From positions 124,001 to 188,000 of the forward strand of contig QHWB01000036.1 of assembly GCA_003222395.1 (NCBI GenBank): a stretch of DNA of 64,000 nucleotides. Direction: 5' to 3'. Both the position numbers and the translations under genes were made by a program. The notes beneath the pieces are model-generated. The model worked only from the letters and a program-made list of their open reading frames with translations, did not search any database and was not told the origin of the DNA. This DNA is from Acidobacteriota bacterium (GTDB lineage: Bacteria > Acidobacteriota > Vicinamibacteria > Vicinamibacterales > CAVVIG01). Positions 1-64,000 of this stretch are shown in pieces (the first letter of the stretch is position 1; every line of letters begins with the position of its first letter).

Positions 1-1
1 C

Positions 2-1174
2 GGAATTACCTTGTGCGGCGCGTTGTCGGTGGCGGAGCTGGCGGCCGCGCTGCCCGAGACCGGCGGCTTTTACGCCTACCTGCGCGAAGGCTGGGGACGG
101 CTGGCCGCGTTTCTCTTCGGATGGTCGGAGCTCGTCCTGATCCGCGCTTCCGCCCTCGGCGGCATCGCCGCGGTCTTCGGCGAATACCTCCTTCGAAGCT
201 TCGGCATCGACCCGATCGAGCACTCGATTGCGTCACGCGCGCTGTCGGCGGGCGCCATCGCCTTTGCCGCCGCCGTCAACATTCGCGGCGCGACTGTGGG
301 CGCTCTCATCGTCGGGATCGCGACCTGGATGAAGTTCAGCGCTCTCGCGCTCCTCGTCCTCGCGGCGATGCTGCTGGGGTCGGGCCACGGCGCGAGCGCC
401 GCCCATCTGACGGCGTCGACCGGGGCGCCGGTCGCGCTGAGCGCGATGGGGCTCGCGCTCGTGAGCATCCTCTGGGCGTACGACGGCTGGGGCGATCTGT
501 CGTTCGCGGCCGGCGAGGTGAAGGATCCGCAGCGCAATCTGCCGCGGGCAATTATCGTCGGCACGCTCGCCATCATCGTCATTTACCTGTTGACCAACGT
601 CGCCTACTTGTATGTCAGCCCGATCGACGCCGTCGCTCGCTCGCCGCTCGTCGCCGCCGACACGATGATGACGCTCTTCGGCCGCGCCGGCGTGGCGCTG
701 GTCTCGATTTTCGTGATGATCTCGTCGTTCAGCTCACTCAATGGGAGCATGCTGGCCTCGCCGCGCGTCTTCTTCGCGATGGCCGACGATGGGCTGTTGT
801 TCCCGGTCATCGCGAAGGTGCATCCGAGGTATCGGACTCCATACGTAGCCATCCTGCTCGCCGCGCTCCTCGGCATGGCGCTCGTGATGAGCCGCAGCTT
901 CGAGCGGCTCACCGACACGTTCGTCCTCGCGATCTGGCCCTTCTACGCGCTCGGCGTCGCGGCGATCTACCGGCTGCGGCGGCAGCAGCCGGCCCTGCCG
1001 CGTCCGTATCGCGTCATCGGTTATCCGGTCGTGCCGGCGCTGTTCATCGTTGCGGTCGCCGCGTTCGTCGTGAACTCGCTCGTCAACGACACGACGAACA
1101 GCGTGATTACGTTTGTCGTCATCCTCGCCGGCATTCCGGTATACGCCGTTGCCTTCGCGCGCAACCGCGCGTAA
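2..1174 (+). CDS. APC-family amino acid permease, 5' end outside window
   Basis: Inner-membrane secondary transporter of the amino acid/polyamine/organocation superfamily. The frame is already open at base 2 and begins with family text from early in the fold (GALSVAELAAALPETGG, then YLREGWGRLAAFLFGW). The N-terminus and first helices therefore lie upstream of the window, and the in-frame TTG at 11 is not a real start. About ten further hydrophobic segments follow, with the usual loop MADDGLLFPVIAKVHPRYRTP between helices and a basic end at FARNRA. The stop is TAA at 1172. Substrate cannot be told from sequence; an amino acid is the default for this family. The next intact gene lies on the opposite strand and ends at 1463. 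Confidence 0.9.
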   Translation, partial: GITLCGALSVAELAAALPETGGFYAYLREGWGRLAAFLFGWSELVLIRASALGGIAAVFGEYLLRSFGIDPIEHSIASRALSAGAIAFAAAVNIRGATVGALIVGIATWMKFSALALLVLAAMLLGSGHGASAAHLTASTGAPVALSAMGLALVSILWAYDGWGDLSFAAGEVKDPQRNLPRAIIVGTLAIIVIYLLTNVAYLYVSPIDAVARSPLVAADTMMTLFGRAGVALVSIFVMISSFSSLNGSMLASPRVFFAMADDGLLFPVIAKVHPRYRTPYVAILLAALLGMALVMSRSFERLTDTFVLAIWPFYALGVAAIYRLRRQQPALPRPYRVIGYPVVPALFIVAVAAFVVNSLVNDTTNSVITFVVILAGIPVYAVAFARNRA

Positions 1175-1462
1175 CTTTTCGCGTTTTTTTTCTTGACCGA
1201 CCGCGAAGTACTGCTACTCTTTTTTTGTGAGTGATTCTTTTTCAAAGGGGGTCGGTGAAGATGGATGTAGGTGAGCCGCGCGTGCGGCGCAGAGGTTTCT
1301 TCCTTCACTCAGTCGATACGGGCGACTCGGACACCGGCGAGCATGAGAATCCCGAGGGATTTGGCGGTCGCGTCCGGGTTTCCAGGCCCTCCGTTCCCCG
1401 TCAGATGGCCGGCGGCGGCCGATCCCACAGCCAGGCGCGCCACGAAGAGTCGCAACCCGAGA
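1175..1462. other. intergenic stretch with gene remnant
   Basis: No convincing intact gene. On the plus strand TTGACC (1194) and TACTCT (1216) are 16 bp apart and could be a promoter, followed by a GGGGG stretch and an ATG at 1261. The resulting frame has no recognisable protein character. On the minus strand the bases just downstream of the SDR stop can be read as LFVARLAVGSAAAGHL continuing to a TGA at about 1309. This looks like the C-terminal end of an unknown gene that has lost its front. Confidence 0.3.
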
Positions 1463-2242
1463 TCAGATCAGGGAGCGTGACTGGCAGCCGTCAACGGTCA
1501 CACTTGCCCCGCTGATCCAGCTCGCGCGCGGCGATACGAGGAACGCGACGACCGCCCCGACCTCCTCGGGGCGGCCGAAGCGCCCGAAGGGAATCTCCCG
1601 GCGGACGAACTCCTCCATTGCGGCCGGGTCTTCCTGGACGCGCCGATCCCACGACCCACCCGGAAAACGAATCGATCCCGGCGCCACGCTGTTCACGCGG
1701 ATGTTGTCTTTGGCGAGCTGCTGGGCCATCGACTTCGCGAGGCTGATTTCGGCCGCTTTGACGGCGTTGTAGGTCATGCGTCCCCCCGACTCGCGTCCCC
1801 AGATCGACGCGATCATCACGATGGCGCCGCCGCCGCGCCGGCGCAGGTGCGGCACCGCCATCCGTGACGCGCGGACGGCCGGAAACAGCGTCTGATCGAA
1901 CGCCTCGAACCACTCTTCGTCGGTGGTGGCGACGATATCGCCGCCGCGGCCGAGCCCCACGTTGTTCACGAGGATGTCGAGGCCACCGAACGTGTCAACG
2001 GTCCGGAGGACGACGTCGGCGACGCCCTTGTCGGTCGCGAGATCGGCTTGAACGGCCAAAACGCGCTCGTCTCCGCCCGGAATCTGCCTCAGCTTCGACA
2101 TGGCGTCCGCCAGCCCCACCTCTCCCCGCGCGCAGATAGTGATGTTGCACCCTTCTTCCAGTAGCGCGGCAGCGGTCGAGAAGCCGAGGCCCTTGCTGGA
2201 GCCGGTGACGATAGCGACCTTGTCTGTCAACTGTAGATCCAT
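1463..2242 (-). CDS. SDR-family oxidoreductase
   Basis: Short-chain dehydrogenase/reductase of 259 aa, classical FabG/glucose-dehydrogenase-like type, cytoplasmic, NAD(P)-dependent. The cofactor motif TGSSKGLG is at residues 13-20, NNVG at 93-96, the catalytic Ser at 146 and YNAVK at 158-162. The position that usually carries the catalytic Asn reads FDQTLFP, with Thr at 118; I believe this is common in one subfamily, so activity is not excluded. The C-terminal substrate region ends SGASVTVDG, as expected. The start ATG at 2242 is chosen because the Rossmann fold begins directly after it; the longer open frame upstream encodes no SDR sequence. It lies 93 bp downstream of the DUF547 gene, the gap being filled by a repeat. 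Substrate unknown. Confidence 0.9.
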   Translation of the reverse strand: MDLQLTDKVAIVTGSSKGLGFSTAAALLEEGCNITICARGEVGLADAMSKLRQIPGGDERVLAVQADLATDKGVADVVLRTVDTFGGLDILVNNVGLGRGGDIVATTDEEWFEAFDQTLFPAVRASRMAVPHLRRRGGGAIVMIASIWGRESGGRMTYNAVKAAEISLAKSMAQQLAKDNIRVNSVAPGSIRFPGGSWDRRVQEDPAAMEEFVRREIPFGRFGRPEEVGAVVAFLVSPRASWISGASVTVDGCQSRSLI

Positions 2243-2251
2243 GGCTATTGG

Positions 2252-2332
2252 CCACGACATACACGAAACTCGCGAAACCCGTTTTGTACAACAAGAGTGT
2301 TTCGTGAGCTTCGTGTTTTCGACTATTTCGTG
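2252..2332. repeat. ACGAAAC / TTGTACAA palindromic repeat, copy 1
   Basis: Composite repeat in the gap between the SDR and DUF547 genes. ACGAAAC-type units precede a central TTGTACAA-like palindrome and reverse-complement TTCGTG units follow. The same architecture recurs at 25767-25880, where it overlaps the start of a SurA-like gene. No coding potential; function unknown. Confidence 0.65.
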
Positions 2333-2334
2333 GT

Positions 2335-3177
2335 CTAGCGCCCGCCGCGACCCGTGAGGTCGTTCAGCGTCCAGTCGAAGGGTGCGTACGCAAGCTGGAA
2401 CGTGTTCTTGTCCAGAAAGTCCTTCTCGATGGTCAACAGTTTCGGTCCCACGAGGCCGATGACGGCGCGTTCGATGGGGCTGCGGTTGGAGAAAACCGAA
2501 GAGACGGTGCCGGCGTACGCGCTGGTGAAGTCCTTTTCGCGCCACGAAAAGATCGCGCTGACGCTCACCTTGTTGTTCTCCCGATCGATGTGGATGCACT
2601 CGGGCCGGGTCGCGCACTCGTTCGCGACCTCCGTGAGCTGCGCCTCGAGCCGCTCGGGGGTGAATGCTTCGGAGCGGAGGCGCCCTCCGCCGACGGCGCC
2701 TCGACCGAGCGCGAGGTAGACGCGCGGGTCGTGGAAGTCCGGCAGGATGTTCTGCTCGATTTGATCGAGGGTCAGCGAGCTGCCGCCGACGCGGTGGGAG
2801 AGCCGCTCGAAGGCGCCTGGAATCTGCCTGATGCTCTTCGGCGGATACTCCTTCGAGCGTGCCTGAATCGGATAGTGATCCACGACCGTCCGGAGCACCA
2901 GCGCGTTGTACGCGTTCAACCAGAAGGCGAGCCGCTCGTCGCGCGACAGCTTGTCGGGCGCTATCAGCCCGAGCTGCGCCACATAGCTGTCGAGCTTCGC
3001 TCGGTCGATTTTGAGCGCGCGGTAGTAGACGAACCCGTCGCGCACGTACGTATCGAGGATGAGATCGAGGGTCTTGCGATCCTGGGCACCGGGCGTCGCG
3101 GTGACGACCCACGCTGCGGTCAGCACGATCGCGAAACGCAGAGACCGCAGAGCACGCAGGGCACGCACGAGTTCCAC
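2335..3177 (-). CDS. DUF547 domain-containing exported protein
   Basis: Protein of 280 aa. A basic, hydrophobic N-terminus (about 30 residues) ending near TATPGAQ looks like a signal peptide, so the product is probably periplasmic. The body matches DUF547: YVRDGFVYYRALK near the start, RLAFWLNAYNALVLRTV in the middle, then the IRQIPGAFE and LTLDQIEQNIL region and a REKDFTSAY segment near the end. The biochemical role of DUF547 is not established; related domains are suggested to be protease- or transglutaminase-like. The start GTG at 3177 lies 8 bp after the hydrolase stop, so the two genes probably share a transcript. The codons of the signal region contain a CTCTGCG-type repeat. Confidence 0.8.
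   Translation of the reverse strand: MELVRALRALRSLRFAIVLTAAWVVTATPGAQDRKTLDLILDTYVRDGFVYYRALKIDRAKLDSYVAQLGLIAPDKLSRDERLAFWLNAYNALVLRTVVDHYPIQARSKEYPPKSIRQIPGAFERLSHRVGGSSLTLDQIEQNILPDFHDPRVYLALGRGAVGGGRLRSEAFTPERLEAQLTEVANECATRPECIHIDRENNKVSVSAIFSWREKDFTSAYAGTVSSVFSNRSPIERAVIGLVGPKLLTIEKDFLDKNTFQLAYAPFDWTLNDLTGRGGR
3135..3171. repeat. CGCAGAG-type short tandem repeat, copy 1
   Basis: Imperfect units of the form CGCAGAG/CGCAGGG in tandem, lying within the first codons (signal peptide) of the DUF547 gene. A related, inverted arrangement is found at 42787-42854 around the start of the Fn3 lipoprotein gene. Confidence 0.5.
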
Positions 3178-3185
3178 TCGATCGA

Positions 3186-4001
3186 CTATATCCGATGGTC
3201 GAGGAATCGCGCGACGACCTCGTTGAAGTTCTGCGAATCTTCCAGGTTCGGCAGATGGCCGGCCTTCGGCAGGACGGCCAGCTCCGAACCGGCGATCGCC
3301 TTGTGCATCTGCTCGGACATCGCGGGCGGCGTCAGCGTATCTTCGTCGCCCACGACGATCAGCGTCGGGAAATGGATCGACGACAACACCGCCATCGCAT
3401 CCTGACGCGTCATCAGCGCGCGTATCATCCCCGCCACGGCATCCGCCGAGGTCGACAGCGCGATCGATTTCAGCCGGTCTACCACCTCGGGTCTCGTCTT
3501 CCTCGTGGTCTCGCCAAGCAGCTTCGGCACCATCTCGTCGACGACCGCCGGCGTTCCTTTATCGGCGACGAGCTGCAGCATCTTCTTCCGGCTCTGCAGC
3601 GCTTCCGGGGCGTCGGCCTGCGCGCGCGTGTCGGCCAGCAGTAATCCCCGAATGTAATTCGGCGCCCGACGGTACAGCGCAAACGCGAGATAGCCGCCCA
3701 TGGAGCAGCCGGCGACGACCGCGTCTTCGACGTGCAGCGCGTCGAGGAGATCGATCACTTCGCCGGCGTACGTGTCCATCGTGACGGTCGTTGCGGTCGC
3801 GTTCAGACGGACCGCGTCCATCGCAAACTCGGGCGCGATGATGCGCCAGCCGCGGTCGGCAAGCCCGAACTGCGGCTCCCACATGCGGGCGTTCAGCGGA
3901 AAGGCGTGAAGAAGCACGAGCGCGCCTCGCGGCCGCGCCGAAACGGGAGGCCGAGCCTCCAGATAGTGAAGGCGCCCGACAGCACGCTCGTCGAATTTCA
4001 A
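3186..4001 (-). CDS. alpha/beta hydrolase
   Basis: Cytoplasmic alpha/beta-hydrolase fold enzyme, 271 aa from the TTG at 4001. The oxyanion-side motif LLHAFPLNARMW is followed by the nucleophile elbow AGCSMGG (Ser100), the acid in GDEDTLTPP (Asp221) and the base in AGHLPNLE (His249), a complete Ser-Asp-His triad. The family includes 3-oxoadipate enol-lactonase-like and generic esterase members; the substrate is not predictable. An ATG at 4064 would add 21 residues without family resemblance and would start inside the upstream gene remnant, whose stop is at 4024, so the TTG is preferred. No strong ribosome-binding site is visible for either. Probably cotranscribed with the DUF547 gene 8 bp downstream. 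Confidence 0.85.
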   Translation of the reverse strand: MKFDERAVGRLHYLEARPPVSARPRGALVLLHAFPLNARMWEPQFGLADRGWRIIAPEFAMDAVRLNATATTVTMDTYAGEVIDLLDALHVEDAVVAGCSMGGYLAFALYRRAPNYIRGLLLADTRAQADAPEALQSRKKMLQLVADKGTPAVVDEMVPKLLGETTRKTRPEVVDRLKSIALSTSADAVAGMIRALMTRQDAMAVLSSIHFPTLIVVGDEDTLTPPAMSEQMHKAIAGSELAVLPKAGHLPNLEDSQNFNEVVARFLDHRI

Positions 4002-4023
4002 GGTCGGAGGACGCTGGCTGCGT

Positions 4024-4610
4024 TCACGGCTGACACGAGCCCATTGTGAACGTTCTCCCGCCACGCGTCGAGTCCGAGAAGCCGACCGACGCCGTGCCGG
4101 CGGCTGTGGCGCGCGCGGCGCTGGCCGACGCGCGCAGTCCGATGAGCACGGTACCGGTCTTGAGCGTTCCGCGCGTCTGAACAGCGTTCAGCTTCGAGAC
4201 GTCGACCTTGACCGTCACGGAGCGGCTGTTCAGATCGAAGTTGCCTGCGTCCGCCGGCCCTGGACCGTATTGGTGATTGAGCCGTCGCTGTTGCGCGCGG
4301 CGACGCCCCCGTATTCAGACTGCTGCCGCCCGTCTGGTGCGTCGCTGCCGAATGACCCGCGAAGTCGTTCGAGTCGTCGGCGAAGGCGACGAACGCGAGC
4401 CCCTGCAGATCGACTGCCACCTGAAAGAAGTCGGCGAGATTGCGGTTCGGGCTCCTCCCGGTCGTGAAGCCGGCGAGGCTGATGTTCGATCCGTGGATGA
4501 AGTGATCGCTCGCGGCTGATTGAAAGATCGTCGGCGCGCTAGACGTCGCATTCAGCGTCTCGGCGAAGTAGACCTTCCAGTTCGCGCGTATAAGGCGCGT
4601 CTGGGCGAGC
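4024..4610 (-). pseudogene. remnant of exported sialidase/BNR-type protein (C-terminal part)
   Basis: Three minus-strand frames read in succession give one recognisable C-terminus. Frame one (about 4610-4320) encodes WKVYFAETLNATSSAP then VDLQGLAFVAFADDSNDFAG and ends near SLNTG. Frame two (about 4315-4255) gives VAARNSDGSITNTVQG. Frame three (about 4255-4024) gives NFDLNSRSVTVKVDVSKLN and closes with FSDSTRGGRTFTMGSCQP and a stop. I recognise this order from long extracellular sialidase-like (BNR repeat) proteins in acidobacterial genomes. Compared with those, a segment between the first and second pieces appears deleted, and at least two frameshifts are present. The N-terminal bulk is absent: the next sequence upstream belongs to the M56 gene. 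Confidence 0.65.
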
Positions 4611-4621
4611 TTTCACCCCGC

Positions 4622-6858
4622 CTATCGCCGCTCGGCCTTCACGAGCTCCGCGAGGACGCGGTTCTGATCTTGAGTCGATCGAATCCGGTTCGCGGCGTCA
4701 AGGAATGGCTGGCGGGTCGCGGCGTCGACGCCCTGCTGGCGCAGGTACGCGACGAGGATTTCACGGCGGTCGTAGTCGGATCGAACGCTCGCCGCCGACG
4801 TCAGCACCGACTGCTTCGCGGCAGCCGGAAGCGGATCGCGCGCGATGAGCGCGACGAGCGCCTGGCGCTTGTCGTAGCTCGACGTCATCCCTTCGATCGC
4901 GCGCGCGTACGCGAGCGCGGTCCGGTCGTCGAGCTGCGTGCGCGCGGCGACGTGTTCGAGCACGGTGCGCCGATCGTAATCGGATTTGATCCGCTGCCGA
5001 CCTGCTGCAGGACGGTCGCGAGCGATGCGCCGTCGAGCGCCACGTTGTCGAGGAGCGCAACGTAGTAGACACGCCGTGCGTAATCGCTCGTGACGAGGCC
5101 GATCTCGTCGAGCACTCCCGCGACCCCCTTCTTCGCGAGAATCGATTTGACCCGCGACTCGGCGAACGCGCCTGAGTTACGCACCAGCGGCGGCAGGATC
5201 TCGGCGAGGCGCCGCTGCGCCTCCGCGCCCCACGGCCTCGACATGCCGGCGACCCAGTACGATTCCGCCGTCCGACAGGCTCTGCACGTCGGTCAGATCG
5301 TCGGTGAACGTGACGGTCCCGTGCATCCACACTTCGAACCGCTTGCCGCCATCGCTCCACTGCATGTGCCAGTCGCCGCGAGACCACGAGAGGCCGGCGG
5401 ATGCGGGCGGTGCCGGAGGCGCTGGTGGCGCAGGCGGTGAGGGTGGCGATGGGGGCGCGGGAGGGACCGGCGGCATCGGCGGTGTCGGTGGCTCCGGCGG
5501 CGCCGGAGGTTGCGGCGGTACGGGAGGCTCCGGTGGTACTGGAGGTTCCGGTGGTACTGGAGGTTCTGGCGGCGCTGGAGGCTCCGGCGGCACGGGCGGA
5601 ACCGATTGAGCCCGATCGATGGCCCAGGCACGCAGTTCGCGAAGTCGTCTGGGAATGCGTTGTTGTTTGGCCGCTGTCGGCTCCGGAGTGTCCACCGTTT
5701 GCGCGGACGCGACGCGCCAGGCGATCCGAGATGCTGCGTGTTCAATGGTACGCACGCCGAACGACGGCAGGTGCTGCACGCTGCCGGCGCCAGCTGTGAA
5801 CAGCACGCTGAGCGCGACGGTCGCCGCCCAGCCGTGCGAGCGAGGCTCCTCCGGGATCGGCACACGCACGATGCGCCGCACGCGATCGACGAGCGATCCG
5901 CCGCTGGCGGCGACGGCAAACACCGGCGAAGTTGTCCGCCACGTCTCGAGATTCGCGAGCGCCTGCGCGTACGCCACGCCATCGCCGCACACCGCGACCG
6001 CCACATCGTCGCAGCAATCTTCACGTTCGAGCCGGATTTGTTTCGAGAGCCACCACACCGCCGGGTGATAGAAGAGCAGCGTTTCCGCAATCGTCTGAAG
6101 CACGTTCACCGCATAATCGTGGCGGCGGATGTGCGCCAGCTCGTGGGCGAGAATCGCCTCGACCTGCGCAGGGGTCAGCGCAGCGACGGCGGCGACGGGC
6201 AGGAGAATCACAGGTCGCAGCCATCCGACGACGGTTGGCACGTCGACGAGCGTCGATTCGACGACGTGTGCCGCGACGACGTCGAGACGCTCGGCAAGAC
6301 GCCGGCATGCGAGCTGCCAGCGCGACGGCGGCGTCGCCAGCGCGATGCGCTGCAGGCGCCGCACGCGCCACCAGCCGCCGAGCATGCGGCCAAGGAGCAC
6401 AAAGACGCCAAGCAGCCACGCGAGCGTGATTCCGCGCACGAAGCGATCAAGTGGCGTCGCGTCGACCGTCTTCGCGGCAAAAGACTGTCGTAGGGGCGGA
6501 GCTTGCTCCGCCCGAGCGCGCTCGGTCCAGCCACGCTTCGGCCGATCTCGCTCCGCCGGCGTCGCCGCCGCCGTCGTGTTGGAATCTGCGGGCGGACCCG
6601 ATACTGGGCGCCGAGCACGGTCGGGCCGAGCAAGCTCGGCCCCTACGCGTCGGCGTCGATGAGGTTCGGCAGCGTTCGCGCCGTTGCCGCTGGCGCCGCG
6701 ATCATCGCGACGAGGCCGGCACAGGCCATCAGATAGCGGACATTCGCCGACTGCTTCCGCGCGAGCCGAAGCGCAATCCAGACGATGATCGCGATCGCAG
6801 CGCCCTCCCAGATGAAATGGATCAACGTCCAGCCGGCGACGTGAGCAAGCATGGTCAT
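4622..6858 (-). pseudogene. blaR1: M56-family (BlaR1-like) membrane metallopeptidase, disrupted
   Basis: BlaR1/MecR1-type integral membrane zinc protease, the usual partner of BlaI. The start ATG at 6858 overlaps the blaI stop by 4 bp and gives a first helix pair (MLAHVAGWTLIHFIWEG), but the frame ends at 6643 inside an inserted inverted repeat (6491-6645). The gene resumes upstream of 6439 with helices and the zinc motif HELAHIRRHD, then EREDCCDD, then a long PPxPP tract (about 5400-5610). Near 5260 the text jumps from DVQSLSDGG to another frame at YWVAGMSRPWGAE, apparently with a deletion. Near 4990 a single-base shift moves it again (RIKSDYDRRTVLEH). The tail has HEAT-like SSYDKRQALVAL repeats and ends at 4622. 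Three independent lesions make a functional product unlikely. Confidence 0.8.
6491..6645. repeat. REPIN-like element: two inverted hairpins inserted in M56 gene
   Basis: The left end begins TAGGGGCGGAGC and folds on itself (GGGCGGAG, loop CTTG, CTCCGCCC). The right end is the inverse, GGGCCGAG, loop CAAG, CTCGGCCCC, ending TA. Read outward-in, the 23-bp ends agree at 21 positions, and the two differences are compensatory within each hairpin, which argues for selection on structure. The right-end TAG supplies the stop codon that truncates the first helices of the M56 protein. A further single hairpin of this type is at 35053-35075. Confidence 0.75.
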
Positions 6859-7223
6859 CGCGAACCTCCGCGCGCCTTGTCGATCATCCTGCGGATCTCG
6901 GCGAGCTCCGCCGGCGTTGCTTTCTTGGCCGCCAGCGCCTGCACGACCAGCTTCGCCGCCGATCCGCCGAACACTTTCTCGAGCAGATCGGACACGAGAT
7001 GCCGCTGCATCCGATTCTCGGAATGCGCGGCCGCGTAGACGTGCGTGCGCGACGACTCGTCGCGCCGGACGAGCTTCTTCTCCGTCATGATCTGAAGCAG
7101 CTTCAGAATCGTCGTGTAGCCGCTCTCGCGGCCCATGATCTCGGCGATCTGCCGCACGGTGCTCGGTCCGTTCGCCCAGAGCACCCGCAGGATCGCGAGC
7201 TCGGCTTCAGTCGGCTTGCGCAT
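6855..7223 (-). CDS. blaI: BlaI/MecI/CopY-family transcriptional repressor
   Basis: Winged-helix repressor of 122 aa. The N-terminal DNA-binding domain runs PTEAELAILRVLWANGPSTV, then GYTTILKLLQIMTEKKLV, typical of BlaI/MecI. The C-terminal dimerisation helices include LVSDLLEKVFGGSAAKLV and the basic end MIDKARGGSR. In the family, repression is relieved when the partner M56 protease cleaves the repressor. Here the partner immediately downstream (ATGA overlap) is broken, so the regulator may be constitutive, controlled by another M56 protein, or on its way out. Its start lies 17 bp inside the 3' end of the upstream symporter gene, indicating cotranscription. Confidence 0.9.
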   Translation of the reverse strand: MRKPTEAELAILRVLWANGPSTVRQIAEIMGRESGYTTILKLLQIMTEKKLVRRDESSRTHVYAAAHSENRMQRHLVSDLLEKVFGGSAAKLVVQALAAKKATPAELAEIRRMIDKARGGSR

Positions 7224-8466
7224 GGAGGCGATCTTCTACGATGTCTTTCGTAGTTTTCAACGAAGATCTTCGTACAAGCGCGGCCAGCGCCAGCGTGCCC
7301 GTCACGTTCGCCGTCGTGCGGAACATGTCCGGGATGGCGTCGACGGCCAGGAGGATGCCGACGCCCTCGACCGGCAAATCGACCGCGCGCAGCACCGGTA
7401 CCATCGCAAGGATGCTTCCGCCAGGAACGCCCGGCACCGTGAACGTCGCGAAGATGACGGTGACGACGACCGTCGCCAGTTGCGGGACCGAGAGCGAGAC
7501 GCCGAACAACCGCGCCAGAAAAAGCACGCCGACGGTCTGAGCGACGGCCGCGCCGAAGCGGAAGACCGACGCGCCGAGCGGCACGATGAAGCCGGTGACG
7601 ACCGCCGGCGCGCCGATCCGTTCGGCGCTCTCGAGCATCGCAGGCAGCGAGGCGAGCGAGGATCGCGACGAGAAGGCGACCGCCTGCGCCGGCGCGCAAA
7701 GCGACGCGAACGCGGCCGGCGTCAGCCCGCCGCCGATGATGCCGACCGGATACAGCAGCAGCGCGACCGCCGCGACCGTCAATGCCACGACGAGCAGGAC
7801 GTAAACGACCACGGCGCCGACCATCGCCACGCCGAACCGCCCGGCGAGCGGAACCGCCAGCGCGAACACGCCAACCGGCGCCAGTTCCAGGATCGCCGAC
7901 ACCAGCCGCTGCATCGCTTCGGCAATCCCCTCTACGACGTTCAGGACCGGCCTGCGGCGCTCGTCCCGGATTCGCGCCAGCGCCAGGGCGAAGAGCACCG
8001 AAAACACGATCACCGGCAGCATCGCATCGTCGCCGGCCGCCTTGACGACGTTCGGCGGGACGAGATCGATGAACCATTGCGCCACGCGCGATGGGGCGTC
8101 GGGCGGCGCCGGCCTCGCCGCGGCCACTGCCGGCGGAGGCTGCAGCATCAGCGCCGCGCTGCGATCGATCTGAACTCGAGACAGCACTGGCTGCGCGATC
8201 AGCGCGCTGGCGGCCGCGGCAACCGCCACGAGCACAACCATGGCGATCATCGCTCGCCAGCCGGCGCGTCCCAGCGCGCGGCTGCTCGCGATCGAGCCGA
8301 CGCTCGAGATCAGCATCGAGACGACGAGCGGAAGCACGGTCATCCGAATGAGGTTGACGAAAATCGTGCCTACTGGTCCGATGATCGCAGCGACGCCTGC
8401 CGGCGCGACCGTGCCGACGAGGAAACCGGTCACGAGACCGATGAGGACGCGCGTGGTCAGTGACAC
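7207..8466 (-). CDS. dicarboxylate/amino acid:cation symporter (DAACS)
   Basis: Integral membrane protein of 419 aa in the glutamate/aspartate:cation symporter family (GltP/GltT/DctA fold). Eight or more hydrophobic segments are visible. The first hairpin text NLIRMTVLPLVVSMLISSVGS, the serine-rich AFSSRSSLASLPAMLES (HP1) and the VTGFIVPLGASVFRFG region are recognisable. So is the VPGVPGGSILAMVPVL hairpin and the DAIPDMFRTTANVTGTLA signature in the last helix. The Asn/Asp pair in the final signature is the usual cation and substrate site. Likely imports acidic amino acids or C4-dicarboxylates using Na+ or H+. First gene of a unit with blaI (17-bp overlap). Confidence 0.9.
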   Translation of the reverse strand: MSLTTRVLIGLVTGFLVGTVAPAGVAAIIGPVGTIFVNLIRMTVLPLVVSMLISSVGSIASSRALGRAGWRAMIAMVVLVAVAAAASALIAQPVLSRVQIDRSAALMLQPPPAVAAARPAPPDAPSRVAQWFIDLVPPNVVKAAGDDAMLPVIVFSVLFALALARIRDERRRPVLNVVEGIAEAMQRLVSAILELAPVGVFALAVPLAGRFGVAMVGAVVVYVLLVVALTVAAVALLLYPVGIIGGGLTPAAFASLCAPAQAVAFSSRSSLASLPAMLESAERIGAPAVVTGFIVPLGASVFRFGAAVAQTVGVLFLARLFGVSLSVPQLATVVVTVIFATFTVPGVPGGSILAMVPVLRAVDLPVEGVGILLAVDAIPDMFRTTANVTGTLALAALVRRSSLKTTKDIVEDRLHAQAD

Positions 8467-8485
8467 GCGCGCGATGCTACAGGAT

Positions 8486-8535
8486 CTCCGGGTTCCGGGT
8501 TCGGGGTTCCGGGCTACGGGTTCTGGGTTCAGGGT
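8486..8535. repeat. GGGTTC/GGGTTCC degenerate tandem repeat
   Basis: About six imperfect copies of a GGGTTCc/cGGGTTC unit between the symporter start and the stop codon of the ABC permease remnant. The repeat overlaps the last codons of the remnant. No hairpin; no evident function. Confidence 0.55.
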
Positions 8536-9212
8536 TCACGCAGCGCCGAAGGTGGATCGACGTGTGTTGCGCGTGATGAGGGGACAAGGACCGCCGCGAG
8601 CGCGACGAGCGCAAGGAGTACCGAAACACCGGCGTAGACGATTGGATCGGTCGCGCTGACGCCGAACAACAGCGTCGCGAGCGACCGCGACAGCGTCAGA
8701 GCGCCACCAACGCCGATGGCGATACCGGCCAGCCTCATCGTGCCGGCGTCGCGCAGCATCATCCGCAACACGGCCGATCGCGAGGCGCCGAGCGCTATCC
8801 GAATGCCGATCTCGTGCGCCCGCTGCGTGACGAGATAGGCCATCACGCCGTACAGACCTTCAGCGGTCAGCACCAGAACGACGACCGCAAATGCCACGAG
8901 CAACCACAGATTGAGCCTTGCCGGCGCGAGCGATTCGGCGACGAGATCGTCCATCGGCCGGATGGGACCGATTGGCTGATCGCGATCGAGCTCCGCCACC
9001 GCGGTCCGCAGCAGCGATGCGACGGCGTCGATCGGTGCCGTCGTGCGGACGACGACGCTTATCCCGCGCGTCGATTCGACGACCGCCTTCTGCCAGTACA
9101 ACAGGTACGCTTCGGGCTCGGGATCGACGTCGAGGCTCTTCGACTTCACGCCGCCGACGATGCCGACGATCTCCAGCCATCTGGGCTTCGGCTGGGCGAA
9201 AGAAATCCGGCG
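8529..9212 (-). pseudogene. MacB/FtsX-type ABC permease, C-terminal half only
   Basis: The open frame encodes only the last part of a MacB-like (ADOP-type) permease. The end of the periplasmic domain (RRISFAQPKPRWLEIVGIVG, then VVVRTTAPIDAVASLLRTAV) is followed by the FtsX core with three helices. That core contains the signature ITQRAHEIGIRIALGAS-like text (here YLVTQRAHEIGIRIALGAS) and ends SRATHVDPPSALREP. Intact members are roughly 800 residues with an N-terminal FtsX unit and periplasmic domain. Nothing of that is found upstream, where only a repeat block (9268-9356) lies. I read it as a truncated remnant; an initiation codon inside it at 9149 could still make a short membrane fragment. 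Confidence 0.75.
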
Positions 9213-9267
9213 GTCCAGCGCACGCCGGCTTTCGCGCAGGCGATGACACGTTTCATCTGAATCTCCT

Positions 9268-9356
9268 TATCAGCTCTCGGCTCTATCAGCTGTCAGGCTC
9301 TCCTATCGGCTGTCAGCTATGCGATGTGGCTGAGAACCAAAAGCTGAGAGCTGAGG
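9268..9356. repeat. TATCAGC / AAAGCTGA repeat block, copy 1
   Basis: Imperfect repeats of TATCAGCT/TGTCAGCT are followed by the complementary units AAAAGCTGAGAGCTGA, so the two arms could pair. A longer version with near-perfect tandem TATCAGC units is at 19498-19614. Sits between the ABC permease remnant and the PRC-barrel-like gene. Confidence 0.6.
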
Positions 9357-9383
9357 GAGTGAAGACCGCGGATGGGCACTCTA

Positions 9384-9842
9384 TCACGCTGACGGTGCGC
9401 GCGTGTCGTGACGCGATCGCGTCCGCACCTCGCCCGCCGTCGACACGTCGATCTCATCGCGGCCGAGCGCGAAGCGCTTCGACCATCGATGGCGCCGGCC
9501 GAACACCGACGTCAGCGCGCGATCGGCGGCGCTGACCTCGACGCCGACGACTCGGCCGATTTCGTGGTCCGCGCGCCGCACGCGCGTGGCATGGCTCAAC
9601 AGCGCGACGTCAGGAACGGGCGGCAACGGCATCGGCGGGTGGTCCTGCAAATCGATTTCGCCGTCGTCGTGAACGCTGCCTATCGCGCCGAGCGCACGCG
9701 TCATGGCTTGCGGTCCGAGATCGCCGTCGGGACTGAAGATGATGCGTCGGACGCGGAGCGTGGCGGGTTCCAGTTCGAAGCCGGCGAGTCGTCCCACGCG
9801 GTGTCCGCGCTCACGAACGTGGGACCCAAGGAACAGCGTCAT
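9384..9842 (-). CDS. PRC-barrel-like hypothetical protein
   Basis: Protein of 152 aa without signal peptide. Two short beta-rich units resemble PRC-barrel halves. Residues about 8-45 read VRERGHRVGRLAGFEL followed by RVRRIIFSPDG. Residues about 88-130 read VRRADHEIGRVVGVEV followed by LTSVFGRRHRW. PRC-barrel domains occur in ribosome maturation factors, photoreaction centre H subunits and small stress proteins, so no specific role can be given. The start ATG (9842) is divergent from the beta-lactamase remnant, 42 bp away. The family call rests on pattern recognition and is moderate; the open frame with normal codon use is more certain. Confidence 0.6.
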   Translation of the reverse strand: MTLFLGSHVRERGHRVGRLAGFELEPATLRVRRIIFSPDGDLGPQAMTRALGAIGSVHDDGEIDLQDHPPMPLPPVPDVALLSHATRVRRADHEIGRVVGVEVSAADRALTSVFGRRHRWSKRFALGRDEIDVSTAGEVRTRSRHDTRAPSA

Positions 9843-9884
9843 GGGCAGCCTCCGTTCAAAGCGGTTCGACCGTATATTCTAGGA

Positions 9885-10354
9885 ATGACGATGGTCGCGT
9901 TCAAGATCCTGCTGGCCGCCGCGGCAACTGCGACGCTCGGCGGCCACAGCTCACGCCCGACAATCAGCCGGCCGAACCGTTCCGCATCGCAGACAACGTG
10001 TATTACGTCGGGTCGAGCGACATCGGGTCGTATCTGATCACCACGCCCGAGGGGCACGTCATCATCGACGGCGGATATCCGGAGACGGCACCGATGATCG
10101 AGGCGCACGTGGCGCAGCTCGAATTCAAGATCGCCGACGTCAAGACTGTCGCGTATGAAGTGCTGAACGCGCTCGACTGCCACATCTTCCTCGGCGCGCA
10201 CGCGGGATATTACGGTGGCAGAGAGAAAGCCGCCACGATGCGCGAGCATCCCGACGGCCCGAACACGTTCGTCGATCCGGAAGGCTACAAGAGGTTCATC
10301 AAACGCGCCGAGCAGCGCTTCCTCGACCAGCTAGCCTCGGAGAAGCGCCATTAA
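9885..10354 (+). pseudogene. subclass B3 metallo-beta-lactamase with deleted active site
   Basis: A signal-peptide-like start (MTMVAFKILLAAAATATL) at 9885 is followed by a frameshift near 9945. The next frame reads QLTPDNQPAEPFRIADNVYY, then GSYLITTPEGHVIIDGG and ends the N-terminal portion at FKIADVK. The text then jumps directly to the C-terminal portion CHIFLGAHAGYYGGREKA and FVDPEGYKRFIKRAEQRFLDQ, as at the end of B3 enzymes. The roughly 120 residues between them, which carry the HxHxDH motif and further zinc ligands, are missing. Only the late GAHA histidine remains. The product cannot be an active hydrolase. Confidence 0.8.
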
Positions 10355-10363
10355 TTCCACCGC

Positions 10364-10390
10364 CCAGCAACCAGTCCCCAGCAACCAGCC
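10364..10390. repeat. CCAGCAACCAG repeat, copy 1
   Basis: Two units of CAGCAACCAG/CCAGTCCCCAG in the gap between the beta-lactamase remnant and the gamma-glutamyltransferase stop. Longer arrays occur at 24509-24544 and, inverted, at 25229-25293. Confidence 0.5.
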
Positions 10391-10398
10391 CGAGTCCG

Positions 10399-12204
10399 TC
10401 ACCACGCCCAGGCGTACGCGTCGACGCGTGGGTCGGCGCCTGCACTCAACACGCCGGTCGCCGGATCGACGATGACTCCCGCGTTCGATCCCTGAGTCCA
10501 GGGGCCCGACACGCGCAGCTTGTGGCCGCGCGCCGTGAGCGCCTGCCGCGTCGCCTCAGGCACGCGCGCTTCGACCGACATCTCACCCGGATACATCGTG
10601 TGCGGGAACGGCGACGCCGGGAAGCTGCGCGTCGACCATCGCGGCGATTCGATCGCCTGCTGGATGTTCATCCCGAAGTCGACGACGTTCATCAGCGTCT
10701 GGATGGTGCGCATCACCTGATCGTCGCCGCCCGGGCTGCCGGTGATCATGAACGGCTGGCCGTCCTTCATCACCAGCGTGCTCTGCAGCGTGCTGCGCGG
10801 CCGCTTGCCCGGCTCGAGCGCGTTCGGCTCGCCGGCCACGAGCGAGTAGTAGTCGCCGCGGCAGTTGAAGATGATGCCCGTCTCGCCCATGACGACGCCG
10901 GTGCCGAAGCCGCTGTGAAGGCTCGGCTCGAAGCTCACCATGTTGCGATCCTTGTCGACGAGCGCGAGGTAGCTCGTGTCGCCGGTGTGATCGCTCTCGC
11001 CTTCGAGGTTGACGCGCAGGGGCGGACCGGCGGCCTGATCGGTCGACTTCGCGAGCGGCGAGCCGGGCCGCAGCTCCAGCGACGCTTTCTGCAGATCGAT
11101 CAGCTTGCGGCGCTCGCGCGCGTACTCTTTCGACAGCAGCGCGTCGTACGGAATCTTGATGAAATCCATGTCGCCGAGGAATTTCTCGCGATCGGCCATC
11201 GCGAGCTTGATCGCCTCGATGCTCGTGTGGATGTAGTCGGGCGTGTTCAGCCCCATCTTCTTCACGTCGTACCCTTCGAGCAGGTTCAGCGTGATCAGCT
11301 CGGTGGGGCCCTGATTGGCCGACGGGTTCTTGTAAACCTGGTAGCCGCGATAGTCGGTCGACACCGGCGTCTCGATCTTCGCCGTATATTCCGCGAAGTC
11401 TTCGTAGCGGAACAGGCCGCCGTTCTCTTCCGAGAACTTCGCCATCTCGCGCGCGATGTCGCCTTTGTAGAAGCGATCGCGCGCGGCCTTGAGCGCCTCG
11501 TGCCGCCCTTTGCCCTTCGCCGCCTTTTCCGCTTCGACGAGTTTCTTCAGCGTTCGCGCGAGATCGACGTTCTTGAAGATGGCGCCCGCCTTCGGCGGCT
11601 GGCCGCCCGGCATGTAGACGCGCATCGTCGACGGATACTGCCGAATCTTCTTCGCGCCGGCCAGCTCGCGCGCCAGCCGCTCGCTGAGCGGAAATCCCTG
11701 TTCCGCGAGCTCGATGGCGGGCTGCAGCAGCTGCTCGAACGTCATCGTGCCCCAGTGGTCGAGCAGCAGATACCACGCGTCGACAACGCCGGGAATCCCG
11801 CCCGAGAGGAGCCCGTCGCTCTGCGGCAGCTTCCCGCCGTTGTTCTTCTGATACCACTCGATCGTCGCGAGGCGCGGCGCGCGCGGCTCCGCGTTGATCG
11901 ACACCACCTTCTTCGCCTTCGCGTCGTAGAGCAGGAGCACGGCGTCGCTGCCGACGCCGTTGGACGGAAAGTCGGTGACGGCGAGCGCCGCCTGTCCCGC
12001 GACGGCGGCGTCGAACGCGTTGCCGCCACCCTGAAGAATGCGCCGCGCCGCTTCGGTGGCTTCGGCGCGCATCGACGAGACCGCCGCCGTGCGCCCGCGG
12101 ATGACCGGCCGCATCGTGCCGGCGCCCACTGTCTCGTCGTCCTGCGCGAGCGCGGCGGTGGTGCAGCTGAGAACGAGAGCGAATGCGAGGAGCGAATGAC
12201 GCAT
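10399..12204 (-). CDS. ggt: gamma-glutamyltransferase
   Basis: Periplasmic gamma-glutamyltranspeptidase/glutathione hydrolase, 601 aa, of the Ntn-hydrolase superfamily. The start at 12204 is set by an AGGAGG ribosome-binding site 7 bp upstream and by the signal peptide MRHSLLAFALVLSCTTAALA. The large-subunit motifs GGGNAFDAAVA (59-69), LLSGGIPGVVDAW and FYKGDIA are present. The small subunit should begin at the autocatalytic Thr410 in HTGDTSYLALVDKD, which aligns with the first Thr of the TTHYSVVD motif of E. coli Ggt. RPRSTLQSTLV and TGSPGGDDQVM match the substrate-binding region. It should cleave glutathione and gamma-glutamyl compounds. Monocistronic by appearance. Confidence 0.93.
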   Translation of the reverse strand: MRHSLLAFALVLSCTTAALAQDDETVGAGTMRPVIRGRTAAVSSMRAEATEAARRILQGGGNAFDAAVAGQAALAVTDFPSNGVGSDAVLLLYDAKAKKVVSINAEPRAPRLATIEWYQKNNGGKLPQSDGLLSGGIPGVVDAWYLLLDHWGTMTFEQLLQPAIELAEQGFPLSERLARELAGAKKIRQYPSTMRVYMPGGQPPKAGAIFKNVDLARTLKKLVEAEKAAKGKGRHEALKAARDRFYKGDIAREMAKFSEENGGLFRYEDFAEYTAKIETPVSTDYRGYQVYKNPSANQGPTELITLNLLEGYDVKKMGLNTPDYIHTSIEAIKLAMADREKFLGDMDFIKIPYDALLSKEYARERRKLIDLQKASLELRPGSPLAKSTDQAAGPPLRVNLEGESDHTGDTSYLALVDKDRNMVSFEPSLHSGFGTGVVMGETGIIFNCRGDYYSLVAGEPNALEPGKRPRSTLQSTLVMKDGQPFMITGSPGGDDQVMRTIQTLMNVVDFGMNIQQAIESPRWSTRSFPASPFPHTMYPGEMSVEARVPEATRQALTARGHKLRVSGPWTQGSNAGVIVDPATGVLSAGADPRVDAYAWAW

Positions 12205-12329
12205 GACGGCTGCCTCCTGACGTGTTTCGTGGCCGGATGATAGCTCGGTTCGCGGCGCGGACGTGAGGGCGTTCGTCGGCGCGCTCCCCGTCGGGCCGCG
12301 ATCGAGTAATCGAGCCACGCCATGCGGCC

Positions 12330-12719
12330 CACACATCCGCAATCCAGGCGTCCGCCGCACGCCGGAATGTCTCGCCGTTCTTCGCCGTCGTGGACGTCTG
12401 CGACGGTCACGGACTACGTCGGCGCCGGCATGGGCGGCTTCACCGCATCCGGTGCGACGCGCAGGCTGCTCCAGATCGCGTTGTCAACGCGCGGATCGTC
12501 GGAACGCTCAATCGCCGCGCAGAGGCCGCAAAGATGTACGGCCAGCGACTTGACCGACCGGATATAGGCCGAATGCTGCAGGCAATACGCGTCCACGGTG
12601 GCGCGACGCCTGTAAGCGAACACGACATTGGCCACAGCGCGGGCGCCGAGCTCGTGGAACGCGGCGTCGCATTCAACTCGCCCGCCGGGCCGCGCGCCAC
12701 AATCGGGACAGCGAATCAC
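12330..12719 (-). pseudogene. DUF5946-like protein, broken by stop and frameshift
   Basis: From a GTG at 12719 the frame reads VIRCPDCGARPGG, then VDAYCLQHSAYIRSVKSLAV and HLCGLCAAIE. This is the CxxC start and the DAYxxQHP...QSVAVHLxGL core I associate with DUF5946 proteins. After APDAVKPPMPAPT comes an in-frame TAG at 12414-12416. The same frame then continues with the expected SVTVADVH, and a further shift recovers DAWIADVWAAW near 12330-12350. One nonsense and at least one frameshift thus separate a normal N-terminus from a normal C-terminus. Function of the family unknown to me. Confidence 0.6.
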
Positions 12720-12879
12720 AGAGCGTATCTCACGATCGCGAGAGCCCAGAGTGCAAGCCGATGACGATTTCGGTGATCGCGCGATCCCAACGTGATCGGC
12801 CAACGTCCGCAAGTTCATGAAAACGCGCGACGAGAACCCTGGTACTCGACTTGCCTTCTCTCGCGTGTTGGAGGCCGTC

Positions 12880-13287
12880 ATGAGGATGAAGCGCGTGGCG
12901 TTCGCCGCGGCGTGCATGCTGCTGGTCTCGGGACCGGCGTTGGCGGACCATTGGCACGAAGGCGAGAAACACGGCAAGCACGGAAGACACGGCGATCGCG
13001 ATGACGAACGCTGCTATTTCGAATCGCGCGACGTACGCGTGATCACCGAGTACTACTCGCCGCGGTATCGCAGCCTGCCGCCCGGGCTCGCCAAAAAATA
13101 CGCGCGCACCGGTCATCTGCCTCCCGGATGGGAGCGGCGAATCGAGCCGATGCCGGTCGCAGTCGAACGGCGACTCGTCGTTCTGCCGCCAGATTACCGC
13201 CGCGGGGTCATTGACGGGTACGCGGTCGTCTACAATCCGCGCACGCAGGTCATCGTCGACGTCGTCACGGTTTTCGGCGGACGGTAG
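12880..13287 (+). CDS. RcnB/CigR-like exported protein
   Basis: Small periplasmic protein of 135 aa. The start ATG at 12880 follows a GGAGG motif 6 bp upstream and opens a clear signal peptide (MRMKRVAFAAACMLLVSGPALA). A His/Lys/Asp-rich segment after it (about residues 23-45, DHWHEGEKHGKHGRHGD) could bind metal. The rest, YYSPRYRSLPPGLAKKYART then GHLPPGWERRI, and the ending YAVVYNPRTQVIVDVVTVF, match the RcnB/CigR-type fold seen in small exported proteins. Role not established. Plus strand, alone, followed by two further small plus-strand genes. Confidence 0.75.
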   Translation: MRMKRVAFAAACMLLVSGPALADHWHEGEKHGKHGRHGDRDDERCYFESRDVRVITEYYSPRYRSLPPGLAKKYARTGHLPPGWERRIEPMPVAVERRLVVLPPDYRRGVIDGYAVVYNPRTQVIVDVVTVFGGR

Positions 13288-13377
13288 CGAACAGTCAATC
13301 GAACGGCCTCCGGCATCAGTCCGGCACGCCTGAACCGATCTGCGCGATACACGCCTGAAAACTGATAAGTTGATCGC

Positions 13378-13662
13378 ATGACGATCGACGAGTTCAGAGC
13401 CACGCTATCGGCTGCCGAGCCGCCGGCGATGCCGATTCTCCTCCGTGCGCTCTGGTACGACGCGCGCGGCGACTGGCACCGCGCGCACACCATCGCACAG
13501 GACGTCGACGATGCGGGCGGCGCGTGGGTCCACGCGTACCTTCACCGCAAGGAAGGCGACCTCGGGAACGCCGGCTACTGGTACCAGCGCGCCGGCCGCG
13601 ATGTCGCAAGCGATCCACTCGACGCCGAGTGGGAGCGCATCGCCGCTGCGCTGCTGCCATAG
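13378..13662 (+). CDS. conserved small protein, TPR-like
   Basis: Cytoplasmic protein of 94 aa, Trp- and Ala-rich (LRALWYDARGDWHRAHTIAQ, then WVHAYLHRKEGDLGNAGYWY). I recognise it as a conserved hypothetical found in many bacteria, but no function is known to me. The two helical units around DWHRAH and LGNAGYWYQRAGR look like a single degenerate TPR-type pair. ATG start; no strong ribosome-binding site seen. Confidence 0.75.
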   Translation: MTIDEFRATLSAAEPPAMPILLRALWYDARGDWHRAHTIAQDVDDAGGAWVHAYLHRKEGDLGNAGYWYQRAGRDVASDPLDAEWERIAAALLP

Positions 13663-13790
13663 CGGTGAAGCGAATCCCCTCCTGAAGCCGTTCTCATCCT
13701 ATCCGCTGGCGTTCGCGACGGTCAGCAGCGCGCTCGATATGCCCGTGGCGTGGCGCAAAGCGTGCATCTGCCGTCGATCCGGAGGGAGAC

Positions 13791-14006
13791 GTGAAGCTCA
13801 TCGGTGTGCTCCTGATCGTGTTCGGCCTCGTCGCACTCGCGATTGGTGGGATTCGTTACACGAAGCGCGAGAAGGTCCTCGACATCGGTCCGGTCCAGGC
13901 GACGACTGAAAAACACGAAATGATTCCACTGTCGCCCATCGTCGGCATCGCCGCGGTCGCCGGCGGCATCGCGCTCGTCGTGGCCGGCTCGCGCACGCGC
14001 GTTTAG
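13791..14006 (+). CDS. DUF3185-like small membrane protein
   Basis: Protein of 71 aa with two transmembrane helices (residues 2-20 and 48-66) separated by a short polar loop, YTKREKVLDIGPVQATTEKH. The pattern matches small inner-membrane proteins of the DUF3185 type, whose function is unknown. The GTG start at 13791 is supported by a GGAGGGA motif 4 bp upstream. The next gene begins 8 bp after its stop. Confidence 0.8.
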   Translation: MKLIGVLLIVFGLVALAIGGIRYTKREKVLDIGPVQATTEKHEMIPLSPIVGIAAVAGGIALVVAGSRTRV

Positions 14007-14013
14007 ACGTGCG

Positions 14014-14373
14014 GTGACTTCGCCGCCCGACATCGTGCTGCTTGGCGCGGAGTGGCCGTCGCGTGCCCTGCTGCGCGCTCAGCTGATCGAAGAAGGGTTC
14101 GACGTTCTCGCGACGGACAGCTGGGCGTCGATGCGCCGTGCGCTCCGGCCGGGATTGAAGCCGAAGCTGGCCATCGTTGATCTCAAGGGACTCGCCGATC
14201 CCGAAACGATCCTCCAGGAACTGCGAGTACTCATGAAGCCAGCGCGAGTTCTCGTCCTGACCGCGCTCGGCGCCGTGCCACACGAACGAATCGAATCAGT
14301 CGGCTTTCGGGTGCTGCGACGGCCGGTTGTCATCGAGGACGTCGTCGCGGCAGCCGCGCAGGCGATGATGTGA
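14014..14373 (+). CDS. receiver-like (CheY-fold) protein
   Basis: Protein of 119 aa resembling a stand-alone response-regulator receiver domain: IVLLGAEWPSRALLRAQLIEEGFDV at the start, KLAIVDLKG where the phospho-acceptor strand should be, VLVLTALGAV at the Thr position and VLRRPVVIEDVV at the end. The Asp in AIVDLKG is in place. The acidic pair after the first strand (normally DD/ED) is missing and the conserved Lys of KP is replaced (RRPV), so phosphorylation is doubtful. GTG start 8 bp after the DUF3185-like gene. Its partner is not obvious. Confidence 0.65.
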   Translation: MTSPPDIVLLGAEWPSRALLRAQLIEEGFDVLATDSWASMRRALRPGLKPKLAIVDLKGLADPETILQELRVLMKPARVLVLTALGAVPHERIESVGFRVLRRPVVIEDVVAAAAQAMM

Positions 14374-14385
14374 TTGTGATTGTCC

Positions 14386-14925
14386 TCAGCCCTGCGCGGT
14401 CGGCTTCGCCTCGCGCTCGACTCGCGCATCGTAGCTCTCACCGTAGATCGACGGCACCTTCGCACCCATCGGTCGCAGGTACATCGACAGCTGACCGCGA
14501 TGATGGATGGAATGATTCAGTCCAATCTGGACGTATGCGACCGCGGGAAACTGGAAGATGCCCCGGAAGTCGATCGTCTTCACCAGCTGGTCGCCCGGCG
14601 TCTGCTTCAACTTCTCGGCGGCCTTCGCGAAATGATCCGAGTACCAATGGTTCACATCATCAGCCGTACGGATCGAATCGGGCCGCGGCATCGGCGTGAG
14701 GTCGAAGGCTCCGGACGACACTGCATTCAAGAACCGGACTTCGGCGGTGACGATGTGCCATGCGAGATCGATCGCGCTCTTCACGATGTCGTCAGGGCGG
14801 TAATCCACCTTGTTCGGCGGAATGGCGCCGATCACGCGTTTCGTGACCGGATGCTCGGCGTTCGCCGTTGGAAGGCCGACGTTCTCGAGGATGATAGTCG
14901 CTTCGTCTGGAGTCATGGTGCTCAT
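14386..14925 (-). CDS. DinB-family protein
   Basis: Four-helix-bundle DinB/YfiT-like protein of 179 aa, probably a metal-dependent thiol transferase or related enzyme. The putative metal ligands are His in DLAWHIVTAE (helix 2) and the pair in GLNHSIHHRGQLSMYLR (helix 3). The latter is the family hallmark HxxxHRGQ with an extra His. The ending with YGESYDARVE is typical. The start ATG at 14925 follows directly from the family N-terminus. Convergent with the receiver-like gene (12 bp apart); the hydrophilic gene upstream is 33 bp away on the same strand. Confidence 0.85.
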   Translation of the reverse strand: MSTMTPDEATIILENVGLPTANAEHPVTKRVIGAIPPNKVDYRPDDIVKSAIDLAWHIVTAEVRFLNAVSSGAFDLTPMPRPDSIRTADDVNHWYSDHFAKAAEKLKQTPGDQLVKTIDFRGIFQFPAVAYVQIGLNHSIHHRGQLSMYLRPMGAKVPSIYGESYDARVEREAKPTAQG

Positions 14926-14958
14926 AGGACGTCAAGAAACACAATCCCGATTCGACAA

Positions 14959-15327
14959 CTAGAGGCCCGAGGCCGGCCCGGCACCGCCCTTGTGCGGATC
15001 TCGCTGCGATGCGGATGCGCGCGCGTGATCGGGCGCGACAGACGTCCGCGGCGCTTGAAATTGCGAGACCAGCGTCGCCTGCGCTGACTTCACATAGCAC
15101 GCTTCGAGGTATGGCATCTGAAGCTCGCGGAATATGCCGGACGAGTCGTCTAGCGATCCGACAATCCGGCCCTTCAAGCGCTGATTCACCGCCCACTCGA
15201 GTACGGTGACCGACGTATCGAGCAATTCGCGTTGGGTGCTCAGCTCGCCAAGAGCGAGCAGTCGGTTGAAGCGCGTCATCAGCGCGGGACGTACATCGAT
15301 CTGCAGGCGGCTGACCTGTTGGGCCAT
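14959..15327 (-). CDS. ribbon-helix-helix-like hypothetical protein
   Basis: Protein of 122 aa. Residues about 6-60 (RLQIDVRPALMTRFNRLLAL then STQRELLDTSVTVLEWAVNQ) have the strand-helix-helix layout of RHH/CopG-type DNA-binding proteins, followed by KGRIVGSLDD as in many such small proteins. The C-terminus after residue 80 is low-complexity and rich in Arg/Pro/Ala. It lies 39 bp downstream of a gene for a small membrane protein on the same strand; similar RHH plus membrane pairs are familiar from bacterial genomes, but I know of no assigned role. Confidence 0.6.
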   Translation of the reverse strand: MAQQVSRLQIDVRPALMTRFNRLLALGELSTQRELLDTSVTVLEWAVNQRLKGRIVGSLDDSSGIFRELQMPYLEACYVKSAQATLVSQFQAPRTSVAPDHARASASQRDPHKGGAGPASGL

Positions 15328-15366
15328 AGTACCTCCCTGATGAAGGCTGAACGTCGCGTGCCGCGC

Positions 15367-15792
15367 CTACCTTTTCTTGCCGCCCGGAAACAGATCGCGA
15401 AACGTCCATTTCGCAATGAGTCCGGTGGGCACGATGACCGCGAACGCGATTGCCTTGACGAGCCCCGAGGGAAGATGCACGACTTCCAATCCCTGGAGCA
15501 GAACGATGACGATGCCCAGCATCATCACCACAGACAGCATTACGATCCCGAATTTCTGGATCCAGCTCCTCGTCCGCACGCGCTCTTCTTCGATTCGAGA
15601 CTCGGCGAGCCGTACCTGCTGGCCCGTCAGCACTTCGAGCACTTCGGGCAGGTCGATAAAGAACCCGACCGTTTGGAGACGCTCTCGAGTGCGGAACCGA
15701 ATGCGCGGACGAAGCTCGGGGACCGGAAGAGAATCGCTGGAGCGCAGCTCGTCGTCGCGATCGTGTCGGTTGCCGGCGTCGCTGCTGCTCAT
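15367..15792 (-). CDS. small membrane protein with cytoplasmic N-terminal arm
   Basis: From the ATG at 15792, preceded by GGAGGGTGAG, the product is 141 aa. A charged N-terminal arm (about 1-75, with FRTRERLQTVGFFIDLPEVL and a helical ESRIEEERVRTRSWIQKF segment) precedes two hydrophobic helices (about 78-102 and 107-125). The end is basic, RDLFPGGKKR. The longer open frame upstream lacks a ribosome-binding site and protein character. Upstream of the RHH-like gene in what looks like a two-gene unit. No family recognised. Confidence 0.6.
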   Translation of the reverse strand: MSSSDAGNRHDRDDELRSSDSLPVPELRPRIRFRTRERLQTVGFFIDLPEVLEVLTGQQVRLAESRIEEERVRTRSWIQKFGIVMLSVVMMLGIVIVLLQGLEVVHLPSGLVKAIAFAVIVPTGLIAKWTFRDLFPGGKKR

Positions 15793-16050
15793 CTCACCCT
15801 CCATCACGATTCCCAGCGCAGCAACACTCAACGAACCAGAGCAATGAGCTCTTCGATTCGATGGTAGTTCTCTGGCGAGTGACCAAGCAATGATCATTTG
15901 TGAAGGCAATGGAAGAGCTGTTTGGGATGTCCAAAGAAGCAAACCGGCGTGAGGCAATTCACGTCTCTTTGGAACTCTAGGAAGAGACCCGCGCTGCAGC
16001 GTGACGCGGCGCGACCGACCTAATCCTGATCGCTGAACCCTGCCCGATCT

Positions 16051-18963
<2,913 letters not shown>

Positions 18964-19029
18964 CGCATCCTCCCGAAGACACAGACGAGCGCTCCCCCGG
19001 AGAGCCGGCGTCGACTTTAATTGGCTTGT

Positions 19030-19121
19030 CGTAACGCGGCCAGTTCGCGAAGGCTGGGACCCTCGTGCTGCCACGACGCGGAAGAGGGGGTTTCCTGCGC
19101 CCGATGACCTCTCGCGTTACG
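19030..19121 (-). ncRNA. candidate structured leader of nrdJ
   Basis: Between the promoter and nrdJ the transcript carries a perfect 9-base inverted repeat: CGTAACGCG near the 5' end (complement of 19113-19121) and CGCGTTACG (complement of 19030-19038). These enclose about 74 nt of GC-rich sequence with GGGTCCCAGCC and CGTCGTGGCAGCACG segments that can form inner helices. A closing stem around an internal multi-stem core, just upstream of a gene start, is the form of a cis-regulatory RNA. A conserved nrdJ-associated RNA motif has been described from metagenomes; I cannot verify that this is a member. Cobalamin-riboswitch consensus boxes are not seen. Confidence 0.4.
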
Positions 19122-19128
19122 GCCGTCC

Positions 19129-19157
19129 AATATGCGCTCGCATGACCTGTTTGTCAA
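19129..19157 (-). promoter_or_regulatory. sigma70-type promoter of nrdJ
   Basis: On the minus strand TTGACA (complement of 19152-19157), a 17-bp spacer and CATATT (complement of 19129-19134). The -35 is a perfect consensus and the spacing is optimal. It predicts a transcript start near 19121 and a leader of about 160 nt. Confidence 0.7.
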
Positions 19158-19159
19158 GC

Positions 19160-19236
19160 GTGTAAACACTACTAATTGTGCCTCTCTTTTAGGTCGGTCG
19201 CAAGATGTTGAAGCTCGTTGATGTTGTGTAAACACT
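19160..19236. promoter_or_regulatory. two GTGTAAACACT boxes upstream of nrdJ promoter (possible NrdR sites)
   Basis: The 11-mer GTGTAAACACT occurs at 19160-19170, three bases from the -35, and again at 19226-19236, 66 bp away (close to six helical turns). Overlapping the first is ACACTACTAATTGTGC, which resembles the NrdR-box pattern ACACwATATwTwGTGT at most conserved positions. NrdR is the usual repressor of ribonucleotide reductase genes and binds paired boxes; assignment here is inference. Confidence 0.5.
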
Positions 19237-19497
19237 CGGACGCTCATGACGAAGGCGTGTACAGGCAGGCGGGAGGCGTCTCTTTTTACGCCCCCCGTGG
19301 TGCACAGGCAGGGTTTGATGGGAAGGTTCTTTTTCTTCCCGCAGGTTGCGAGAAGAACGAGGTTGTCCTGCTAAGGAGCAAGTGAGGTGCCACGATCGAT
19401 TCGTGTGTTTTGTCCGCGAATTTTCGCAATGCGCTGAGGTGCATGGCTCAGACGAGAAGCAAAGTCCAACCGTGTGTGTAGCGACATTCCATCACCG
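19237..19497. other. intergenic region with paired hairpins, no gene
   Basis: No protein gene seen. Two consecutive units start TACAGGCAGG (near 19260) and CACAGGCAGG (near 19303). Each is followed by a hairpin with a pyrimidine-rich loop. The first is CGGGAGGCGT / ACGCCCCCCG (19270-19297, one mismatch, loop CTCTTTTT). The second is GGGAAG / CTTCCC (19320-19340, loop GTTCTTTTT). The duplicated arrangement suggests a small structured RNA or tandem regulatory element, but no promoter could be assigned. Confidence 0.35.
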
Positions 19498-19614
19498 ATC
19501 AGCTATCAGCTATCAGCTATCAGCTATCAGCTATCAGCCGAAGAGTTGAAAGCTCAAGAGTTGATTGATGAAGCTGAGCGCTCAAAGCCGCGAGCCGAAA
19601 AGCTAAAAGCTGAC
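19498..19614. repeat. TATCAGC tandem repeat block, copy 2
   Basis: Five near-perfect tandem copies of the 7-mer TATCAGC (19505-19538), then GAAAGCTCAAGAG and AAAGCTAAAAGCTGAC units that are complementary in part to the first arm. It ends at the stop codon of the lipoprotein gene (19614), as if it replaced the natural downstream region. Related to 9268-9356. Confidence 0.65.
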
Positions 19615-20207
19615 TAGCGTCCCGCGAGCTGAGCCGCCAGCGCGGCCGCTTTGTCGGCGAGATTTTTCGCGAAGAGCAGATTCTTCGCGCGAGTCGCTTC
19701 GTTCGCCTGTCGAATGATGCTCTTCGCCGTGTCGTACTGATTTCGCGCGTCGGCGTTCAGCGTGCGGTAATCGACGCGGTTGAGATCGGCGTTCGCGCGT
19801 TGAAGCGTCGCGTGAATCGATCGTTCGACTTCGCCCTCAGCGGTCGTCGGCATCGTCTGCAGCGTCGTGGGAGGACGCGGCGCCTCTTCCGGCTTCGGCG
19901 GCTCGACCACAGGCGGCGGCTCGGCCTTCGGCGGCTCCGCCTTCGGCGGCTCAGCGCGATTCTCTCGAGGCTGCTGGGGTGTCGGTGCAGGACGCATTCG
20001 CGGCGCCGTGCGCGCCGGCTCCTGCGGCAACGGGACCGGCGCCGGCGTTTCGGTATCGATCGGCTCGACGTCGCGCGGCGGCGGCGTCGGCGTGTCGAGC
20101 GGCGGATTGTCGGGTGATGTTTTCGCGGTCGCGCGGCTGCAGCCCGACGCCGCGAACGGCCCGAAGACGAAGAGGACGAACAGGAACACGAATCGGGTCG
20201 CGCGCAT
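19614..20207 (-). CDS. proline-rich lipoprotein
   Basis: Envelope lipoprotein of 197 aa: signal peptide with lipobox AASGC (Cys23). Then a long low-complexity linker rich in Pro, Glu and Lys with the direct repeat AEPPKAEPPKAEPP (about residues 85-105), and a C-terminal helical domain from about residue 125 (ERSIHATLQRANADLNRVDY, then YDTAKSIIRQANEATRAKNL). The linker suggests a spacer that crosses peptidoglycan or extends from the membrane. It starts 2 bp after the stop of the histidine kinase gene, so it is cotranscribed with that two-component system and may be a sensed or signalling partner. Confidence 0.8.
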   Translation of the reverse strand: MRATRFVFLFVLFVFGPFAASGCSRATAKTSPDNPPLDTPTPPPRDVEPIDTETPAPVPLPQEPARTAPRMRPAPTPQQPRENRAEPPKAEPPKAEPPPVVEPPKPEEAPRPPTTLQTMPTTAEGEVERSIHATLQRANADLNRVDYRTLNADARNQYDTAKSIIRQANEATRAKNLLFAKNLADKAAALAAQLAGR

Positions 20208-20209
20208 CG

Positions 20210-22111
20210 CTAGGCCTGCGGCAGCAGGACCGTGAACGTGGTCCCTTTCCCCGGTGTCGACTGTACCTCGATTTCGCCGTCGTGCATCTGCACCGTACGG
20301 TACACCATCGAGAGGCCGATGCCGCTGCCCTTTTCCTTCGTCGTGAAATAGAGATTGAAAATCTTCTGGAGGTGCTCAGGCTTGATCCCGACCCCGGAAT
20401 CGGTGAAGGCGATCGCCACGCGGCGGCCGCGCGCGGCGGAGCAATGAATGCGCAAAGACCCGCCGTGCTGCATCGCCTGACATGCGTTGAGCGCCAGGTT
20501 GAGAAACGCCTGACGCAACATGCCCGGATCGCCGTTCACATCCGGCACATCGTGACACTCGACCGCGAGCGCGACGTTCAACCGGTCGGCTTCGGGACGC
20601 ACGATCGGCACGATCTCGTCGAACAGCATGCCGAGCGACACCGGTTGCAGCGTCAGGTCTTCCGGCCGCGAGAACTTGAGGAATCCCTGCACGACCTCGT
20701 CGAGGCGCTTGATCTCCCCGGCAATCACGTCGACGTGCTGCAATGCCTCGGAAGGATCGACGTCCGGCGCGGTCGCGACAGCGCCTCGAGGTTCGACGAT
20801 GTCGCCGCGCGTCAGCTCGCCTCGAGCCGACGCGAGCTCGGCCCGCGCACCAATGGCGGGGCGATCGGATGTGAACTGCTGCCGCAACAGCTCGAGGTGA
20901 ATCATCATCGCGTTCAGCGGATTCTTCACCTCGTGGGCGACGCCGGCCGAAAGCCGTCCGAGCGCCGCGAGCTTGCGCGAATAGCGCAGCGTCGACTCGA
21001 CCTGGCTGAGATACTCCAGGTTGCGCGCGACGAGCATGACGCCGACGAGATCGCCCTTCGGATCGTTGATGGCGTGCGTCATCACCAGCCGTTCGTTTGG
21101 CTCCGATTCCTCGCCCCACTCGATCGCCACGGGCCCGCGTGATTGACGGTTGAAGAGCGTCTGCTCGGCGAGCTTCCGCACGGGGTGATCGCTCGGCAGC
21201 AGGTCGTCGACCGATGCGCCGACCGCGACGTCCGGCAGAAGCGCCCGCATTGCTGGATTGGCGAACAGCAGCAGGCCGCGCGGGTTGAGAATCGCCACGG
21301 CGTCCTCGAGATGCTGGACGGCCAGCTCGAGATTGGCGACCTGTCCCGCCATCTGCGATCGATCGGCGGACAGCTGTTCGCTGACTGCGTTGAAGAAGGT
21401 GCCGAGCTCGCCGAACTCGTCCTGCTGATTTAGGTCCAGCCGCACGCCGAATTCGCCGCGACCGAGTCGCGTCAGACCGCTCCTGATCACATGGATCGGA
21501 CGCAGCAGCAGCTGCGCCAGCAGCGTCGCGACGAGGACGGCGACGGCCAGCGCCGCGAACGCGGTCGCGACCGCGGGGCGCAGCGAGAGGCTCAGCTGAT
21601 CGCGGATGAGCAGCGTCGAGATGCCGATCCGGATCGACCCGAACTCGGTATTGCTCGGCGCGAGCACGAGCGGCTGCCGGAACTCGAGATTCTTTCCCTG
21701 ACCTGAATAGATGGCCAGCAGCTGCGCGAACGCGCGCCGCTCGAGCAGCTTCTGAAGCGGATCGCCGGGCGGCAGCACGTGGCCCTCGAGCGATCGATCC
21801 TGGTGGACGACGGCGACGTTCCTCACGTCGGCAATCGCCGCGAACGTCACGTTCTCGGAATAGAGACTCGACTCGAGGATCGATCGGAGGCCGGGATCGT
21901 TCCGCATCGCCTGATATGGATCGGCGCCGGCGTTGACGACCTCGCGCGCGCGGTGATAGACGGCGTTGGCAAGCAGCTCGGCGCGCGCGCGGCTCTCGTC
22001 GAGGCCCACCCTCGCGAGCTGCGACAGGTGCAGCACGCTGAGCACGACGACGACCACGCCGACGATCGACGTGACGCCGAGAACTTGCTTGCCCTTGATT
22101 CCCAGACGCAT
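20210..22111 (-). CDS. membrane sensor histidine kinase (NtrB/AtoS-like)
   Basis: Two-component sensor of 633 aa. TM1 is at about 9-30, a periplasmic sensing region at about 31-185 and TM2 at about 186-210. HAMP follows to about 260, then a PAS-type domain (AVAILNPRGLLLFANPAMRAL). The HisKA motif AGVAHEVKNPLNAMMIHLEL carries the phospho-His. The catalytic domain shows NLALNACQAM (N box), DSGVGIKPEHLQKIF (G1), KEKGSGIGLSM (G2) and a C-terminus at TPGKGTTFTVLLP. Between the two HisKA helices is an unusual 38-residue Ala/Arg/Glu-rich stretch (after RQQF) that looks inserted. Its regulator is encoded 29 bp upstream. Confidence 0.92.
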   Translation of the reverse strand: MRLGIKGKQVLGVTSIVGVVVVVLSVLHLSQLARVGLDESRARAELLANAVYHRAREVVNAGADPYQAMRNDPGLRSILESSLYSENVTFAAIADVRNVAVVHQDRSLEGHVLPPGDPLQKLLERRAFAQLLAIYSGQGKNLEFRQPLVLAPSNTEFGSIRIGISTLLIRDQLSLSLRPAVATAFAALAVAVLVATLLAQLLLRPIHVIRSGLTRLGRGEFGVRLDLNQQDEFGELGTFFNAVSEQLSADRSQMAGQVANLELAVQHLEDAVAILNPRGLLLFANPAMRALLPDVAVGASVDDLLPSDHPVRKLAEQTLFNRQSRGPVAIEWGEESEPNERLVMTHAINDPKGDLVGVMLVARNLEYLSQVESTLRYSRKLAALGRLSAGVAHEVKNPLNAMMIHLELLRQQFTSDRPAIGARAELASARGELTRGDIVEPRGAVATAPDVDPSEALQHVDVIAGEIKRLDEVVQGFLKFSRPEDLTLQPVSLGMLFDEIVPIVRPEADRLNVALAVECHDVPDVNGDPGMLRQAFLNLALNACQAMQHGGSLRIHCSAARGRRVAIAFTDSGVGIKPEHLQKIFNLYFTTKEKGSGIGLSMVYRTVQMHDGEIEVQSTPGKGTTFTVLLPQA

Positions 22112-22140
22112 GACGCAGGCTGCTGGTTGCGGGCAGCCCT

Positions 22141-23568
22141 CTACTCCGCTTTCTTCCTGAGTCGCAGCTTGTTCAACTTGTTGTGGAGCGTCTTCAGCGA
22201 GATGCCGAGGATTTCGGCGGCGCGCGTCTTGTTGTCGCGCGTGTGCTCGAGCGTCATGAGAATCAGCCGGCGCTCGGCTTCTTCGACCGTCGTGCCCGGC
22301 GCGAGCGCGACCTGCGGCTGGTGCTGCGGCGGCGGCTCCTCGGCGAGGACCGGCGGAAGGTGCTTGGCCTCGATGAACGGCCCCGGCGCGAGAATCGTGG
22401 CGCGCTCGATGACGTTCCTGAGCTCGCGCACGTTGCCCGGCCAGGCGTAATGCTCGAGCATGCGCATCGCCTGGTGATCGACGGCGGCGATGTTCTTCTG
22501 GTTGCGCGCGTTGAACTCGTTGATGAACGCCTGGATGAGCAGCTGCAGATCCTCCTTGCGCTCGCGCAGCGGCGGCAGGCGGAAGGCGAAGACGTTGAGC
22601 CGGTAGAAGAGATCCTCGCGCAGCTTGCCCTGTTTCACCGCTTCCTGCGGATCGACGTTGGTCGCGGCGATCACGCGGACGTCGACCGACTGCTCGATTC
22701 TGCCGCCCAGCCGCCTGAACTTTCGCTCCTGCAGCACGCGGAGCAGCTTCACCTGTGTGGCGGGGGTCATCTCGCCGATCTCATCGAGGAAGAGCGTGCC
22801 GCGATCGGCGAGCTCGAAGCAGCCCTGACGCCGATCGGCCGCGCCGGTGAACGCGCCCTTCTCGTGACCGAAGATCTCGCTCTCGAGCAGCGTCTCGGGA
22901 ATCGCGGCGCAGTTGATCGCGACGAACGGAAACGACGCGCGCGGGCTGAGCTGATGGATCATCTGCGCGACGAGCTCCTTGCCGGTGCCCGATTCGCCGG
23001 TAATCAGCACCGACGCGCCCGTGGGCGCCGCCTGCTCGACGATCGAATAGATCTTCCGCATCTCGGGGCTGTTGCCGATGAGCGATCCGAACGTGCCGTG
23101 CTCGCGCAGCTGCCGGCGCAGCGCCTTCACTTCGCGCATCGTCTCGAGCCGCTCGACGATCTTGTCGAGGAGGATCTTGAGACGCTGGATGTCGATCGGC
23201 TTGGTGAGATAGTCGTAGGCGCCTTCCTTCATCGCCTCGACGGCGGTCTCCACTGTGCCCTGCGCGGTGAGCAGCAGCGTGGTGACGTCGGCGCCCTGGG
23301 TCTGCAGCGCGCGCAGCAGCGCGAGCCCGTCCATTCGCGGCATCACGACGTCGCTGATGACGATCGCCGGACGGAACGTCGTGACCTTCTCGAGCGCTTC
23401 TTCGCCGTCGCTCGCCGACTCCGCGACGAATCCCCAACTTTTGACGAGCTGTTCGAGTCCGACGCGCGCCGCCGAGTCGTCTTCGACGATCAGCACGCGT
23501 TCGGCGACGACTTTGGGCGTGTCGTCGGTGACGCCGATGGAAGTACCGGCGGTCGTCGTCGTTGTCAT
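22141..23568 (-). CDS. sigma-54-dependent NtrC-family response regulator
   Basis: Transcriptional activator of 475 aa with three domains. The receiver domain (about 24-140) has EDD, phospho-acceptor Asp in VISDVVMP, and the KP at LTKPID. The AAA+ sigma-54 interaction domain (about 160-390) has Walker A GESGTGKE, the GAFTGA loop and LFLDEIGEM. A C-terminal Fis-type helix-turn-helix reads TRAAEILGISLKTLHNKLNK. It should bind enhancers and open sigma-54 promoters upon phosphorylation by the kinase encoded directly downstream. First gene of the kinase/lipoprotein operon. The start ATG at 23568 lies 11 bp from a palindrome (23579-23599) that may serve autoregulation. Confidence 0.93.
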   Translation of the reverse strand: MTTTTTAGTSIGVTDDTPKVVAERVLIVEDDSAARVGLEQLVKSWGFVAESASDGEEALEKVTTFRPAIVISDVVMPRMDGLALLRALQTQGADVTTLLLTAQGTVETAVEAMKEGAYDYLTKPIDIQRLKILLDKIVERLETMREVKALRRQLREHGTFGSLIGNSPEMRKIYSIVEQAAPTGASVLITGESGTGKELVAQMIHQLSPRASFPFVAINCAAIPETLLESEIFGHEKGAFTGAADRRQGCFELADRGTLFLDEIGEMTPATQVKLLRVLQERKFRRLGGRIEQSVDVRVIAATNVDPQEAVKQGKLREDLFYRLNVFAFRLPPLRERKEDLQLLIQAFINEFNARNQKNIAAVDHQAMRMLEHYAWPGNVRELRNVIERATILAPGPFIEAKHLPPVLAEEPPPQHQPQVALAPGTTVEEAERRLILMTLEHTRDNKTRAAEILGISLKTLHNKLNKLRLRKKAE

Positions 23569-23578
23569 CGAAGCCTCA

Positions 23579-23599
23579 ACAATGTCATTTTTACATTGT
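23579..23599. promoter_or_regulatory. palindrome upstream of NtrC-type operon
   Basis: ACAATGT, a 7-bp spacer CATTTTT, then ACATTGT: perfect 7-bp inverted arms, 11 bp before the start codon of the regulator gene. Candidate operator or leader hairpin; no factor can be named. Confidence 0.45.
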
Positions 23600-23702
23600 G
23601 AGCGCCCAACGCAGGCTTTAGCAAGCTGAACTATCGCAAGCGGATCGCGACCTCAGCCGGCTGGCCGGCACTTTGCACTGACGCGGCGGCAGGAGGCAAT
23701 AC

Positions 23703-24386
23703 ATGCGATTCCTCATCACGATTTTGACTGCGAGCGTAGCGGCGGGCGCGTGCAACCGCGATGTCGCCAGCGCAAGCGTTGCTTCGGATTCTACGGCAGC
23801 CAAGCCGGTCGCGACGAGCGGTGGCGACGCGGCGCCGGCGGCGCGGCCCGAAGCCGGCTGGCACGAGGTGACGATTCCGGCCGGAACTCAATTGCCGATC
23901 GTGATGGACACCGGCGTTGGATCGAGCACGAGCCGCGTCGAGCAGGCGGTACACGCGCATCTCGCGAGGAACGTCGTCGTGCATGGACAGACGGTGCTCG
24001 CCGAAGGATCGGCCGTCAACGGCGTCGTGACCGACGCGACCCGTTCGGGGAAAGTGAAAGGACGCGCGCACGTCGCGGTGCGATTCGACACGTTGACGCC
24101 GCGCGGCGTCGACGAGCGCTACAACATCCGGACGTCGGCCGTGGGCCGCACCGCGCCGGGCACGAAGAAGAAGGATGCGCTGGAGATTGGCGGCGGCGCG
24201 GCCGGCGGCGCGCTCATCGGCGCGCTGGTCGGCGGCAAGAAGGGCGCGGCGATTGGAACGGCGGCTGGCGGCGGCGCGGGGACCGCGGTCGTCCTCTCGA
24301 CGCGCGGCAAGGAAGTGAACCTGCCGAAAGGCGCGGCGTTGACGCTGCGGCTCATGGAGCCGATCACCGTTCGCGTGAAATCGTAG
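23703..24386 (+). CDS. glycine-zipper lipoprotein
   Basis: Envelope lipoprotein of 227 aa. The start ATG has AGGAGG 7 bp upstream; the signal ends with lipobox AAGAC (Cys17). A beta-rich domain (about 55-145: EVTIPAGTQLPIVMDTGVGS, then GSAVNGVVTDATRSGKVKG) is followed by a glycine zipper (about 163-205: GGGAAGGALIGALVGGKKGA and IGTAAGGGAG). A short C-terminal strand reads PKGAALTLRLMEPITV. The layout matches small exported proteins in which a conserved beta domain brackets a Gly-zipper, of unknown role. Divergent from the NtrC-type operon; two stable hairpins follow its stop. Confidence 0.8.
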   Translation: MRFLITILTASVAAGACNRDVASASVASDSTAAKPVATSGGDAAPAARPEAGWHEVTIPAGTQLPIVMDTGVGSSTSRVEQAVHAHLARNVVVHGQTVLAEGSAVNGVVTDATRSGKVKGRAHVAVRFDTLTPRGVDERYNIRTSAVGRTAPGTKKKDALEIGGGAAGGALIGALVGGKKGAAIGTAAGGGAGTAVVLSTRGKEVNLPKGAALTLRLMEPITVRVKS

Positions 24387-24408
24387 CGACGGTCGCGGCA
24401 CATCTCGC

Positions 24409-24467
24409 GGGGCCGACACGCGAGTCGGCCCCCATCCTACACAGGGGCGGACCCGCTTGTCCGCCCC
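24409..24467. terminator. tandem GC hairpins after the lipoprotein gene
   Basis: Two consecutive perfect 9-bp hairpins: GGGGCCGAC/GTCGGCCCC (24409-24432) and GGGGCGGAC/GTCCGCCCC (24444-24467). They resemble the hairpins of the REPIN-like element at 6491-6645 in their GGGGC(C/G)GA arm. No U-tract follows, so termination is only possible; a repeat origin is as likely. Confidence 0.5.
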
Positions 24468-24490
24468 CGATGCAGTACGCTTAGGCTGGC

Positions 24491-25246
24491 GTGCATCCAC
24501 TTCCCGGCGACCAGGAACCGCCAACCAGCGACCAGCAACCAGCCCCCGCATTCGTCGAACGCATCGTCGCGCTGATCGAAGTTCTTGTCTGCTCCGATTA
24601 CCCGACGCAGCTCGCCATCGGCGCCACATTCAGCGCGTTCGGCTACGGTCCCTATTCGGCTCCGGGCCATCTCCGTTTGTGGTACGTCGTCGGACTGTCG
24701 ATTGCGGACACGGTTGCGCTGATCGCCCTCGTGCTCTTGTTTCTCGCCGCGCACGGCGAGCGCGCGCGCGCGGTGTTCATCGGAACGCAGTCGGCGCTGC
24801 AGGAAGCGGCTGTCGGCGTGCCGATGATTCTCGTCGCGCTCGGCATCGGCCTGACGGTCATCGTCGTCATCCAGCGGCTGGCGCCGTCGCTGCACACCGT
24901 GCCCGACAATCCGTTTCAGACGCTGCTGCGCACGCGGAGCGACGCCTGGCTGCTCGCGCTCGTCGTCGTCCTCGCCGGCGGCGTGCGCGAAGAAATCCAG
25001 CGCGCGTTCCTGCTGCACCGGTTCGAAGTGTGGCTTGGCGGCGGCGGCTTCGGCATCGCGGCGACAAGCGTCGCGTTCGGCTCGGGCCACCTGCTGCAGG
25101 GCGCGGACGCGGCGATCGCCACCGGCCTGCTGGGCGCGTTCTGGGGTCTCGTCTACCTGCGGCGGCGATCGATGGTCGCGCCGATGGTCAGCCACGCGGG
25201 ATTCGATCTCGCGCAGATAGCAGGATTTTTGGTCGTTGGTCGTTAG
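24491..25246 (+). CDS. CPBP-family intramembrane protease
   Basis: Membrane protein of 251 aa in the CAAX-protease/bacteriocin-processing (Abi, CPBP) family of intramembrane glutamic endopeptidases. The four conserved motifs are present in order. EEIQR (GVREEIQRAFLLHRFE) carries the catalytic glutamates, then FGSGHLLQG, then a helix, then SHAGFDLAQ near the end. Several helices precede them from about residue 20. The start GTG at 24491 is the only one that keeps the whole frame. Its first 16 codons contain a CCAGCAACCAG-type repeat, so the true start may be further in. Inverted copies of the same repeat follow the stop. Substrate unknown. Confidence 0.85.
   Translation: MHPLPGDQEPPTSDQQPAPAFVERIVALIEVLVCSDYPTQLAIGATFSAFGYGPYSAPGHLRLWYVVGLSIADTVALIALVLLFLAAHGERARAVFIGTQSALQEAAVGVPMILVALGIGLTVIVVIQRLAPSLHTVPDNPFQTLLRTRSDAWLLALVVVLAGGVREEIQRAFLLHRFEVWLGGGGFGIAATSVAFGSGHLLQGADAAIATGLLGAFWGLVYLRRRSMVAPMVSHAGFDLAQIAGFLVVGR
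24509..24544. repeat. CCAGCAACCAG repeat, copy 2
   Basis: Tandem imperfect units (GACCAGGAACCG, CCAACCAGCG, ACCAGCAACCAG) in the 5' end of the CPBP protease frame. The opposite-orientation array at 25229-25293 flanks the other end of the same gene, so the gene is bracketed by inverted repeats. Confidence 0.6.
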
Positions 25247-25293
25247 TTGCTGGTTGCTGGTTGCTGGTTGCTGGTTGCTGGACACTGGTTGCC
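25229..25293. repeat. GCTGGTT tandem array, copy 3
   Basis: About five perfect GCTGGTT units framed by TTGGTCGTTGGTCG and GGACACTGGTTGC. It covers the last codons of the CPBP gene and ends at the stop codon of the SurA-like gene, filling the whole intergenic space. Confidence 0.7.
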
Positions 25294-25859
25294 TAGCGAC
25301 CCGCAAGATACAGGTCGATGATGTCGCCTCGACGCCTCAGGCCCGCGGTCCATTCTGCGATCACGTCCTGACGGCGATCGCCGGCGGTGGCGAACCGCTG
25401 ATCCTCGTAGGCCTGAATGCGCAGATCCTGACGCAGCGTCTCGCGCAGATTTTTTTCGTCGAGGCCGGATCGCGCGAGCGCGGCGTCGAACGTCTCCGCA
25501 TTGGTGAAGCGCGTCCGGACTCTGGCGACCTCGCGATCGACGGCATCGGCGGACGGCTCGGCCGGCGCGTAGCGTTCGACCTCCGCGAGCACGAGCTCGC
25601 GATCGATGAGCTTCGACAGAATCGCGCGCACCGGATCGGACTGGTTGTCGGCGGACTGCAGACCGAGATCGCGCGCGGCGGTCACGTCGGTCAGCGTGAT
25701 CAGCTGTCCACCCACAACGGCAAGCACACGGTCGAGGACTTCTGCCGCAGCGGATACGGAAGCTCGCCACGAAACACACGAAAACACGAAACACACGAAA
25801 ACCGTCTTGTACAAATCGACGTTTCGTGTGTTCGTGGCGTTCGTGGCGTTCGTGATCAT
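25293..25859 (-). CDS. SurA N-terminal-domain-like periplasmic chaperone, no PPIase domain
   Basis: From the ATG at 25859 the product is 188 aa. A hydrophobic stretch (about residues 18-40) ending SVSAAA should act as a signal peptide. The mature part EVLDRVLAVVGGQLITLTDV is the N-terminal domain text of SurA-like foldases, followed by helices LSKLIDRELVLAEVERYAP, REVARVRTRF and LRETLRQDLRIQAYEDQRF, ending IDLYLAGR. The parvulin-type PPIase domains of SurA are absent. It lies 22 bp downstream of the Omp85 gene at the end of the tamB/Omp85 operon, consistent with a chaperone for outer-membrane proteins. The first 40 codons overlap a repeat. Confidence 0.8.
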   Translation of the reverse strand: MITNATNATNTRNVDLYKTVFVCFVFSCVSWRASVSAAAEVLDRVLAVVGGQLITLTDVTAARDLGLQSADNQSDPVRAILSKLIDRELVLAEVERYAPAEPSADAVDREVARVRTRFTNAETFDAALARSGLDEKNLRETLRQDLRIQAYEDQRFATAGDRRQDVIAEWTAGLRRRGDIIDLYLAGR

Positions 25860-25880
25860 GGTTCCGTGATGTTCGTGATC
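25767..25880. repeat. ACGAAAC / TTGTACAA palindromic repeat, copy 2
   Basis: Units of ACGAAACAC before and TTCGTGTGTTCGTGG after a central TCTTGTACAAATCGA, the same architecture as 2252-2332. It covers the gap after the Omp85 gene and the start plus signal-peptide codons of the SurA-like gene (the NATNATN-type residues are repeat-encoded). Confidence 0.7.
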
Positions 25881-25881
25881 C

Positions 25882-28833
25882 TCAGAACGCCTGTCCGAAA
25901 CTGATGTGGAGCGCCGGACGCGATTCCGGACAGCGCTTCGCCGGGTCGTCGCTCGTCGGACACAGGAATTCGGCCACATGTGTCTTGAACCCGAGATCGA
26001 CGCGCAGCGGTCCGAACGGCGATCGATACCGTACGCCGAAGCCGACCGCGCCTCTCAACTCGGTCAGGTCGACCTGGCTCACCCGCTGGAAGACATTCCC
26101 GCTGTCGAGAAATCCGACGACGCTGAGGCCGCCGCGCACCGGCACGCGCAGCTCGCCCATCAACACGACCGTCGCATCGCCGCCGATCGGGAAACCGTTC
26201 TTGTCGATCGTGTCGCGCTGCGTCTCGGACGGCTCGTGGCGGACGCCGAGCGTGTCGAGCGCGAAGCCGCGGTTGGTCGTGTCGCCGCCCGCGAAGAATC
26301 GTTCCGGCTCGGGTATCGGCTTTTCGGTGTTGAATTCGCCGGCCATGCCCAGGATGGCGTTGCCGGCCAGGATGGCGCCGTTCGAACGCGGCAGCGTGTG
26401 GAAGGTCTGCGCGCGCAAGAACGATTTCGCGAAGCCGACCTGCGATCCAATGGCAACGGCGTCGACCTGCCCGTTGGCGGTCAGGTATTGTCCCGAGCCG
26501 GGATTGACCGCGTCGTCGCGCGTGTCGCGGATGATCGACGCGGAGAAGCCCGATAATCGCACCGGCTCGGGCGAGAAGAGACGGTTGATCAGCAGCACAT
26601 CCGGTTCGGCCACGTTCACGGCGAGCAGCTCGTTGCGCTGAATCTGGTACGCCACGCTCATGCTCAGACCGCGCGTCAGGCGGCGGGCCGCCTGCGCCGT
26701 GATTCCCTCGCGGCGGAACGTGAAGCTCGAACGAATCTGCTGCTCGATGGTTGCATTCAGCAAACCGTCGGTCGCCGTATCGAAGAGCCGCGGTTCGCGG
26801 TACGTGCCGAGCAGCCGGTATTCGGTCAGACGCCCGCTCGTCTGCGTCTGATTCAAATTCAAGGGCACGCTGACGCTCGAGAACACGTTCACCGACCGCG
26901 GCTTCCCGAACAGGTTGCGCCGGCCGTATTCGAGAAATGCGCGCGGCAGCACCTGGAATCGCGCGGCCGCCGCGCCGCCCGCCTCCTCCTGCGGTACTGG
27001 GAGCAGCCGTCCTTCTCCGCCGACGCCGTAGCCGATCGTCGTCGCGGCCGCTTCCTCGACCGTGACCAGCAGATCGCGCGCCGTCTCGTTGCCGTGCCGC
27101 AGCTCGCCGATGCGGGCGCGCCGGAAGAGGCCGAGCGCCATCAGCCGGCGCTGGCTCTCGCTGATGCTGGACAGACTGAACGGATCGCCCGGCTTGATCT
27201 GCAGCTCGCGCTCGATCGTGCCCGCATCGGTTCGCACGTTCCCGACGATGAGCACGTGATCGACGAACACCCGCGGTCCCTCACGGATGGTGAACACGAT
27301 CGACGCGCGCGTGTTCTGCGGGTTGAACTCCGGCCGCGCGTCGACGGTCGCGCTCTCGTAGCCGCGATCGTTGTAGACGGCCTGAACCTGGTCGCGATCC
27401 TGGCGCAGCTGACCGGGCACGTATGGCGCGCCGACCTGCAGCGCCATCTTGCCGCGCAGCGCCGCGTCGTCGAACGAGGTGTTGCCCGTGAACGTGATGC
27501 TGTCGACGACGATGCGCTCGCCCTCGAACACGTCGAAACGAACCATCACGGGCACTTGCGCGGCGGTGTTGCCGGTCGGTCGCAGCCCGGTCGTCGGCTG
27601 GACCTTCGCCGACGCGTAGCCGCGGCGGTGGTAGAGATCTTCGACGAGCGCCGCATCGTCGGCGACGCGGCCGTCGGAAAACGGCTGTCCCTCTCGCAGC
27701 TTCAACGCCATCTCGAATTCCGAAGAGGCGATGTTCGTGTTGCCCGCGATCTCGAGTTTCGCCACGCGGTACTGCGGGCCGCGCCGGACCGCGAACGTGA
27801 TGACGAGCTCCGCGTCGCGCTGCTCGCGCGTATGCGGCGCCTTCGCCTCGCGATAGCCGAGGTAGCGCAGATAGTCCTCGATTCGATTGGTCGAGTCCTC
27901 GAGCAAGTCCTCGTCGACCGATCCCTCGCGTTCGACCGGCACGAGCTCGTTGCGCCGATCACCCGGCAATGGATCGCCGGTGAAGACGACGCGGACGTGC
28001 GGACCAGGATCGACGGCGAGCGTGACGTTGGCGACGCGGTCCTGGTCGGCGAGCTGAATCGAGGGGGTGATCTTGGCTTCGTAGTAGCCGCGCTTGCGGC
28101 GATCCTGGATGTAGCGTTCCAGCCCCGAGGCGAGCCGCTCGCGCCGGAACGGCGCGCCCTGGACGAGATTGATTCGCCGCAACAGCTCGCTTCGCGGCAG
28201 GCTCGGCGCGCCGGTGATGTCGATGGTGCCTATCGTCGTACGGGCGCCGGGCTCGAGCGTGAACGTCAGCGTTGCACGCTCGGGCGCATGATCGAGCCGC
28301 ACCGCGGACGACACCGACGGATGCAAGTACCCGTCTGCGGCCAGCGCATCCGACAAGAGGCGGACCATGTCGCTCGTGCGCCCGATTGGCGGCGTCGCGC
28401 CGTAGCGATCGGCGACGACGCGGCGCAGCGCGCCGATATCGATACCGGCGGCCCCCGTGCGTCCGGCGAATCTGATGTCAGTGACCGGATGGATCGGGCT
28501 GAGCTCGTAGCGCAGCGTCACGCGCGCGTTCTCGAGCGACGCGTCGACGCGGACGTCGTCGAAGCGGCCCAGACTGAACAGATGCGCGATCGACTCGCGT
28601 ACCTGCACCATCGACAGCGGCGCGCCGGCGGTCGTCTCGACGATCGACACGAAGGCGGGGTCGGTCGTCTCCCGCCCTTCGAGAAAGAACCGTACAGCGC
28701 CAACCGGTTTCCCGATGAAATCGGCAACGGCCGCCGACACCGGACGCGCCAGCACCGAGACGAACAGCAGCAGGGCAGCCGTTCGTCGTCCTGCCCTTCC
28801 CGGCCATCCGGTCCCAGCCGCTCGAGCGATCAT
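25882..28833 (-). CDS. bamA: Omp85/BamA-family outer-membrane assembly protein with seven POTRA units
   Basis: Outer-membrane beta-barrel insertase of 983 aa. The start ATG at 28833 shares one base with the tamB stop. A signal peptide (to about residue 35) is followed by seven consecutive POTRA-like units. Their openings are VGAVRFFLEG, VTDIRFAGR, IGTIDITGA, VRVVFTGDP, VAKLEIAGN, VDSITFTGN and VDHVLIVGN. Standard BamA has five and TamA three. The C-terminal 16-strand barrel begins at about 640, contains the conserved FAGGDTTNRGF motif (VRGF/Y equivalent) and ends in a Phe (SFGQAF), the OMP signature. It may act as BamA for the whole cell or as a TamA-like partner of the adjacent TamB; position favours the latter, POTRA number the former. 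Confidence 0.9.
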   Translation of the reverse strand: MIARAAGTGWPGRAGRRTAALLLFVSVLARPVSAAVADFIGKPVGAVRFFLEGRETTDPAFVSIVETTAGAPLSMVQVRESIAHLFSLGRFDDVRVDASLENARVTLRYELSPIHPVTDIRFAGRTGAAGIDIGALRRVVADRYGATPPIGRTSDMVRLLSDALAADGYLHPSVSSAVRLDHAPERATLTFTLEPGARTTIGTIDITGAPSLPRSELLRRINLVQGAPFRRERLASGLERYIQDRRKRGYYEAKITPSIQLADQDRVANVTLAVDPGPHVRVVFTGDPLPGDRRNELVPVEREGSVDEDLLEDSTNRIEDYLRYLGYREAKAPHTREQRDAELVITFAVRRGPQYRVAKLEIAGNTNIASSEFEMALKLREGQPFSDGRVADDAALVEDLYHRRGYASAKVQPTTGLRPTGNTAAQVPVMVRFDVFEGERIVVDSITFTGNTSFDDAALRGKMALQVGAPYVPGQLRQDRDQVQAVYNDRGYESATVDARPEFNPQNTRASIVFTIREGPRVFVDHVLIVGNVRTDAGTIERELQIKPGDPFSLSSISESQRRLMALGLFRRARIGELRHGNETARDLLVTVEEAAATTIGYGVGGEGRLLPVPQEEAGGAAAARFQVLPRAFLEYGRRNLFGKPRSVNVFSSVSVPLNLNQTQTSGRLTEYRLLGTYREPRLFDTATDGLLNATIEQQIRSSFTFRREGITAQAARRLTRGLSMSVAYQIQRNELLAVNVAEPDVLLINRLFSPEPVRLSGFSASIIRDTRDDAVNPGSGQYLTANGQVDAVAIGSQVGFAKSFLRAQTFHTLPRSNGAILAGNAILGMAGEFNTEKPIPEPERFFAGGDTTNRGFALDTLGVRHEPSETQRDTIDKNGFPIGGDATVVLMGELRVPVRGGLSVVGFLDSGNVFQRVSQVDLTELRGAVGFGVRYRSPFGPLRVDLGFKTHVAEFLCPTSDDPAKRCPESRPALHISFGQAF

Positions 28834-31800
28834 CAGAACGTGTGCCTCACGCGGAACTCGAGCGCGTAGGTCTGTGCGTCCTCGTTGCGCGAGAGGATCC
28901 ACGACAGCCGATCGTTCTGCTCGATCTCGAGCAGCAGGATCTGATCGCTGAGCGTCGTGCCAAGGCTGCGGGAGAACGTCAGGTAGACCCGGTCCGAGAT
29001 ACGCTTGCCGATCGTCAGGCGCGCCGTTGGATTGACGCGCGACGTCTGCGTGCCGTAGGAGTCGATGAACGACGGTGTCAGCTGGAACGTGTCGACGCCG
29101 AAGGTCTGCTCCACGACCTTCCCCACTTCCGACGAGATCGGCGCGGTAATCGCCTGCGTCGCGCGGGCCGCGAGGATATCGGTCTGCGCCTGCGTCGGGT
29201 TCTGGAGCGCTCGCAGTTCGGGCGCGATGTCGCTGCGAGTCGATCGCCGGCTGACGTCGCCGAAGAGCAGCGCCAGCACGTCCGCGGTCGGCAGCCACGG
29301 ATCGGAGCTGACCGTCGGGCGCAGCTGTTCGGCCGTGCCGGCCGCGCCGACCGTGACGCGATAGGTCTGCCCCGGCAGCCGCACGTTGGTCTCGGCTTCG
29401 ACGTCGAAGAACGGCTCGATGCGGTTCGGGTTGGTGAAGTCGATCGATCCGCGGGTGATGCGGTAGCGCTGCCCTTCGAAGATCAGCTCGCCGCGCTCGA
29501 TTTCGGCGCGTCCGAAGAGCGCGGGCCGATCGTAGGTGCCACGCAGATTCAGATCCGCATTCGCGAGGAGACGCACGAGGTTCGTGTCGACGCGGAGCGT
29601 GGACGGCACGATCACCTGCACGTCGTATTTCAGCGGCACCGTGGGCGGCGTCTCGCCGCTGACCGTTCCGCCGCCCGACGGCGATCGCCGCGACGCGAGA
29701 TCGAAAATGCTGCCCGGCGCGTCGATACGACGCGTCCACACGGCGCTGCGCACGGTGACGGTGCCGCCGAGCGTCGGCGCGCGGACGTTGCCCGTCACCG
29801 CGAGGTCCGTGTCGACGATCGAACGGACGCCTTCGGGATAGCGCAGGTGAATGCCCTCGCCGCGCGCGGTGATGTTCAGATCGCTCGGCGCGTAGCCGTC
29901 GAACCCGATCCGTCCGCCGAACTGGATGCGCCCCTCGCCCATCGTCGCCGTCACGTTGTCGAGTCGCACGCCGCCGGCGTCGAACGTAACCGCGCCGTTG
30001 ATCGCGTCGAGCGACGCCGGCATCGAGAAATGGCGGATGCGGCCGTCGGCAATCGTGGCTGTGCCCGAGAACTCGGGCCGCCGCAGCTGCCCATTGATGG
30101 CCGCGCGCAATGCCGCGCGCCCCGATCCGCGGAGGTTGTTGTCGACGCCCTGGAGCAAGCCGAGATCCGCGTCGCCCGACGCCTGAACCGCGATGCGCTC
30201 CGTGTTGAGGTCCACGCCGCCGGCGACCCGCAGCTGCGTGTTCACGCCGGTGAGCTGCACCTGATCGAACTTGATCTCGCCCTTGTCGAGCGACAGGCGA
30301 AGCGGCCCGGCGTTGGCGATGCGCTGATCGAACAGCTGCATCTCCAGACTGTCCACGGTGGTCTCGACGAGCAGGCGATTGAAGTCGGCGAGCGCGCCGA
30401 CGATGCGGATCGATCCGCTCGCGACGGCGGAGATGTACTGCGAGAGCCGCGGCTCGTAGAGGCGGACGTACGGATCGAGCGAGCTGTCGTCGAACCGCAG
30501 CGTGATCTGCGCCTCGCCCTGCGGTGTCAGCGCAATCTGTCCGGTGCCGTGCACCGTCAGCCGACCCTCGGCGACGCCGGTGCCGTGCACGATGTCGATC
30601 GTGCCGCCGAGCGTACGCGTGCGCAGCGCCAGCGTGCCGGTCACCTGTCCGACGCTCTGCTCGTTCACGTAGACGTCGTCGACGCTGAACGTGATGTCGT
30701 TGCGCGGCGCATCGAACGTCCCTCTGCCGTTCGCAGTGAAAGCGGCGACTCCCGTGAACACCGCGTTCGGGTATTGCAGAAACGCGATCTGGTCCGCCGG
30801 AATTCGATCGCCTTTCGCGGTGAACGAGTACGTGGAGTCCCACCCGACGAAGGCGGCGCCGGTCACGGCGCCGCTGCCTTTCGCGATCGTCATGCTGTCG
30901 AGCCGCGCGCCCGATCCGTCGAAGCGCACGGCGGCGGTCGCCTTCGAAAACGGCTCGCCGTACGCGAAGCCCCGATCGATCGTCATCGCGCCGAATCCCA
31001 CCGGCCGTTCGTACTGGCCGGCGAGGTGGAAATCGCCCGACAGCAGCCCCGACACCGCATAGTCGTCGATCTTGAACGCATGCCGCAGGCTGTCGAGATC
31101 GCGCCGCACGGCACGGAACCGCGCGTTCATCTCCTCGCCGCCGTCATCGCGCGGATAGCCGAGCGAGAAGCGTCCGTCGGCGTGGATTTCGGAATCGCCG
31201 AGGCGGACGAGCCCGTTGGCGACGTCGACGTAGCTGTTCTCGACGACGATGTGGCCGTTGCCGGCGCCCCAGACGGTGTCGAACGCGCGCAGACCTTCGC
31301 CGGTGAAATCGCCCTCGACGCGCGGATGGCGGAACGCGCCGGTCATGACGCCGTGGAATTCGCCCCGCCCGCCGAAGGTGACCGGATGCGCGGGCGATCC
31401 GAAGTCCGTCATGATCCCCGCCAGCAGCTGATCGCTTTCCTGCCAGTCGGCGCTCGTCACGTGGAACCTGATTCGCGAACGATCGCCGTACGCCGTCGAA
31501 CCGCCGAACGTGACGTTCGTGCGCTCGGTCGTGAAGCGTCCATCGTCGAACGCCACGTCATCGGGTCCGTACCGGTAGGTGACTTCGCCGGAAATCGGCA
31601 GGTGCGCCGGCAACGGAATCGGCGCGAACGGACCCCAGTCGTCGCGGGCGTTCACCGCGGGCGCGAAGCCCTGCGGCGGCGAAACCACGAGGCGCCCCTC
31701 GCCGCGATGTTCCGTGAATTTTCCGAGCGGCCATTCGAGCGTGTTCTGCCAGTCGGCCGATCCGGCGAACCGCTGTCCGGCCAGCTGCTCGAAATCGGTG

Positions 31801-32990
31801 AACTCGGCGAGATCGACGCCGGTCAGCGTCGTATCGAATCGCGCCGCCGGCCGCGTCTTCGCGCCAAGCGGCTTGATCGTGTAAGTGAACTTCGCGTCAC
31901 CGCCGTGGAACTTCGAGCCGGCGTCCCAGACGTCGAACGACGACTGCGTCCACCGCAGCGATCCGTAGAGCGACGGGAACTGGTAGTCGTTGAAGCCGAG
32001 CGCCGCGCTCCGGAACGTGCCGGCGAGATCTCGGCGGCCGCCCTTGAACAGCGCGAACGAGCCATTGAACTCGCCGTCGCCGGCGAGACGCCAGCTCTCG
32101 TTCTTCCAGAAGATCTGGCGCATGCGCGGAAAGTTCACGCGCGACTCGACCTGGTAGATCTGGTTCGGCCAGTTGGCGAGGTCGACCTCGCCCCGCGCCA
32201 CACTCTTCGCGCCGTCGCTCTCCAGATCGACCCGCTCGAGGTGCACGCGAGCGCCGTCGAGCACGAACTGCGCTTTCATGCTCGCCCACATCGGCACGTA
32301 GTCCTGAATGGTGACCGTGCCGCCGTGAAACGTGGCGGTGCCGCGATACTGCGGCACGTTGCCCATCGTGATGTCGAGGTTGGGGCAGACGATGCTCCAC
32401 GGCGACTCGTGATCCTCGAAGGCGAACTGGCCGCGGTAGGCGCGCAGCCACCGCATCGTGACGGTGAAGCCACGCGCCTTCTTCGGCCGGTTGTCGTCGC
32501 GCGTGAAGCGGGGAAAGTTGTGCGCGTTCTCCCATTTCTCGACGAGCATCTGCCAGTCGGTCATCTCGACGCCGGAGATCGTGATATCCGGCTTGCGCGC
32601 GAGCGCGGGCAGCCAGTCGAGCGCGACGGCAATGCGTTTGGCCGTGAAGAACGGGCGATCGCCCTGGTGCACTCCGTCGATCGCCAGGTTCTCGACGATG
32701 ACGCGGCCGGTGAGGACGTGGATGCTGAGCGAGCCGATGTGGATCGGCCGCTCGAGGTATTCCGATCCGCGGCGCTCGGCGAGCCCGCGCACCGACGGCC
32801 CGAGATCGATCGTGAGCGACACGACGACCGCGGCCGCGAGCAGCGCGATGATCATCGCGCAGGCATAGCCCGCGTATCGCAGGACCTTGTGCTGGCGGAA
32901 ACGCTTCATGAGTGCGGCGAGGCCCCGCCCCCGGCGCTTCTCACTCGCGCGTTGCGCTCGCTCGGACTCACGGCTGTCGAAAACTTTCAC
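28833..32990 (-). CDS. tamB: translocation/assembly module protein TamB (DUF490)
   Basis: Very large AsmA-like bridge protein of 1385 aa. One N-terminal transmembrane helix (about 38-62, YAGYACAMIIALLAAAVVVS) is followed by an N-terminal chorein/AsmA-like part and over 1000 residues of repeated beta strands. The conserved TamB C-terminal domain reads SSDPWLPTADVLALLFGD, then GVDTFQLTPSF and LTIGKRISDRVYLTFSRSLG, ending EFRVRHTF. Such proteins span the periplasm and help move phospholipids or outer-membrane proteins. The GTG start at 32990 overlaps the upstream TGA by 4 bp, implying translational coupling; an ATG at 32909 (MKRFRQHK) is the alternative. The downstream gene is an Omp85 protein, the classic TamA/TamB partnership. 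Confidence 0.92.
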   Translation of the reverse strand: MKVFDSRESERAQRASEKRRGRGLAALMKRFRQHKVLRYAGYACAMIIALLAAAVVVSLTIDLGPSVRGLAERRGSEYLERPIHIGSLSIHVLTGRVIVENLAIDGVHQGDRPFFTAKRIAVALDWLPALARKPDITISGVEMTDWQMLVEKWENAHNFPRFTRDDNRPKKARGFTVTMRWLRAYRGQFAFEDHESPWSIVCPNLDITMGNVPQYRGTATFHGGTVTIQDYVPMWASMKAQFVLDGARVHLERVDLESDGAKSVARGEVDLANWPNQIYQVESRVNFPRMRQIFWKNESWRLAGDGEFNGSFALFKGGRRDLAGTFRSAALGFNDYQFPSLYGSLRWTQSSFDVWDAGSKFHGGDAKFTYTIKPLGAKTRPAARFDTTLTGVDLAEFTDFEQLAGQRFAGSADWQNTLEWPLGKFTEHRGEGRLVVSPPQGFAPAVNARDDWGPFAPIPLPAHLPISGEVTYRYGPDDVAFDDGRFTTERTNVTFGGSTAYGDRSRIRFHVTSADWQESDQLLAGIMTDFGSPAHPVTFGGRGEFHGVMTGAFRHPRVEGDFTGEGLRAFDTVWGAGNGHIVVENSYVDVANGLVRLGDSEIHADGRFSLGYPRDDGGEEMNARFRAVRRDLDSLRHAFKIDDYAVSGLLSGDFHLAGQYERPVGFGAMTIDRGFAYGEPFSKATAAVRFDGSGARLDSMTIAKGSGAVTGAAFVGWDSTYSFTAKGDRIPADQIAFLQYPNAVFTGVAAFTANGRGTFDAPRNDITFSVDDVYVNEQSVGQVTGTLALRTRTLGGTIDIVHGTGVAEGRLTVHGTGQIALTPQGEAQITLRFDDSSLDPYVRLYEPRLSQYISAVASGSIRIVGALADFNRLLVETTVDSLEMQLFDQRIANAGPLRLSLDKGEIKFDQVQLTGVNTQLRVAGGVDLNTERIAVQASGDADLGLLQGVDNNLRGSGRAALRAAINGQLRRPEFSGTATIADGRIRHFSMPASLDAINGAVTFDAGGVRLDNVTATMGEGRIQFGGRIGFDGYAPSDLNITARGEGIHLRYPEGVRSIVDTDLAVTGNVRAPTLGGTVTVRSAVWTRRIDAPGSIFDLASRRSPSGGGTVSGETPPTVPLKYDVQVIVPSTLRVDTNLVRLLANADLNLRGTYDRPALFGRAEIERGELIFEGQRYRITRGSIDFTNPNRIEPFFDVEAETNVRLPGQTYRVTVGAAGTAEQLRPTVSSDPWLPTADVLALLFGDVSRRSTRSDIAPELRALQNPTQAQTDILAARATQAITAPISSEVGKVVEQTFGVDTFQLTPSFIDSYGTQTSRVNPTARLTIGKRISDRVYLTFSRSLGTTLSDQILLLEIEQNDRLSWILSRNEDAQTYALEFRVRHTF

Positions 32991-33520
32991 TGAACCACGA
33001 CGAGCAGCGCGCCGGCGTCGACCGATTCGCCCTCGCGGGCGTGAAGCTCGGCGACGAGGCCGTCACGTCCGGCGCGCAGCTCGTTCTCCATCTTCATCGC
33101 TTCAACGACCACGAGCGGCTGGCGGGCGCGGACCGGGTCGCCGCTCTTCACGAGCACGCGCACGATCTTGCCCGGCATCGGCGCCGACAGGCGCTGCGGG
33201 CCGTTTCCCCCGCTCGCCTCGTCGCGGCGACGGGCGCGGCGCCCGTTCACCGCGACGGCGACGGGCGTCGGCCCGACGCCCACGATGAGCTGCCCCGTCG
33301 CGGCGTCGGGCGCAATCGTGACCTCGAAGGCGGCTCTGACCGGATCCGTCGCGCCGGTCGGACACTCGGTGTCCACCACGAGCGACAGCGTATGGGCGTC
33401 GATGCGCGCCACATCCGCGTGCACGGTGCGATCGTCGAGGGTGACTGCAAACTTGTCGCCCGTCCTGGCGACGGCGACGCGGCGCGTTCGTCCCCCTACC
33501 TCGATCTCGAAATGTTGCAT
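32987..33520 (-). CDS. biotin carboxyl carrier protein-like subunit
   Basis: Protein of 177 aa whose last 75 residues are a biotinyl/lipoyl domain with the biotinylation motif EAMKMENEL (Lys is the modified residue). It opens with LSAPMPGKIVRVLVKSGDPV and ends LLVVVQ. The N-terminal half (MQHFEIEVGGRTRRVAVART...) is a beta-rich BT-like region as in acyl-CoA carboxylase alpha subunits, so the pair with the upstream gene equals a split alpha subunit. The ATG at 33520 shares its A with the upstream stop TAA. It should carry carboxyl-biotin between the biotin carboxylase and the carboxyltransferase encoded at 39348-40889. Confidence 0.88.
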   Translation of the reverse strand: MQHFEIEVGGRTRRVAVARTGDKFAVTLDDRTVHADVARIDAHTLSLVVDTECPTGATDPVRAAFEVTIAPDAATGQLIVGVGPTPVAVAVNGRRARRRDEASGGNGPQRLSAPMPGKIVRVLVKSGDPVRARQPLVVVEAMKMENELRAGRDGLVAELHAREGESVDAGALLVVVQ

Positions 33521-35031
33521 TACCGCAACCCTTCGAGCCGGGCCTCGGTCTTCCAGCGGCCGCCCGTCGATCCGCCGTTCGCGGGCGGTCGAGCGGGCGA
33601 CAGCGCCGTGTGCAGCGCCGCCGCAATCGCAGCCATCTCCTCGACGCCGGCGGCGGGCTCGACGAACGGCCGGCCGTTCTGCGCCTTCAGCACTCCGTCG
33701 AGATACGTCGTGTCGAAGCGCCCGGCCGAGAAGTCTGGCTGCGACAGCAGCCACGTGAAGAACGGCACCGTCGTCCTGATGCCCGCCACGAGATATTCGG
33801 CGAGGGCGCGCCGCATGCGCGCGATCGCGCGCGGCCGATCCTCGGCCCACGCGGCGAGCTTCGAGATCATCGGGTCGTAGAAGATCGGCACGTCGAGGCC
33901 GGCCGTCGCGCCGCTGTCGTCGCGAATGCCGGGTCCCGCCGCCGGCCGCAGCGCGACGATGCGACCCGGGGATGGAAGGAAATTGTTGTCCGGATCCTCT
34001 GCGTAGACGCGGCACTCGATCGCGTGTCCGGTCGGCGTCAGCGCGCGCGCGGGATCGACGTCGAGCCGCTCGCCGCGCGCGATGCGAATCTGCCATTGCA
34101 CCAGGTCCAATCCCGTCACCATCTCCGTGATCGGATGCTCGACCTGCAGCCGTGTGTTCATCTCGAGAAAATAGAATCGGCCGTTCTCGTCGACGAGGAA
34201 TTCGATGGTTCCGGCGTTGGTGTAGCCGACCCCTTTCGCGACCGCTGCCGCCGCGGATGTGATTTCGGCGCGCAGCGCCGGCGTGACGGCAATCGACGGC
34301 GTTTCTTCGACGACTTTCTGGTGCCGGCGCTGAATGGAGCATTCGCGTTCGACGAACGGCACGACGGCGCCATGATGATCAGCGAGCAGCTGCACTTCGA
34401 TATGACGCGGCCGCGGCAGCTCGCGCTCGAGATACACGGCTGGGTCGCCGAACGCGGTGGCCGCCTCCGATCGTGCCGCGCCGACGGCGCTCGCAAGGTC
34501 GGACGGATCGACGACGGTCCGCATGCCTTTGCCGCCGCCGCCGGCCACCGCCTTCACCAGCAGCGGATAGCCGATCGACTGCGCCGTCGCCGCGATCTCC
34601 TCGCTTGTGGCGTCGGCGCCAAGCGGATCTTCCGTCCCGGGCACGACGGGAACGCCGGCGCGTTTCGCCGCGCCGCGCGCCGCCGTCTTGCTGCCCATCG
34701 TTTCGATCGCGCGAGCGGTCGGACCGATGAAAGTGAGTCCCGCGCCGACGCACGCGGCCGCGAAGTCCTCATTCTCGGCAAGGAAGCCGTAGCCGGGATG
34801 CACCGCATCGGCGCCGCTGCGGCGGGCCGCATCGACGAGGCGATCGATGCGCAGGTAGCTCTCCCGCGGGGCGCTGGGTCCGATGGCGTACGCTTCGTCG
34901 GCGAGCCGAACGTGAAGCGCCGAGCGATCGCACTCGGAGTAGACCGCCACGGACGACAGATCCATCTCGCGGCACGCGCGGATGATGCGCACGGCAATCT
35001 CGCCCCGGTTTGCGATCAGGATTTTCTTCAC
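33520..35031 (-). CDS. accC: acyl-CoA/acetyl-CoA carboxylase, biotin carboxylase subunit
   Basis: ATP-grasp biotin carboxylase of 503 aa. KKILIANRGEIAVRIIRACR begins right after the GTG at 35031. AVAGGGGKGMRTV is the ATP-binding Gly loop. ERECSIQRRHQKVVEETPS is the signature, and FLEMNTRLQVEHPITEMVTG holds the catalytic Glu/Asn/Arg set. A C-terminal domain typical of propionyl/acetyl-CoA carboxylase alpha chains follows (PSPGRIVALRPAAGPGIRDD). It carboxylates biotin on the carrier encoded next (1-base overlap). An upstream in-frame extension to 35181 is repeat-like and not credible. The REP-like hairpin at 35053-35075 sits in its 5' leader. First gene of the operon running to the SurA-like gene. 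Confidence 0.94.
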   Translation of the reverse strand: MKKILIANRGEIAVRIIRACREMDLSSVAVYSECDRSALHVRLADEAYAIGPSAPRESYLRIDRLVDAARRSGADAVHPGYGFLAENEDFAAACVGAGLTFIGPTARAIETMGSKTAARGAAKRAGVPVVPGTEDPLGADATSEEIAATAQSIGYPLLVKAVAGGGGKGMRTVVDPSDLASAVGAARSEAATAFGDPAVYLERELPRPRHIEVQLLADHHGAVVPFVERECSIQRRHQKVVEETPSIAVTPALRAEITSAAAAVAKGVGYTNAGTIEFLVDENGRFYFLEMNTRLQVEHPITEMVTGLDLVQWQIRIARGERLDVDPARALTPTGHAIECRVYAEDPDNNFLPSPGRIVALRPAAGPGIRDDSGATAGLDVPIFYDPMISKLAAWAEDRPRAIARMRRALAEYLVAGIRTTVPFFTWLLSQPDFSAGRFDTTYLDGVLKAQNGRPFVEPAAGVEEMAAIAAALHTALSPARPPANGGSTGGRWKTEARLEGLR

Positions 35032-35052
35032 GAGAACACACCATTGTACTCG

Positions 35053-35075
35053 TAGGGATGGAGCTTGCTCCGCCC
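35053..35075. repeat. REP-like hairpin, single copy
   Basis: TAGGGATGGAGCTTGCTCCG with following CCC: hairpin GGAG/CTTG/CTCC flanked like the left arm of the element at 6491-6645 (20 of 23 positions shared). It lies 22 bp upstream of the biotin carboxylase start and thus in the leader of the tamB/Omp85 operon. Confidence 0.65.
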
Positions 35076-35099
35076 GGAGAGACGCCTCTACCGGAGAGG

Positions 35100-36116
35100 T
35101 GGCGCCGTCACGGGCGGTCGACGGTGGTGCGTTGCCTGTTCGTACGCGTAAGCGAGACGGAACAGCGCCGGCTCGCTTCACGCGCGGCCGAAGAACTGGA
35201 GGCCCGCCGGCAGCCCGGCGTCCCCAACGCGCGGAGTGTGCGGGTTGGGGTGGAGCGTGCCGCCGCGGGTATAGCCCATCGGCACCGTGATCGCAGGGAA
35301 GCCGGTGCTCGGCGAGAACAGCTGGTTGTTGTCGCCGCCCGGCGTGTTGAGTTCGCCGATTCGTCGATCACCTTCACGACACCCGCCCGCAGCGTTGCGC
35401 GGAATTCATCGCGGCTGTTGCAGCCGGCGGACGAAGCAGGATCGTCCTCGGCCGCCTGGCCGGCTTCAAGGCGCCCCCTGGATGGACGGATGGAACTGGC
35501 GCGACTTGATGATTTCGTCGAGGGAACGGCTCGGCGCCTTGCCTCCGAGCGCGCCGAGATACTGATTCAGATCGTGCTTGAACTGATTGCAGCCGCCGGT
35601 CTGCGCGCGGCGCATGTCGTCGAAGCCGGCGACCGCGGCCGGATCGATCACCTCGGCCCCGAGATCGCGAAGCTCGCCAATCGCTCCGCTGAACAGCTCT
35701 TTGATCTCCGCATCGAGCATCGGCGTGTCGTACGCCTGATGCAGAACGCCGAGACGCGCCCCTTTCAGTCCGTCGCGGCGCAGCGAGTCGGCGTACTTCG
35801 GTTGTGAGGCGGGCCTTTCAGGCCCGCCTCCATCGCGGCCCTGAAAGGGCCGCGCTACAACTGTCACCGGATCGTCAGGATCGGAACCGGCAATGACTTG
35901 AAGCACCGCGGCCGTGTCGGCGACCGTGCGCGTGACGACGCCCGCGATGTCGGCGGCAAGGTTCAACGGCACGACACCGGCGCGGCTCACGAGGCCCATC
36001 GTCGATCGCAGGCCGACGAGCGCCTGATGCGACGCGGGACCGCGGGTGGAGGGACTTGAGCCGATGCCACCGCCGCGGCAATGGCTGCGGCGGTGACCAC
36101 ACGCGCACGTCGCATG
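35100..36116 (-). pseudogene. amidase-signature-family enzyme, multiply broken
   Basis: A normal signal peptide starts at 36116 (MRRARVVTAAAIAAAVASA). It is followed within a few codons, and in a shifted frame, by STRGPASHQALVGLRSTMGL, which belongs well inside the amidase signature region. The first half including the catalytic Lys is therefore deleted. The open part (35999-35466) continues with GVVTRTVADTAAVLQVIAG and GLKGARLGVLHQAYDTPM, interrupted by a palindromic element (35802-35860) that stays in frame. After SRQFHPSIQ the frame shifts; later pieces in other frames give [37 protein letters not shown]-type text and [12 protein letters not shown]. At least three lesions. Confidence 0.75.
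35802..35860. repeat. GCCTTTCAGGC-type palindromic element in amidase remnant
   Basis: Starts TTGTGAGGCGGGCCTTTCAG and ends CCTGAAAGGGCCGCGCTACAA read outward as imperfect inverted ends. The left half also folds alone (GGCGGG CCTTTCAGG CCCGCC) and so does the right (GCGGCCC TGAA AGGGCCGC). Same family as 54087-54167 and 59264-59340. Translates as ARPFQGRDGGGPERPA in the host frame. Confidence 0.7.
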
Positions 36117-36130
36117 CGCGTAGTGTAGCG

Positions 36131-39097
36131 TCAGAAGCGGTACGTGAGGTTGAACTGCGCCGTCCGCGTCGGACCGCCGTTGAGAATCGAGCGCACGATC
36201 AGGAACGTCGCCGCGTCGAACCGGTTGGCGCTCGTCACGTTTCCGGTAGTGCTGACTGGATTGTTGAAATTCGCGTGGTTGGTCAGGTTGAAGATGTCGA
36301 AGTGCGCCTGCAACGTCCGGTTGCCCGGCAGCTTGAACCGATATGCGCTGCGCATGTTAATCAGGAAATAACTGGGGCCGCGCGCACCGTTGATCCCGCC
36401 CTTGTTCTCCACCGTAATCGCGTTGACGTTGCTCGCCGAGCCGCTATAGGTGCCGGCCGGCAACGGCTCCTCGAACTGCCCGTTACGATTGGCATCCGTG
36501 ATGCTGTCTGTCAGCGTGAACGGTGTACCGCTGTTGTACTGCATCACCCCGCTGACGTTCAATCCGTGCGTTCGTGGAACTTCGAGTGCTCCGCTGACCG
36601 AGAGCAGGTGGGGCCGATCCTGATTGGTCAACCCTTCCAGGTTTTCGAGATGTAGGTCGGTCACCTTCGTCACCGGATCGACGGTCTGCGTGGTGATGGT
36701 ATCAGTGGCACCGGGCGAGCCGACGATCCCGTAGCCGCGCGAGTACGTGTACGACGCGCGGAAGCTGTAACCGCGGCGTGCGCGCTTCTGGACGCTCACC
36801 TGCAGGCCGTCGTAGTCGGCCCAGCCGGTGTTGACCAGGTCCAGCACGGCCGCCGTGAAACGCGGATCGATCCGGCGGAACGTTGCCGTCCGGCTCGTGG
36901 TGTCGCGCACGCCCGGATTCAAATCCTGGCGCATGTAGAGATCGCGATGATTCAGGTGGACGTAGTCGGCGCTGACCGCGACGGCACCTGGAAGCTGCTT
37001 TTCAATGCCGATGCTCGCTTGACGTGCGTACGGCAGATGTCGGTCCGGGTTGTCGAAATTCACGGTACCGGTGTTCTTCTGCGTGCTGCCCGCCGGGAAC
37101 ATCGAATTCAGCAGCGCCGTGTTCAGCACCGGACCGTTGACGAGGAACGGATCGCTCGGCAAGCGGCCGGCTGATGGGCCCGGGTCGACGTTGTTGGCCG
37201 GGAAGTTCACGAGAAAGGAGTTGGAGAAGACGCCTGCAGACACGAGCGGCGTGAAGTTGGAATACGCCGTCTTCTGGAAGTACAGGCCCCAGCCGCCGCG
37301 CACGACCGTCGTGCCGGCTTCGTCGAGCACCCACGAGGCACCCAGGCGCGGCGAGAAGTTGTTCTTGTCGATGGGGTACGCCGACGGGTCGGAAAACAGG
37401 TAGTTGTTCGATTCGTCGATTGGGACGATTTCCACGTCATAACGAAGGCCGAGGCTCGCCGTCAGACGGCTGTTCACCTTCCACTTGTCTTGCGCGAACA
37501 CGCCGACCTCCTTCCCCTTGACGAAGAAGTCCGACACGCCGGGCACACGGATCTGCAGTCGGTCGGGATAGGTGCGCGGGTCGGCAGCATTGAAATCCCG
37601 GTCGCTCGCGGAGAAGGTGAACGCGCCATTCTGCGTTCCGGCGTCGAAGATCTCGAGCGGCAGGTAGTAGTAGCTGGCGCCGAACTTGAGATCGTGGTCG
37701 CCCTTCTTCCCGGGCAGGAACCACGCGAAGGTCTCGTCCACCTGATACGCCGGATCGATGCGCCGGTTCGCGCGAGTGCTCGCGCCGTCCTCGAACGTCT
37801 GGTGGACCAATCGCGGCGCGAGCGCCGCCTGATCTCCTTTGTCGAAGTAGCCCGGGTTGCCGAAGAAGACATCCTCGTGCGTGTACGACACCTTCAACAC
37901 GTTGACGCGCGTGTTCTTGATCACCGAGTTCAGTGTGCCCACGATCGTCCAGTCAACGTCGTTTTCCTGTTCGGCCCGGGATCGGGTGAGGTTGGTGGCC
38001 GTGAACTGGTTTGTTTGGGGCGACGACTCGCGCAGCCAGCGCACGGCCCAGGTGTTGTTGGCGCTCATCTGATGATCGAGGCGGACCATCCAGTTCCAGA
38101 CGTTGTCGTGCGTGAAGTCGGTGAAATTGAGCTCGGGTCGCGCGTTGATGTTGATCGTCCGGGCGCGGTTCTGATCGATGCGTTCCAGGTTTGCAAAGTA
38201 ATGGAGCTTGTCCTTGACGATCGGCCCACCGAGATTTCCGCCCCACTGCAGCTGACGCGCATCCGGCTTGGCCAGGTTCTGCTGCTTGGCAAAGTAATCG
38301 AGCGACGTCATGGCCTGGTTCTGATCGAAGAAAAACGCCGTGCCGTGGAGCGCATTGGTGCCCTGCTTCGAGACGGCGTTCACGATGCCGCCCGAGCTCT
38401 GGCCGAACTCGGCGTCGAACTGGCTGGTGAGCAGCTGGAATTCCTGGACGGCTTCGACGGGAATCCGCGCCTGCGCGCCGCCGTTGCCGTTGTTGAAGTT
38501 GTCGTTGTTGCCGGCGCCGTCGAACATGTAGTTTGCGTTCTGTGTGGCCTGCCCGTTGACTCGAATCGAGTCGGCGCCGAACGAGTCGGTCGAGATCGTC
38601 GCCGTGACGCCTGGCAGCAAGCTGAGATACGACGTGAAGTTCCGATTGATCGACGGCACGTCGTTCAGCTCCTGTGCCTGAACGCTGCCGCCGAGCTGCT
38701 TCGTGGTCGTGTCGACGAGCGGCGATTCGGCGGTGACATTCACTTGCTGCTCGATGCCGCCGATCTCGAGCTGCACATCCACGGACTGGGTCTTGCCAAC
38801 TTCCACGCGGACGCCCTTGCGCTGGTATTTCTTGAATCCCGAGAGCTCCGCGTTGACTTCGTAGCTGCCGGGGGTGAGCGCGCTCATGAAGAACGAGCCG
38901 TCCGGCCCCGAGACGATCTCGCGGAACATGCCGGTCGCTTCGTTCTTGGCGACGACGTTGACCCCCGGCAGCACGGCGTTCTGCGCGTCGACGACCCGCC
39001 CGCGCAGCTCGCCGGTGCCCTGCTGCGCGTGAGCCGATCCGGCGGCGAGGAGGGATACAAGGACAGCGACGGCGGCAATCGGCACGACTCGATGCAT
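36131..39097 (-). CDS. Oar-like TonB-dependent-receptor-type outer-membrane protein
   Basis: Outer-membrane beta-barrel of 988 aa. A signal peptide (ends SAHA) is followed by a CarboxypepD_reg-like domain (about 28-110: GTGELRGRVVDAQNAVLPGV, GPDGSFFMSALTPGSYEVNA). A plug-like domain (about 120-260) has RNFTSYLSLLPGV, IRVNGQATQNANYMFDGAGN and VEAVQEFQLLTSQFDAEFG. A large barrel ends in FNLTYRF, with a terminal aromatic as required for BAM insertion. This architecture is the hallmark of the expanded Oar/TonB-receptor family of Acidobacteriota and is presumed to import oligosaccharides, peptides or metal complexes. No TonB box was identified with confidence. Alone on the minus strand with its own promoter (39134-39161). 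Confidence 0.9.
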   Translation of the reverse strand: MHRVVPIAAVAVLVSLLAAGSAHAQQGTGELRGRVVDAQNAVLPGVNVVAKNEATGMFREIVSGPDGSFFMSALTPGSYEVNAELSGFKKYQRKGVRVEVGKTQSVDVQLEIGGIEQQVNVTAESPLVDTTTKQLGGSVQAQELNDVPSINRNFTSYLSLLPGVTATISTDSFGADSIRVNGQATQNANYMFDGAGNNDNFNNGNGGAQARIPVEAVQEFQLLTSQFDAEFGQSSGGIVNAVSKQGTNALHGTAFFFDQNQAMTSLDYFAKQQNLAKPDARQLQWGGNLGGPIVKDKLHYFANLERIDQNRARTININARPELNFTDFTHDNVWNWMVRLDHQMSANNTWAVRWLRESSPQTNQFTATNLTRSRAEQENDVDWTIVGTLNSVIKNTRVNVLKVSYTHEDVFFGNPGYFDKGDQAALAPRLVHQTFEDGASTRANRRIDPAYQVDETFAWFLPGKKGDHDLKFGASYYYLPLEIFDAGTQNGAFTFSASDRDFNAADPRTYPDRLQIRVPGVSDFFVKGKEVGVFAQDKWKVNSRLTASLGLRYDVEIVPIDESNNYLFSDPSAYPIDKNNFSPRLGASWVLDEAGTTVVRGGWGLYFQKTAYSNFTPLVSAGVFSNSFLVNFPANNVDPGPSAGRLPSDPFLVNGPVLNTALLNSMFPAGSTQKNTGTVNFDNPDRHLPYARQASIGIEKQLPGAVAVSADYVHLNHRDLYMRQDLNPGVRDTTSRTATFRRIDPRFTAAVLDLVNTGWADYDGLQVSVQKRARRGYSFRASYTYSRGYGIVGSPGATDTITTQTVDPVTKVTDLHLENLEGLTNQDRPHLLSVSGALEVPRTHGLNVSGVMQYNSGTPFTLTDSITDANRNGQFEEPLPAGTYSGSASNVNAITVENKGGINGARGPSYFLINMRSAYRFKLPGNRTLQAHFDIFNLTNHANFNNPVSTTGNVTSANRFDAATFLIVRSILNGGPTRTAQFNLTYRF

Positions 39098-39133
39098 GAG
39101 CCCCTCCGAAGTAAACCGAGACCTGTGCCGCAG

Positions 39134-39161
39134 ATTTTATGGGAACCAAACGAAATTACAA
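39134..39161 (-). promoter_or_regulatory. promoter of the Oar-like gene
   Basis: Minus-strand TTGTAA (complement of 39156-39161), 16-bp spacer, TAAAAT (complement of 39134-39139), about 37 bp before the start codon. Confidence 0.5.
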
Positions 39162-39278
39162 CGAGTTTCTTGTGGAGGCTCTGCCGAGCGGCGGGGTCTT
39201 CGCGTCGCGAGTTGCGCACGACTCGTCGATCGATGCCGTCGACCCACGAGCGGCTCGTCGCGAGCCGAGGGTAAAAAC

Positions 39279-39292
39279 ATTCGAATTCGAAT
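39279..39292. promoter_or_regulatory. perfect 14-bp palindrome ATTCGAATTCGAAT
   Basis: Exact dyad about 120 bp upstream of the -35 of the Oar-like gene and 56 bp before the carboxyltransferase stop. Possible operator; AT-rich composition makes it stand out in this GC-rich sequence. Confidence 0.35.
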
Positions 39293-39347
39293 AGTCCGAA
39301 ACCGGACATCGCCTTACAACATTTTCCGCTCCAGCACGTCCCGCCGT

Positions 39348-40889
39348 TCAGAGCGGAATATTCCCGTGCTTCTTCGGCGGGTTCTTGTCGCGTTTGCTGT
39401 CCAGGTTCTTGAGCGCGGTAATCAGCTTCCGGCGGGTCTCGCGCGGCTGGATCACTTCGTCGATGAAGCCGCGGCCCGCCGCGATGTAGGGGTTGGCGAA
39501 TTTGGCGCGGAACTCGGCAACCTTCTCCCCGCGGACGGCCGCGGCGTCGGCCGCGGCGTCGAGCTCGCGCTTGTAAAGAATGTTGACCGCGCCTTCAGGC
39601 CCCATCACCGCGAGCTCCGCCGTCGGCCACGCATAATTGAAGTCGGTTCGAATGTGCTTGCTCGACATCACGCAGTACGCGCCGCCGTAGGCTTTGCGCG
39701 TGATGATCGTCACCTTCGGCACCGTCGCCTCGGCGAACGCGAACAGCAGCTTCGCGCCGTGCCTGATGATGCCGCCGTACTCCTGCACCGTGCCCGGCAG
39801 GAACCCGGGCACGTCCTCGAACGTGACGAGCGGAATGTTGAACGCGTCGCAGAAGCGCACGAACCGCGCGCCTTTTACCGACGCGTTGATGTCGAGCGTT
39901 CCCGCGAGCACCGCCGGCTGGTTCGCGACGACGCCGATCGGCCGCCCGTCGAGCCGCGCGAAGCCGACGACAAGATTCTTCGCGTAGTGGCGATGGACCT
40001 CGAGAAAGTAGCCCTCGTCGACCACGAGCTGGATGACGTCGAGCATGTCGTACGGCTGGTTCGGCGACGCCGGCACGACGCGGTCGAGCCGATCGTCTTC
40101 GCGATCGGCCGAATCGGAGGTGGCCGCGCGCGGCGGGTCGTCGAGGTTGTTCGACGGCATGAACGACAGCATCTCGCGGATCAGCGCGACGCATTCCCGG
40201 TCGTCGTCGACCGCGAAGTGCGCGACGCCGCTCGTTTCGTTATGGGTCATCGCGCCGCCGAGATCTTCCTTGCTCACGTCCTCGTGCGTGACCGTCCGGA
40301 TCACGTCGGGCCCGGTGACGAACATGTAGCTCGTGTTCTTCACCATGATCGTGAAGTCGGTGATCGCCGGCGAATAGACCGCGCCGCCGGCGCAGGGCCC
40401 CATGATCGCCGAGATCTGCGGGATGACGCCCGACGCGAGCGTGTTGCGGAGGAAGATGTCGGCGTAGCCGCCGAGCGAGAGAACGCCTTCCTGAATGCGC
40501 GCGCCGCCCGAGTCGTTCAGGCCGACGACCGGCGCTCCGAGCTTCATCGCGAGATCCATGATCTTCACGATCTTCGCGGCGTTCGTCTCCGACAGCGATC
40601 CGCCGAACACGGTGAAGTCCTGCGCGAACGCGAACACCTGGCGGCCGTCGACGAGGCCGTGGCCGGCGACGACGCCGTCGCCTGGAACGAGCTGCTCCGC
40701 CATGCCGAAGTCGCGGCAGCGGTGCGTGACCAGCTTGTCGACTTCCTCGAACGTGCCGGGATCGAAGAGGAGCTCGATTCGCTCGCGCGCGGTCAGTTTG
40801 CCGGCGTCATGCTGGCGCTTCTGCCGCTCCGCGCCGCCGCCCAGCTCCGCGCGGCGCTCGAGATCGGCGAGCACGTCCTTCGGATTCAC
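39348..40889 (-). CDS. pccB: acyl-CoA carboxylase carboxyltransferase (propionyl-CoA carboxylase beta-type)
   Basis: Biotin-dependent carboxyltransferase of 513 aa, crotonase-fold duplication. The N-terminal half has [56 protein letters not shown] and [12 protein letters not shown]. The C-terminal half has [31 protein letters not shown] and the acyl-CoA-binding [21 protein letters not shown]. It transfers the carboxyl group from biotin to propionyl- or acetyl-CoA. The GTG start is 2 bp after the fsa stop. Its biotin carboxylase and carrier partners are 4.3 kb away on the same strand, separated by the Oar-like gene and the amidase wreck. Confidence 0.93.
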
Positions 40890-40890
40890 C

Positions 40891-41544
40891 CTACGCTTTC
40901 ACCGCCTGCGCCTTCTCCCAATCTTTGAGGAACTTCTCGAGGCCGATGTTCGTGAGCGGATGGTTGAACAGCTGATCGACGACGGCAGGAGGGCATGTCG
41001 CGATGTCGGCGCCGAGGCGTGCCGCCTCGATGACGTGAATCGGGTGACGGCAGCTCGCGACGAGGACCTCGGTCGCGAAGTCGTAGTTCGCGTAGATCTC
41101 GACGATGTCGCGAATCAGCTCCATGCCGTTGGTCGAGATGTCGTCGAGCCGTCCGACGAACGGGCTGATGTAGCTGGCGCCGACCTTCGCGGCGAGCAGC
41201 GCCTGCGCCGGCGTGAAGCAGAGCGTCACATTGACGCGGATGCCTTCGCCCGCGAGCGTCTTGCACGCCCGGATGCCGTCGCGCGTCAGCGGCACCTTCA
41301 CCACCATGTGCTGATCGATCTTCGCGATGTCGCGCCCCTCGCGCAGCATGCCCGCGTAGTCGGTCGCCGTCACCTCGCCGCTGACGGGACCCTTCACGAT
41401 GTCGCAAATCTTCTTCAGGTTCTGGCGGAAATCGCCCGGCTCCTTCGCGAGGAGCGACGGATTCGTCGTGACGCCGTCGAGGATGCCGAGCGCGGCGATC
41501 GTTTCGATGTCCTTGATGCTGCCGGTGTCGATGAAGATTTTCAT
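40891..41544 (-). CDS. fsa: fructose-6-phosphate aldolase / transaldolase-like
   Basis: Small transaldolase-family enzyme of 217 aa, class I aldolase. [20 protein letters not shown] opens it, with [10 protein letters not shown] next. The Schiff-base Lys lies in [13 protein letters not shown], and [20 protein letters not shown] and [10 protein letters not shown] match the FSA/TalC subfamily (about 215 aa, shorter than classical transaldolases). Catalyses dihydroxyacetone/glyceraldehyde-3-phosphate aldol chemistry or transaldolase transfer in the pentose phosphate pathway; sequence alone does not decide. ATG start; the last codon lies 2 bp from pccB, so both are cotranscribed. The upstream lipoprotein gene ends 41 bp before. 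Confidence 0.92.
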
Positions 41545-41585
41545 GGCGTGCCCTTTCTCACATTTTCACCGCTGATTCTAAATCA

Positions 41586-42821
41586 TTACCGCGCCACCTC
41601 TTCGACGCGCTCGGACCATGCGCTCGAGTTGCCGGCCTTGTCGACCGCTTTGATCGCGTATACGTAGCGCACGCCCGGCTGTACGCCGTCGGTGAAGGTC
41701 GGATCGGCAATCGGCGCCGGAGTGATCTGGTCCAGTCTGTCGCCGCTGCCGCGAAACACGAGATAGCCGGCGAGATCGCTTTCGCTGTTCGGATCCCAAA
41801 TGAGGTTGATCGAGCGGTCGCCGGCGATGGAGCGGAGCCCTTTCGGCGCGGCCGGGGCGAACGTATCGGTCAGCGTCTCGCACGCCGGCGGCGCCGCGTC
41901 GCTCTCGATGGTGAGCCCGGCCACGGTCTCGACGGCGCGAACGGTGTAGCAGCGCTTCTCGCCCCACGCGATCCGCGGGTCGGACGCCTTCGTGTCCGTC
42001 ACGGGCGTCTTCGTGATCTTCGTCGCCGCATCGGCAGACACGTCGTAGACGTTGTACGCGATCGACGGCGGCTGCAGACCGATTGGCTTCGATGGCAGGA
42101 CGTCGCCGTCGGTCGCAGCGGCGCCGGCCATCGCCACGGCCTTCCACGTCAGGGTGACCGCCTTTTCGTCGTACGACAGCTTCGGCTGATCGGGCGGCGG
42201 CGGCGGCGGAACGAGCGGAGCGATCACACGTTTCGACAGCGCGCCTTTGCGGCCCCGCGTCGACACGCCGACCGCCGCGTAGATTCGCGACGGCACGCCG
42301 GATGCCGGCCCCATGAGCGGACCCTGAGGAACGTCGCCGGCGCGCCGCTTCGCGGCCGCGCCGCCGTCTTTGCCGAGATCGGCCGGCGCCCGCGACTGCG
42401 GCGTCAGCTCCTCGGACACGCGCGCCACGGCGCCCTGATCGAGCCCTTTGCCGACGGCCGGGTCGACGTCTTCCGCCGGCTCGTCTTCCTGCACGGTCTG
42501 ATTCGGATCGCGCGGCGCTTTGACGTCGACGCTGGCCACGCGCGTGCCGCGCTTCAGCAGCTGATCGTCGGTAATGCTCGCAGGCGCCGTGATCGCGTAT
42601 ACATCGACGCGCTCGATGTTGGCCGGCCGGCTGTTGTCGGTGTTCGATGATGGGACGGTGAACTGCAGGTCGACAGTGGCGCCGCGGCGATCGGCCGTGA
42701 ATTCGGCCGGCGCCGCCGGAATCTTCACGAGCGGCGGCAGCGGCGGCCCTTTCTTGCCGCACGCCGGCAGCAGGACGACGACGATCAACGCGCAGATCGC
42801 AGAGACCACAGAAAACTCCAC
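41586..42821 (-). CDS. fibronectin type III lipoprotein with LptM-like N-terminus
   Basis: Envelope lipoprotein of 411 aa from the GTG at 42821 (signal MEFSVVSAICALIVVVLLPA, lipid Cys21). The mature start CGKKGPPLPPLVKIP resembles the CGxKGPLxxP start of LptM (YifL)-type lipoproteins. Three Fn3-like beta modules follow: about 30-190 (AAPAEFTADRRGATVDLQFT), 205-300 (PKLSYDEKAVTLTWKAVAM) and 320-405 (APKGLRSIAGDRSINLIWDP, then LAGYLVFRGSG). It may link envelope layers or bind the LPS/lipid transport machinery; role unproven. 68 bp downstream of hslU, same strand. Its signal-peptide codons overlap a CGCAGAG repeat. Confidence 0.82.
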   Translation of the reverse strand: MEFSVVSAICALIVVVLLPACGKKGPPLPPLVKIPAAPAEFTADRRGATVDLQFTVPSSNTDNSRPANIERVDVYAITAPASITDDQLLKRGTRVASVDVKAPRDPNQTVQEDEPAEDVDPAVGKGLDQGAVARVSEELTPQSRAPADLGKDGGAAAKRRAGDVPQGPLMGPASGVPSRIYAAVGVSTRGRKGALSKRVIAPLVPPPPPPDQPKLSYDEKAVTLTWKAVAMAGAAATDGDVLPSKPIGLQPPSIAYNVYDVSADAATKITKTPVTDTKASDPRIAWGEKRCYTVRAVETVAGLTIESDAAPPACETLTDTFAPAAPKGLRSIAGDRSINLIWDPNSESDLAGYLVFRGSGDRLDQITPAPIADPTFTDGVQPGVRYVYAIKAVDKAGNSSAWSERVEEVAR

Positions 42822-42854
42822 CCTCTGCGTGCGTGGCGAACTCTGCGTTGATCG
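42787..42854. repeat. CGCAGAG / CTCTGCG inverted repeat, copy 2
   Basis: AACGCGCAGATCGCAGAG on the left and CTCTGCGTGCG...CTCTGCGTT on the right, complementary arms around CCACAGAAAACTCC. It covers the start and signal codons of the Fn3 lipoprotein gene and the gap to hslU. Related to 3135-3171. Confidence 0.55.
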
Positions 42855-42889
42855 CTCGCGGGGCCGAGCGCCCCGCGCCGCAGCGCAGT

Positions 42890-44214
<1,325 letters not shown>

Positions 44215-44215
<1 letters not shown>

Positions 44216-44745
44216 TACAGCTCTTCCACGACGATCCGCGCGTTCGTATAGATGCAGATTTCTCCGGCGATCGCCATCGATTTTTCGGCAATTGCGCGGG
44301 CGTCGAGATCGGTGTTGGTCGCGAGCGCCTTTGCCGCGGCGAGCGCGAACGGTCCGCCCGAGCCAATCGCGACGATGCCGTCGTCGGGCGCGATGAGATC
44401 GCCGTTGCCCGAGAGAAGGAACGTCGCGTTCTTGTCGAGCACGATCAGCATTGCTTCGAGGCGCCGGAGAATCCGGTCGGTGCGCCAGTCCTTGGCGAGC
44501 TCCGCGGCCGACCGCTCGAGGTTGCCGCGGTACTGTTCCAGCTTCGACTCGAAGCGCGCGAACAGCGCGAAGGAATCGGCCGCCGACCCGGCGAATCCGG
44601 CGAGGATGCGGTCGTTGTAGAGCCGCCTGATTTTCCGCGCGCTCTGCTTCACCACGGTCTGGCCGAAGGTGACCTGGCCGTCGCCCGCCATCACGGCACG
44701 GTCGCGGTGACGAACCGCGAGGATGGTCGTCGAGTGAAACGCCAC
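44215..44745 (-). CDS. hslV: HslV, peptidase subunit of HslUV protease
   Basis: Threonine protease of the proteasome beta-type fold, 176 aa. The active Thr is expected at residue 6 ([13 protein letters not shown]), requiring removal of a five-residue leader. [40 protein letters not shown] and [15 protein letters not shown] are standard family text and Lys33/34-type basic residues are in place. GTG start at 44745. Preceded by a good promoter with a dyad in its spacer. In many bacteria hslVU follows xerC; here xerC lies 12.6 kb away on the same strand. Confidence 0.96.
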
Positions 44746-44755
44746 TTTTTCTGAC

Positions 44756-44783
44756 TGTATAGACCCCGGAATCGGGGTGTCAA
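44756..44783 (-). promoter_or_regulatory. hslVU promoter with palindromic spacer
   Basis: Minus strand TTGACA (complement of 44778-44783), 16-bp spacer, TATACA (complement of 44756-44761), 10 bp before the hslV start, so the leader is very short. The spacer is an inverted repeat, CCCCG ATTC CGGGG, well placed for a repressor or MerR-like distortion. Confidence 0.65.
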
Positions 44784-44847
44784 GAAAACCGGTTCGGTAT
44801 CTCGCGCGCCAGCGACGCCGGGCGTATACTTACCGTGAGATTTCTTT

Positions 44848-45819
44848 ATGACACGAAAAATCGTCGTTCTGTCGTTGGCGGCGGTTGTGCCCGTGTTCCT
44901 GCTCGCGATGCCCGCGTCCGCTCAGGATCGCGCGAATGGCGGTGGCGGCGGCGCCGCATCGCATGGGGGCGGCAGTGGAAATGGCGGTGGTGGCGGCGGC
45001 GGCTCGGTCGGCACCGCGAGCGGTGGCGGTGGTGGCGGCACCACGGCGTCCGGCGGCGGCTCGAGCTCGGGCGGCGGCGGAAACTCGTCCGGAGGCGGCG
45101 GTGGCGTTCGCGGCGAGTCCGGCGGTGGCGGACGCTGGGGCGCGACTGGCGGCAGCGGCGTCGCCGTGTCGCGCGGCGATCGCGGCGCGGACCGCGGTGG
45201 AGATCGAGGCGGCGATCGTGGCGGCCGTGCGAGCGGCGGCGCGAACGCCGGTAATACCAACACCGCGACGGGCGGAGGCGCAGGTACGACAACGCCGCGC
45301 ACGACGGCAACGGGCGACCGCAGCCCGCGCACGATCGACGGCGGCACACCTCAGTACAGCCGGCCGCGCGATGGACGCGAGGCGATCGGCACAGCGGTGC
45401 CGCGCGGACCGACGACCGATCGCGGCGGCACTGCGACCTTCGTTCCTGCCGGTTACTACGGCGGCCTGTTCGGATATGGCTTCTACGATCCGTACAGCTA
45501 CTACGGCGGGTATTACGGCGGCTACTACGATCCCTGGTACGGCTCGTATCCGTCGTACGGTCAGACAACGTACACGTCCGGCAACGACGAAGGCTCGCTG
45601 CGCCTGAAGATCAGGCCGCGCGAGGCGGAGGTCTACGTCGACGGCTACTACGTCGGCATCGTCGACGACTTCGACGGGATCTTCCAGCGGCTTCACGTCG
45701 AAACCGGCTCGCATCGGATCGAAGTCCGGGCGCCCGGCTACGAGCCGCTGACCTTCGAGGTCCGCATCACATCGGATCACACGACGACCTATCAGGGCGA
45801 GCTGAAAAAGATTCAGTGA
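44848..45819 (+). CDS. Gly-rich PEGA-domain exported protein
   Basis: Exported protein of 323 aa. The signal peptide ends PASAQ (about residue 26). Residues 30-165 are extreme low complexity, runs of Gly with Ser, Thr, Arg and Asp (for example SRGDRGADRGGDRGGDRGG). A Tyr/Gly-rich stretch (about 215-245) follows, then a C-terminal PEGA domain (about 252-320): LRLKIRPREAEVYVDGYYVG, LHVETGSHRIEVRAPGYEPL. PEGA domains are beta-sandwich surface modules. A TATACT -10 element (44825-44830) precedes it. Its stop overlaps the next start (GTGA). Divergent from hslVU. Confidence 0.82.
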   Translation: MTRKIVVLSLAAVVPVFLLAMPASAQDRANGGGGGAASHGGGSGNGGGGGGGSVGTASGGGGGGTTASGGGSSSGGGGNSSGGGGGVRGESGGGGRWGATGGSGVAVSRGDRGADRGGDRGGDRGGRASGGANAGNTNTATGGGAGTTTPRTTATGDRSPRTIDGGTPQYSRPRDGREAIGTAVPRGPTTDRGGTATFVPAGYYGGLFGYGFYDPYSYYGGYYGGYYDPWYGSYPSYGQTTYTSGNDEGSLRLKIRPREAEVYVDGYYVGIVDDFDGIFQRLHVETGSHRIEVRAPGYEPLTFEVRITSDHTTTYQGELKKIQ

Positions 45820-46220
45820 GCCGGCGCGCGATCGCGGCCGTCTCGGGCATCTACGACGCCCTCGTGGGCGTGGCGATGCTGGCGGGGCGGCCGCTCCTCG
45901 CCGCGATCTTCGGTGTCCCCCTTCCTCAGCCTCCGATCTTCGCGGATCTCAACGGCGTGTTTCTGCTGGCGGTCGCGCTCGGATACTGGATTCCGTACCG
46001 CGATCCGAATTCCACCGGCGGCCGCGCGTACTTGTGGGCGATGGGACCGTTCCTGAAAGGTCTTGGCGCGCTGACGTTCGTCGCCGATCACTTCGTTCGC
46101 CATTCGCCGCGATCGTTCCTGCTCTTCGCGGCGAGCGACGGAACGCTCGCGGTGCTCACCTTATGGGCGCTGGTCGCTACTTCGCGGACCTCGGCGGCTT
46201 CTCGATCAACTTCCGTGTAA
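45816..46220 (+). CDS. small four-helix membrane protein
   Basis: Hydrophobic protein of 134 aa with about four transmembrane segments (7-30, 45-62, 70-90, 99-120). GTG start overlapping the PEGA gene stop by 4 bp, so translation is coupled. PIFADLNGVFLLAVALGYW and WAMGPFLKGLGALTFVADHF are recognisable as a recurring hypothetical membrane family, role unknown. Its last 15 codons overlap the 3' end of the convergent lipoprotein gene. Confidence 0.7.
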   Translation: MSRRAIAAVSGIYDALVGVAMLAGRPLLAAIFGVPLPQPPIFADLNGVFLLAVALGYWIPYRDPNSTGGRAYLWAMGPFLKGLGALTFVADHFVRHSPRSFLLFAASDGTLAVLTLWALVATSRTSAASRSTSV

Positions 46221-46680
46221 TCGGGTACTCGCCCATCGGCGTCCACTGCGCGGACCCGTACTTCGCGAAGATCTCCACCTTCGCGTCGACGAAATGGCTG
46301 TTGCCGAGCATCTCCTGGCGCGATTGATCGCTTCCGGTGTATCCGAGCTGCGAACGGATGGTCATGGGCGGCGTTGTCGCACCGGGCGCGAGGCCCGACG
46401 ATCCGGCGGCGGTGACGAATCCACTGCCCCACTCGTCCTTCTCGGTCACGCGCCGGAACAGCGCGTTCACCTGCAGCGTGGCCAGCTTCTGGGTCGAAGT
46501 GTTCTTCAGCGTGAACGTCACGCTCGGCACGAGCTTGTTCTGGCCGTTGACGATGCCGGCGTCGAACCAGCCGGTGTCGAGAACGTCGACGTGGAGTCCC
46601 TGGGTGAGATCGACGGTCGGTCCGCAGGCGGATGTGCAGGCAAACACGAGGAGGAGAATCGAACGGACGAGCGCGCGCAT
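46177..46680 (-). CDS. lipoprotein of unknown function
   Basis: Lipoprotein of 167 aa: signal with lipobox TSAC (Cys19). The mature part is mostly beta, VDVLDTGWFDAGIVNGQNKL, VPSVTFTLKNTSTQKLATLQ, ending MGEYPITRKLIEKP. The text VTFTLKNTS suggests a LEA/DUF2393-like immunoglobulin fold. Monocistronic; overlaps the convergent membrane protein by 44 bp. ATG start next to a repeat region. Confidence 0.7.
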   Translation of the reverse strand: MRALVRSILLLVFACTSACGPTVDLTQGLHVDVLDTGWFDAGIVNGQNKLVPSVTFTLKNTSTQKLATLQVNALFRRVTEKDEWGSGFVTAAGSSGLAPGATTPPMTIRSQLGYTGSDQSRQEMLGNSHFVDAKVEIFAKYGSAQWTPMGEYPITRKLIEKPPRSAK

Positions 46681-46691
46681 CCGCTTATTCT

Positions 46692-46764
46692 AATTGCGGA
46701 TTGGACATTGCGGAATGTGGATTGGACATTGCGGCTTCACGCCGCAATCCGCAATCCGCAATCA
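46692..46764. repeat. GCGGATTG-type repeat with hairpin
   Basis: Direct copies of GCGGATTGGACATT/TGTGGATTGGACATT are followed by the reverse complement units CGCAATCCGCAATCCGCAATC, so the block folds on itself. A short copy lies inside the anti-sigma gene (48167-48193). May double as a terminator between two minus-strand genes. Confidence 0.6.
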
Positions 46765-47601
46765 GAAGAGTCGCACTTCAATCCGCTGCAGCGCGTCCTC
46801 CCGCGTGATCTGTCGCGCCAGAAAGGCCGCCAGGTCCGAGCCGCGCAGACGGATGATGCGCGTCCGCGCGTCGCTGTCGGCCGGCGCGAGGCGCGGCCGA
46901 TCGTCGTTGCCGCGCGCGGCGATCGTCAGCCACTCGCCGGCGCCGATGGCGAGCGAGCTGCTGTGATCCAGCATCGCGTCCTTGATCGCCTGGATGACTT
47001 CGGCGCGATACGCTTCGTTCGGATCCGCGAGGATCGGATCCGACGACGGCGCCTGCGGAGCCGCATCGGCCGTGGTCGTCGCGGCCGATCCGACGGCGCT
47101 GCGCGCGCCCGCCACCGCGGGCGCCGCGACGCGTGACAGCGCGACCGGTCCCACCTGCAGCTCGAGACGCTTGAGCGCCTGCTCGAGGCTCGCGTCGCCC
47201 TGCTGCTTCACGTGCTCCTCGAGCGCGGTGACGGCGCGCTGCAGCCCGAGATCGTTCTGATCGAGCGTCCGCAGGCTCCAGACGAGCGAGGAGAGCTCGA
47301 ACGTGGGAACGGTGACGTCGAAGAACACGCCGTAGCCTTCGAGCCGGAAGCCGCGCGCGTGCGCGTTGTCGGTGACGAGCTGATCGGCGGGCATCTGCAT
47401 CAGCTGCTGGAACCGATCGCGGATGACCGTGACGCCGTGCTCCACCGCGCCTTCGATGACGCGCTCCATCTGGCCGACCTGATAGCGCGACTGTCGCGCG
47501 TCCGCTTCCGCCCGCGCGCTCGACGGCGGCGCCTGCGCGGAAAGAGACGACGCAATCGCCACGACGAGACCACCTGTTATCACCGATGCAAGCCGATTCA
47601 C
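46762..47601 (-). CDS. exported hypothetical protein of the sigma/anti-sigma operon
   Basis: Protein of 279 aa with a signal peptide (MNRLASVITGGLVVAIASSLSA). A helical N-terminal domain (RYQVGQMERVIEGAVEHGVT, then FQQLMQMPADQLVTD) leads to a beta segment GFRLEGYGVFFDVTVPTFEL. An Ala/Val-rich linker (about 150-190) and a C-terminal domain with YRAEVIQAIKDAMLDHSSSL and ATG-like regulation-of-ROS-free text complete it. No family recognised. It begins 10 bp after the anti-sigma gene and is therefore a probable member of that operon, perhaps its output. Confidence 0.65.
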   Translation of the reverse strand: MNRLASVITGGLVVAIASSLSAQAPPSSARAEADARQSRYQVGQMERVIEGAVEHGVTVIRDRFQQLMQMPADQLVTDNAHARGFRLEGYGVFFDVTVPTFELSSLVWSLRTLDQNDLGLQRAVTALEEHVKQQGDASLEQALKRLELQVGPVALSRVAAPAVAGARSAVGSAATTTADAAPQAPSSDPILADPNEAYRAEVIQAIKDAMLDHSSSLAIGAGEWLTIAARGNDDRPRLAPADSDARTRIIRLRGSDLAAFLARQITREDALQRIEVRLF

Positions 47602-47610
47602 GGTCTCCCC

Positions 47611-48414
47611 CTACTGTCGCTGTGACACTTTCACCAGATAATTGATCGTCTCGCGCTGCTTCATCATCTCCACGCCGGTGGAGTTCTGTATGAACCCGAG
47701 ATTGCGATCGATCTTCGTGAGATCCACCTGGCGCTGCGCGTTGACGTCGCGGAACAGCTCCGCGATGCGAAGCGCCAGCTCGCGCTGCTGTTTCCGCTCG
47801 CTCTCGTCGACGAGCGCGCGTACGCGGCGCAGCACGTCCGCGTCTGACGGAGCCGCCGCCGATTTAATCTGAAGCGATTCTGGAGCGGCCGCGCGCGCGC
47901 TGCGGATTTCGGAACGCAACTGCGCTTCGAGTGCCGTCAGGTCGGCACGCCACGGCGCCTGGGCAGCCGCGCGATTCGCGGCGCCCGGTGCGTCCGCGGC
48001 CGTCGGGCTTGCGGCCTTGGACCATCCGGTTCGCACCGTCAATCCGTTCCGGTCGTACCGCACGTCGAGGTTGGCGATGGCCGCCGACACACCGAGGAAC
48101 AAGAGCGCCGCCGCGACCTGCGCCCAGGCCGGCACGGCACGCCACCACGACGTCGATCGATGAGTGCCGATTGCGGATTGTGGATTGTGGATCGACTCGA
48201 AGTCCGGTTCCGGCGGCGACCACCGCGCCAGTTGCGTTCGCACGCCGTCGAGCGCGTCGAGGTCGCGCCGGCAGCGGCCGCACGTCACGAGATGCGCGTC
48301 GAAGACACTGCGCTCGGCCGGGTCGATGTCGTCATAGAGATACGCGATCAGTGTCTGTTGGCGATCGCCGCCGTAGGTACAAGAAATGTCATTCATGTCA
48401 TTCATGTCGTTCAT
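47611..48414 (-). CDS. zinc-finger anti-sigma factor
   Basis: Membrane anti-sigma factor of 267 aa. From the ATG at 48414, which overlaps the sigma stop (ATGA), an odd MNDMNDMND start encoded by a 9-bp tandem repeat leads into a zf-HC2 domain with HLVTCGRCRRDLD (HxxxCxxC). One transmembrane helix (about 95-113, VAAALLFLGVSAAIANL) is followed by a periplasmic coiled coil (LTALEAQLRSEIRSARAAAP, then DLTKIDRNLGFIQNSTG). It should hold the ECF sigma factor at the membrane until a periplasmic signal. The segment IHNPQSAIGT before the helix is encoded by a GCGGATTG-type repeat. Confidence 0.85.
   Translation of the reverse strand: MNDMNDMNDISCTYGGDRQQTLIAYLYDDIDPAERSVFDAHLVTCGRCRRDLDALDGVRTQLARWSPPEPDFESIHNPQSAIGTHRSTSWWRAVPAWAQVAAALLFLGVSAAIANLDVRYDRNGLTVRTGWSKAASPTAADAPGAANRAAAQAPWRADLTALEAQLRSEIRSARAAAPESLQIKSAAAPSDADVLRRVRALVDESERKQQRELALRIAELFRDVNAQRQVDLTKIDRNLGFIQNSTGVEMMKQRETINYLVKVSQRQ
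48167..48193. repeat. GCGGATTGTGGATTG repeat inside anti-sigma gene
   Basis: Three units of the family seen at 46692-46764, in frame between the zinc-finger and transmembrane regions (residues NPQSAI). Confidence 0.55.
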
Positions 48415-48977
48415 AACCGGACCTTCTTCGCCAGCTCGCGGCGTATCACCGTGAGTCCCTGATACAACCGCGTCTTCACCGTGCTCAACGGGCAACCAAC
48501 CAAATCCGCGATCTCCTGGAAGGTGAGCCCGTGGTATTCCTTCAGGATAATGGCGGTCCGCTGCTCTTCCGGCAGCAGCGCCATCGCGCGTTCGACCGCC
48601 TTGGTCAGGTCCTTACGCGCGACGAGATCCTCGATGGATTCGGACGGTTCGGCGGCCGCCGCCAGCTCGATCAAATCGACGCCCTCCGGCGCCTGGACGA
48701 CCGGGGCGCGCCGCTCGCGGCGGACCCAGTCGCGGCACAAGTTCAGCGCAATGCGATACAGCCATGACGAGAACTTCGCCTGGCCACGAAACCCGGGCAG
48801 CGCGCGAAACGCCCGGAGGAACGTCTCCTGGCACACGTCGCGCGCATCCTCTTCGCGACCGATCGTGCGGTACGCGAGGGCGTAGATGGGGCGCTCCCAT
48901 CGCAGCACCAGCTCGTTGAAGCTGTCGGCGTCGCCGCTAATCGATCGAGCGACGAGCTCTTCGTCCGTCCACGTCAT
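48411..48977 (-). CDS. ECF-family RNA polymerase sigma factor
   Basis: Sigma factor of 188 aa with region 2 (about 20-85: FNELVLRWERPIYALAYRTI, ARDVCQETFLRAFRALPGF, SSWLYRIALNLCRDWVRRE) and region 4 (about 130-182: AMALLPEEQRTAIILKEYHG, FQEIADLVGCPLSTVKTRLY). The linker is somewhat long and acidic. Directly followed by its anti-sigma factor with ATGA overlap. A TATAAT sequence on the minus strand (complement of 49042-49047) lies about 65 bp upstream of the start, without a good -35, which may reflect autoregulated or weak expression. Confidence 0.93.
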   Translation of the reverse strand: MTWTDEELVARSISGDADSFNELVLRWERPIYALAYRTIGREEDARDVCQETFLRAFRALPGFRGQAKFSSWLYRIALNLCRDWVRRERRAPVVQAPEGVDLIELAAAAEPSESIEDLVARKDLTKAVERAMALLPEEQRTAIILKEYHGLTFQEIADLVGCPLSTVKTRLYQGLTVIRRELAKKVRL

Positions 48978-49122
48978 GCGGAGCGTGTCGGGTCCTGAGG
49001 TTTAAGACGGTACACGGGAGTGGAGAGTCGGGTGAGATGTAATTATATCGTGTAATCACGTAACCAATTCCTGATGTGTAACTTAGACGAACTGATCGGA
49101 CACCGCGCGAAAACCTGAACAG

Positions 49123-49150
49123 TTGGCGCGTCCTAATCGGAAGATATAGA
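49123..49150 (+). promoter_or_regulatory. promoter of GAF histidine kinase gene
   Basis: TTGGCG (49123-49128), 16-bp spacer, TATAGA (49145-49150), 30 bp before the ATG. Shares the 203-bp intergenic region with the divergent sigma factor gene. Confidence 0.5.
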
Positions 49151-49179
49151 ATCGCGGGCGGCCCACCATTCCGGAATAC

Positions 49180-51279
49180 ATGCCCCAAGAAACGCGAACA
49201 CAGCGTCTGACGCGGCGCGCCACAGGGTCCGAGAGCACTGACACGGTTCCGCGCCCGCTGATTTCGCTGTTGGCGCATGCCGCGCGGCCGAACGACGTGC
49301 TGCCGCATCTGCATCAGCATGCGCTCGACGTTACTGGCGGCCACTGCTCTCTTCTGTTCCAGCACAACCCGCGCAACGGCGTCCTGCAGGCGACCTCCGG
49401 ATTCGGCCTCGACGAACTTCGCACCGATCCATGGCTGCCGGGACCCGACGAAGCAGCGCTGGTGGCGAAGGCCTTCGAGCGACGCGACGCCACGCTCGTC
49501 ACCGACATCGGACGGCAGACGCCCGATCTCGCGCTGCGGCTCGGCACCCGGTCGGCGCTGCTGCTGCCGCTCGTCCATCGCTCGGAGCGTCTCGGTCTGG
49601 TCGCGATCGGATTCGAGACGGCGCCCGCCGCCGAGATCACCGCGGACGCGCAGGAATTGGCCGACGCATTCGTGACGGCGCTCGAATTGTTTCGCCTGCG
49701 TCAGAGCGACGAACTGCAGCGCGACGTCCGCACGCTGCTCGACGAGTTTGCGGCGAGCCTTTCGGCGACGCTGAATCTGGCCGCGGGCCTCGACATCTTC
49801 TGCTTCGGCGCCAACCGTCTGTTCGGTGCCGATCGCACATCGGTGTGGATTCACGACCGGCGCGCGCGGCATCTGGTGCTGCAGGCGTCATCCGACACCG
49901 AAGACGTCTCGCGCGGCGTGCGCGTGAGCACCGAAGACGTCTCGGCGCCCGCTGCGGCGTCGATGCGGCGGATGCGCGCCGGCATCGCGTCGATCGATGC
50001 CGATGCGGCCACCTCGATGGTCACCGTACCGCTTCGCGGATGCCGCCGGGCGCTGGGCACGATCGTGTTCGAAGGCGTACGGGTGGAGCCTGGCGGCGAG
50101 CTGGATCTGCTCGACCGCGCCGACGAGCTGGGACGGCAGCTCTCGAGCGCGATCGAGAACATGCAGCTGCTCGACGACGTGATCCGGTCGCGGCGGCAGC
50201 TGGAAAACGCGTTCGATTCGCTCGCGCATCTGATCGCGGTCTGCGATCGACGCGGCCGCGTCGTCCATCTGAATCGGGCGTTCGCCGAGCGGCTGCAGCG
50301 CCACCGCGACGAGCTGCTCGATCGCTCCCTCACCGATATCGTCGGTCCGCCGCTGGCGGGCTGGCTGCAGCAGCACGCGGCGGCCGGAACCGGCGACGAC
50401 GGACCGTCGCCGTCGACGATCGAGGTGTACGATCCGATCCTCAAGGGGCAGTTCCTCGTCACCGTCACGCACCTGATGAACCAGGAGCGCGAGCGGGCGG
50501 GGATCGTGATCGTCGCGCGCGATTTGACCCCCGAGGCGAAGCTCGAAGAAGAGCGCGAGGCGCTGCGAAAGCGGCTGACGCAGACCGAAAAGCTCGCCGC
50601 GCTCGGGCAGTTCGTCGCCGGCATCGCCCACGAGTTGAACAACCCGCTGCAGGGGGTGCTCGGGCATCTGGAGCTCATGCGGACGACCGGCGCCTTCCCC
50701 AAGCAGCTGCGGCGTGAAGTGCAGACGATCTATCGCGAAGCCGATCGCGCCGCGAAAATCGTGCGCAACCTGCTCGTGTTCGCCGGCTCTCGGCGTCTCG
50801 CGCGGCGCTCGGTCAGCCTCCCCGGCGTGCTGCAGAAGGTGCTTGCACTGAGAGCGCCGGCTCATCGTGCCGCCGACATCGAAGTCGTGCGACACTATGA
50901 CGAACAGCTGCCGCGCGTTCAGAGCGATCCGTTGCTGCTCCACCAGGTGTTCCTGAACATGGTGATGAACGCGGAGCACGCGATTCAGGCGACCGGACGC
51001 GGCGGCCGGATCGAGATCACGACGAAGATCGCGCGGTCCCGCGATCGCATCATCGCCACGGTACGGGACACGGGAACGGGAATTCCCGACGACACGCTCC
51101 CGCGGATTTTTGAGCCGTTTTACACGACGAAGGAAGTGGGCAAGGGTACCGGACTCGGGCTCGCGATTGCGTACGGCATCGTGCAGGAGCACGGGGGCCA
51201 CATCAGCGCAGCCAATCATCCTGATGGCGGCGCCGTGTTCACCGTCGAACTGCCCACCGCTTCGCCGTCAGGACGCTGA
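49180..51279 (+). CDS. cytosolic hybrid-sensing histidine kinase (GAF-GAF-PAS-HisKA-HATPase)
   Basis: Soluble sensor kinase of 699 aa without transmembrane helices. GAF 1 spans about 25-175 (ALDVTGGHCSLLFQHNPRNG, ALLLPLVHRSERLGLVAIGF) and GAF 2 about 185-330 (GANRLFGADRTSVWIHDRR, MVTVPLRGCRRALGTIVFEG). A PAS domain (about 340-450, HLIAVCDRRGRVVHLNRAF) follows. HisKA has FVAGIAHELNNPLQGVLGHL (phospho-His) and the ATPase domain MVMNAEHAI, DTGTGIPDDTLPRIFEPFYT and GTGLGLAIAYGI. It likely senses a cytoplasmic ligand or redox state. Its regulator starts 3 bp after its stop. Confidence 0.92.
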   Translation: MPQETRTQRLTRRATGSESTDTVPRPLISLLAHAARPNDVLPHLHQHALDVTGGHCSLLFQHNPRNGVLQATSGFGLDELRTDPWLPGPDEAALVAKAFERRDATLVTDIGRQTPDLALRLGTRSALLLPLVHRSERLGLVAIGFETAPAAEITADAQELADAFVTALELFRLRQSDELQRDVRTLLDEFAASLSATLNLAAGLDIFCFGANRLFGADRTSVWIHDRRARHLVLQASSDTEDVSRGVRVSTEDVSAPAAASMRRMRAGIASIDADAATSMVTVPLRGCRRALGTIVFEGVRVEPGGELDLLDRADELGRQLSSAIENMQLLDDVIRSRRQLENAFDSLAHLIAVCDRRGRVVHLNRAFAERLQRHRDELLDRSLTDIVGPPLAGWLQQHAAAGTGDDGPSPSTIEVYDPILKGQFLVTVTHLMNQERERAGIVIVARDLTPEAKLEEEREALRKRLTQTEKLAALGQFVAGIAHELNNPLQGVLGHLELMRTTGAFPKQLRREVQTIYREADRAAKIVRNLLVFAGSRRLARRSVSLPGVLQKVLALRAPAHRAADIEVVRHYDEQLPRVQSDPLLLHQVFLNMVMNAEHAIQATGRGGRIEITTKIARSRDRIIATVRDTGTGIPDDTLPRIFEPFYTTKEVGKGTGLGLAIAYGIVQEHGGHISAANHPDGGAVFTVELPTASPSGR

Positions 51280-51282
51280 CCG

Positions 51283-51876
51283 ATGATTGACGAAACATTT
51301 CTGACGACCGAAGAAGTCCTGGAATACCTCCAGGTCAATCTGCGGACCGTATACAGGCTGATCAAAGCGGGCAAGATTCCGGCCGTGCGCGTTGGCCGGC
51401 AGTGGCGCTTCCGCAAACGGGACATCGACGCGTGGCTCGACAGTCAGCGTCCGCGCGGCGGTGGCGCCCGTCCCGCGCCGGCCCCGCCGCCGGCCCGTCC
51501 GGCGGGTACGACCACGCGCCCGCGCGTGCTGGTCGTCGACGACGAGGCAAGCATTCGCGATCTGCTGTCGAAGACGCTCGCGCTGGCGGAGTACGACGTC
51601 GACGTCGCGCCGGACGGACGATCGGCGCTGGAGCGGATGCGGCTCTATCCGTACGATCTGTTGATTGCCGATTTGAAAATGCCCGGAATGGACGGCCTCA
51701 CCGTCATCCGCGAAGCGAAGCGCTACAAGGCAGACTTGCCCGTGATCATCATCACCGGCTTCTCGACCGAATCGAGCGCGATCGAGGCCGTGAACATCGG
51801 CGTCGCCGGCTATCTCACCAAGCCGTTCCGCGTGCCGCAGGTGCTCGCCGCCGCCGCCAAAGCGCTCGGTGAGTAA
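51283..51876 (+). CDS. excisionase-type HTH fused to response-regulator receiver
   Basis: Protein of 197 aa with an unusual domain order. Residues 5-55 are an HTH_17/excisionase (MerR-like) DNA-binding module (FLTTEEVLEYLQVNLRTVYR, IPAVRVGRQWRFRKRDIDAW). A Pro/Ala/Arg-rich linker (56-80) connects to a receiver domain (82-197) with DDE, phospho-acceptor in DLLIADLKMPGMDG, Thr in VIIITGF and KP in GYLTKPFRV. Most regulators place the receiver first. It lies 3 bp after the kinase, so the two form a dedicated system. It may bind DNA as a phosphorylation-controlled MerR-like factor. Confidence 0.88.
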   Translation: MIDETFLTTEEVLEYLQVNLRTVYRLIKAGKIPAVRVGRQWRFRKRDIDAWLDSQRPRGGGARPAPAPPPARPAGTTTRPRVLVVDDEASIRDLLSKTLALAEYDVDVAPDGRSALERMRLYPYDLLIADLKMPGMDGLTVIREAKRYKADLPVIIITGFSTESSAIEAVNIGVAGYLTKPFRVPQVLAAAAKALGE

Positions 51877-51887
51877 TTGGCAGGCCT

Positions 51888-51990
51888 GAACGTCGCTACG
51901 GCTACGGATGCTCCGCTGCGACGTTCTGTCCAGGATACGCCCGAGCGCCACGGCGCGATGGCGTCGGCGCGTGGGGGTGGAGCCCCCACG
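51888..51990. terminator. hairpins between convergent genes
   Basis: GAACGTCGC/GCGACGTTC (51888-51926, 9 bp, 21-nt loop) and CGTGGGGG/CCCCCACG (51970-51990, 8 bp, 5-nt loop). They sit between the stops of the HTH-receiver gene and the convergent lipoprotein, where a bidirectional terminator would be expected; the lack of U-tracts leaves a repeat origin open. Confidence 0.5.
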
Positions 51991-52012
51991 TCGAATATGA
52001 AAAGATCGACCA

Positions 52013-52450
52013 TCAGTAGTGCGTGATTGTGACCGCGTAGGTGACCGGCGCGGTCTGGTTGCCGATGTCGGACACCTGCACGCAGTACTTTCCGCCGTTC
52101 AACGTGCCTGAGAGTTGCGGGTTGGCACCGGCCGCGGTGTTCGTGGTGCCGTTTTGCAGAATCGTGCACGTCGTTCCATCCGACGTGCCGACCGCAAGGC
52201 CCATCACGATGTTCGCTGGTGGTCCGGCCGCCGTCAGCGTGACGGTGAGCAGGCCGCCCGACAACGTGATCGTGAAATCGTGCGTCACATTTTTCTTGAC
52301 GTCGAGCGTGCCGGCAAACCGCTCGGTCATCACCGGCGCGGGCGTCGTGGGCAACGTGACGTTCGAGTCGTCGTTGGTCTGACACGCGGACGCGGCGAGC
52401 AGAGCTATTCCAGCGAACACCAGCGCAAACGCGCGTTTCATCACGCCCAT
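52013..52450 (-). CDS. small beta-rich lipoprotein
   Basis: Lipoprotein of 145 aa. ATG at 52450 (or 52441, both ahead of the signal), lipobox AASAC. The mature part is a single beta domain: ERFAGTLDVKKNVTHDFTIT, LSGGLLTVTLTAAGPPANIV, CTILQNGTTNTAAG, LSGTLNGGKYCVQVSDIGNQ, ending TYAVTITHY. The pattern G-x-L...GxYCVxV...VTYxVxIxH is familiar from pre-peptidase C-terminal-like and other secreted beta-sandwich domains in acidobacteria. Starts divergently 16 bp from the ABC-F gene. Confidence 0.75.
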   Translation of the reverse strand: MGVMKRAFALVFAGIALLAASACQTNDDSNVTLPTTPAPVMTERFAGTLDVKKNVTHDFTITLSGGLLTVTLTAAGPPANIVMGLAVGTSDGTTCTILQNGTTNTAAGANPQLSGTLNGGKYCVQVSDIGNQTAPVTYAVTITHY

Positions 52451-52466
52451 CGTACAATCTTTTCGG

Positions 52467-54494
52467 ATGATCCAGCTCTCGAATTTGACGAAATCGTTCG
52501 GCGACCGCGTGCTGCTCGAAAACGTCACCTGGCAGATTACAGATCGGGAACGCGTCGGGCTGTGCGGCCCGAACGGCGCGGGTAAGACGACGCTGCTCAA
52601 GATGATGGCGGCGCTCGACGAGCCCGACGCGGGCGCCATCCTGAAGCCCGCGACGCTCACGGTCGGATATCTGCCGCAGGACGGCCTCACCCACGCGGGC
52701 CGTACGGTGTTCGACGAGGCGGCGAGCGCGTTCGGAGACCTGCTCGCAGTGAAGGCCGAGATGCACGCGCTCGAGGAACGTCTCGGGGATAGCGCGATCC
52801 CGGAGAACGAGCACGACGCGATGCTGCACCGCTACAGCGATCTCCAGGATCGCTTCCGCCTGAACGACGGCTACAGCATCGAGTTGAAGACCGCGACCGT
52901 GCTGCAGGGCCTTGGCTTCGAGACCGCGGACTTCGAGCGGCGCACCGAAACGTTCTCCGGCGGCTGGCAGATGCGCATCGCGCTCGCGAAGCTGCTGCTC
53001 GGGCAGCCGAACCTGCTGCTGCTCGACGAGCCGACCAACCATCTCGATCTGGAGGCGCGCAACTGGCTCGAGGAATATCTCAACGCCTATCTGCATGCGG
53101 TGATTCTCGTCTCGCACGACCGCTATTTCCTCGACGCCGTCGTCACGCGCATCGCCGACCTGACGCTCCGCACGTTGACCGATTACATCGGCAACTACAG
53201 CCACTATCTCGGCGAGCACGAAGCGCGCATCGAGGCGATGCGGAAGGCGAAGCGCGAGCAGGATGAAGAAGTCGCCCGCGTGAAGATGTTCATCGACCGC
53301 TTCCGCTACCAGGCGACGAAGGCGTCGCAGGTGCAGAGCCGGATCAAGATGCTCGAGAAGGTCGTGCCGATCGAAGTGCCGCCGGAGCGGAAGAAGATCC
53401 ACTTCGATTTTCCCGCGTGCGCGAAGAGCGGCCGCACGGTGCTGGAGCTGAAGCACGCGCACAAGGCGTACGGCGACCTCGTCGTCTTCAAGGACGTGAA
53501 CCTGCACCTCGAACGCGGCGATCGCATCGCGCTCGTCGGTCCCAACGGCGTCGGCAAATCGACCCTGATGCGCATGTTGTCGGGTGAGGAGGCGCCCGAC
53601 TCCGGTCACCGGAGCGTCGGCCACAACGTGGTGATGCAGTACTTCGCGCAGGACGAGGCGACGCGATTAGATCCTGCGCCGACCGTCTACGAGACGCTCG
53701 CGTCAGGATCGCCGCTGCACATGGTGCCGATGATTCGAAACATCCTCGGCGGATTCCTCTTCTCAGGTGACGACGTGTACAAATATGTTCGCGTGCTGTC
53801 GGGCGGCGAGCGCACGCGGCTCGCGGTCGCGCGCATGCTGCTGCGGCCGTCGAACACGCTGCTGCTCGACGAGCCGACCAACCATCTCGATCTCGACTCG
53901 AAGGAAGTCCTCCTCGACGCGCTCGTCGATTACGGCGGCACGCTCATCTTCGTCTCGCACGATCGCTACTTCGTCGAGCGTCTCGCGACGAAGATCATCG
54001 AGGTCGGCAACGGCACGGCGATCGTGTACCCAGGTACCTACAACGAATACCTATGGCATAAGGAGCAACCATCTGCGTCTCCCCAGGTAGCGCGAGCCTT
54101 TCAGGCGAGCGGACGACAGGCGAGCGGCAAGCCGAACGTTCGCTCGGCTAAAAGCCTCGCGCTACAAGAGACGACACCCCAACAGCAATCAAAGTCGCTG
54201 ACGCCGACCCAGTTACACGCCGATAAGAAGCGGCAGGACGCCGAAGCGCGCAAACGTCAGCGAGCGGCACAGCAGCGCCAGGCCGAAATCGACAAGCTCG
54301 AGAGCGAGATCGCCGAATGCGAAACCGCGATTCGCGAGATCGAGCAGACGATGTCGTCGCCCGGCTTCTACGACGATCGCGCCGCCGCGCAGCCGATCAT
54401 CGACAGGCACCAGGGGCTGATGTGGAAAGTCGGCCATCTGATGCACCGCTGGGAAGAACTGCAGGCGGCGGCGGATCTCACCGCTGGAGCCTGA
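52467..54494 (+). CDS. ABC-F family ATPase with in-frame palindromic insertion
   Basis: Soluble ABC-F protein of 675 aa, two ABC cassettes on one chain, which acts on the ribosome rather than in transport. Cassette 1 has GPNGAGKTT, the FSGGWQMRIALAKLLL signature and LLLLDEPTNHLDLE. The linker (about 245-310) has YRYQATKASQVQSRIKMLEK-type text (here FRYQATKASQVQSRIKMLEK). Cassette 2 has GPNGVGKST, LSGGERTRLAVARMLL and TLLLDEPTNHLDLD. A C-terminal coiled coil (about 590-665) matches Uup/YheS-type members. After TYNEYLWHKEQ, residues about 541-567 are encoded by an 81-bp palindromic element (54087-54167), a neat 27 codons, placed in the flexible region between cassette 2 and the coiled coil. Confidence 0.92.
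   Translation: MIQLSNLTKSFGDRVLLENVTWQITDRERVGLCGPNGAGKTTLLKMMAALDEPDAGAILKPATLTVGYLPQDGLTHAGRTVFDEAASAFGDLLAVKAEMHALEERLGDSAIPENEHDAMLHRYSDLQDRFRLNDGYSIELKTATVLQGLGFETADFERRTETFSGGWQMRIALAKLLLGQPNLLLLDEPTNHLDLEARNWLEEYLNAYLHAVILVSHDRYFLDAVVTRIADLTLRTLTDYIGNYSHYLGEHEARIEAMRKAKREQDEEVARVKMFIDRFRYQATKASQVQSRIKMLEKVVPIEVPPERKKIHFDFPACAKSGRTVLELKHAHKAYGDLVVFKDVNLHLERGDRIALVGPNGVGKSTLMRMLSGEEAPDSGHRSVGHNVVMQYFAQDEATRLDPAPTVYETLASGSPLHMVPMIRNILGGFLFSGDDVYKYVRVLSGGERTRLAVARMLLRPSNTLLLDEPTNHLDLDSKEVLLDALVDYGGTLIFVSHDRYFVERLATKIIEVGNGTAIVYPGTYNEYLWHKEQPSASPQVARAFQASGRQASGKPNVRSAKSLALQETTPQQQSKSLTPTQLHADKKRQDAEARKRQRAAQQRQAEIDKLESEIAECETAIREIEQTMSSPGFYDDRAAAQPIIDRHQGLMWKVGHLMHRWEELQAAADLTAGA
54087..54167. 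repeat. 81-bp palindromic element in ABC-F gene
   Basis: Starts GTAGCGCGAGCCTTTCAGGC and ends AAAAGCCTCGCGCTACAA; the ends are inverted copies with 14 of 16 bases matched. Length 81 bp, divisible by three, with no stop in the host frame. Homologous over its length to 59264-59340 and at its ends to 35802-35860. Confidence 0.8.
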
Positions 54495-54648
54495 CACCGA
54501 TCCGTAATCTGATTACAAATCTGTTATACTCGACAAGTGAGTCGTTCCCGTAACTGACTGATTTTAGGCGGCTTTTTGCACAGCTCGCAACCCGCGGCTC
54601 AGGCATACCGTTTGCCCCTCCGCCGCTGAGCTTTAGTACGCGCCTTCG

Positions 54649-55845
54649 ATGCCCGAGATGCCCCAGCGACGCCCTCGAACCGGTCGGAGTCCGGTTTCGG
54701 GTACGACAGGCGCGACCGCCGAGCGACGTCTCGCGTCGCGGCTGACGTCGCCCGACGACCGGTTTTTCCGGCACATCGTCGACAGCATGCGCAATGGCGT
54801 CATCGCGTTCCGGCGCGACGGCACGCTGGCGCTGATGAACGACGAGGCCTATCGGATTTTCGCGCTCGATCGGTCGCCCGGCGACGTCGGCCGTCCCTAC
54901 GTCGACGTGCTGCGCGAACGGGCGCCGGTCATCCGGGTGCTGTCGGGCGTGTTCGAGCTGGACCATCTGCCGAACCGCGCCGAGCTGCGGCTCAAAGAGC
55001 TCGACCGCGTGATCGGTTACACGCTGTCGCAGGTGAAGAACGACGAGGGCACCGCGATCGGCGCGGTGATGTTCTTCAAGGATCTGACGCAGGTCGAGCA
55101 GCTCGAGGAGCGAGAACGGCTTCGCGAGCGGCTCGTCTCGCTGGGGGAGATGGCGGCGGGCATCGCGCACGAGCTGAAGAATCCGCTCGCCGGCATCGAG
55201 GTGATGGCCGGGCTGCTTCGCCGTCAGGTGCCGACCGAAGGCGACGCGCAGTCGCTGCTGGCGGACATCATCAGCGAGGCGAAGCTGGCGAACGCGATCG
55301 TCGTCGAGATGCTCGAGTTCGTCAGGCCCGTCCGGCTGCAGGTGGAGCGGACCGACGTCGCCGACGTTCTGCAGCAGTCGGTGACGCTCGCCGAAACCAA
55401 GGTGCCGCGGCGCGGCGTCGATTTGAAGGTCGACCTCGAAGCGGGACTGCCGGCGATCGAAGGGGACCAACATCAGTTATGCCAGGTGTTCACGAACCTC
55501 CTGGCCAACGCGTTCGAGGCGCTCGACGGCAAGGGTCACGTCACGATCACCGGCGTGACAGGAACGATCGAGATGGATCCGGCGATGAGCGGCGCGGATC
55601 CGCCGACGCCGACGGTGGTGATCGACGTGCTGGACGACGGTCCCGGAGTGCCGCCGGATGCGACGGACAAGATTTTCGATCCGTTCTTCACGACCAAGCC
55701 GCAGGGCTCGGGGCTGGGACTCGCAATAGTTCGGAAGATCGTCGATGCGCACGACGGGCGCATCGACCTGAGCAGCACGCCCGGGAAGGGCACGCGCTTT
55801 CGGGTCACCCTGCCGGTGGCGAGCGCGTCGAGCTGGTTCAAGTAA
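54649..55845 (+). CDS. cytosolic PAS histidine kinase (NtrB/AtoS-like)
   Basis: Sensor kinase of 398 aa with no transmembrane segment. A disordered Arg-rich N-terminus is followed by a PAS domain (about 38-155: HIVDSMRNGVIAFRRDGTLA). HisKA has GEMAAGIAHELKNPLAGIEV (phospho-His) and the ATPase domain has NLLANAFEAL, DDGPGVPPDATDKIFDPFFT and GSGLGLAIVRKIVD, ending TPGKGTRFRVTLP. The gene order kinase then NtrC-type regulator (26 bp apart) indicates one system. A TATACT-like -10 lies at 54525-54530. Confidence 0.92.
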   Translation: MPEMPQRRPRTGRSPVSGTTGATAERRLASRLTSPDDRFFRHIVDSMRNGVIAFRRDGTLALMNDEAYRIFALDRSPGDVGRPYVDVLRERAPVIRVLSGVFELDHLPNRAELRLKELDRVIGYTLSQVKNDEGTAIGAVMFFKDLTQVEQLEERERLRERLVSLGEMAAGIAHELKNPLAGIEVMAGLLRRQVPTEGDAQSLLADIISEAKLANAIVVEMLEFVRPVRLQVERTDVADVLQQSVTLAETKVPRRGVDLKVDLEAGLPAIEGDQHQLCQVFTNLLANAFEALDGKGHVTITGVTGTIEMDPAMSGADPPTPTVVIDVLDDGPGVPPDATDKIFDPFFTTKPQGSGLGLAIVRKIVDAHDGRIDLSSTPGKGTRFRVTLPVASASSWFK

Positions 55846-55871
55846 CACGGCGACGTTCAGAGGACAAAACA

Positions 55872-57296
55872 ATGTGCCGCATCCTAATCGCTGACGATCA
55901 CGACGCTTTGCGCCGCGGGCTGGTACGCGGGCTGACCGCTGCCGGACACGAAGTCGAAGAGGCGTCCAACGGCAACATGGCCATCGAGCGGCTGCACGAC
56001 AGCTATTTCGACGTCGTGCTGAGCGATCTCAAGATGGGCGGCAGCGACGGGATGGACGTCCTGCGCACCACGCGCGCGCTGCATCCGACCACATCCGTCA
56101 TCCTGATGACGGCATTTGGATCGGTGAACACCGCAGTCGAGGCGATGAAGATCGGCGCGTTCGATTATGTGCAGAAGCCGTTCGAGATCGAGGAGATGGA
56201 GGTGAAGATCGAGAAGGCGCTCGAAGTGAAGCGTCTGAAGAACGAGCTCGACTACCTCCGCGGCACCCAGCAGGACATCTACGACTTCGACCGCATCGTC
56301 GGATCCAGCCCGGCGCTGCAGCGAGTGCTCGACATCGTCAAGAAGGTGGCGAAGAGCAACACGACGGTGTTGATCCGCGGCGAAACGGGGACGGGCAAGG
56401 AACTGATTGCGGGATCGATTCACCACAACTCGCTGCGGGCGGCGCGCAACTTCGTCAAAGTGAACTGCGCGGCGCTCCAGGAGAACCTGCTCGAGTCCGA
56501 GCTGTTCGGACACGAGAAGGGCGCGTTCACCGGCGCCGACAAGCAGCGCATCGGCCGCTTCGAGCAGGCCGACGGCGGCACGCTGTTTCTCGACGAAATC
56601 GGCGACATGAGCCCGAGCACGCAGGCGAAAATCCTCCGCGTCCTGCAGGAGCACGAGTTCGAGCGCCTCGGCGGCACGCGTACGCTGCGCGTCGACGTCC
56701 GCCTCATCGCGGCGACGAACCGCGATCTGCCGGCGATGGTACAGACCGGTCACTTCCGTGAAGACCTGTACTACCGGCTGAACGTCGTCTCGATCGAGAT
56801 GCCGCCGCTGCGCGAGCGCAAGGACGACATCGTGCCGCTCGCGAACACGTTCATCCGCAAGTTCGCGGGAGAGCTCAAGAAGAAGATCGAGGGGCTCGAG
56901 AGCGACGCGCAGAAGCTGCTCATGCGCTACAACTGGCCCGGCAATATCCGCGAGCTCGAGAACACGATCGAGCGCGCCATCCTGCTGGCCGAGGGGCGCT
57001 CCATCGCGTCGGGCGATCTCAGGCTCGGCGAAGTGCCAACCGCCGGCGGCGGCCGCGACCACGCGGCGGTCGTCAAGATTCCGCCGACCGGCATTCCGCT
57101 CGAGGACATCGAGCGCCATGCGCTCGTCGAAGCGCTGAAGATGTCGAACTGGGTTCAGAAGGATGCTGCGGAACTGCTCGCGATCAGCCCGCGCGTCATG
57201 AACTACAAGATCAAGACGCTCGGGATCGAGTTCCCGCGCGGCCGCCGCGCCGCGCCGCTGCAGCCGCCGACCGAGCCCGTCGCACAGGCTTCGTAG
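55872..57296 (+). CDS. sigma-54-dependent NtrC-family response regulator
   Basis: Activator of 474 aa. The receiver (about 1-120) has [19 protein letters not shown] and YVQKPFE. The AAA+ domain (about 140-370) has [18 protein letters not shown] and [10 protein letters not shown] Fis-type HTH ([20 protein letters not shown]) follows, with a short Pro-rich tail. The ATG at 55872 begins the receiver exactly. It should act at sigma-54 promoters; together with the regulator at 22141-23568 this gives two NtrC-type activators in 35 kb. Followed by a repeat that faces the xerC tail. Confidence 0.93.
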
Positions 57297-57302
57297 GTCG
57301 CT

Positions 57303-57381
57303 GACGGGCATGACGGCCGGAAGGGCACGACGGGCGGGATAGGCAGGACGGGCGGGACAGGCCGGATAGGCGGGAAGGCGA
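57303..57381. repeat. GGGCGGGA-type degenerate repeat, plus orientation
   Basis: About eight imperfect units of CGGGCGGGAyAGGC directly after the NtrC-type regulator stop. Inverted units of the same kind occupy 57424-57508, so the two arrays could form a long hairpin between the convergent genes. Confidence 0.5.
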
Positions 57382-57400
57382 GTGCAGGTAGGCTGATGTC

Positions 57401-58459
57401 CTACGGTTCCGCCTTTCGCGTCGCTCCTGCCTCTCCGGCCCTTCCTGCCTCTCGCGCCTTTCCGGCCCCTTCTGCCGTGCCCGCCATTCCTGCCATTCCC
57501 ACCCCTCCAGCTCTCGGATGACTTTTTCTATACACGTCCAACAACTGCGCCGCGTTCACGTGCGTATAGCGTTGCGTCGTGCCGAGCCGTGCGTGGCCGA
57601 GCAATTCCTGAATGGACCGCAGATCCGCACCGCGCTGCAGCAGGTGCGTCGCGAATGAATGCCGCAGCGCGTGCGGGCTGATGCCGGCGCGGGTGCTGCT
57701 CGCGGCGACGTACTTGCGAACGAGCCGGTCAACGCTGCGGACCGTTAGCCGTCCGCCGCGGTAATTGACGAACAACGGCTCGCGACGACGATTCTGGCGT
57801 CCGTCGGACTTGTGGCGTCCGGCTTCGGCGGGACTACCGCGAGGATCGCTGACGATTCCTTCCCGGTCGTTCAGATACTCTCGAATCGCCTTCATCGTCG
57901 TCGTGTTGAATGGGACGAGCCGCTGCTTGCGGCCCTTCCCCAACACGCGGACCATTCGCGCGCTCAGGTTCACGTCCTCCACGTCGAGGCCGGTCAGCTC
58001 GCTGAGACGGAGCCCGGACGCGTAGAACAGTTCGAGGATCGCGCGGTCTCTGCGCCCGAGCGCCGTTTCCTCCGACGCGGCGCCGAGCAGTGCGTCCATC
58101 TCGCTCTCGCTGAGATGCGCTGGCGTCCGAATCTCGCGCTTCGGCGTCGACACCATGGCACCCGGATCGCCCTCGATCTCGTCCTCGCGCCTGAGATACC
58201 GGATGAACGTCCTGGCGGCGGCCAGCTTTCGTGCCGCGGTCGCGCGCGACCGGCGCCGCTTGTGGAGGTCGGCAAGGAAGCTGCGGAGCGCCGTGCGATC
58301 GAGGTGCGCCGGCTTCACGTCGGCGCGCCGGACGCCGGCGAGCGCCGCGGCATGATCGATGAACTGAGCGAGATCGCTCTCGTACGCGCGCACGGTGTGC
58401 GGCGAAGCGTTGCGATTAAGCGCGAGAAACTTCAGGAACGCTTTCAGCTGTTCCGTCAT
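57401..58459 (-). CDS. xerC: site-specific tyrosine recombinase XerC
   Basis: Chromosome-dimer resolvase of 352 aa. The SAM-like N-terminal DNA-binding domain is at about 1-90 (LKAFLKFLALNRNASPHTVR). The catalytic domain shows Arg in ASGLRLSELTGL, Lys in GKGRKQRLVPF, HALRHSFATHLLQ, LGHARLGTTQRYTHV and the nucleophile Tyr in QRYTHV. Between EYLNDREGIV and EPLFVNYRGGRLT there is an extra 22-residue Arg/Gly/Asp-rich stretch where other XerC proteins have a short loop. The last 35 residues (GMAGMAGTAEGAG...) are encoded by a GC-rich tandem repeat. The ATG at 58459 lies 44 bp inside the trmFO 3' end, so both are cotranscribed. Confidence 0.93.
   Translation of the reverse strand: MTEQLKAFLKFLALNRNASPHTVRAYESDLAQFIDHAAALAGVRRADVKPAHLDRTALRSFLADLHKRRRSRATAARKLAAARTFIRYLRREDEIEGDPGAMVSTPKREIRTPAHLSESEMDALLGAASEETALGRRDRAILELFYASGLRLSELTGLDVEDVNLSARMVRVLGKGRKQRLVPFNTTTMKAIREYLNDREGIVSDPRGSPAEAGRHKSDGRQNRRREPLFVNYRGGRLTVRSVDRLVRKYVAASSTRAGISPHALRHSFATHLLQRGADLRSIQELLGHARLGTTQRYTHVNAAQLLDVYRKSHPRAGGVGMAGMAGTAEGAGKAREAGRAGEAGATRKAEP
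57424..57508. repeat. CCTTCCTGCC-type degenerate repeat forming the xerC tail
   Basis: Imperfect tandem units (TGCCTCTCCGGCCCTTCC, TGCCATTCC) on the plus strand encode the Gly/Ala/Glu tail of XerC on the minus strand. Confidence 0.5.
57783..57856. repeat. possible palindromic insertion in xerC
   Basis: TGGCGTCCGTCGGAC and TGTGGCGTCCGGCTTCGGCG then GGGACTACCGCGAGG: short stems around GGCGTCC and GTCCGGC/GCGGGAC, coinciding with the extra 22 residues in XerC. Family link to other elements is not shown. Confidence 0.35.
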
Positions 58460-59903
58460 GTCGTCGGGCGCGCCAGTCCTCGAGCGCGCGAAGCGCGCGC
58501 TCGGCAATCGCCAGCTTCTTTTCCATCTTTCCGCGTGGCGGCTTCGGAAGTGCCTCGATGATGCCGAAGGTGACGTTCGATGGCTCGTAATGCGCCGGAT
58601 TCGCGTGCGACACGTAATACGCAAGTGCGCCGATCGCCGTCGTCCGCGGTGGACAGGAGAGCGGCTCGCCTTTGACCATCGCCGCGGCGTTCAATCCGGC
58701 GAGCAGGCCGGACGCCGCCGATTCCACGTACCCTTCGACGCCCGACATCTGGCCGGCAAAGAACGTCGTGGGACGCCGCCGCACCTGCCACGTTTCGTCG
58801 AGCACGGTCGGCCCGTTGACGTACGTGTTGCGGTGCACCATGCCGAAGCGCACGAACTCCGCCTGCTCGAGGCCCGGAATCAGCCGCAGCACGCGCGCCT
58901 GATCGCCCCATTTGATTTGCGTCTGGAAGCCGACGAGGCTGAAGTGATCGCCGGCGAGATTGTCCTGCCGCAGCTGCACGGCGGCGTAGGGCTCCCGTCC
59001 GGTGCGCGGATCGACCAGCCCGACCGGCTTCATCGGACCGAAGCGGAGCGTGTCGCGGCCGCGATGCGCCATCACCTCGATCGGCAGACAGCCTTCGAAG
59101 AACCGCTCCTTGTCGAAGTCGTGAACCGTCGCCGATTCCGCGGCAACGAGCGCGTCGTGGAAGCGATCGTACTCTTCGCGCGTGAAGGGGCAATTCAGGT
59201 AGTCGCCTTCCCCACCGTCGACACCGCACGCCCGTGCTGGTGGCTCGGCGATCCGACGTAGACGTAGGGCGGGCCTTTCAGGCGAGCCGGTATCGTCAGG
59301 CGAGCCGGAATCGCGCGGCTGAATGCCTCGGGCTCCATCGCAACCGAGACTGCGATTCCAGCGCGACGCGCGAAAGACCCTCGAGCGATCGATCGTGTCC
59401 GCAAGGACGATTGGACTGATGGCGTCGTAGAAATAGAGATGACCGGTGCCGACGAGCGCGGCGATCTCGGCCGACAACGCGTCCGACGTCAGGGGGCCGG
59501 TGGCGACGACGACGGGGGCGCGTTCGCTAGACGCCGGCAGCGTCGTCACCTCTTCGCGGACGATCGAAATCAACGGATGACCCGCCAGCGTCGTGGTGAT
59601 CGCGTCCGCGAACCGCTCGCGATCGACCGCGAGCGCCGCGCCGGCAGGCACGCGGCTCTCCTCGGCCGCGCGCATCACGAGCGATCCGAGGCGCCGCATC
59701 TCCTCTTTCAAGAGACCCACGGCGTTGTCGAGCTTGTCGCCGCGAAACGAATTGCTGCACACGAGCTCGGCGAGGCGGTCGGTCTTGTGGACAGCCGTCG
59801 GACGCACGGGCCGCATCTCGTGGAGCGTCACCGCGACGCCCTGCGATGCGGCCTGCCAGGCGGCCTCAGATCCGGCAAGGCCGCCGCCGATGATTCTGAT
59901 CAT
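58416..59903 (-). CDS. trmFO: folate-dependent tRNA (uracil-54) methyltransferase TrmFO, with in-frame insertion
   Basis: FAD/folate-dependent enzyme of 495 aa that makes T54 in tRNA (formerly GidA-like, Gid). MIRIIGGGLAGSEAAWQAAS is the FAD dinucleotide-binding start. Then HKTDRLAELVCSNSFRGD and LYFYDAISPIVLADTID appear, and later the tetrahydrofolate region DYLNCPFTREEYDRFHDAL, LRFGPMKPVGLVDPRTGREP and GQMSGVEGYVESAASGLLAG. Between VFRASRW and GGEGDYLNCP about 48 residues are inserted, of which 25 are encoded by a palindromic element (59264-59340). Ordinary members run almost directly from one motif to the other. The open frame suggests a tolerated surface loop. Confidence 0.93.
   Translation of the reverse strand: MIRIIGGGLAGSEAAWQAASQGVAVTLHEMRPVRPTAVHKTDRLAELVCSNSFRGDKLDNAVGLLKEEMRRLGSLVMRAAEESRVPAGAALAVDRERFADAITTTLAGHPLISIVREEVTTLPASSERAPVVVATGPLTSDALSAEIAALVGTGHLYFYDAISPIVLADTIDRSRVFRASRWNRSLGCDGARGIQPRDSGSPDDTGSPERPALRLRRIAEPPARACGVDGGEGDYLNCPFTREEYDRFHDALVAAESATVHDFDKERFFEGCLPIEVMAHRGRDTLRFGPMKPVGLVDPRTGREPYAAVQLRQDNLAGDHFSLVGFQTQIKWGDQARVLRLIPGLEQAEFVRFGMVHRNTYVNGPTVLDETWQVRRRPTTFFAGQMSGVEGYVESAASGLLAGLNAAAMVKGEPLSCPPRTTAIGALAYYVSHANPAHYEPSNVTFGIIEALPKPPRGKMEKKLAIAERALRALEDWRARRHDGTAESVPEVSRA
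59264..59340. repeat. palindromic element in trmFO
   Basis: Begins GTAGGGCGGGCCTTTCAGGC and ends CGGCTGAATGCCTCGGGCTC then CATCG. Aligns with 54087-54167 along its length: the start, the internal TCAGGCGAGCCGG repeat, CGGCT-A-A-GCCTCG and the end. Slightly shorter (about 77 bp); more diverged at the right end. Confidence 0.7.
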
Positions 59904-59987
59904 CTTCTAGCTTGCGCGCGGGGCGCCGCCCCGCGCGCCTGCCGCCGCTCGCTCGTTCGCGCGCGGCGATGTTCGATGCGTTGTCTA

Positions 59988-62411
59988 CTAAGCTGACGTT
60001 TCGACGAGCTCTTCAGAACGCGCGTAATCGCAATCGTCGTTGTTGCACAGGATCTGACGGCCGTGCTTCTTCGTCGTCTTCTCGATCAAGTACCGCGCAC
60101 CGCACTTGGGACACTTCTCCTTGACCGGACGGTTCCAGAGCACGAAGTCGCAATCGGGGTAATTGGAGCAGCCGAAGAAGATCTTGCCGCGGCGCGATTT
60201 GCGCTCGACGATCTCGCCGCCCTTGTCGGCGTCCTTCGGACACAGAACGCCCGTCGTCTTGTGCTTGACGTACTTGCACTCGGGGTAATTGGTGCAGGCG
60301 GTGAATTCGCCGAAGCGCCCCTGCTTGATGACGAGATTCGATCCGCAGCGCGGACACTTCTCGTCGAGGATCTGATCCGGCTTGGCCGCCTTCAAGCCCC
60401 CTTGCTTGGTGGCAATCAGCTTCCGCGTCGTCTTGCACTCGGGGTATCCCGAGCACGCGAGGAACTGGCCGAAGCGTCCGCGCTTGAGGACCATCGGCTT
60501 GCCGCAGTTCTCGCACGGCTCGATCTCTTCTTCGCCGCCTTCCGATTCCGGCTCCTGCTTCTCGAGCTCACGCGTGTTCGTGCACTCGGGATACGCGCTG
60601 CACGCGATGAAGGGGCCGAACTTGCCGATCTTGATCAGCATCGGCGATCCGCAGCGCTCGCAGATCTCGTCGGTCTTCACGCCTTCCTTGAGGTTCTGCA
60701 TCTCCTTGCCGGCGCGCGCGAGATCCTTCTTGAACTTCTTGTAGAACTCCTCGAGCGTGTCGACGTAATCGGTCTTCCCCTGCTCGATCTTGTCGAGATC
60801 CTCTTCGAGGTTCCGCGTGTAGGCGACGTCGATGATGTCGTCGAAGCTCTTGGTCAGGAGATCGGTGATCATCATGCCGAGCATCGTCGGCTTGAAGCGC
60901 CCGTCATTCTTACTGACGTAGTCGCGGTCCTGGAGCACGCCGATGATCGAGGCGTAGGTGCTCGGACGGCCGATGCCGTTTTCCTCGAGCTCCTTGACGA
61001 GCGTCGCTTCCGAATAGCGCGGCGGCGGCTGCGTGAACTTCTGCTCGGGACGCAGCGCCTTCAGCTCGAGCCGATCGCCTTCGCTCAACGGAGGCAGGAC
61101 ACCCGACACCGCGTCGTCGTCCTCGTCCGGCTTTTCTTTTTCCTCGGGTTCTCCAGGCGTGAGACCGTACGTCGCCATCCAACCGGGGAACTTCGGAACG
61201 GTGCCCTTCACACGAAACGTGTAGTCACCCGCGCGGACTTCGACCGTCGTTTCGTCGAAGGTCGCCGGGTTCATCTGCGACGCGACGAAGCGATTCCAGA
61301 TCAGCTTGTAGAGCGAGTACTGATCCGGCGTCAGGTACGGCTTCACCGCGTCCGGATCGTGGTCGAGGGAGGTCGGACGGATCGCCTCGTGCGCATCCTG
61401 TGCGTCGGCTTTGGATTTGAAGATGTTCGGCTTCTCCGGCAGGTAGTCGTCGCCGAACGACCTCTTCACGTGATCGCGCACGGCGGCGAGCGCTTCGCCG
61501 GCGACGCGGACCGAGTCGGTTCGCATGTAGGTGATGAGCCCGCCGGCCAGTCCGGGAATCTCGATGCCGCCCTCGTACAGCTGCTGCGCGATCATCATCG
61601 TCTTCTTCACCGGGAAGCGCGCGGTCTGCTGCAGCTTGCTCGTAATGAACGGCGGCGCCGCGTTCCGCTTGCGCTCCTTGGTGACGACGGAGGTGACGGT
61701 CCACGCCGCGCGTTCGAGGTCAGCGAGGATCGCCCGCGACTGTTCTTCGTTGACGATCTTGATCGCGTCGCCCGATTTCTTCAGCAGCTTCGCTTCGAAC
61801 TCCGGTGGCTGCCGACCGGCGAGGCGCGCGAACACCTGCCAGTACTCTTCGGGCGCGAACTTCTCGATCTCGTGCTCGCGGTCGACGACCAGCTTCAGGG
61901 CGACCGACTGCACGCGCCCCGCGCTCAGGCCGCGCCGCACCTTGTCCCACAGGAGCGGGCTGATCTTGTAGCCGACGAGCCGGTCGAGCACGCGGCGCGC
62001 GCGCTGCGCCGCAACCATCTTCTCGTCGATCGTGCGCGGATGGTTGAGCGCCTCCTGCACCGCCCGCTTCGTGATTTCGTTGAACGTAAGGCGGTGGATT
62101 TTCTTCCGCTTGCCTCCGAGCTCCTGCGCGAGGTGCCAGCCGATCGCTTCGCCTTCACGGTCGGGGTCGGTCGCGACGTAGATGTCCGACGCCTCCTTCG
62201 CCGCGTCCTTCAGCTCCTTGATGACCTTCTTTCTCGACGCGATCGACTCGTACTCTTCGGCGAAGTCGTTCTCGACGTCGACCCCCAGCTTGCTCTTCGG
62301 CAGATCGCGGATGTGCCCCATCGACGCGACGACCTTGAAGTCGCGACCCAGATATTTGTTGATGGTCTTCGCTTTCGCCGGCGACTCGACCACCACGAGT
62401 GCTTTTGCCAT
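59988..62411 (-). CDS. topA: DNA topoisomerase I
   Basis: Type IA topoisomerase of 807 aa that relaxes negative supercoils. TOPRIM domain: KALVVVESPAKAKTINKYLG and TDPDREGEA (81-89). Catalytic Tyr295 in ITYMRTDSVR. DAHEAIRPTS and YSEATLVKELEENGIGRPST are in place. The C-terminus has five Cys4 zinc-ribbon repeats, beginning at CERCGSPMLIKIGKFGPF, CENCGKPMVLKRGRFGQF, CPRCGSNLVIKQGRFGEF, the variant CPKDADKGGEIVERKSRRGK and CPKCGARYLIEKTTKKHG. ATG start; 29 bp downstream of dprA on the same strand. Confidence 0.97.
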   Translation of the reverse strand: MAKALVVVESPAKAKTINKYLGRDFKVVASMGHIRDLPKSKLGVDVENDFAEEYESIASRKKVIKELKDAAKEASDIYVATDPDREGEAIGWHLAQELGGKRKKIHRLTFNEITKRAVQEALNHPRTIDEKMVAAQRARRVLDRLVGYKISPLLWDKVRRGLSAGRVQSVALKLVVDREHEIEKFAPEEYWQVFARLAGRQPPEFEAKLLKKSGDAIKIVNEEQSRAILADLERAAWTVTSVVTKERKRNAAPPFITSKLQQTARFPVKKTMMIAQQLYEGGIEIPGLAGGLITYMRTDSVRVAGEALAAVRDHVKRSFGDDYLPEKPNIFKSKADAQDAHEAIRPTSLDHDPDAVKPYLTPDQYSLYKLIWNRFVASQMNPATFDETTVEVRAGDYTFRVKGTVPKFPGWMATYGLTPGEPEEKEKPDEDDDAVSGVLPPLSEGDRLELKALRPEQKFTQPPPRYSEATLVKELEENGIGRPSTYASIIGVLQDRDYVSKNDGRFKPTMLGMMITDLLTKSFDDIIDVAYTRNLEEDLDKIEQGKTDYVDTLEEFYKKFKKDLARAGKEMQNLKEGVKTDEICERCGSPMLIKIGKFGPFIACSAYPECTNTRELEKQEPESEGGEEEIEPCENCGKPMVLKRGRFGQFLACSGYPECKTTRKLIATKQGGLKAAKPDQILDEKCPRCGSNLVIKQGRFGEFTACTNYPECKYVKHKTTGVLCPKDADKGGEIVERKSRRGKIFFGCSNYPDCDFVLWNRPVKEKCPKCGARYLIEKTTKKHGRQILCNNDDCDYARSEELVETSA

Positions 62412-62440
62412 GAATGTTCCTACGCGCCCTTCTTTTCACC

Positions 62441-63535
62441 CTAGCACGTCCTGTCAATCAGGACGAATCGTCCCGCGCCCACGCGCGCCACCGAACCCTG
62501 CAGCTCGAGCTCCATCAACCGCGGCAGCAGACGGGCCGGCGCGAGCCCCGATCGCTCTGCGATTTCGTCCAAATCGCTCGGTTCGCCCGGCGTCAGGCAG
62601 CTCAGAATCGGGTCTCGTGATGCCTTCGAGCCGGCCGGCGCGCGGCTGGCGGCCGGCGCGGTGCCGGCCGGCCCACACCCCAGCTCTTCCAAGATATCGT
62701 CCGCGGACTCAACAATCTTTGCACCATCCCTCAAAAGCGCATGCGCGCCGCGATTGCGGCCGCTCAGGACGTTGCCCGGCACGGCGAGCACGTCGCGTCC
62801 CTGCTCGAGCGCCGCTCGCGCGGTGATGAGCGAACCGCTCTTCTCGCCTGCCTCGATGACGACGACCGCGCGAGACAGTCCGCTGATGATGCGGTTGCGA
62901 AGCGGAAAGAGCCACGGCTGCGGCGGCGTGCCGGGCACGCTCTCGCTGACGACCGCGCCGTCCTTCTCGATGTCGCGCGCGAGCGGCGCGTGCTCGGGCG
63001 GATAGATCACGTCAAGTCCCGATCCGAGCACGGCGACGGTGACGCCGCCCGCCGACAGCGCGCCGCGATGCGCCGCGGAATCGACGCCGCGCGCGAGACC
63101 GCTGACGATCGTCACGCCGCACGCCGCCAGATCCGCGGCGAGTCGTTCGGCGACCGACAACGCGTAAGTCGACGCGGCGCGCGATCCGACGATCGCGACT
63201 GCCCGCGTGCTGAGCGCGTCGACCACGCCGCGCGTCCACAGCACCGGCGGCGGATCGATGATCGCGGCGAGCGCCGCGGGATAACGCGGGTCGCTCCACG
63301 CGATCGGCGTCAGGCCGGCGCCGTCGGCGCGCCGCAGCGCCGCCGCCGCGCGCGATCGCACCGCCGCGATCCGTTCGGGTTCGTCGCGCCAGTGCGCGGC
63401 CGCGAGACGACCCAAGACGTCGTCAGGCGCGTCACCCGACCTCAAGGCCTCGATCGATGGCAGCCGGCACCAGAATGGGAGCAGCGAGAGGGCGACGAAG
63501 TCCGCGAGCCCGGGCTGAATGGGAAAGGAGGTCAT
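62441..63535 (-). CDS. dprA: DNA-processing protein DprA
   Basis: Single-strand-DNA-binding RecA loader for natural transformation/recombination, 364 aa from the ATG at 63535. An N-terminal SAM-like region (about 1-90) precedes the Rossmann-like core with RAVAIVGSRAASTYALSVAE, GLARGVDSAAHRGALSAGG, VAVLGSGLDVIYPPEH and RNRIISGLSRAVVVIEAGEK. DVLAVPGNVLSGRNRGAHAL closes the core. A C-terminal winged helix (DLDEIAERSGLAPARLLPRL) follows a linker rich in Ala/Pro. A TATAAT-like -10 occurs on the minus strand (complement of 63579-63584). It leads the dprA-topA-trmFO-xerC block. Confidence 0.94.
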   Translation of the reverse strand: MTSFPIQPGLADFVALSLLPFWCRLPSIEALRSGDAPDDVLGRLAAAHWRDEPERIAAVRSRAAAALRRADGAGLTPIAWSDPRYPAALAAIIDPPPVLWTRGVVDALSTRAVAIVGSRAASTYALSVAERLAADLAACGVTIVSGLARGVDSAAHRGALSAGGVTVAVLGSGLDVIYPPEHAPLARDIEKDGAVVSESVPGTPPQPWLFPLRNRIISGLSRAVVVIEAGEKSGSLITARAALEQGRDVLAVPGNVLSGRNRGAHALLRDGAKIVESADDILEELGCGPAGTAPAASRAPAGSKASRDPILSCLTPGEPSDLDEIAERSGLAPARLLPRLMELELQGSVARVGAGRFVLIDRTC

Positions 63536-63729
63536 GACACACCGCACGCGAAGCGCGGGGCCCGACCTCCCGTCATTTATTATAGCGCGCGTGTTTCGCG
63601 CCGCCTCGACCCGCGAACTTTGTCTCGCCGACGTGTGAAGAGGACATGACTGACCGAGTTTCGTAAACGCTGGACCGTCGAATCCGCGAAAAAGTGTGGA
63701 TTTGTAACAGTTCAGTCGTGGCACATGCC

Positions 63730-63757
63730 TTGCTCTTTTCAGAGCTTGGAGTATAGT
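63730..63757 (+). promoter_or_regulatory. promoter of the TPR protein gene
   Basis: TTGCTC (63730-63735), 16-bp spacer, TATAGT (63752-63757), 15 bp before the ATG at 63773. Confidence 0.5.
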
Positions 63758-63772
63758 GAGCCCTATCACATC

Positions 63773-64000
63773 ATGACGCTGACGCGGGCGCTTTTCGTTG
63801 CCGTCGCCGTAGTCGTGTCGGCTTCTCCATCGTTCGCCGACGCGCGAAGCGACGCAAAGTCGCAGGTCGACTTCGGCATCAGCGTCGCGCAGCGCGGCCT
63901 CTGGCGCGAGGCCATCTACCGCTGGGAAAAGGCGGCAGAGATCGATCCGACCTACGCGGCCGCATTCAACGACCTGGCGATCGCCTACGAACACGAAGGT
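63773..64000 (+). CDS. exported TPR-repeat protein, 3' end outside window
   Basis: First 76 codons only. A signal peptide (MTLTRALFVAVAVVVSASPS, cleaved near FAD) precedes one TPR unit, FGISVAQRGLWREAIYRWEK then AAEIDPTYAAAFNDLAIAYE, at which the window ends. Probably a periplasmic tetratricopeptide scaffold. Divergent from dprA across a 237-bp region that holds both promoters and nothing else recognisable. Confidence 0.8.
   Translation, partial: MTLTRALFVAVAVVVSASPSFADARSDAKSQVDFGISVAQRGLWREAIYRWEKAAEIDPTYAAAFNDLAIAYEHEG

Follow-up and report, generated by a model that had tools for sequence, protein, structure and literature searches.

REPs are usually treated as extragenic elements. GTAG and CGTC REPs inside genes of several species, including GTAG copies in frame, were described in 2013 (PMC3733652). 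According to the available text of that study, dimers or groups with a coding length of 20-30 residues make up over half of the inserts found in genes, and insertions in flexible linkers were proposed to be possibly neutral. Different REPs at about the same site are reported in this text for recB of two Xanthomonas species only. The intragenic repeats of R. conorii are assigned there to RPE-4 and RPE-6, and no transposase is associated with the CGTC repeats in the same text. The REP-rayt-REP arrangement was described in PMC2817692. In the available part of PMC8266576, the biochemistry of cleavage is given for enzymes from E. coli, Stenotrophomonas, and Marinomonas. TnpAREP enzymes cut single-stranded REP at CT beside the hairpin, one of them also at CA, and E. 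coli TnpAREP also joins strands in vitro.

The element analyzed here lies in the gene of an ABC-F ATPase, in a window of 64,000 nucleotides from an Acidobacteriota genome (Table 1). This element belongs to the known REP/RAYT kind and is a doublet of GTAG-tagged REPs. The initial annotation described it as an 81-bp palindromic element in frame, and its sequence, coordinates, frame, and inverted ends were all reproduced. The 81 bases are stop-free in the ABC-F frame and are read as residues 541-567, VARAFQASGRQASGKPNVRSAKSLALQ. The length of 81 holds for this reading in frame, but the natural unit, GTAG...CTAC, is 79 bp (54087-54165) and consists of two inverted GTAG REPs. The final two bases (AA) complete a multiple of three and are not assignable to either the insert or the host.

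The layout of the first REP is GTAG-CGC-GA-GCC-TTTCA-GGC-GA-GCG. It is the commonest 25-mer of the REP family in this genome (56 of the 216 cores in a four-contig sample), and the second REP is a variant with a TTTTA loop (6 of the 216). When the 81 bases are folded as single-stranded DNA, the energy is -30.2 kcal/mol (z -6.1), and 0 of 200 shuffles are as low. The two inverted REPs thus fold into one predicted hairpin, as in a REPIN/BIME. The 19-base core has 4 matches in the window, against a mean of 0.02 in shuffles, and 2 of them are the halves of the ABC-F element.

Table 1. Coordinates of the ABC-F gene, the parts of its insert, the related doublets in the window, and the transposase ORF (contig C106)
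Feature	Position	Strand	Description
ABC-F ATPase, 675 aa	52467-54494	+	two ABC cassettes, Xtn linker, C-terminal coiled-coil domain
REP 1	54087-54111	+	GTAG head and imperfect palindrome, TTTCA loop
Spacer between both REPs	54112-54140	.	
REP 2	54141-54165	-	inverted, giving a doublet with outer GTAG; self-match 54165-54141
Insert read in frame	54087-54167	+	inside the sole segment with pLDDT <50
REP doublet in partial amidase gene	35804-35858	+	gene 35466-35999, minus strand
REP doublet in trmFO, in frame	59264-59336	+	gene 58416-59903, minus strand
RAYT ORF, 163 aa	C106:59003-59494		NF047646, 100.5 bits, cut-off 80

The element is not unique in its genome, and the genome search proposed in the initial annotation gave at least 113 BLAST matches to the 81 bp (E <=10; 40 of the 331 candidate regions scored). 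The core pattern GTAGCGCGRGSCTTTCAGSC has 709 matches (365 + 344) with up to 3 mismatches in the 7.74-Mb genome, while the control pattern read backwards has 21 (13 + 8). A chance palindrome is ruled out by the shuffled folds, the shuffled core counts, and this genome-wide difference.

A sample of four contigs (1.554 Mb, 20% of the genome) contains 216 cores in 95 clusters, and about 4 of the 216 are expected by chance based on the control. Of these clusters, 39 consist of a single core, 39 are inverted doublets (25 '-+', 14 '+-'), and 1 is a direct doublet; the rest are larger groups and arrays. The GTAG head is conserved over the 216 cores (G97 T89 A81 G98 %), which were collected with a pattern starting with GTAG with up to 3 mismatches permitted. 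Stem positions 11 and 19, at each of which the pattern permits both letters, covary (C-G in 46 and G-C in 35 of the 92 distinct 25-mers). The GA/AG mismatch at positions 8-9/21-22 is retained in 63 and 61 of these 92; in the E. coli REP, conserved stem mismatches are reported to be required for activity (PMC8266576). The family thus has the features of the GTAG REP superfamily, which are the GTAG tag outside the stem, a compensated imperfect palindrome, a high copy number, and a mostly extragenic location. Two patterns for CGTC-type palindromes found one site in the sampled contigs, and this site itself bears a GTAG head. An array of 18 REP cores, mostly with 36-base spacing, was observed near the end of a predicted gene (C1:153414-154053). 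The coding score of this gene is modest, and the array in frame would be read as a predicted peptide of repeated GSASLSGERES.

The genome has a single match to PF01797 (C106:59066-59383), outside the window. The ORF containing it exceeds the cut-off of NF047646, the REP-associated tyrosine transposase. Among solved structures, E. coli TnpArep (4er8, E 1.5e-5) is the closest in sequence and aligns with it over the HxH region. Upstream of the RAYT ORF are 17 REP cores (C106:58365-58965), 2 on the minus strand followed by 15 on the plus strand, and the latter are direct copies with ~36-base spacing. Downstream are 4 minus-strand cores (C106:59505-59621). The rayt gene is therefore located between inverted REPs of its own family. 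The REP array in which this RAYT is embedded, one of several in the genome, is at L031:795-1405 and 1936-2058 in local coordinates of contig C106, outside the window. The ORF upstream of the RAYT (L031:44-805), which we take to be truA-like, stops at a TGA located within the first REP of the array.

Because of the genome-wide REP family and the RAYT flanked by its cores, the element is assigned to the known REP/RAYT kind. The initial annotation could not match it to a described family, and this statement is superseded. The likeness to the palindromes of Rickettsia drawn there stands as an analogy; membership in RPE-4 or RPE-6 is rejected because the CGTC tag is absent and the tag is GTAG.

It is very likely that this doublet, a REPIN/BIME served by a RAYT, was inserted in the linker of the ABC-F gene, and that copies hitting genes are mostly purged, with tolerated copies in frame being left. 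The element would be a non-autonomous copy, like several hundred others in the genome, all of which probably depend on its single RAYT. By analogy with the enzymes from E. coli, Stenotrophomonas, and Marinomonas, REPs would be inserted via single-strand transposase chemistry, and the ABC-F copy was presumably mobilized by the genome's own RAYT. Selection would purge most of the copies that hit genes, and the survivors would be stop-free and in frame, with a tendency towards linkers or loops. In the ABC-F gene, the doublet would have landed in the linker that joins the second cassette to the C-terminal coiled coil, adding ~27 residues. The gene is probably translated through the insert, and the added peptide is most likely near-neutral for ABC-F. 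The earlier proposal of a mobile palindrome, one that contributes an in-frame peptide to the flexible region linking the second cassette to the coiled coil, is thus retained.

Genic copies were counted in the sampled contigs with a home-made gene caller (1295 genes, 89.3% coding). Among the 95 clusters, 34 are fully and 22 partly inside predicted genes, and 39 are intergenic. Only 17 clusters are deeply intragenic, that is, at least 30 codons from both ends of a well-scoring gene, while 60.1 are expected by random placement, indicating strong though incomplete depletion. As the starts called by this home-made caller are possibly misplaced, 34/95 and 17/95 are approximate. The 17 deep clusters comprise 11 doublets or triplets and 6 single cores; 2 of these 6, one within a HisKA kinase and one within a sigma-54 regulator, resemble native sequence. 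Intragenic cores are read in the phase giving VARAFQ (19), PERLAL (15), SASLSGE (4), LKGSRY (3), or the stop phase (1), where cores within one doublet are non-independent and the gene caller may prefer a phase. For both reverse phases, the labels were set manually on the 20-base core, since those of the script refer to a 25-base core.

Pfam covered 18 of the 34 host genes, ABC-F included; L180:1285-2958 has no match. The recognized hosts include a 3-hydroxyacyl-CoA dehydrogenase/enoyl-CoA hydratase fusion (FadB/FadJ-like), galactokinase, histidine ammonia-lyase, DcuC, a ComEC-like protein, an Hrq1-like helicase, TrmFO, Mur ligase, and an MFS transporter. The FadB/FadJ-like fusion is below every NCBIfam cut-off, and its gene in this genome contains one REP only. 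In the MFS transporter, the REP precedes the matched domain, and a misplaced start is possible. The related copies that the initial annotation had noticed in trmFO and in an amidase remnant are both present (Table 1). TrmFO scores 598.6 bits against TIGR00137 (cut-off 428.65) with the match split in two stretches, and its linker is 37 residues in this genome, compared with 4-16 in 18 of the 30 sequences. The amidase fragment covers only positions 172-276 of the 445 in the Amidase profile.

The ABC-F protein shows two ABC_tran domains, ABC_tran_Xtn (231-313), and ABC_tran_CTD (602-666), the last still detected past the insert. It scores 490 bits against NF000355 (cut-off 380) and is 77-80% identical to its best full-length orthologues. 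Matches were found in all 31 genomes searched, its own included, and 30 of them are orthologue-like; those in G002 and G013 are partial, and the best match in G009 is 44% identical. The named relatives are metagenome-assembled, with labels mostly of Acidobacteria and several of Vicinamibacterales or Luteitalea. In the AlphaFold model (35-sequence alignment, mean pLDDT 86.5), residues 537-579 are the sole segment below 50, and they contain the insert.

The initial annotation proposed to align the ABC-F protein with orthologues to see whether the insertion is clean. The linkers are long and variable in most orthologues. As they differ in both sequence and length, no clean insertion is demonstrable residue by residue in ABC-F, and the insert ends are not fixable to the base. 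A clean insertion is seen in histidine ammonia-lyase, where the REP peptide is located in a loop in this genome; in 8 of the 13 relatives, the loop from LIGEGE (or its counterpart) to the next helix is short. It is also seen in TrmFO, in the form of a variable linker that is short in most of the sequences. Among 99 ABC-F loci with a recovered ORF, including duplicates and some loci truncated by contig ends, VARAFQ or SLALQ is present in the sequence under study alone. An ancient shared peptide is thereby ruled out, and distant orthologues with the same 27 residues, which would have contradicted the initial annotation, are absent among the 99 loci. The lone partial string in the other loci is ERLAL in L033 (on the same contig as L110), a match with 5 mismatches.

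The same linkers contain other palindromes in some other genera. Type B, another GTAG/GTGG REP, is present as a doublet in the ABC-F linker of G016 and of a named contig (L093). With at most 40 candidate regions scored per genome, at least 74 copies of type B were counted in G016, at least 77 in G036, at least 15 in G037, at least 29 in G014, and at least 1 in G012, and none among the matches listed for the genome under study (G000) or G010. In G016, a Y1 transposase gene (C37:131679-132002) adjoins copies of type B (C37:131328-131545). Type E, a palindromic repeat without the GTAG head (GGGGTGGGGCCCC), occupies the ABC-F linker in three genera (G011, G012, and G014). Multiple copies of it exist in 7 of the 8 genomes searched, G000 included. 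Sixteen of the 19 sample hits of type E in G000 (contigs C1, C14, C25, and C106) are intergenic, often with an ATG just downstream; the repeat was also noted at L120:1280-1400. Type E may be a 5' untranslated or terminator element.

Cores of type C or D, which are further GTAG-type REPs, are present in the TrmFO linkers of G005, G010, G012, and G017, and FadB/FadJ-like linkers have REPs in G005 and G009 (three copies) as well as in G000. A degenerate C/D pattern matches 20 of the 27 genomes of the family, with 361 matches in G014, and the control has 0 in all 27. PF01797 is found in 18 of the 27; G006, G011, and G012, for example, have REP-like cores and no PF01797 match, some genomes being incomplete.

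In total, 11 of the 136 distinct orthologue linkers contain a core of types A-D with up to 3 mismatches (2 of the 11 are from G000), a count that favors linkers since it was here that types B-D came to notice, B in ABC-F and both C and D in TrmFO, before their genome-wide occurrence was confirmed. By host, they are 4 of 86 for ABC-F, 5 of 30 for TrmFO, and 2 of 20 for the FadB/FadJ-like protein; among the 86 ABC-F linkers, five are cut by a contig end and one has an N run. The FadB/FadJ-like copy of G000 differs from the strict core at 4 positions and is left out of the 11. Outside the linkers, the same ORFs (256 kb) contain no core of types A-D. If only type A is considered, the type defined from G000, three foreign linkers remain (L032, L286, and L296), each with 3 mismatches. 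No REP core was found with up to 4 mismatches in 13 orthologues of histidine ammonia-lyase (21.6 kb), some of which are expanded otherwise, and this counts against an exceptionless rule. Recurrence at the same linker was thus observed in three of the four host proteins tested.

Repetitive peptides other than REPs also fill such linkers or loops in relatives, for example QPPATSSSH, GAKGA, and GRQDG (L307; L047, L082, L092). The linkers of these genomes seem to collect several kinds of repeat. Contigs of some relatives end within the ABC-F linker, but these ends are not taken as proof of a repeat: L082 stops in a simple repeat, and at the other ends no REP precedes the break.

The presence of different palindromes in the same linkers suggests that REPs keep supplying new linker peptides. 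It is tentatively proposed, at somewhat less than an even chance, that RAYT-REP systems are a lasting source of linkers in this acidobacterial family, and that the same disordered linkers of housekeeping proteins were repeatedly colonized or overwritten in frame by the REPs of each lineage.

A less probable scenario, though one to be taken seriously, is a single old insertion per linker that was then overwritten in place by the REPs of each lineage through gene conversion. The FadB/FadJ-like linkers of G000, G005, and G009 have REPs in place of the linker sequence that most other relatives share, as expected from overwriting; those of G010 and G024 are missing the shared sequence too, but they have no REP core. 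In the ABC-F tree (24 rows), the carriers of types A, B, and E do not form one group, which argues against overwriting; 6 of the 21 inner branches are well supported, and separate insertion and replacement in place are therefore not separable in this tree. The linker sequence flanking the repeats is not alignable between types, which is also against overwriting.

It is rather unlikely that the insert was exapted, its longer linker or basic residues altering ABC-F function through the reach of the coiled coil on the ribosome or RNA. A selected function would fit the recurrence of REPs at shared linkers, the palindromic repeats of other types that occupy this linker in other genera, and the long, variable linkers of most orthologues. 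However, the peptides of different genera have no common sequence, 82 of the 86 distinct ABC-F linkers have no core of types A-D with up to 3 mismatches (three more hold type E), and disorder accounts for the tolerance equally well.

The strong hairpin at a domain boundary, computed as DNA, could also imply an element acting at the RNA level, in which the mRNA hairpin would delay the ribosome after cassette 2 and before the coiled coil, or would mark an internal cleavage site, and the peptide would be a by-product. This is quite improbable, as ribosomes generally unwind such hairpins and the FadB/FadJ-like host has a single REP. An artefact of assembly or binning is most improbable of all: the metagenome-assembled genome is in 118 contigs and contigs of some relatives break in the same linker (L041/G017, L074/G028, L082, and L086), but the element lies inside a 189-kb contig with the frame open across it, and other assemblies carry other repeats at the same linker.

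The genome has hundreds of REPs, many of them intragenic, and three host proteins have different REPs at the same linker depending on the genus. These linkers form a natural series in which to ask if protein sequence is shaped by domesticated transposase systems, and at which sites a protein tolerates insertion. Annotation of this genome calls for caution with VARAFQA, SPERLALQ, RLKGSRY, and similar peptides, which can represent translated REPs. Among the top-ranked open-licence literature, no report of intragenic REPs in Acidobacteria was found.

The element resembles REPINs (PMC3116915, 2011) in the inverted doublet as the apparent replicating unit, the predicted hairpin, and the RAYT in the genome. 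In contrast to the REPINs of Pseudomonas, which are counted extragenically in the available text of PMC3116915, 34 of the 95 clusters here are in predicted genes. As with the RPEs of Rickettsia, palindromic repeats are in frame in many unrelated genes; the RPEs belong to another phylum and are set apart by the description of their tag, being of CGTC type in the available text of PMC3733652. The closest likeness is to the GTAG REPs of that study, in the GTAG head, the short imperfect palindrome, the inverted dimers, the tyrosine transposase, and the genic copies in frame. The stem and loop sequence of the ABC-F element does not appear in the available part of the study, and the main text names Acidobacteriota, the present host group, once, for transposases. 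What is added to the known intragenic GTAG REPs is this host group and the recurrence in three proteins.
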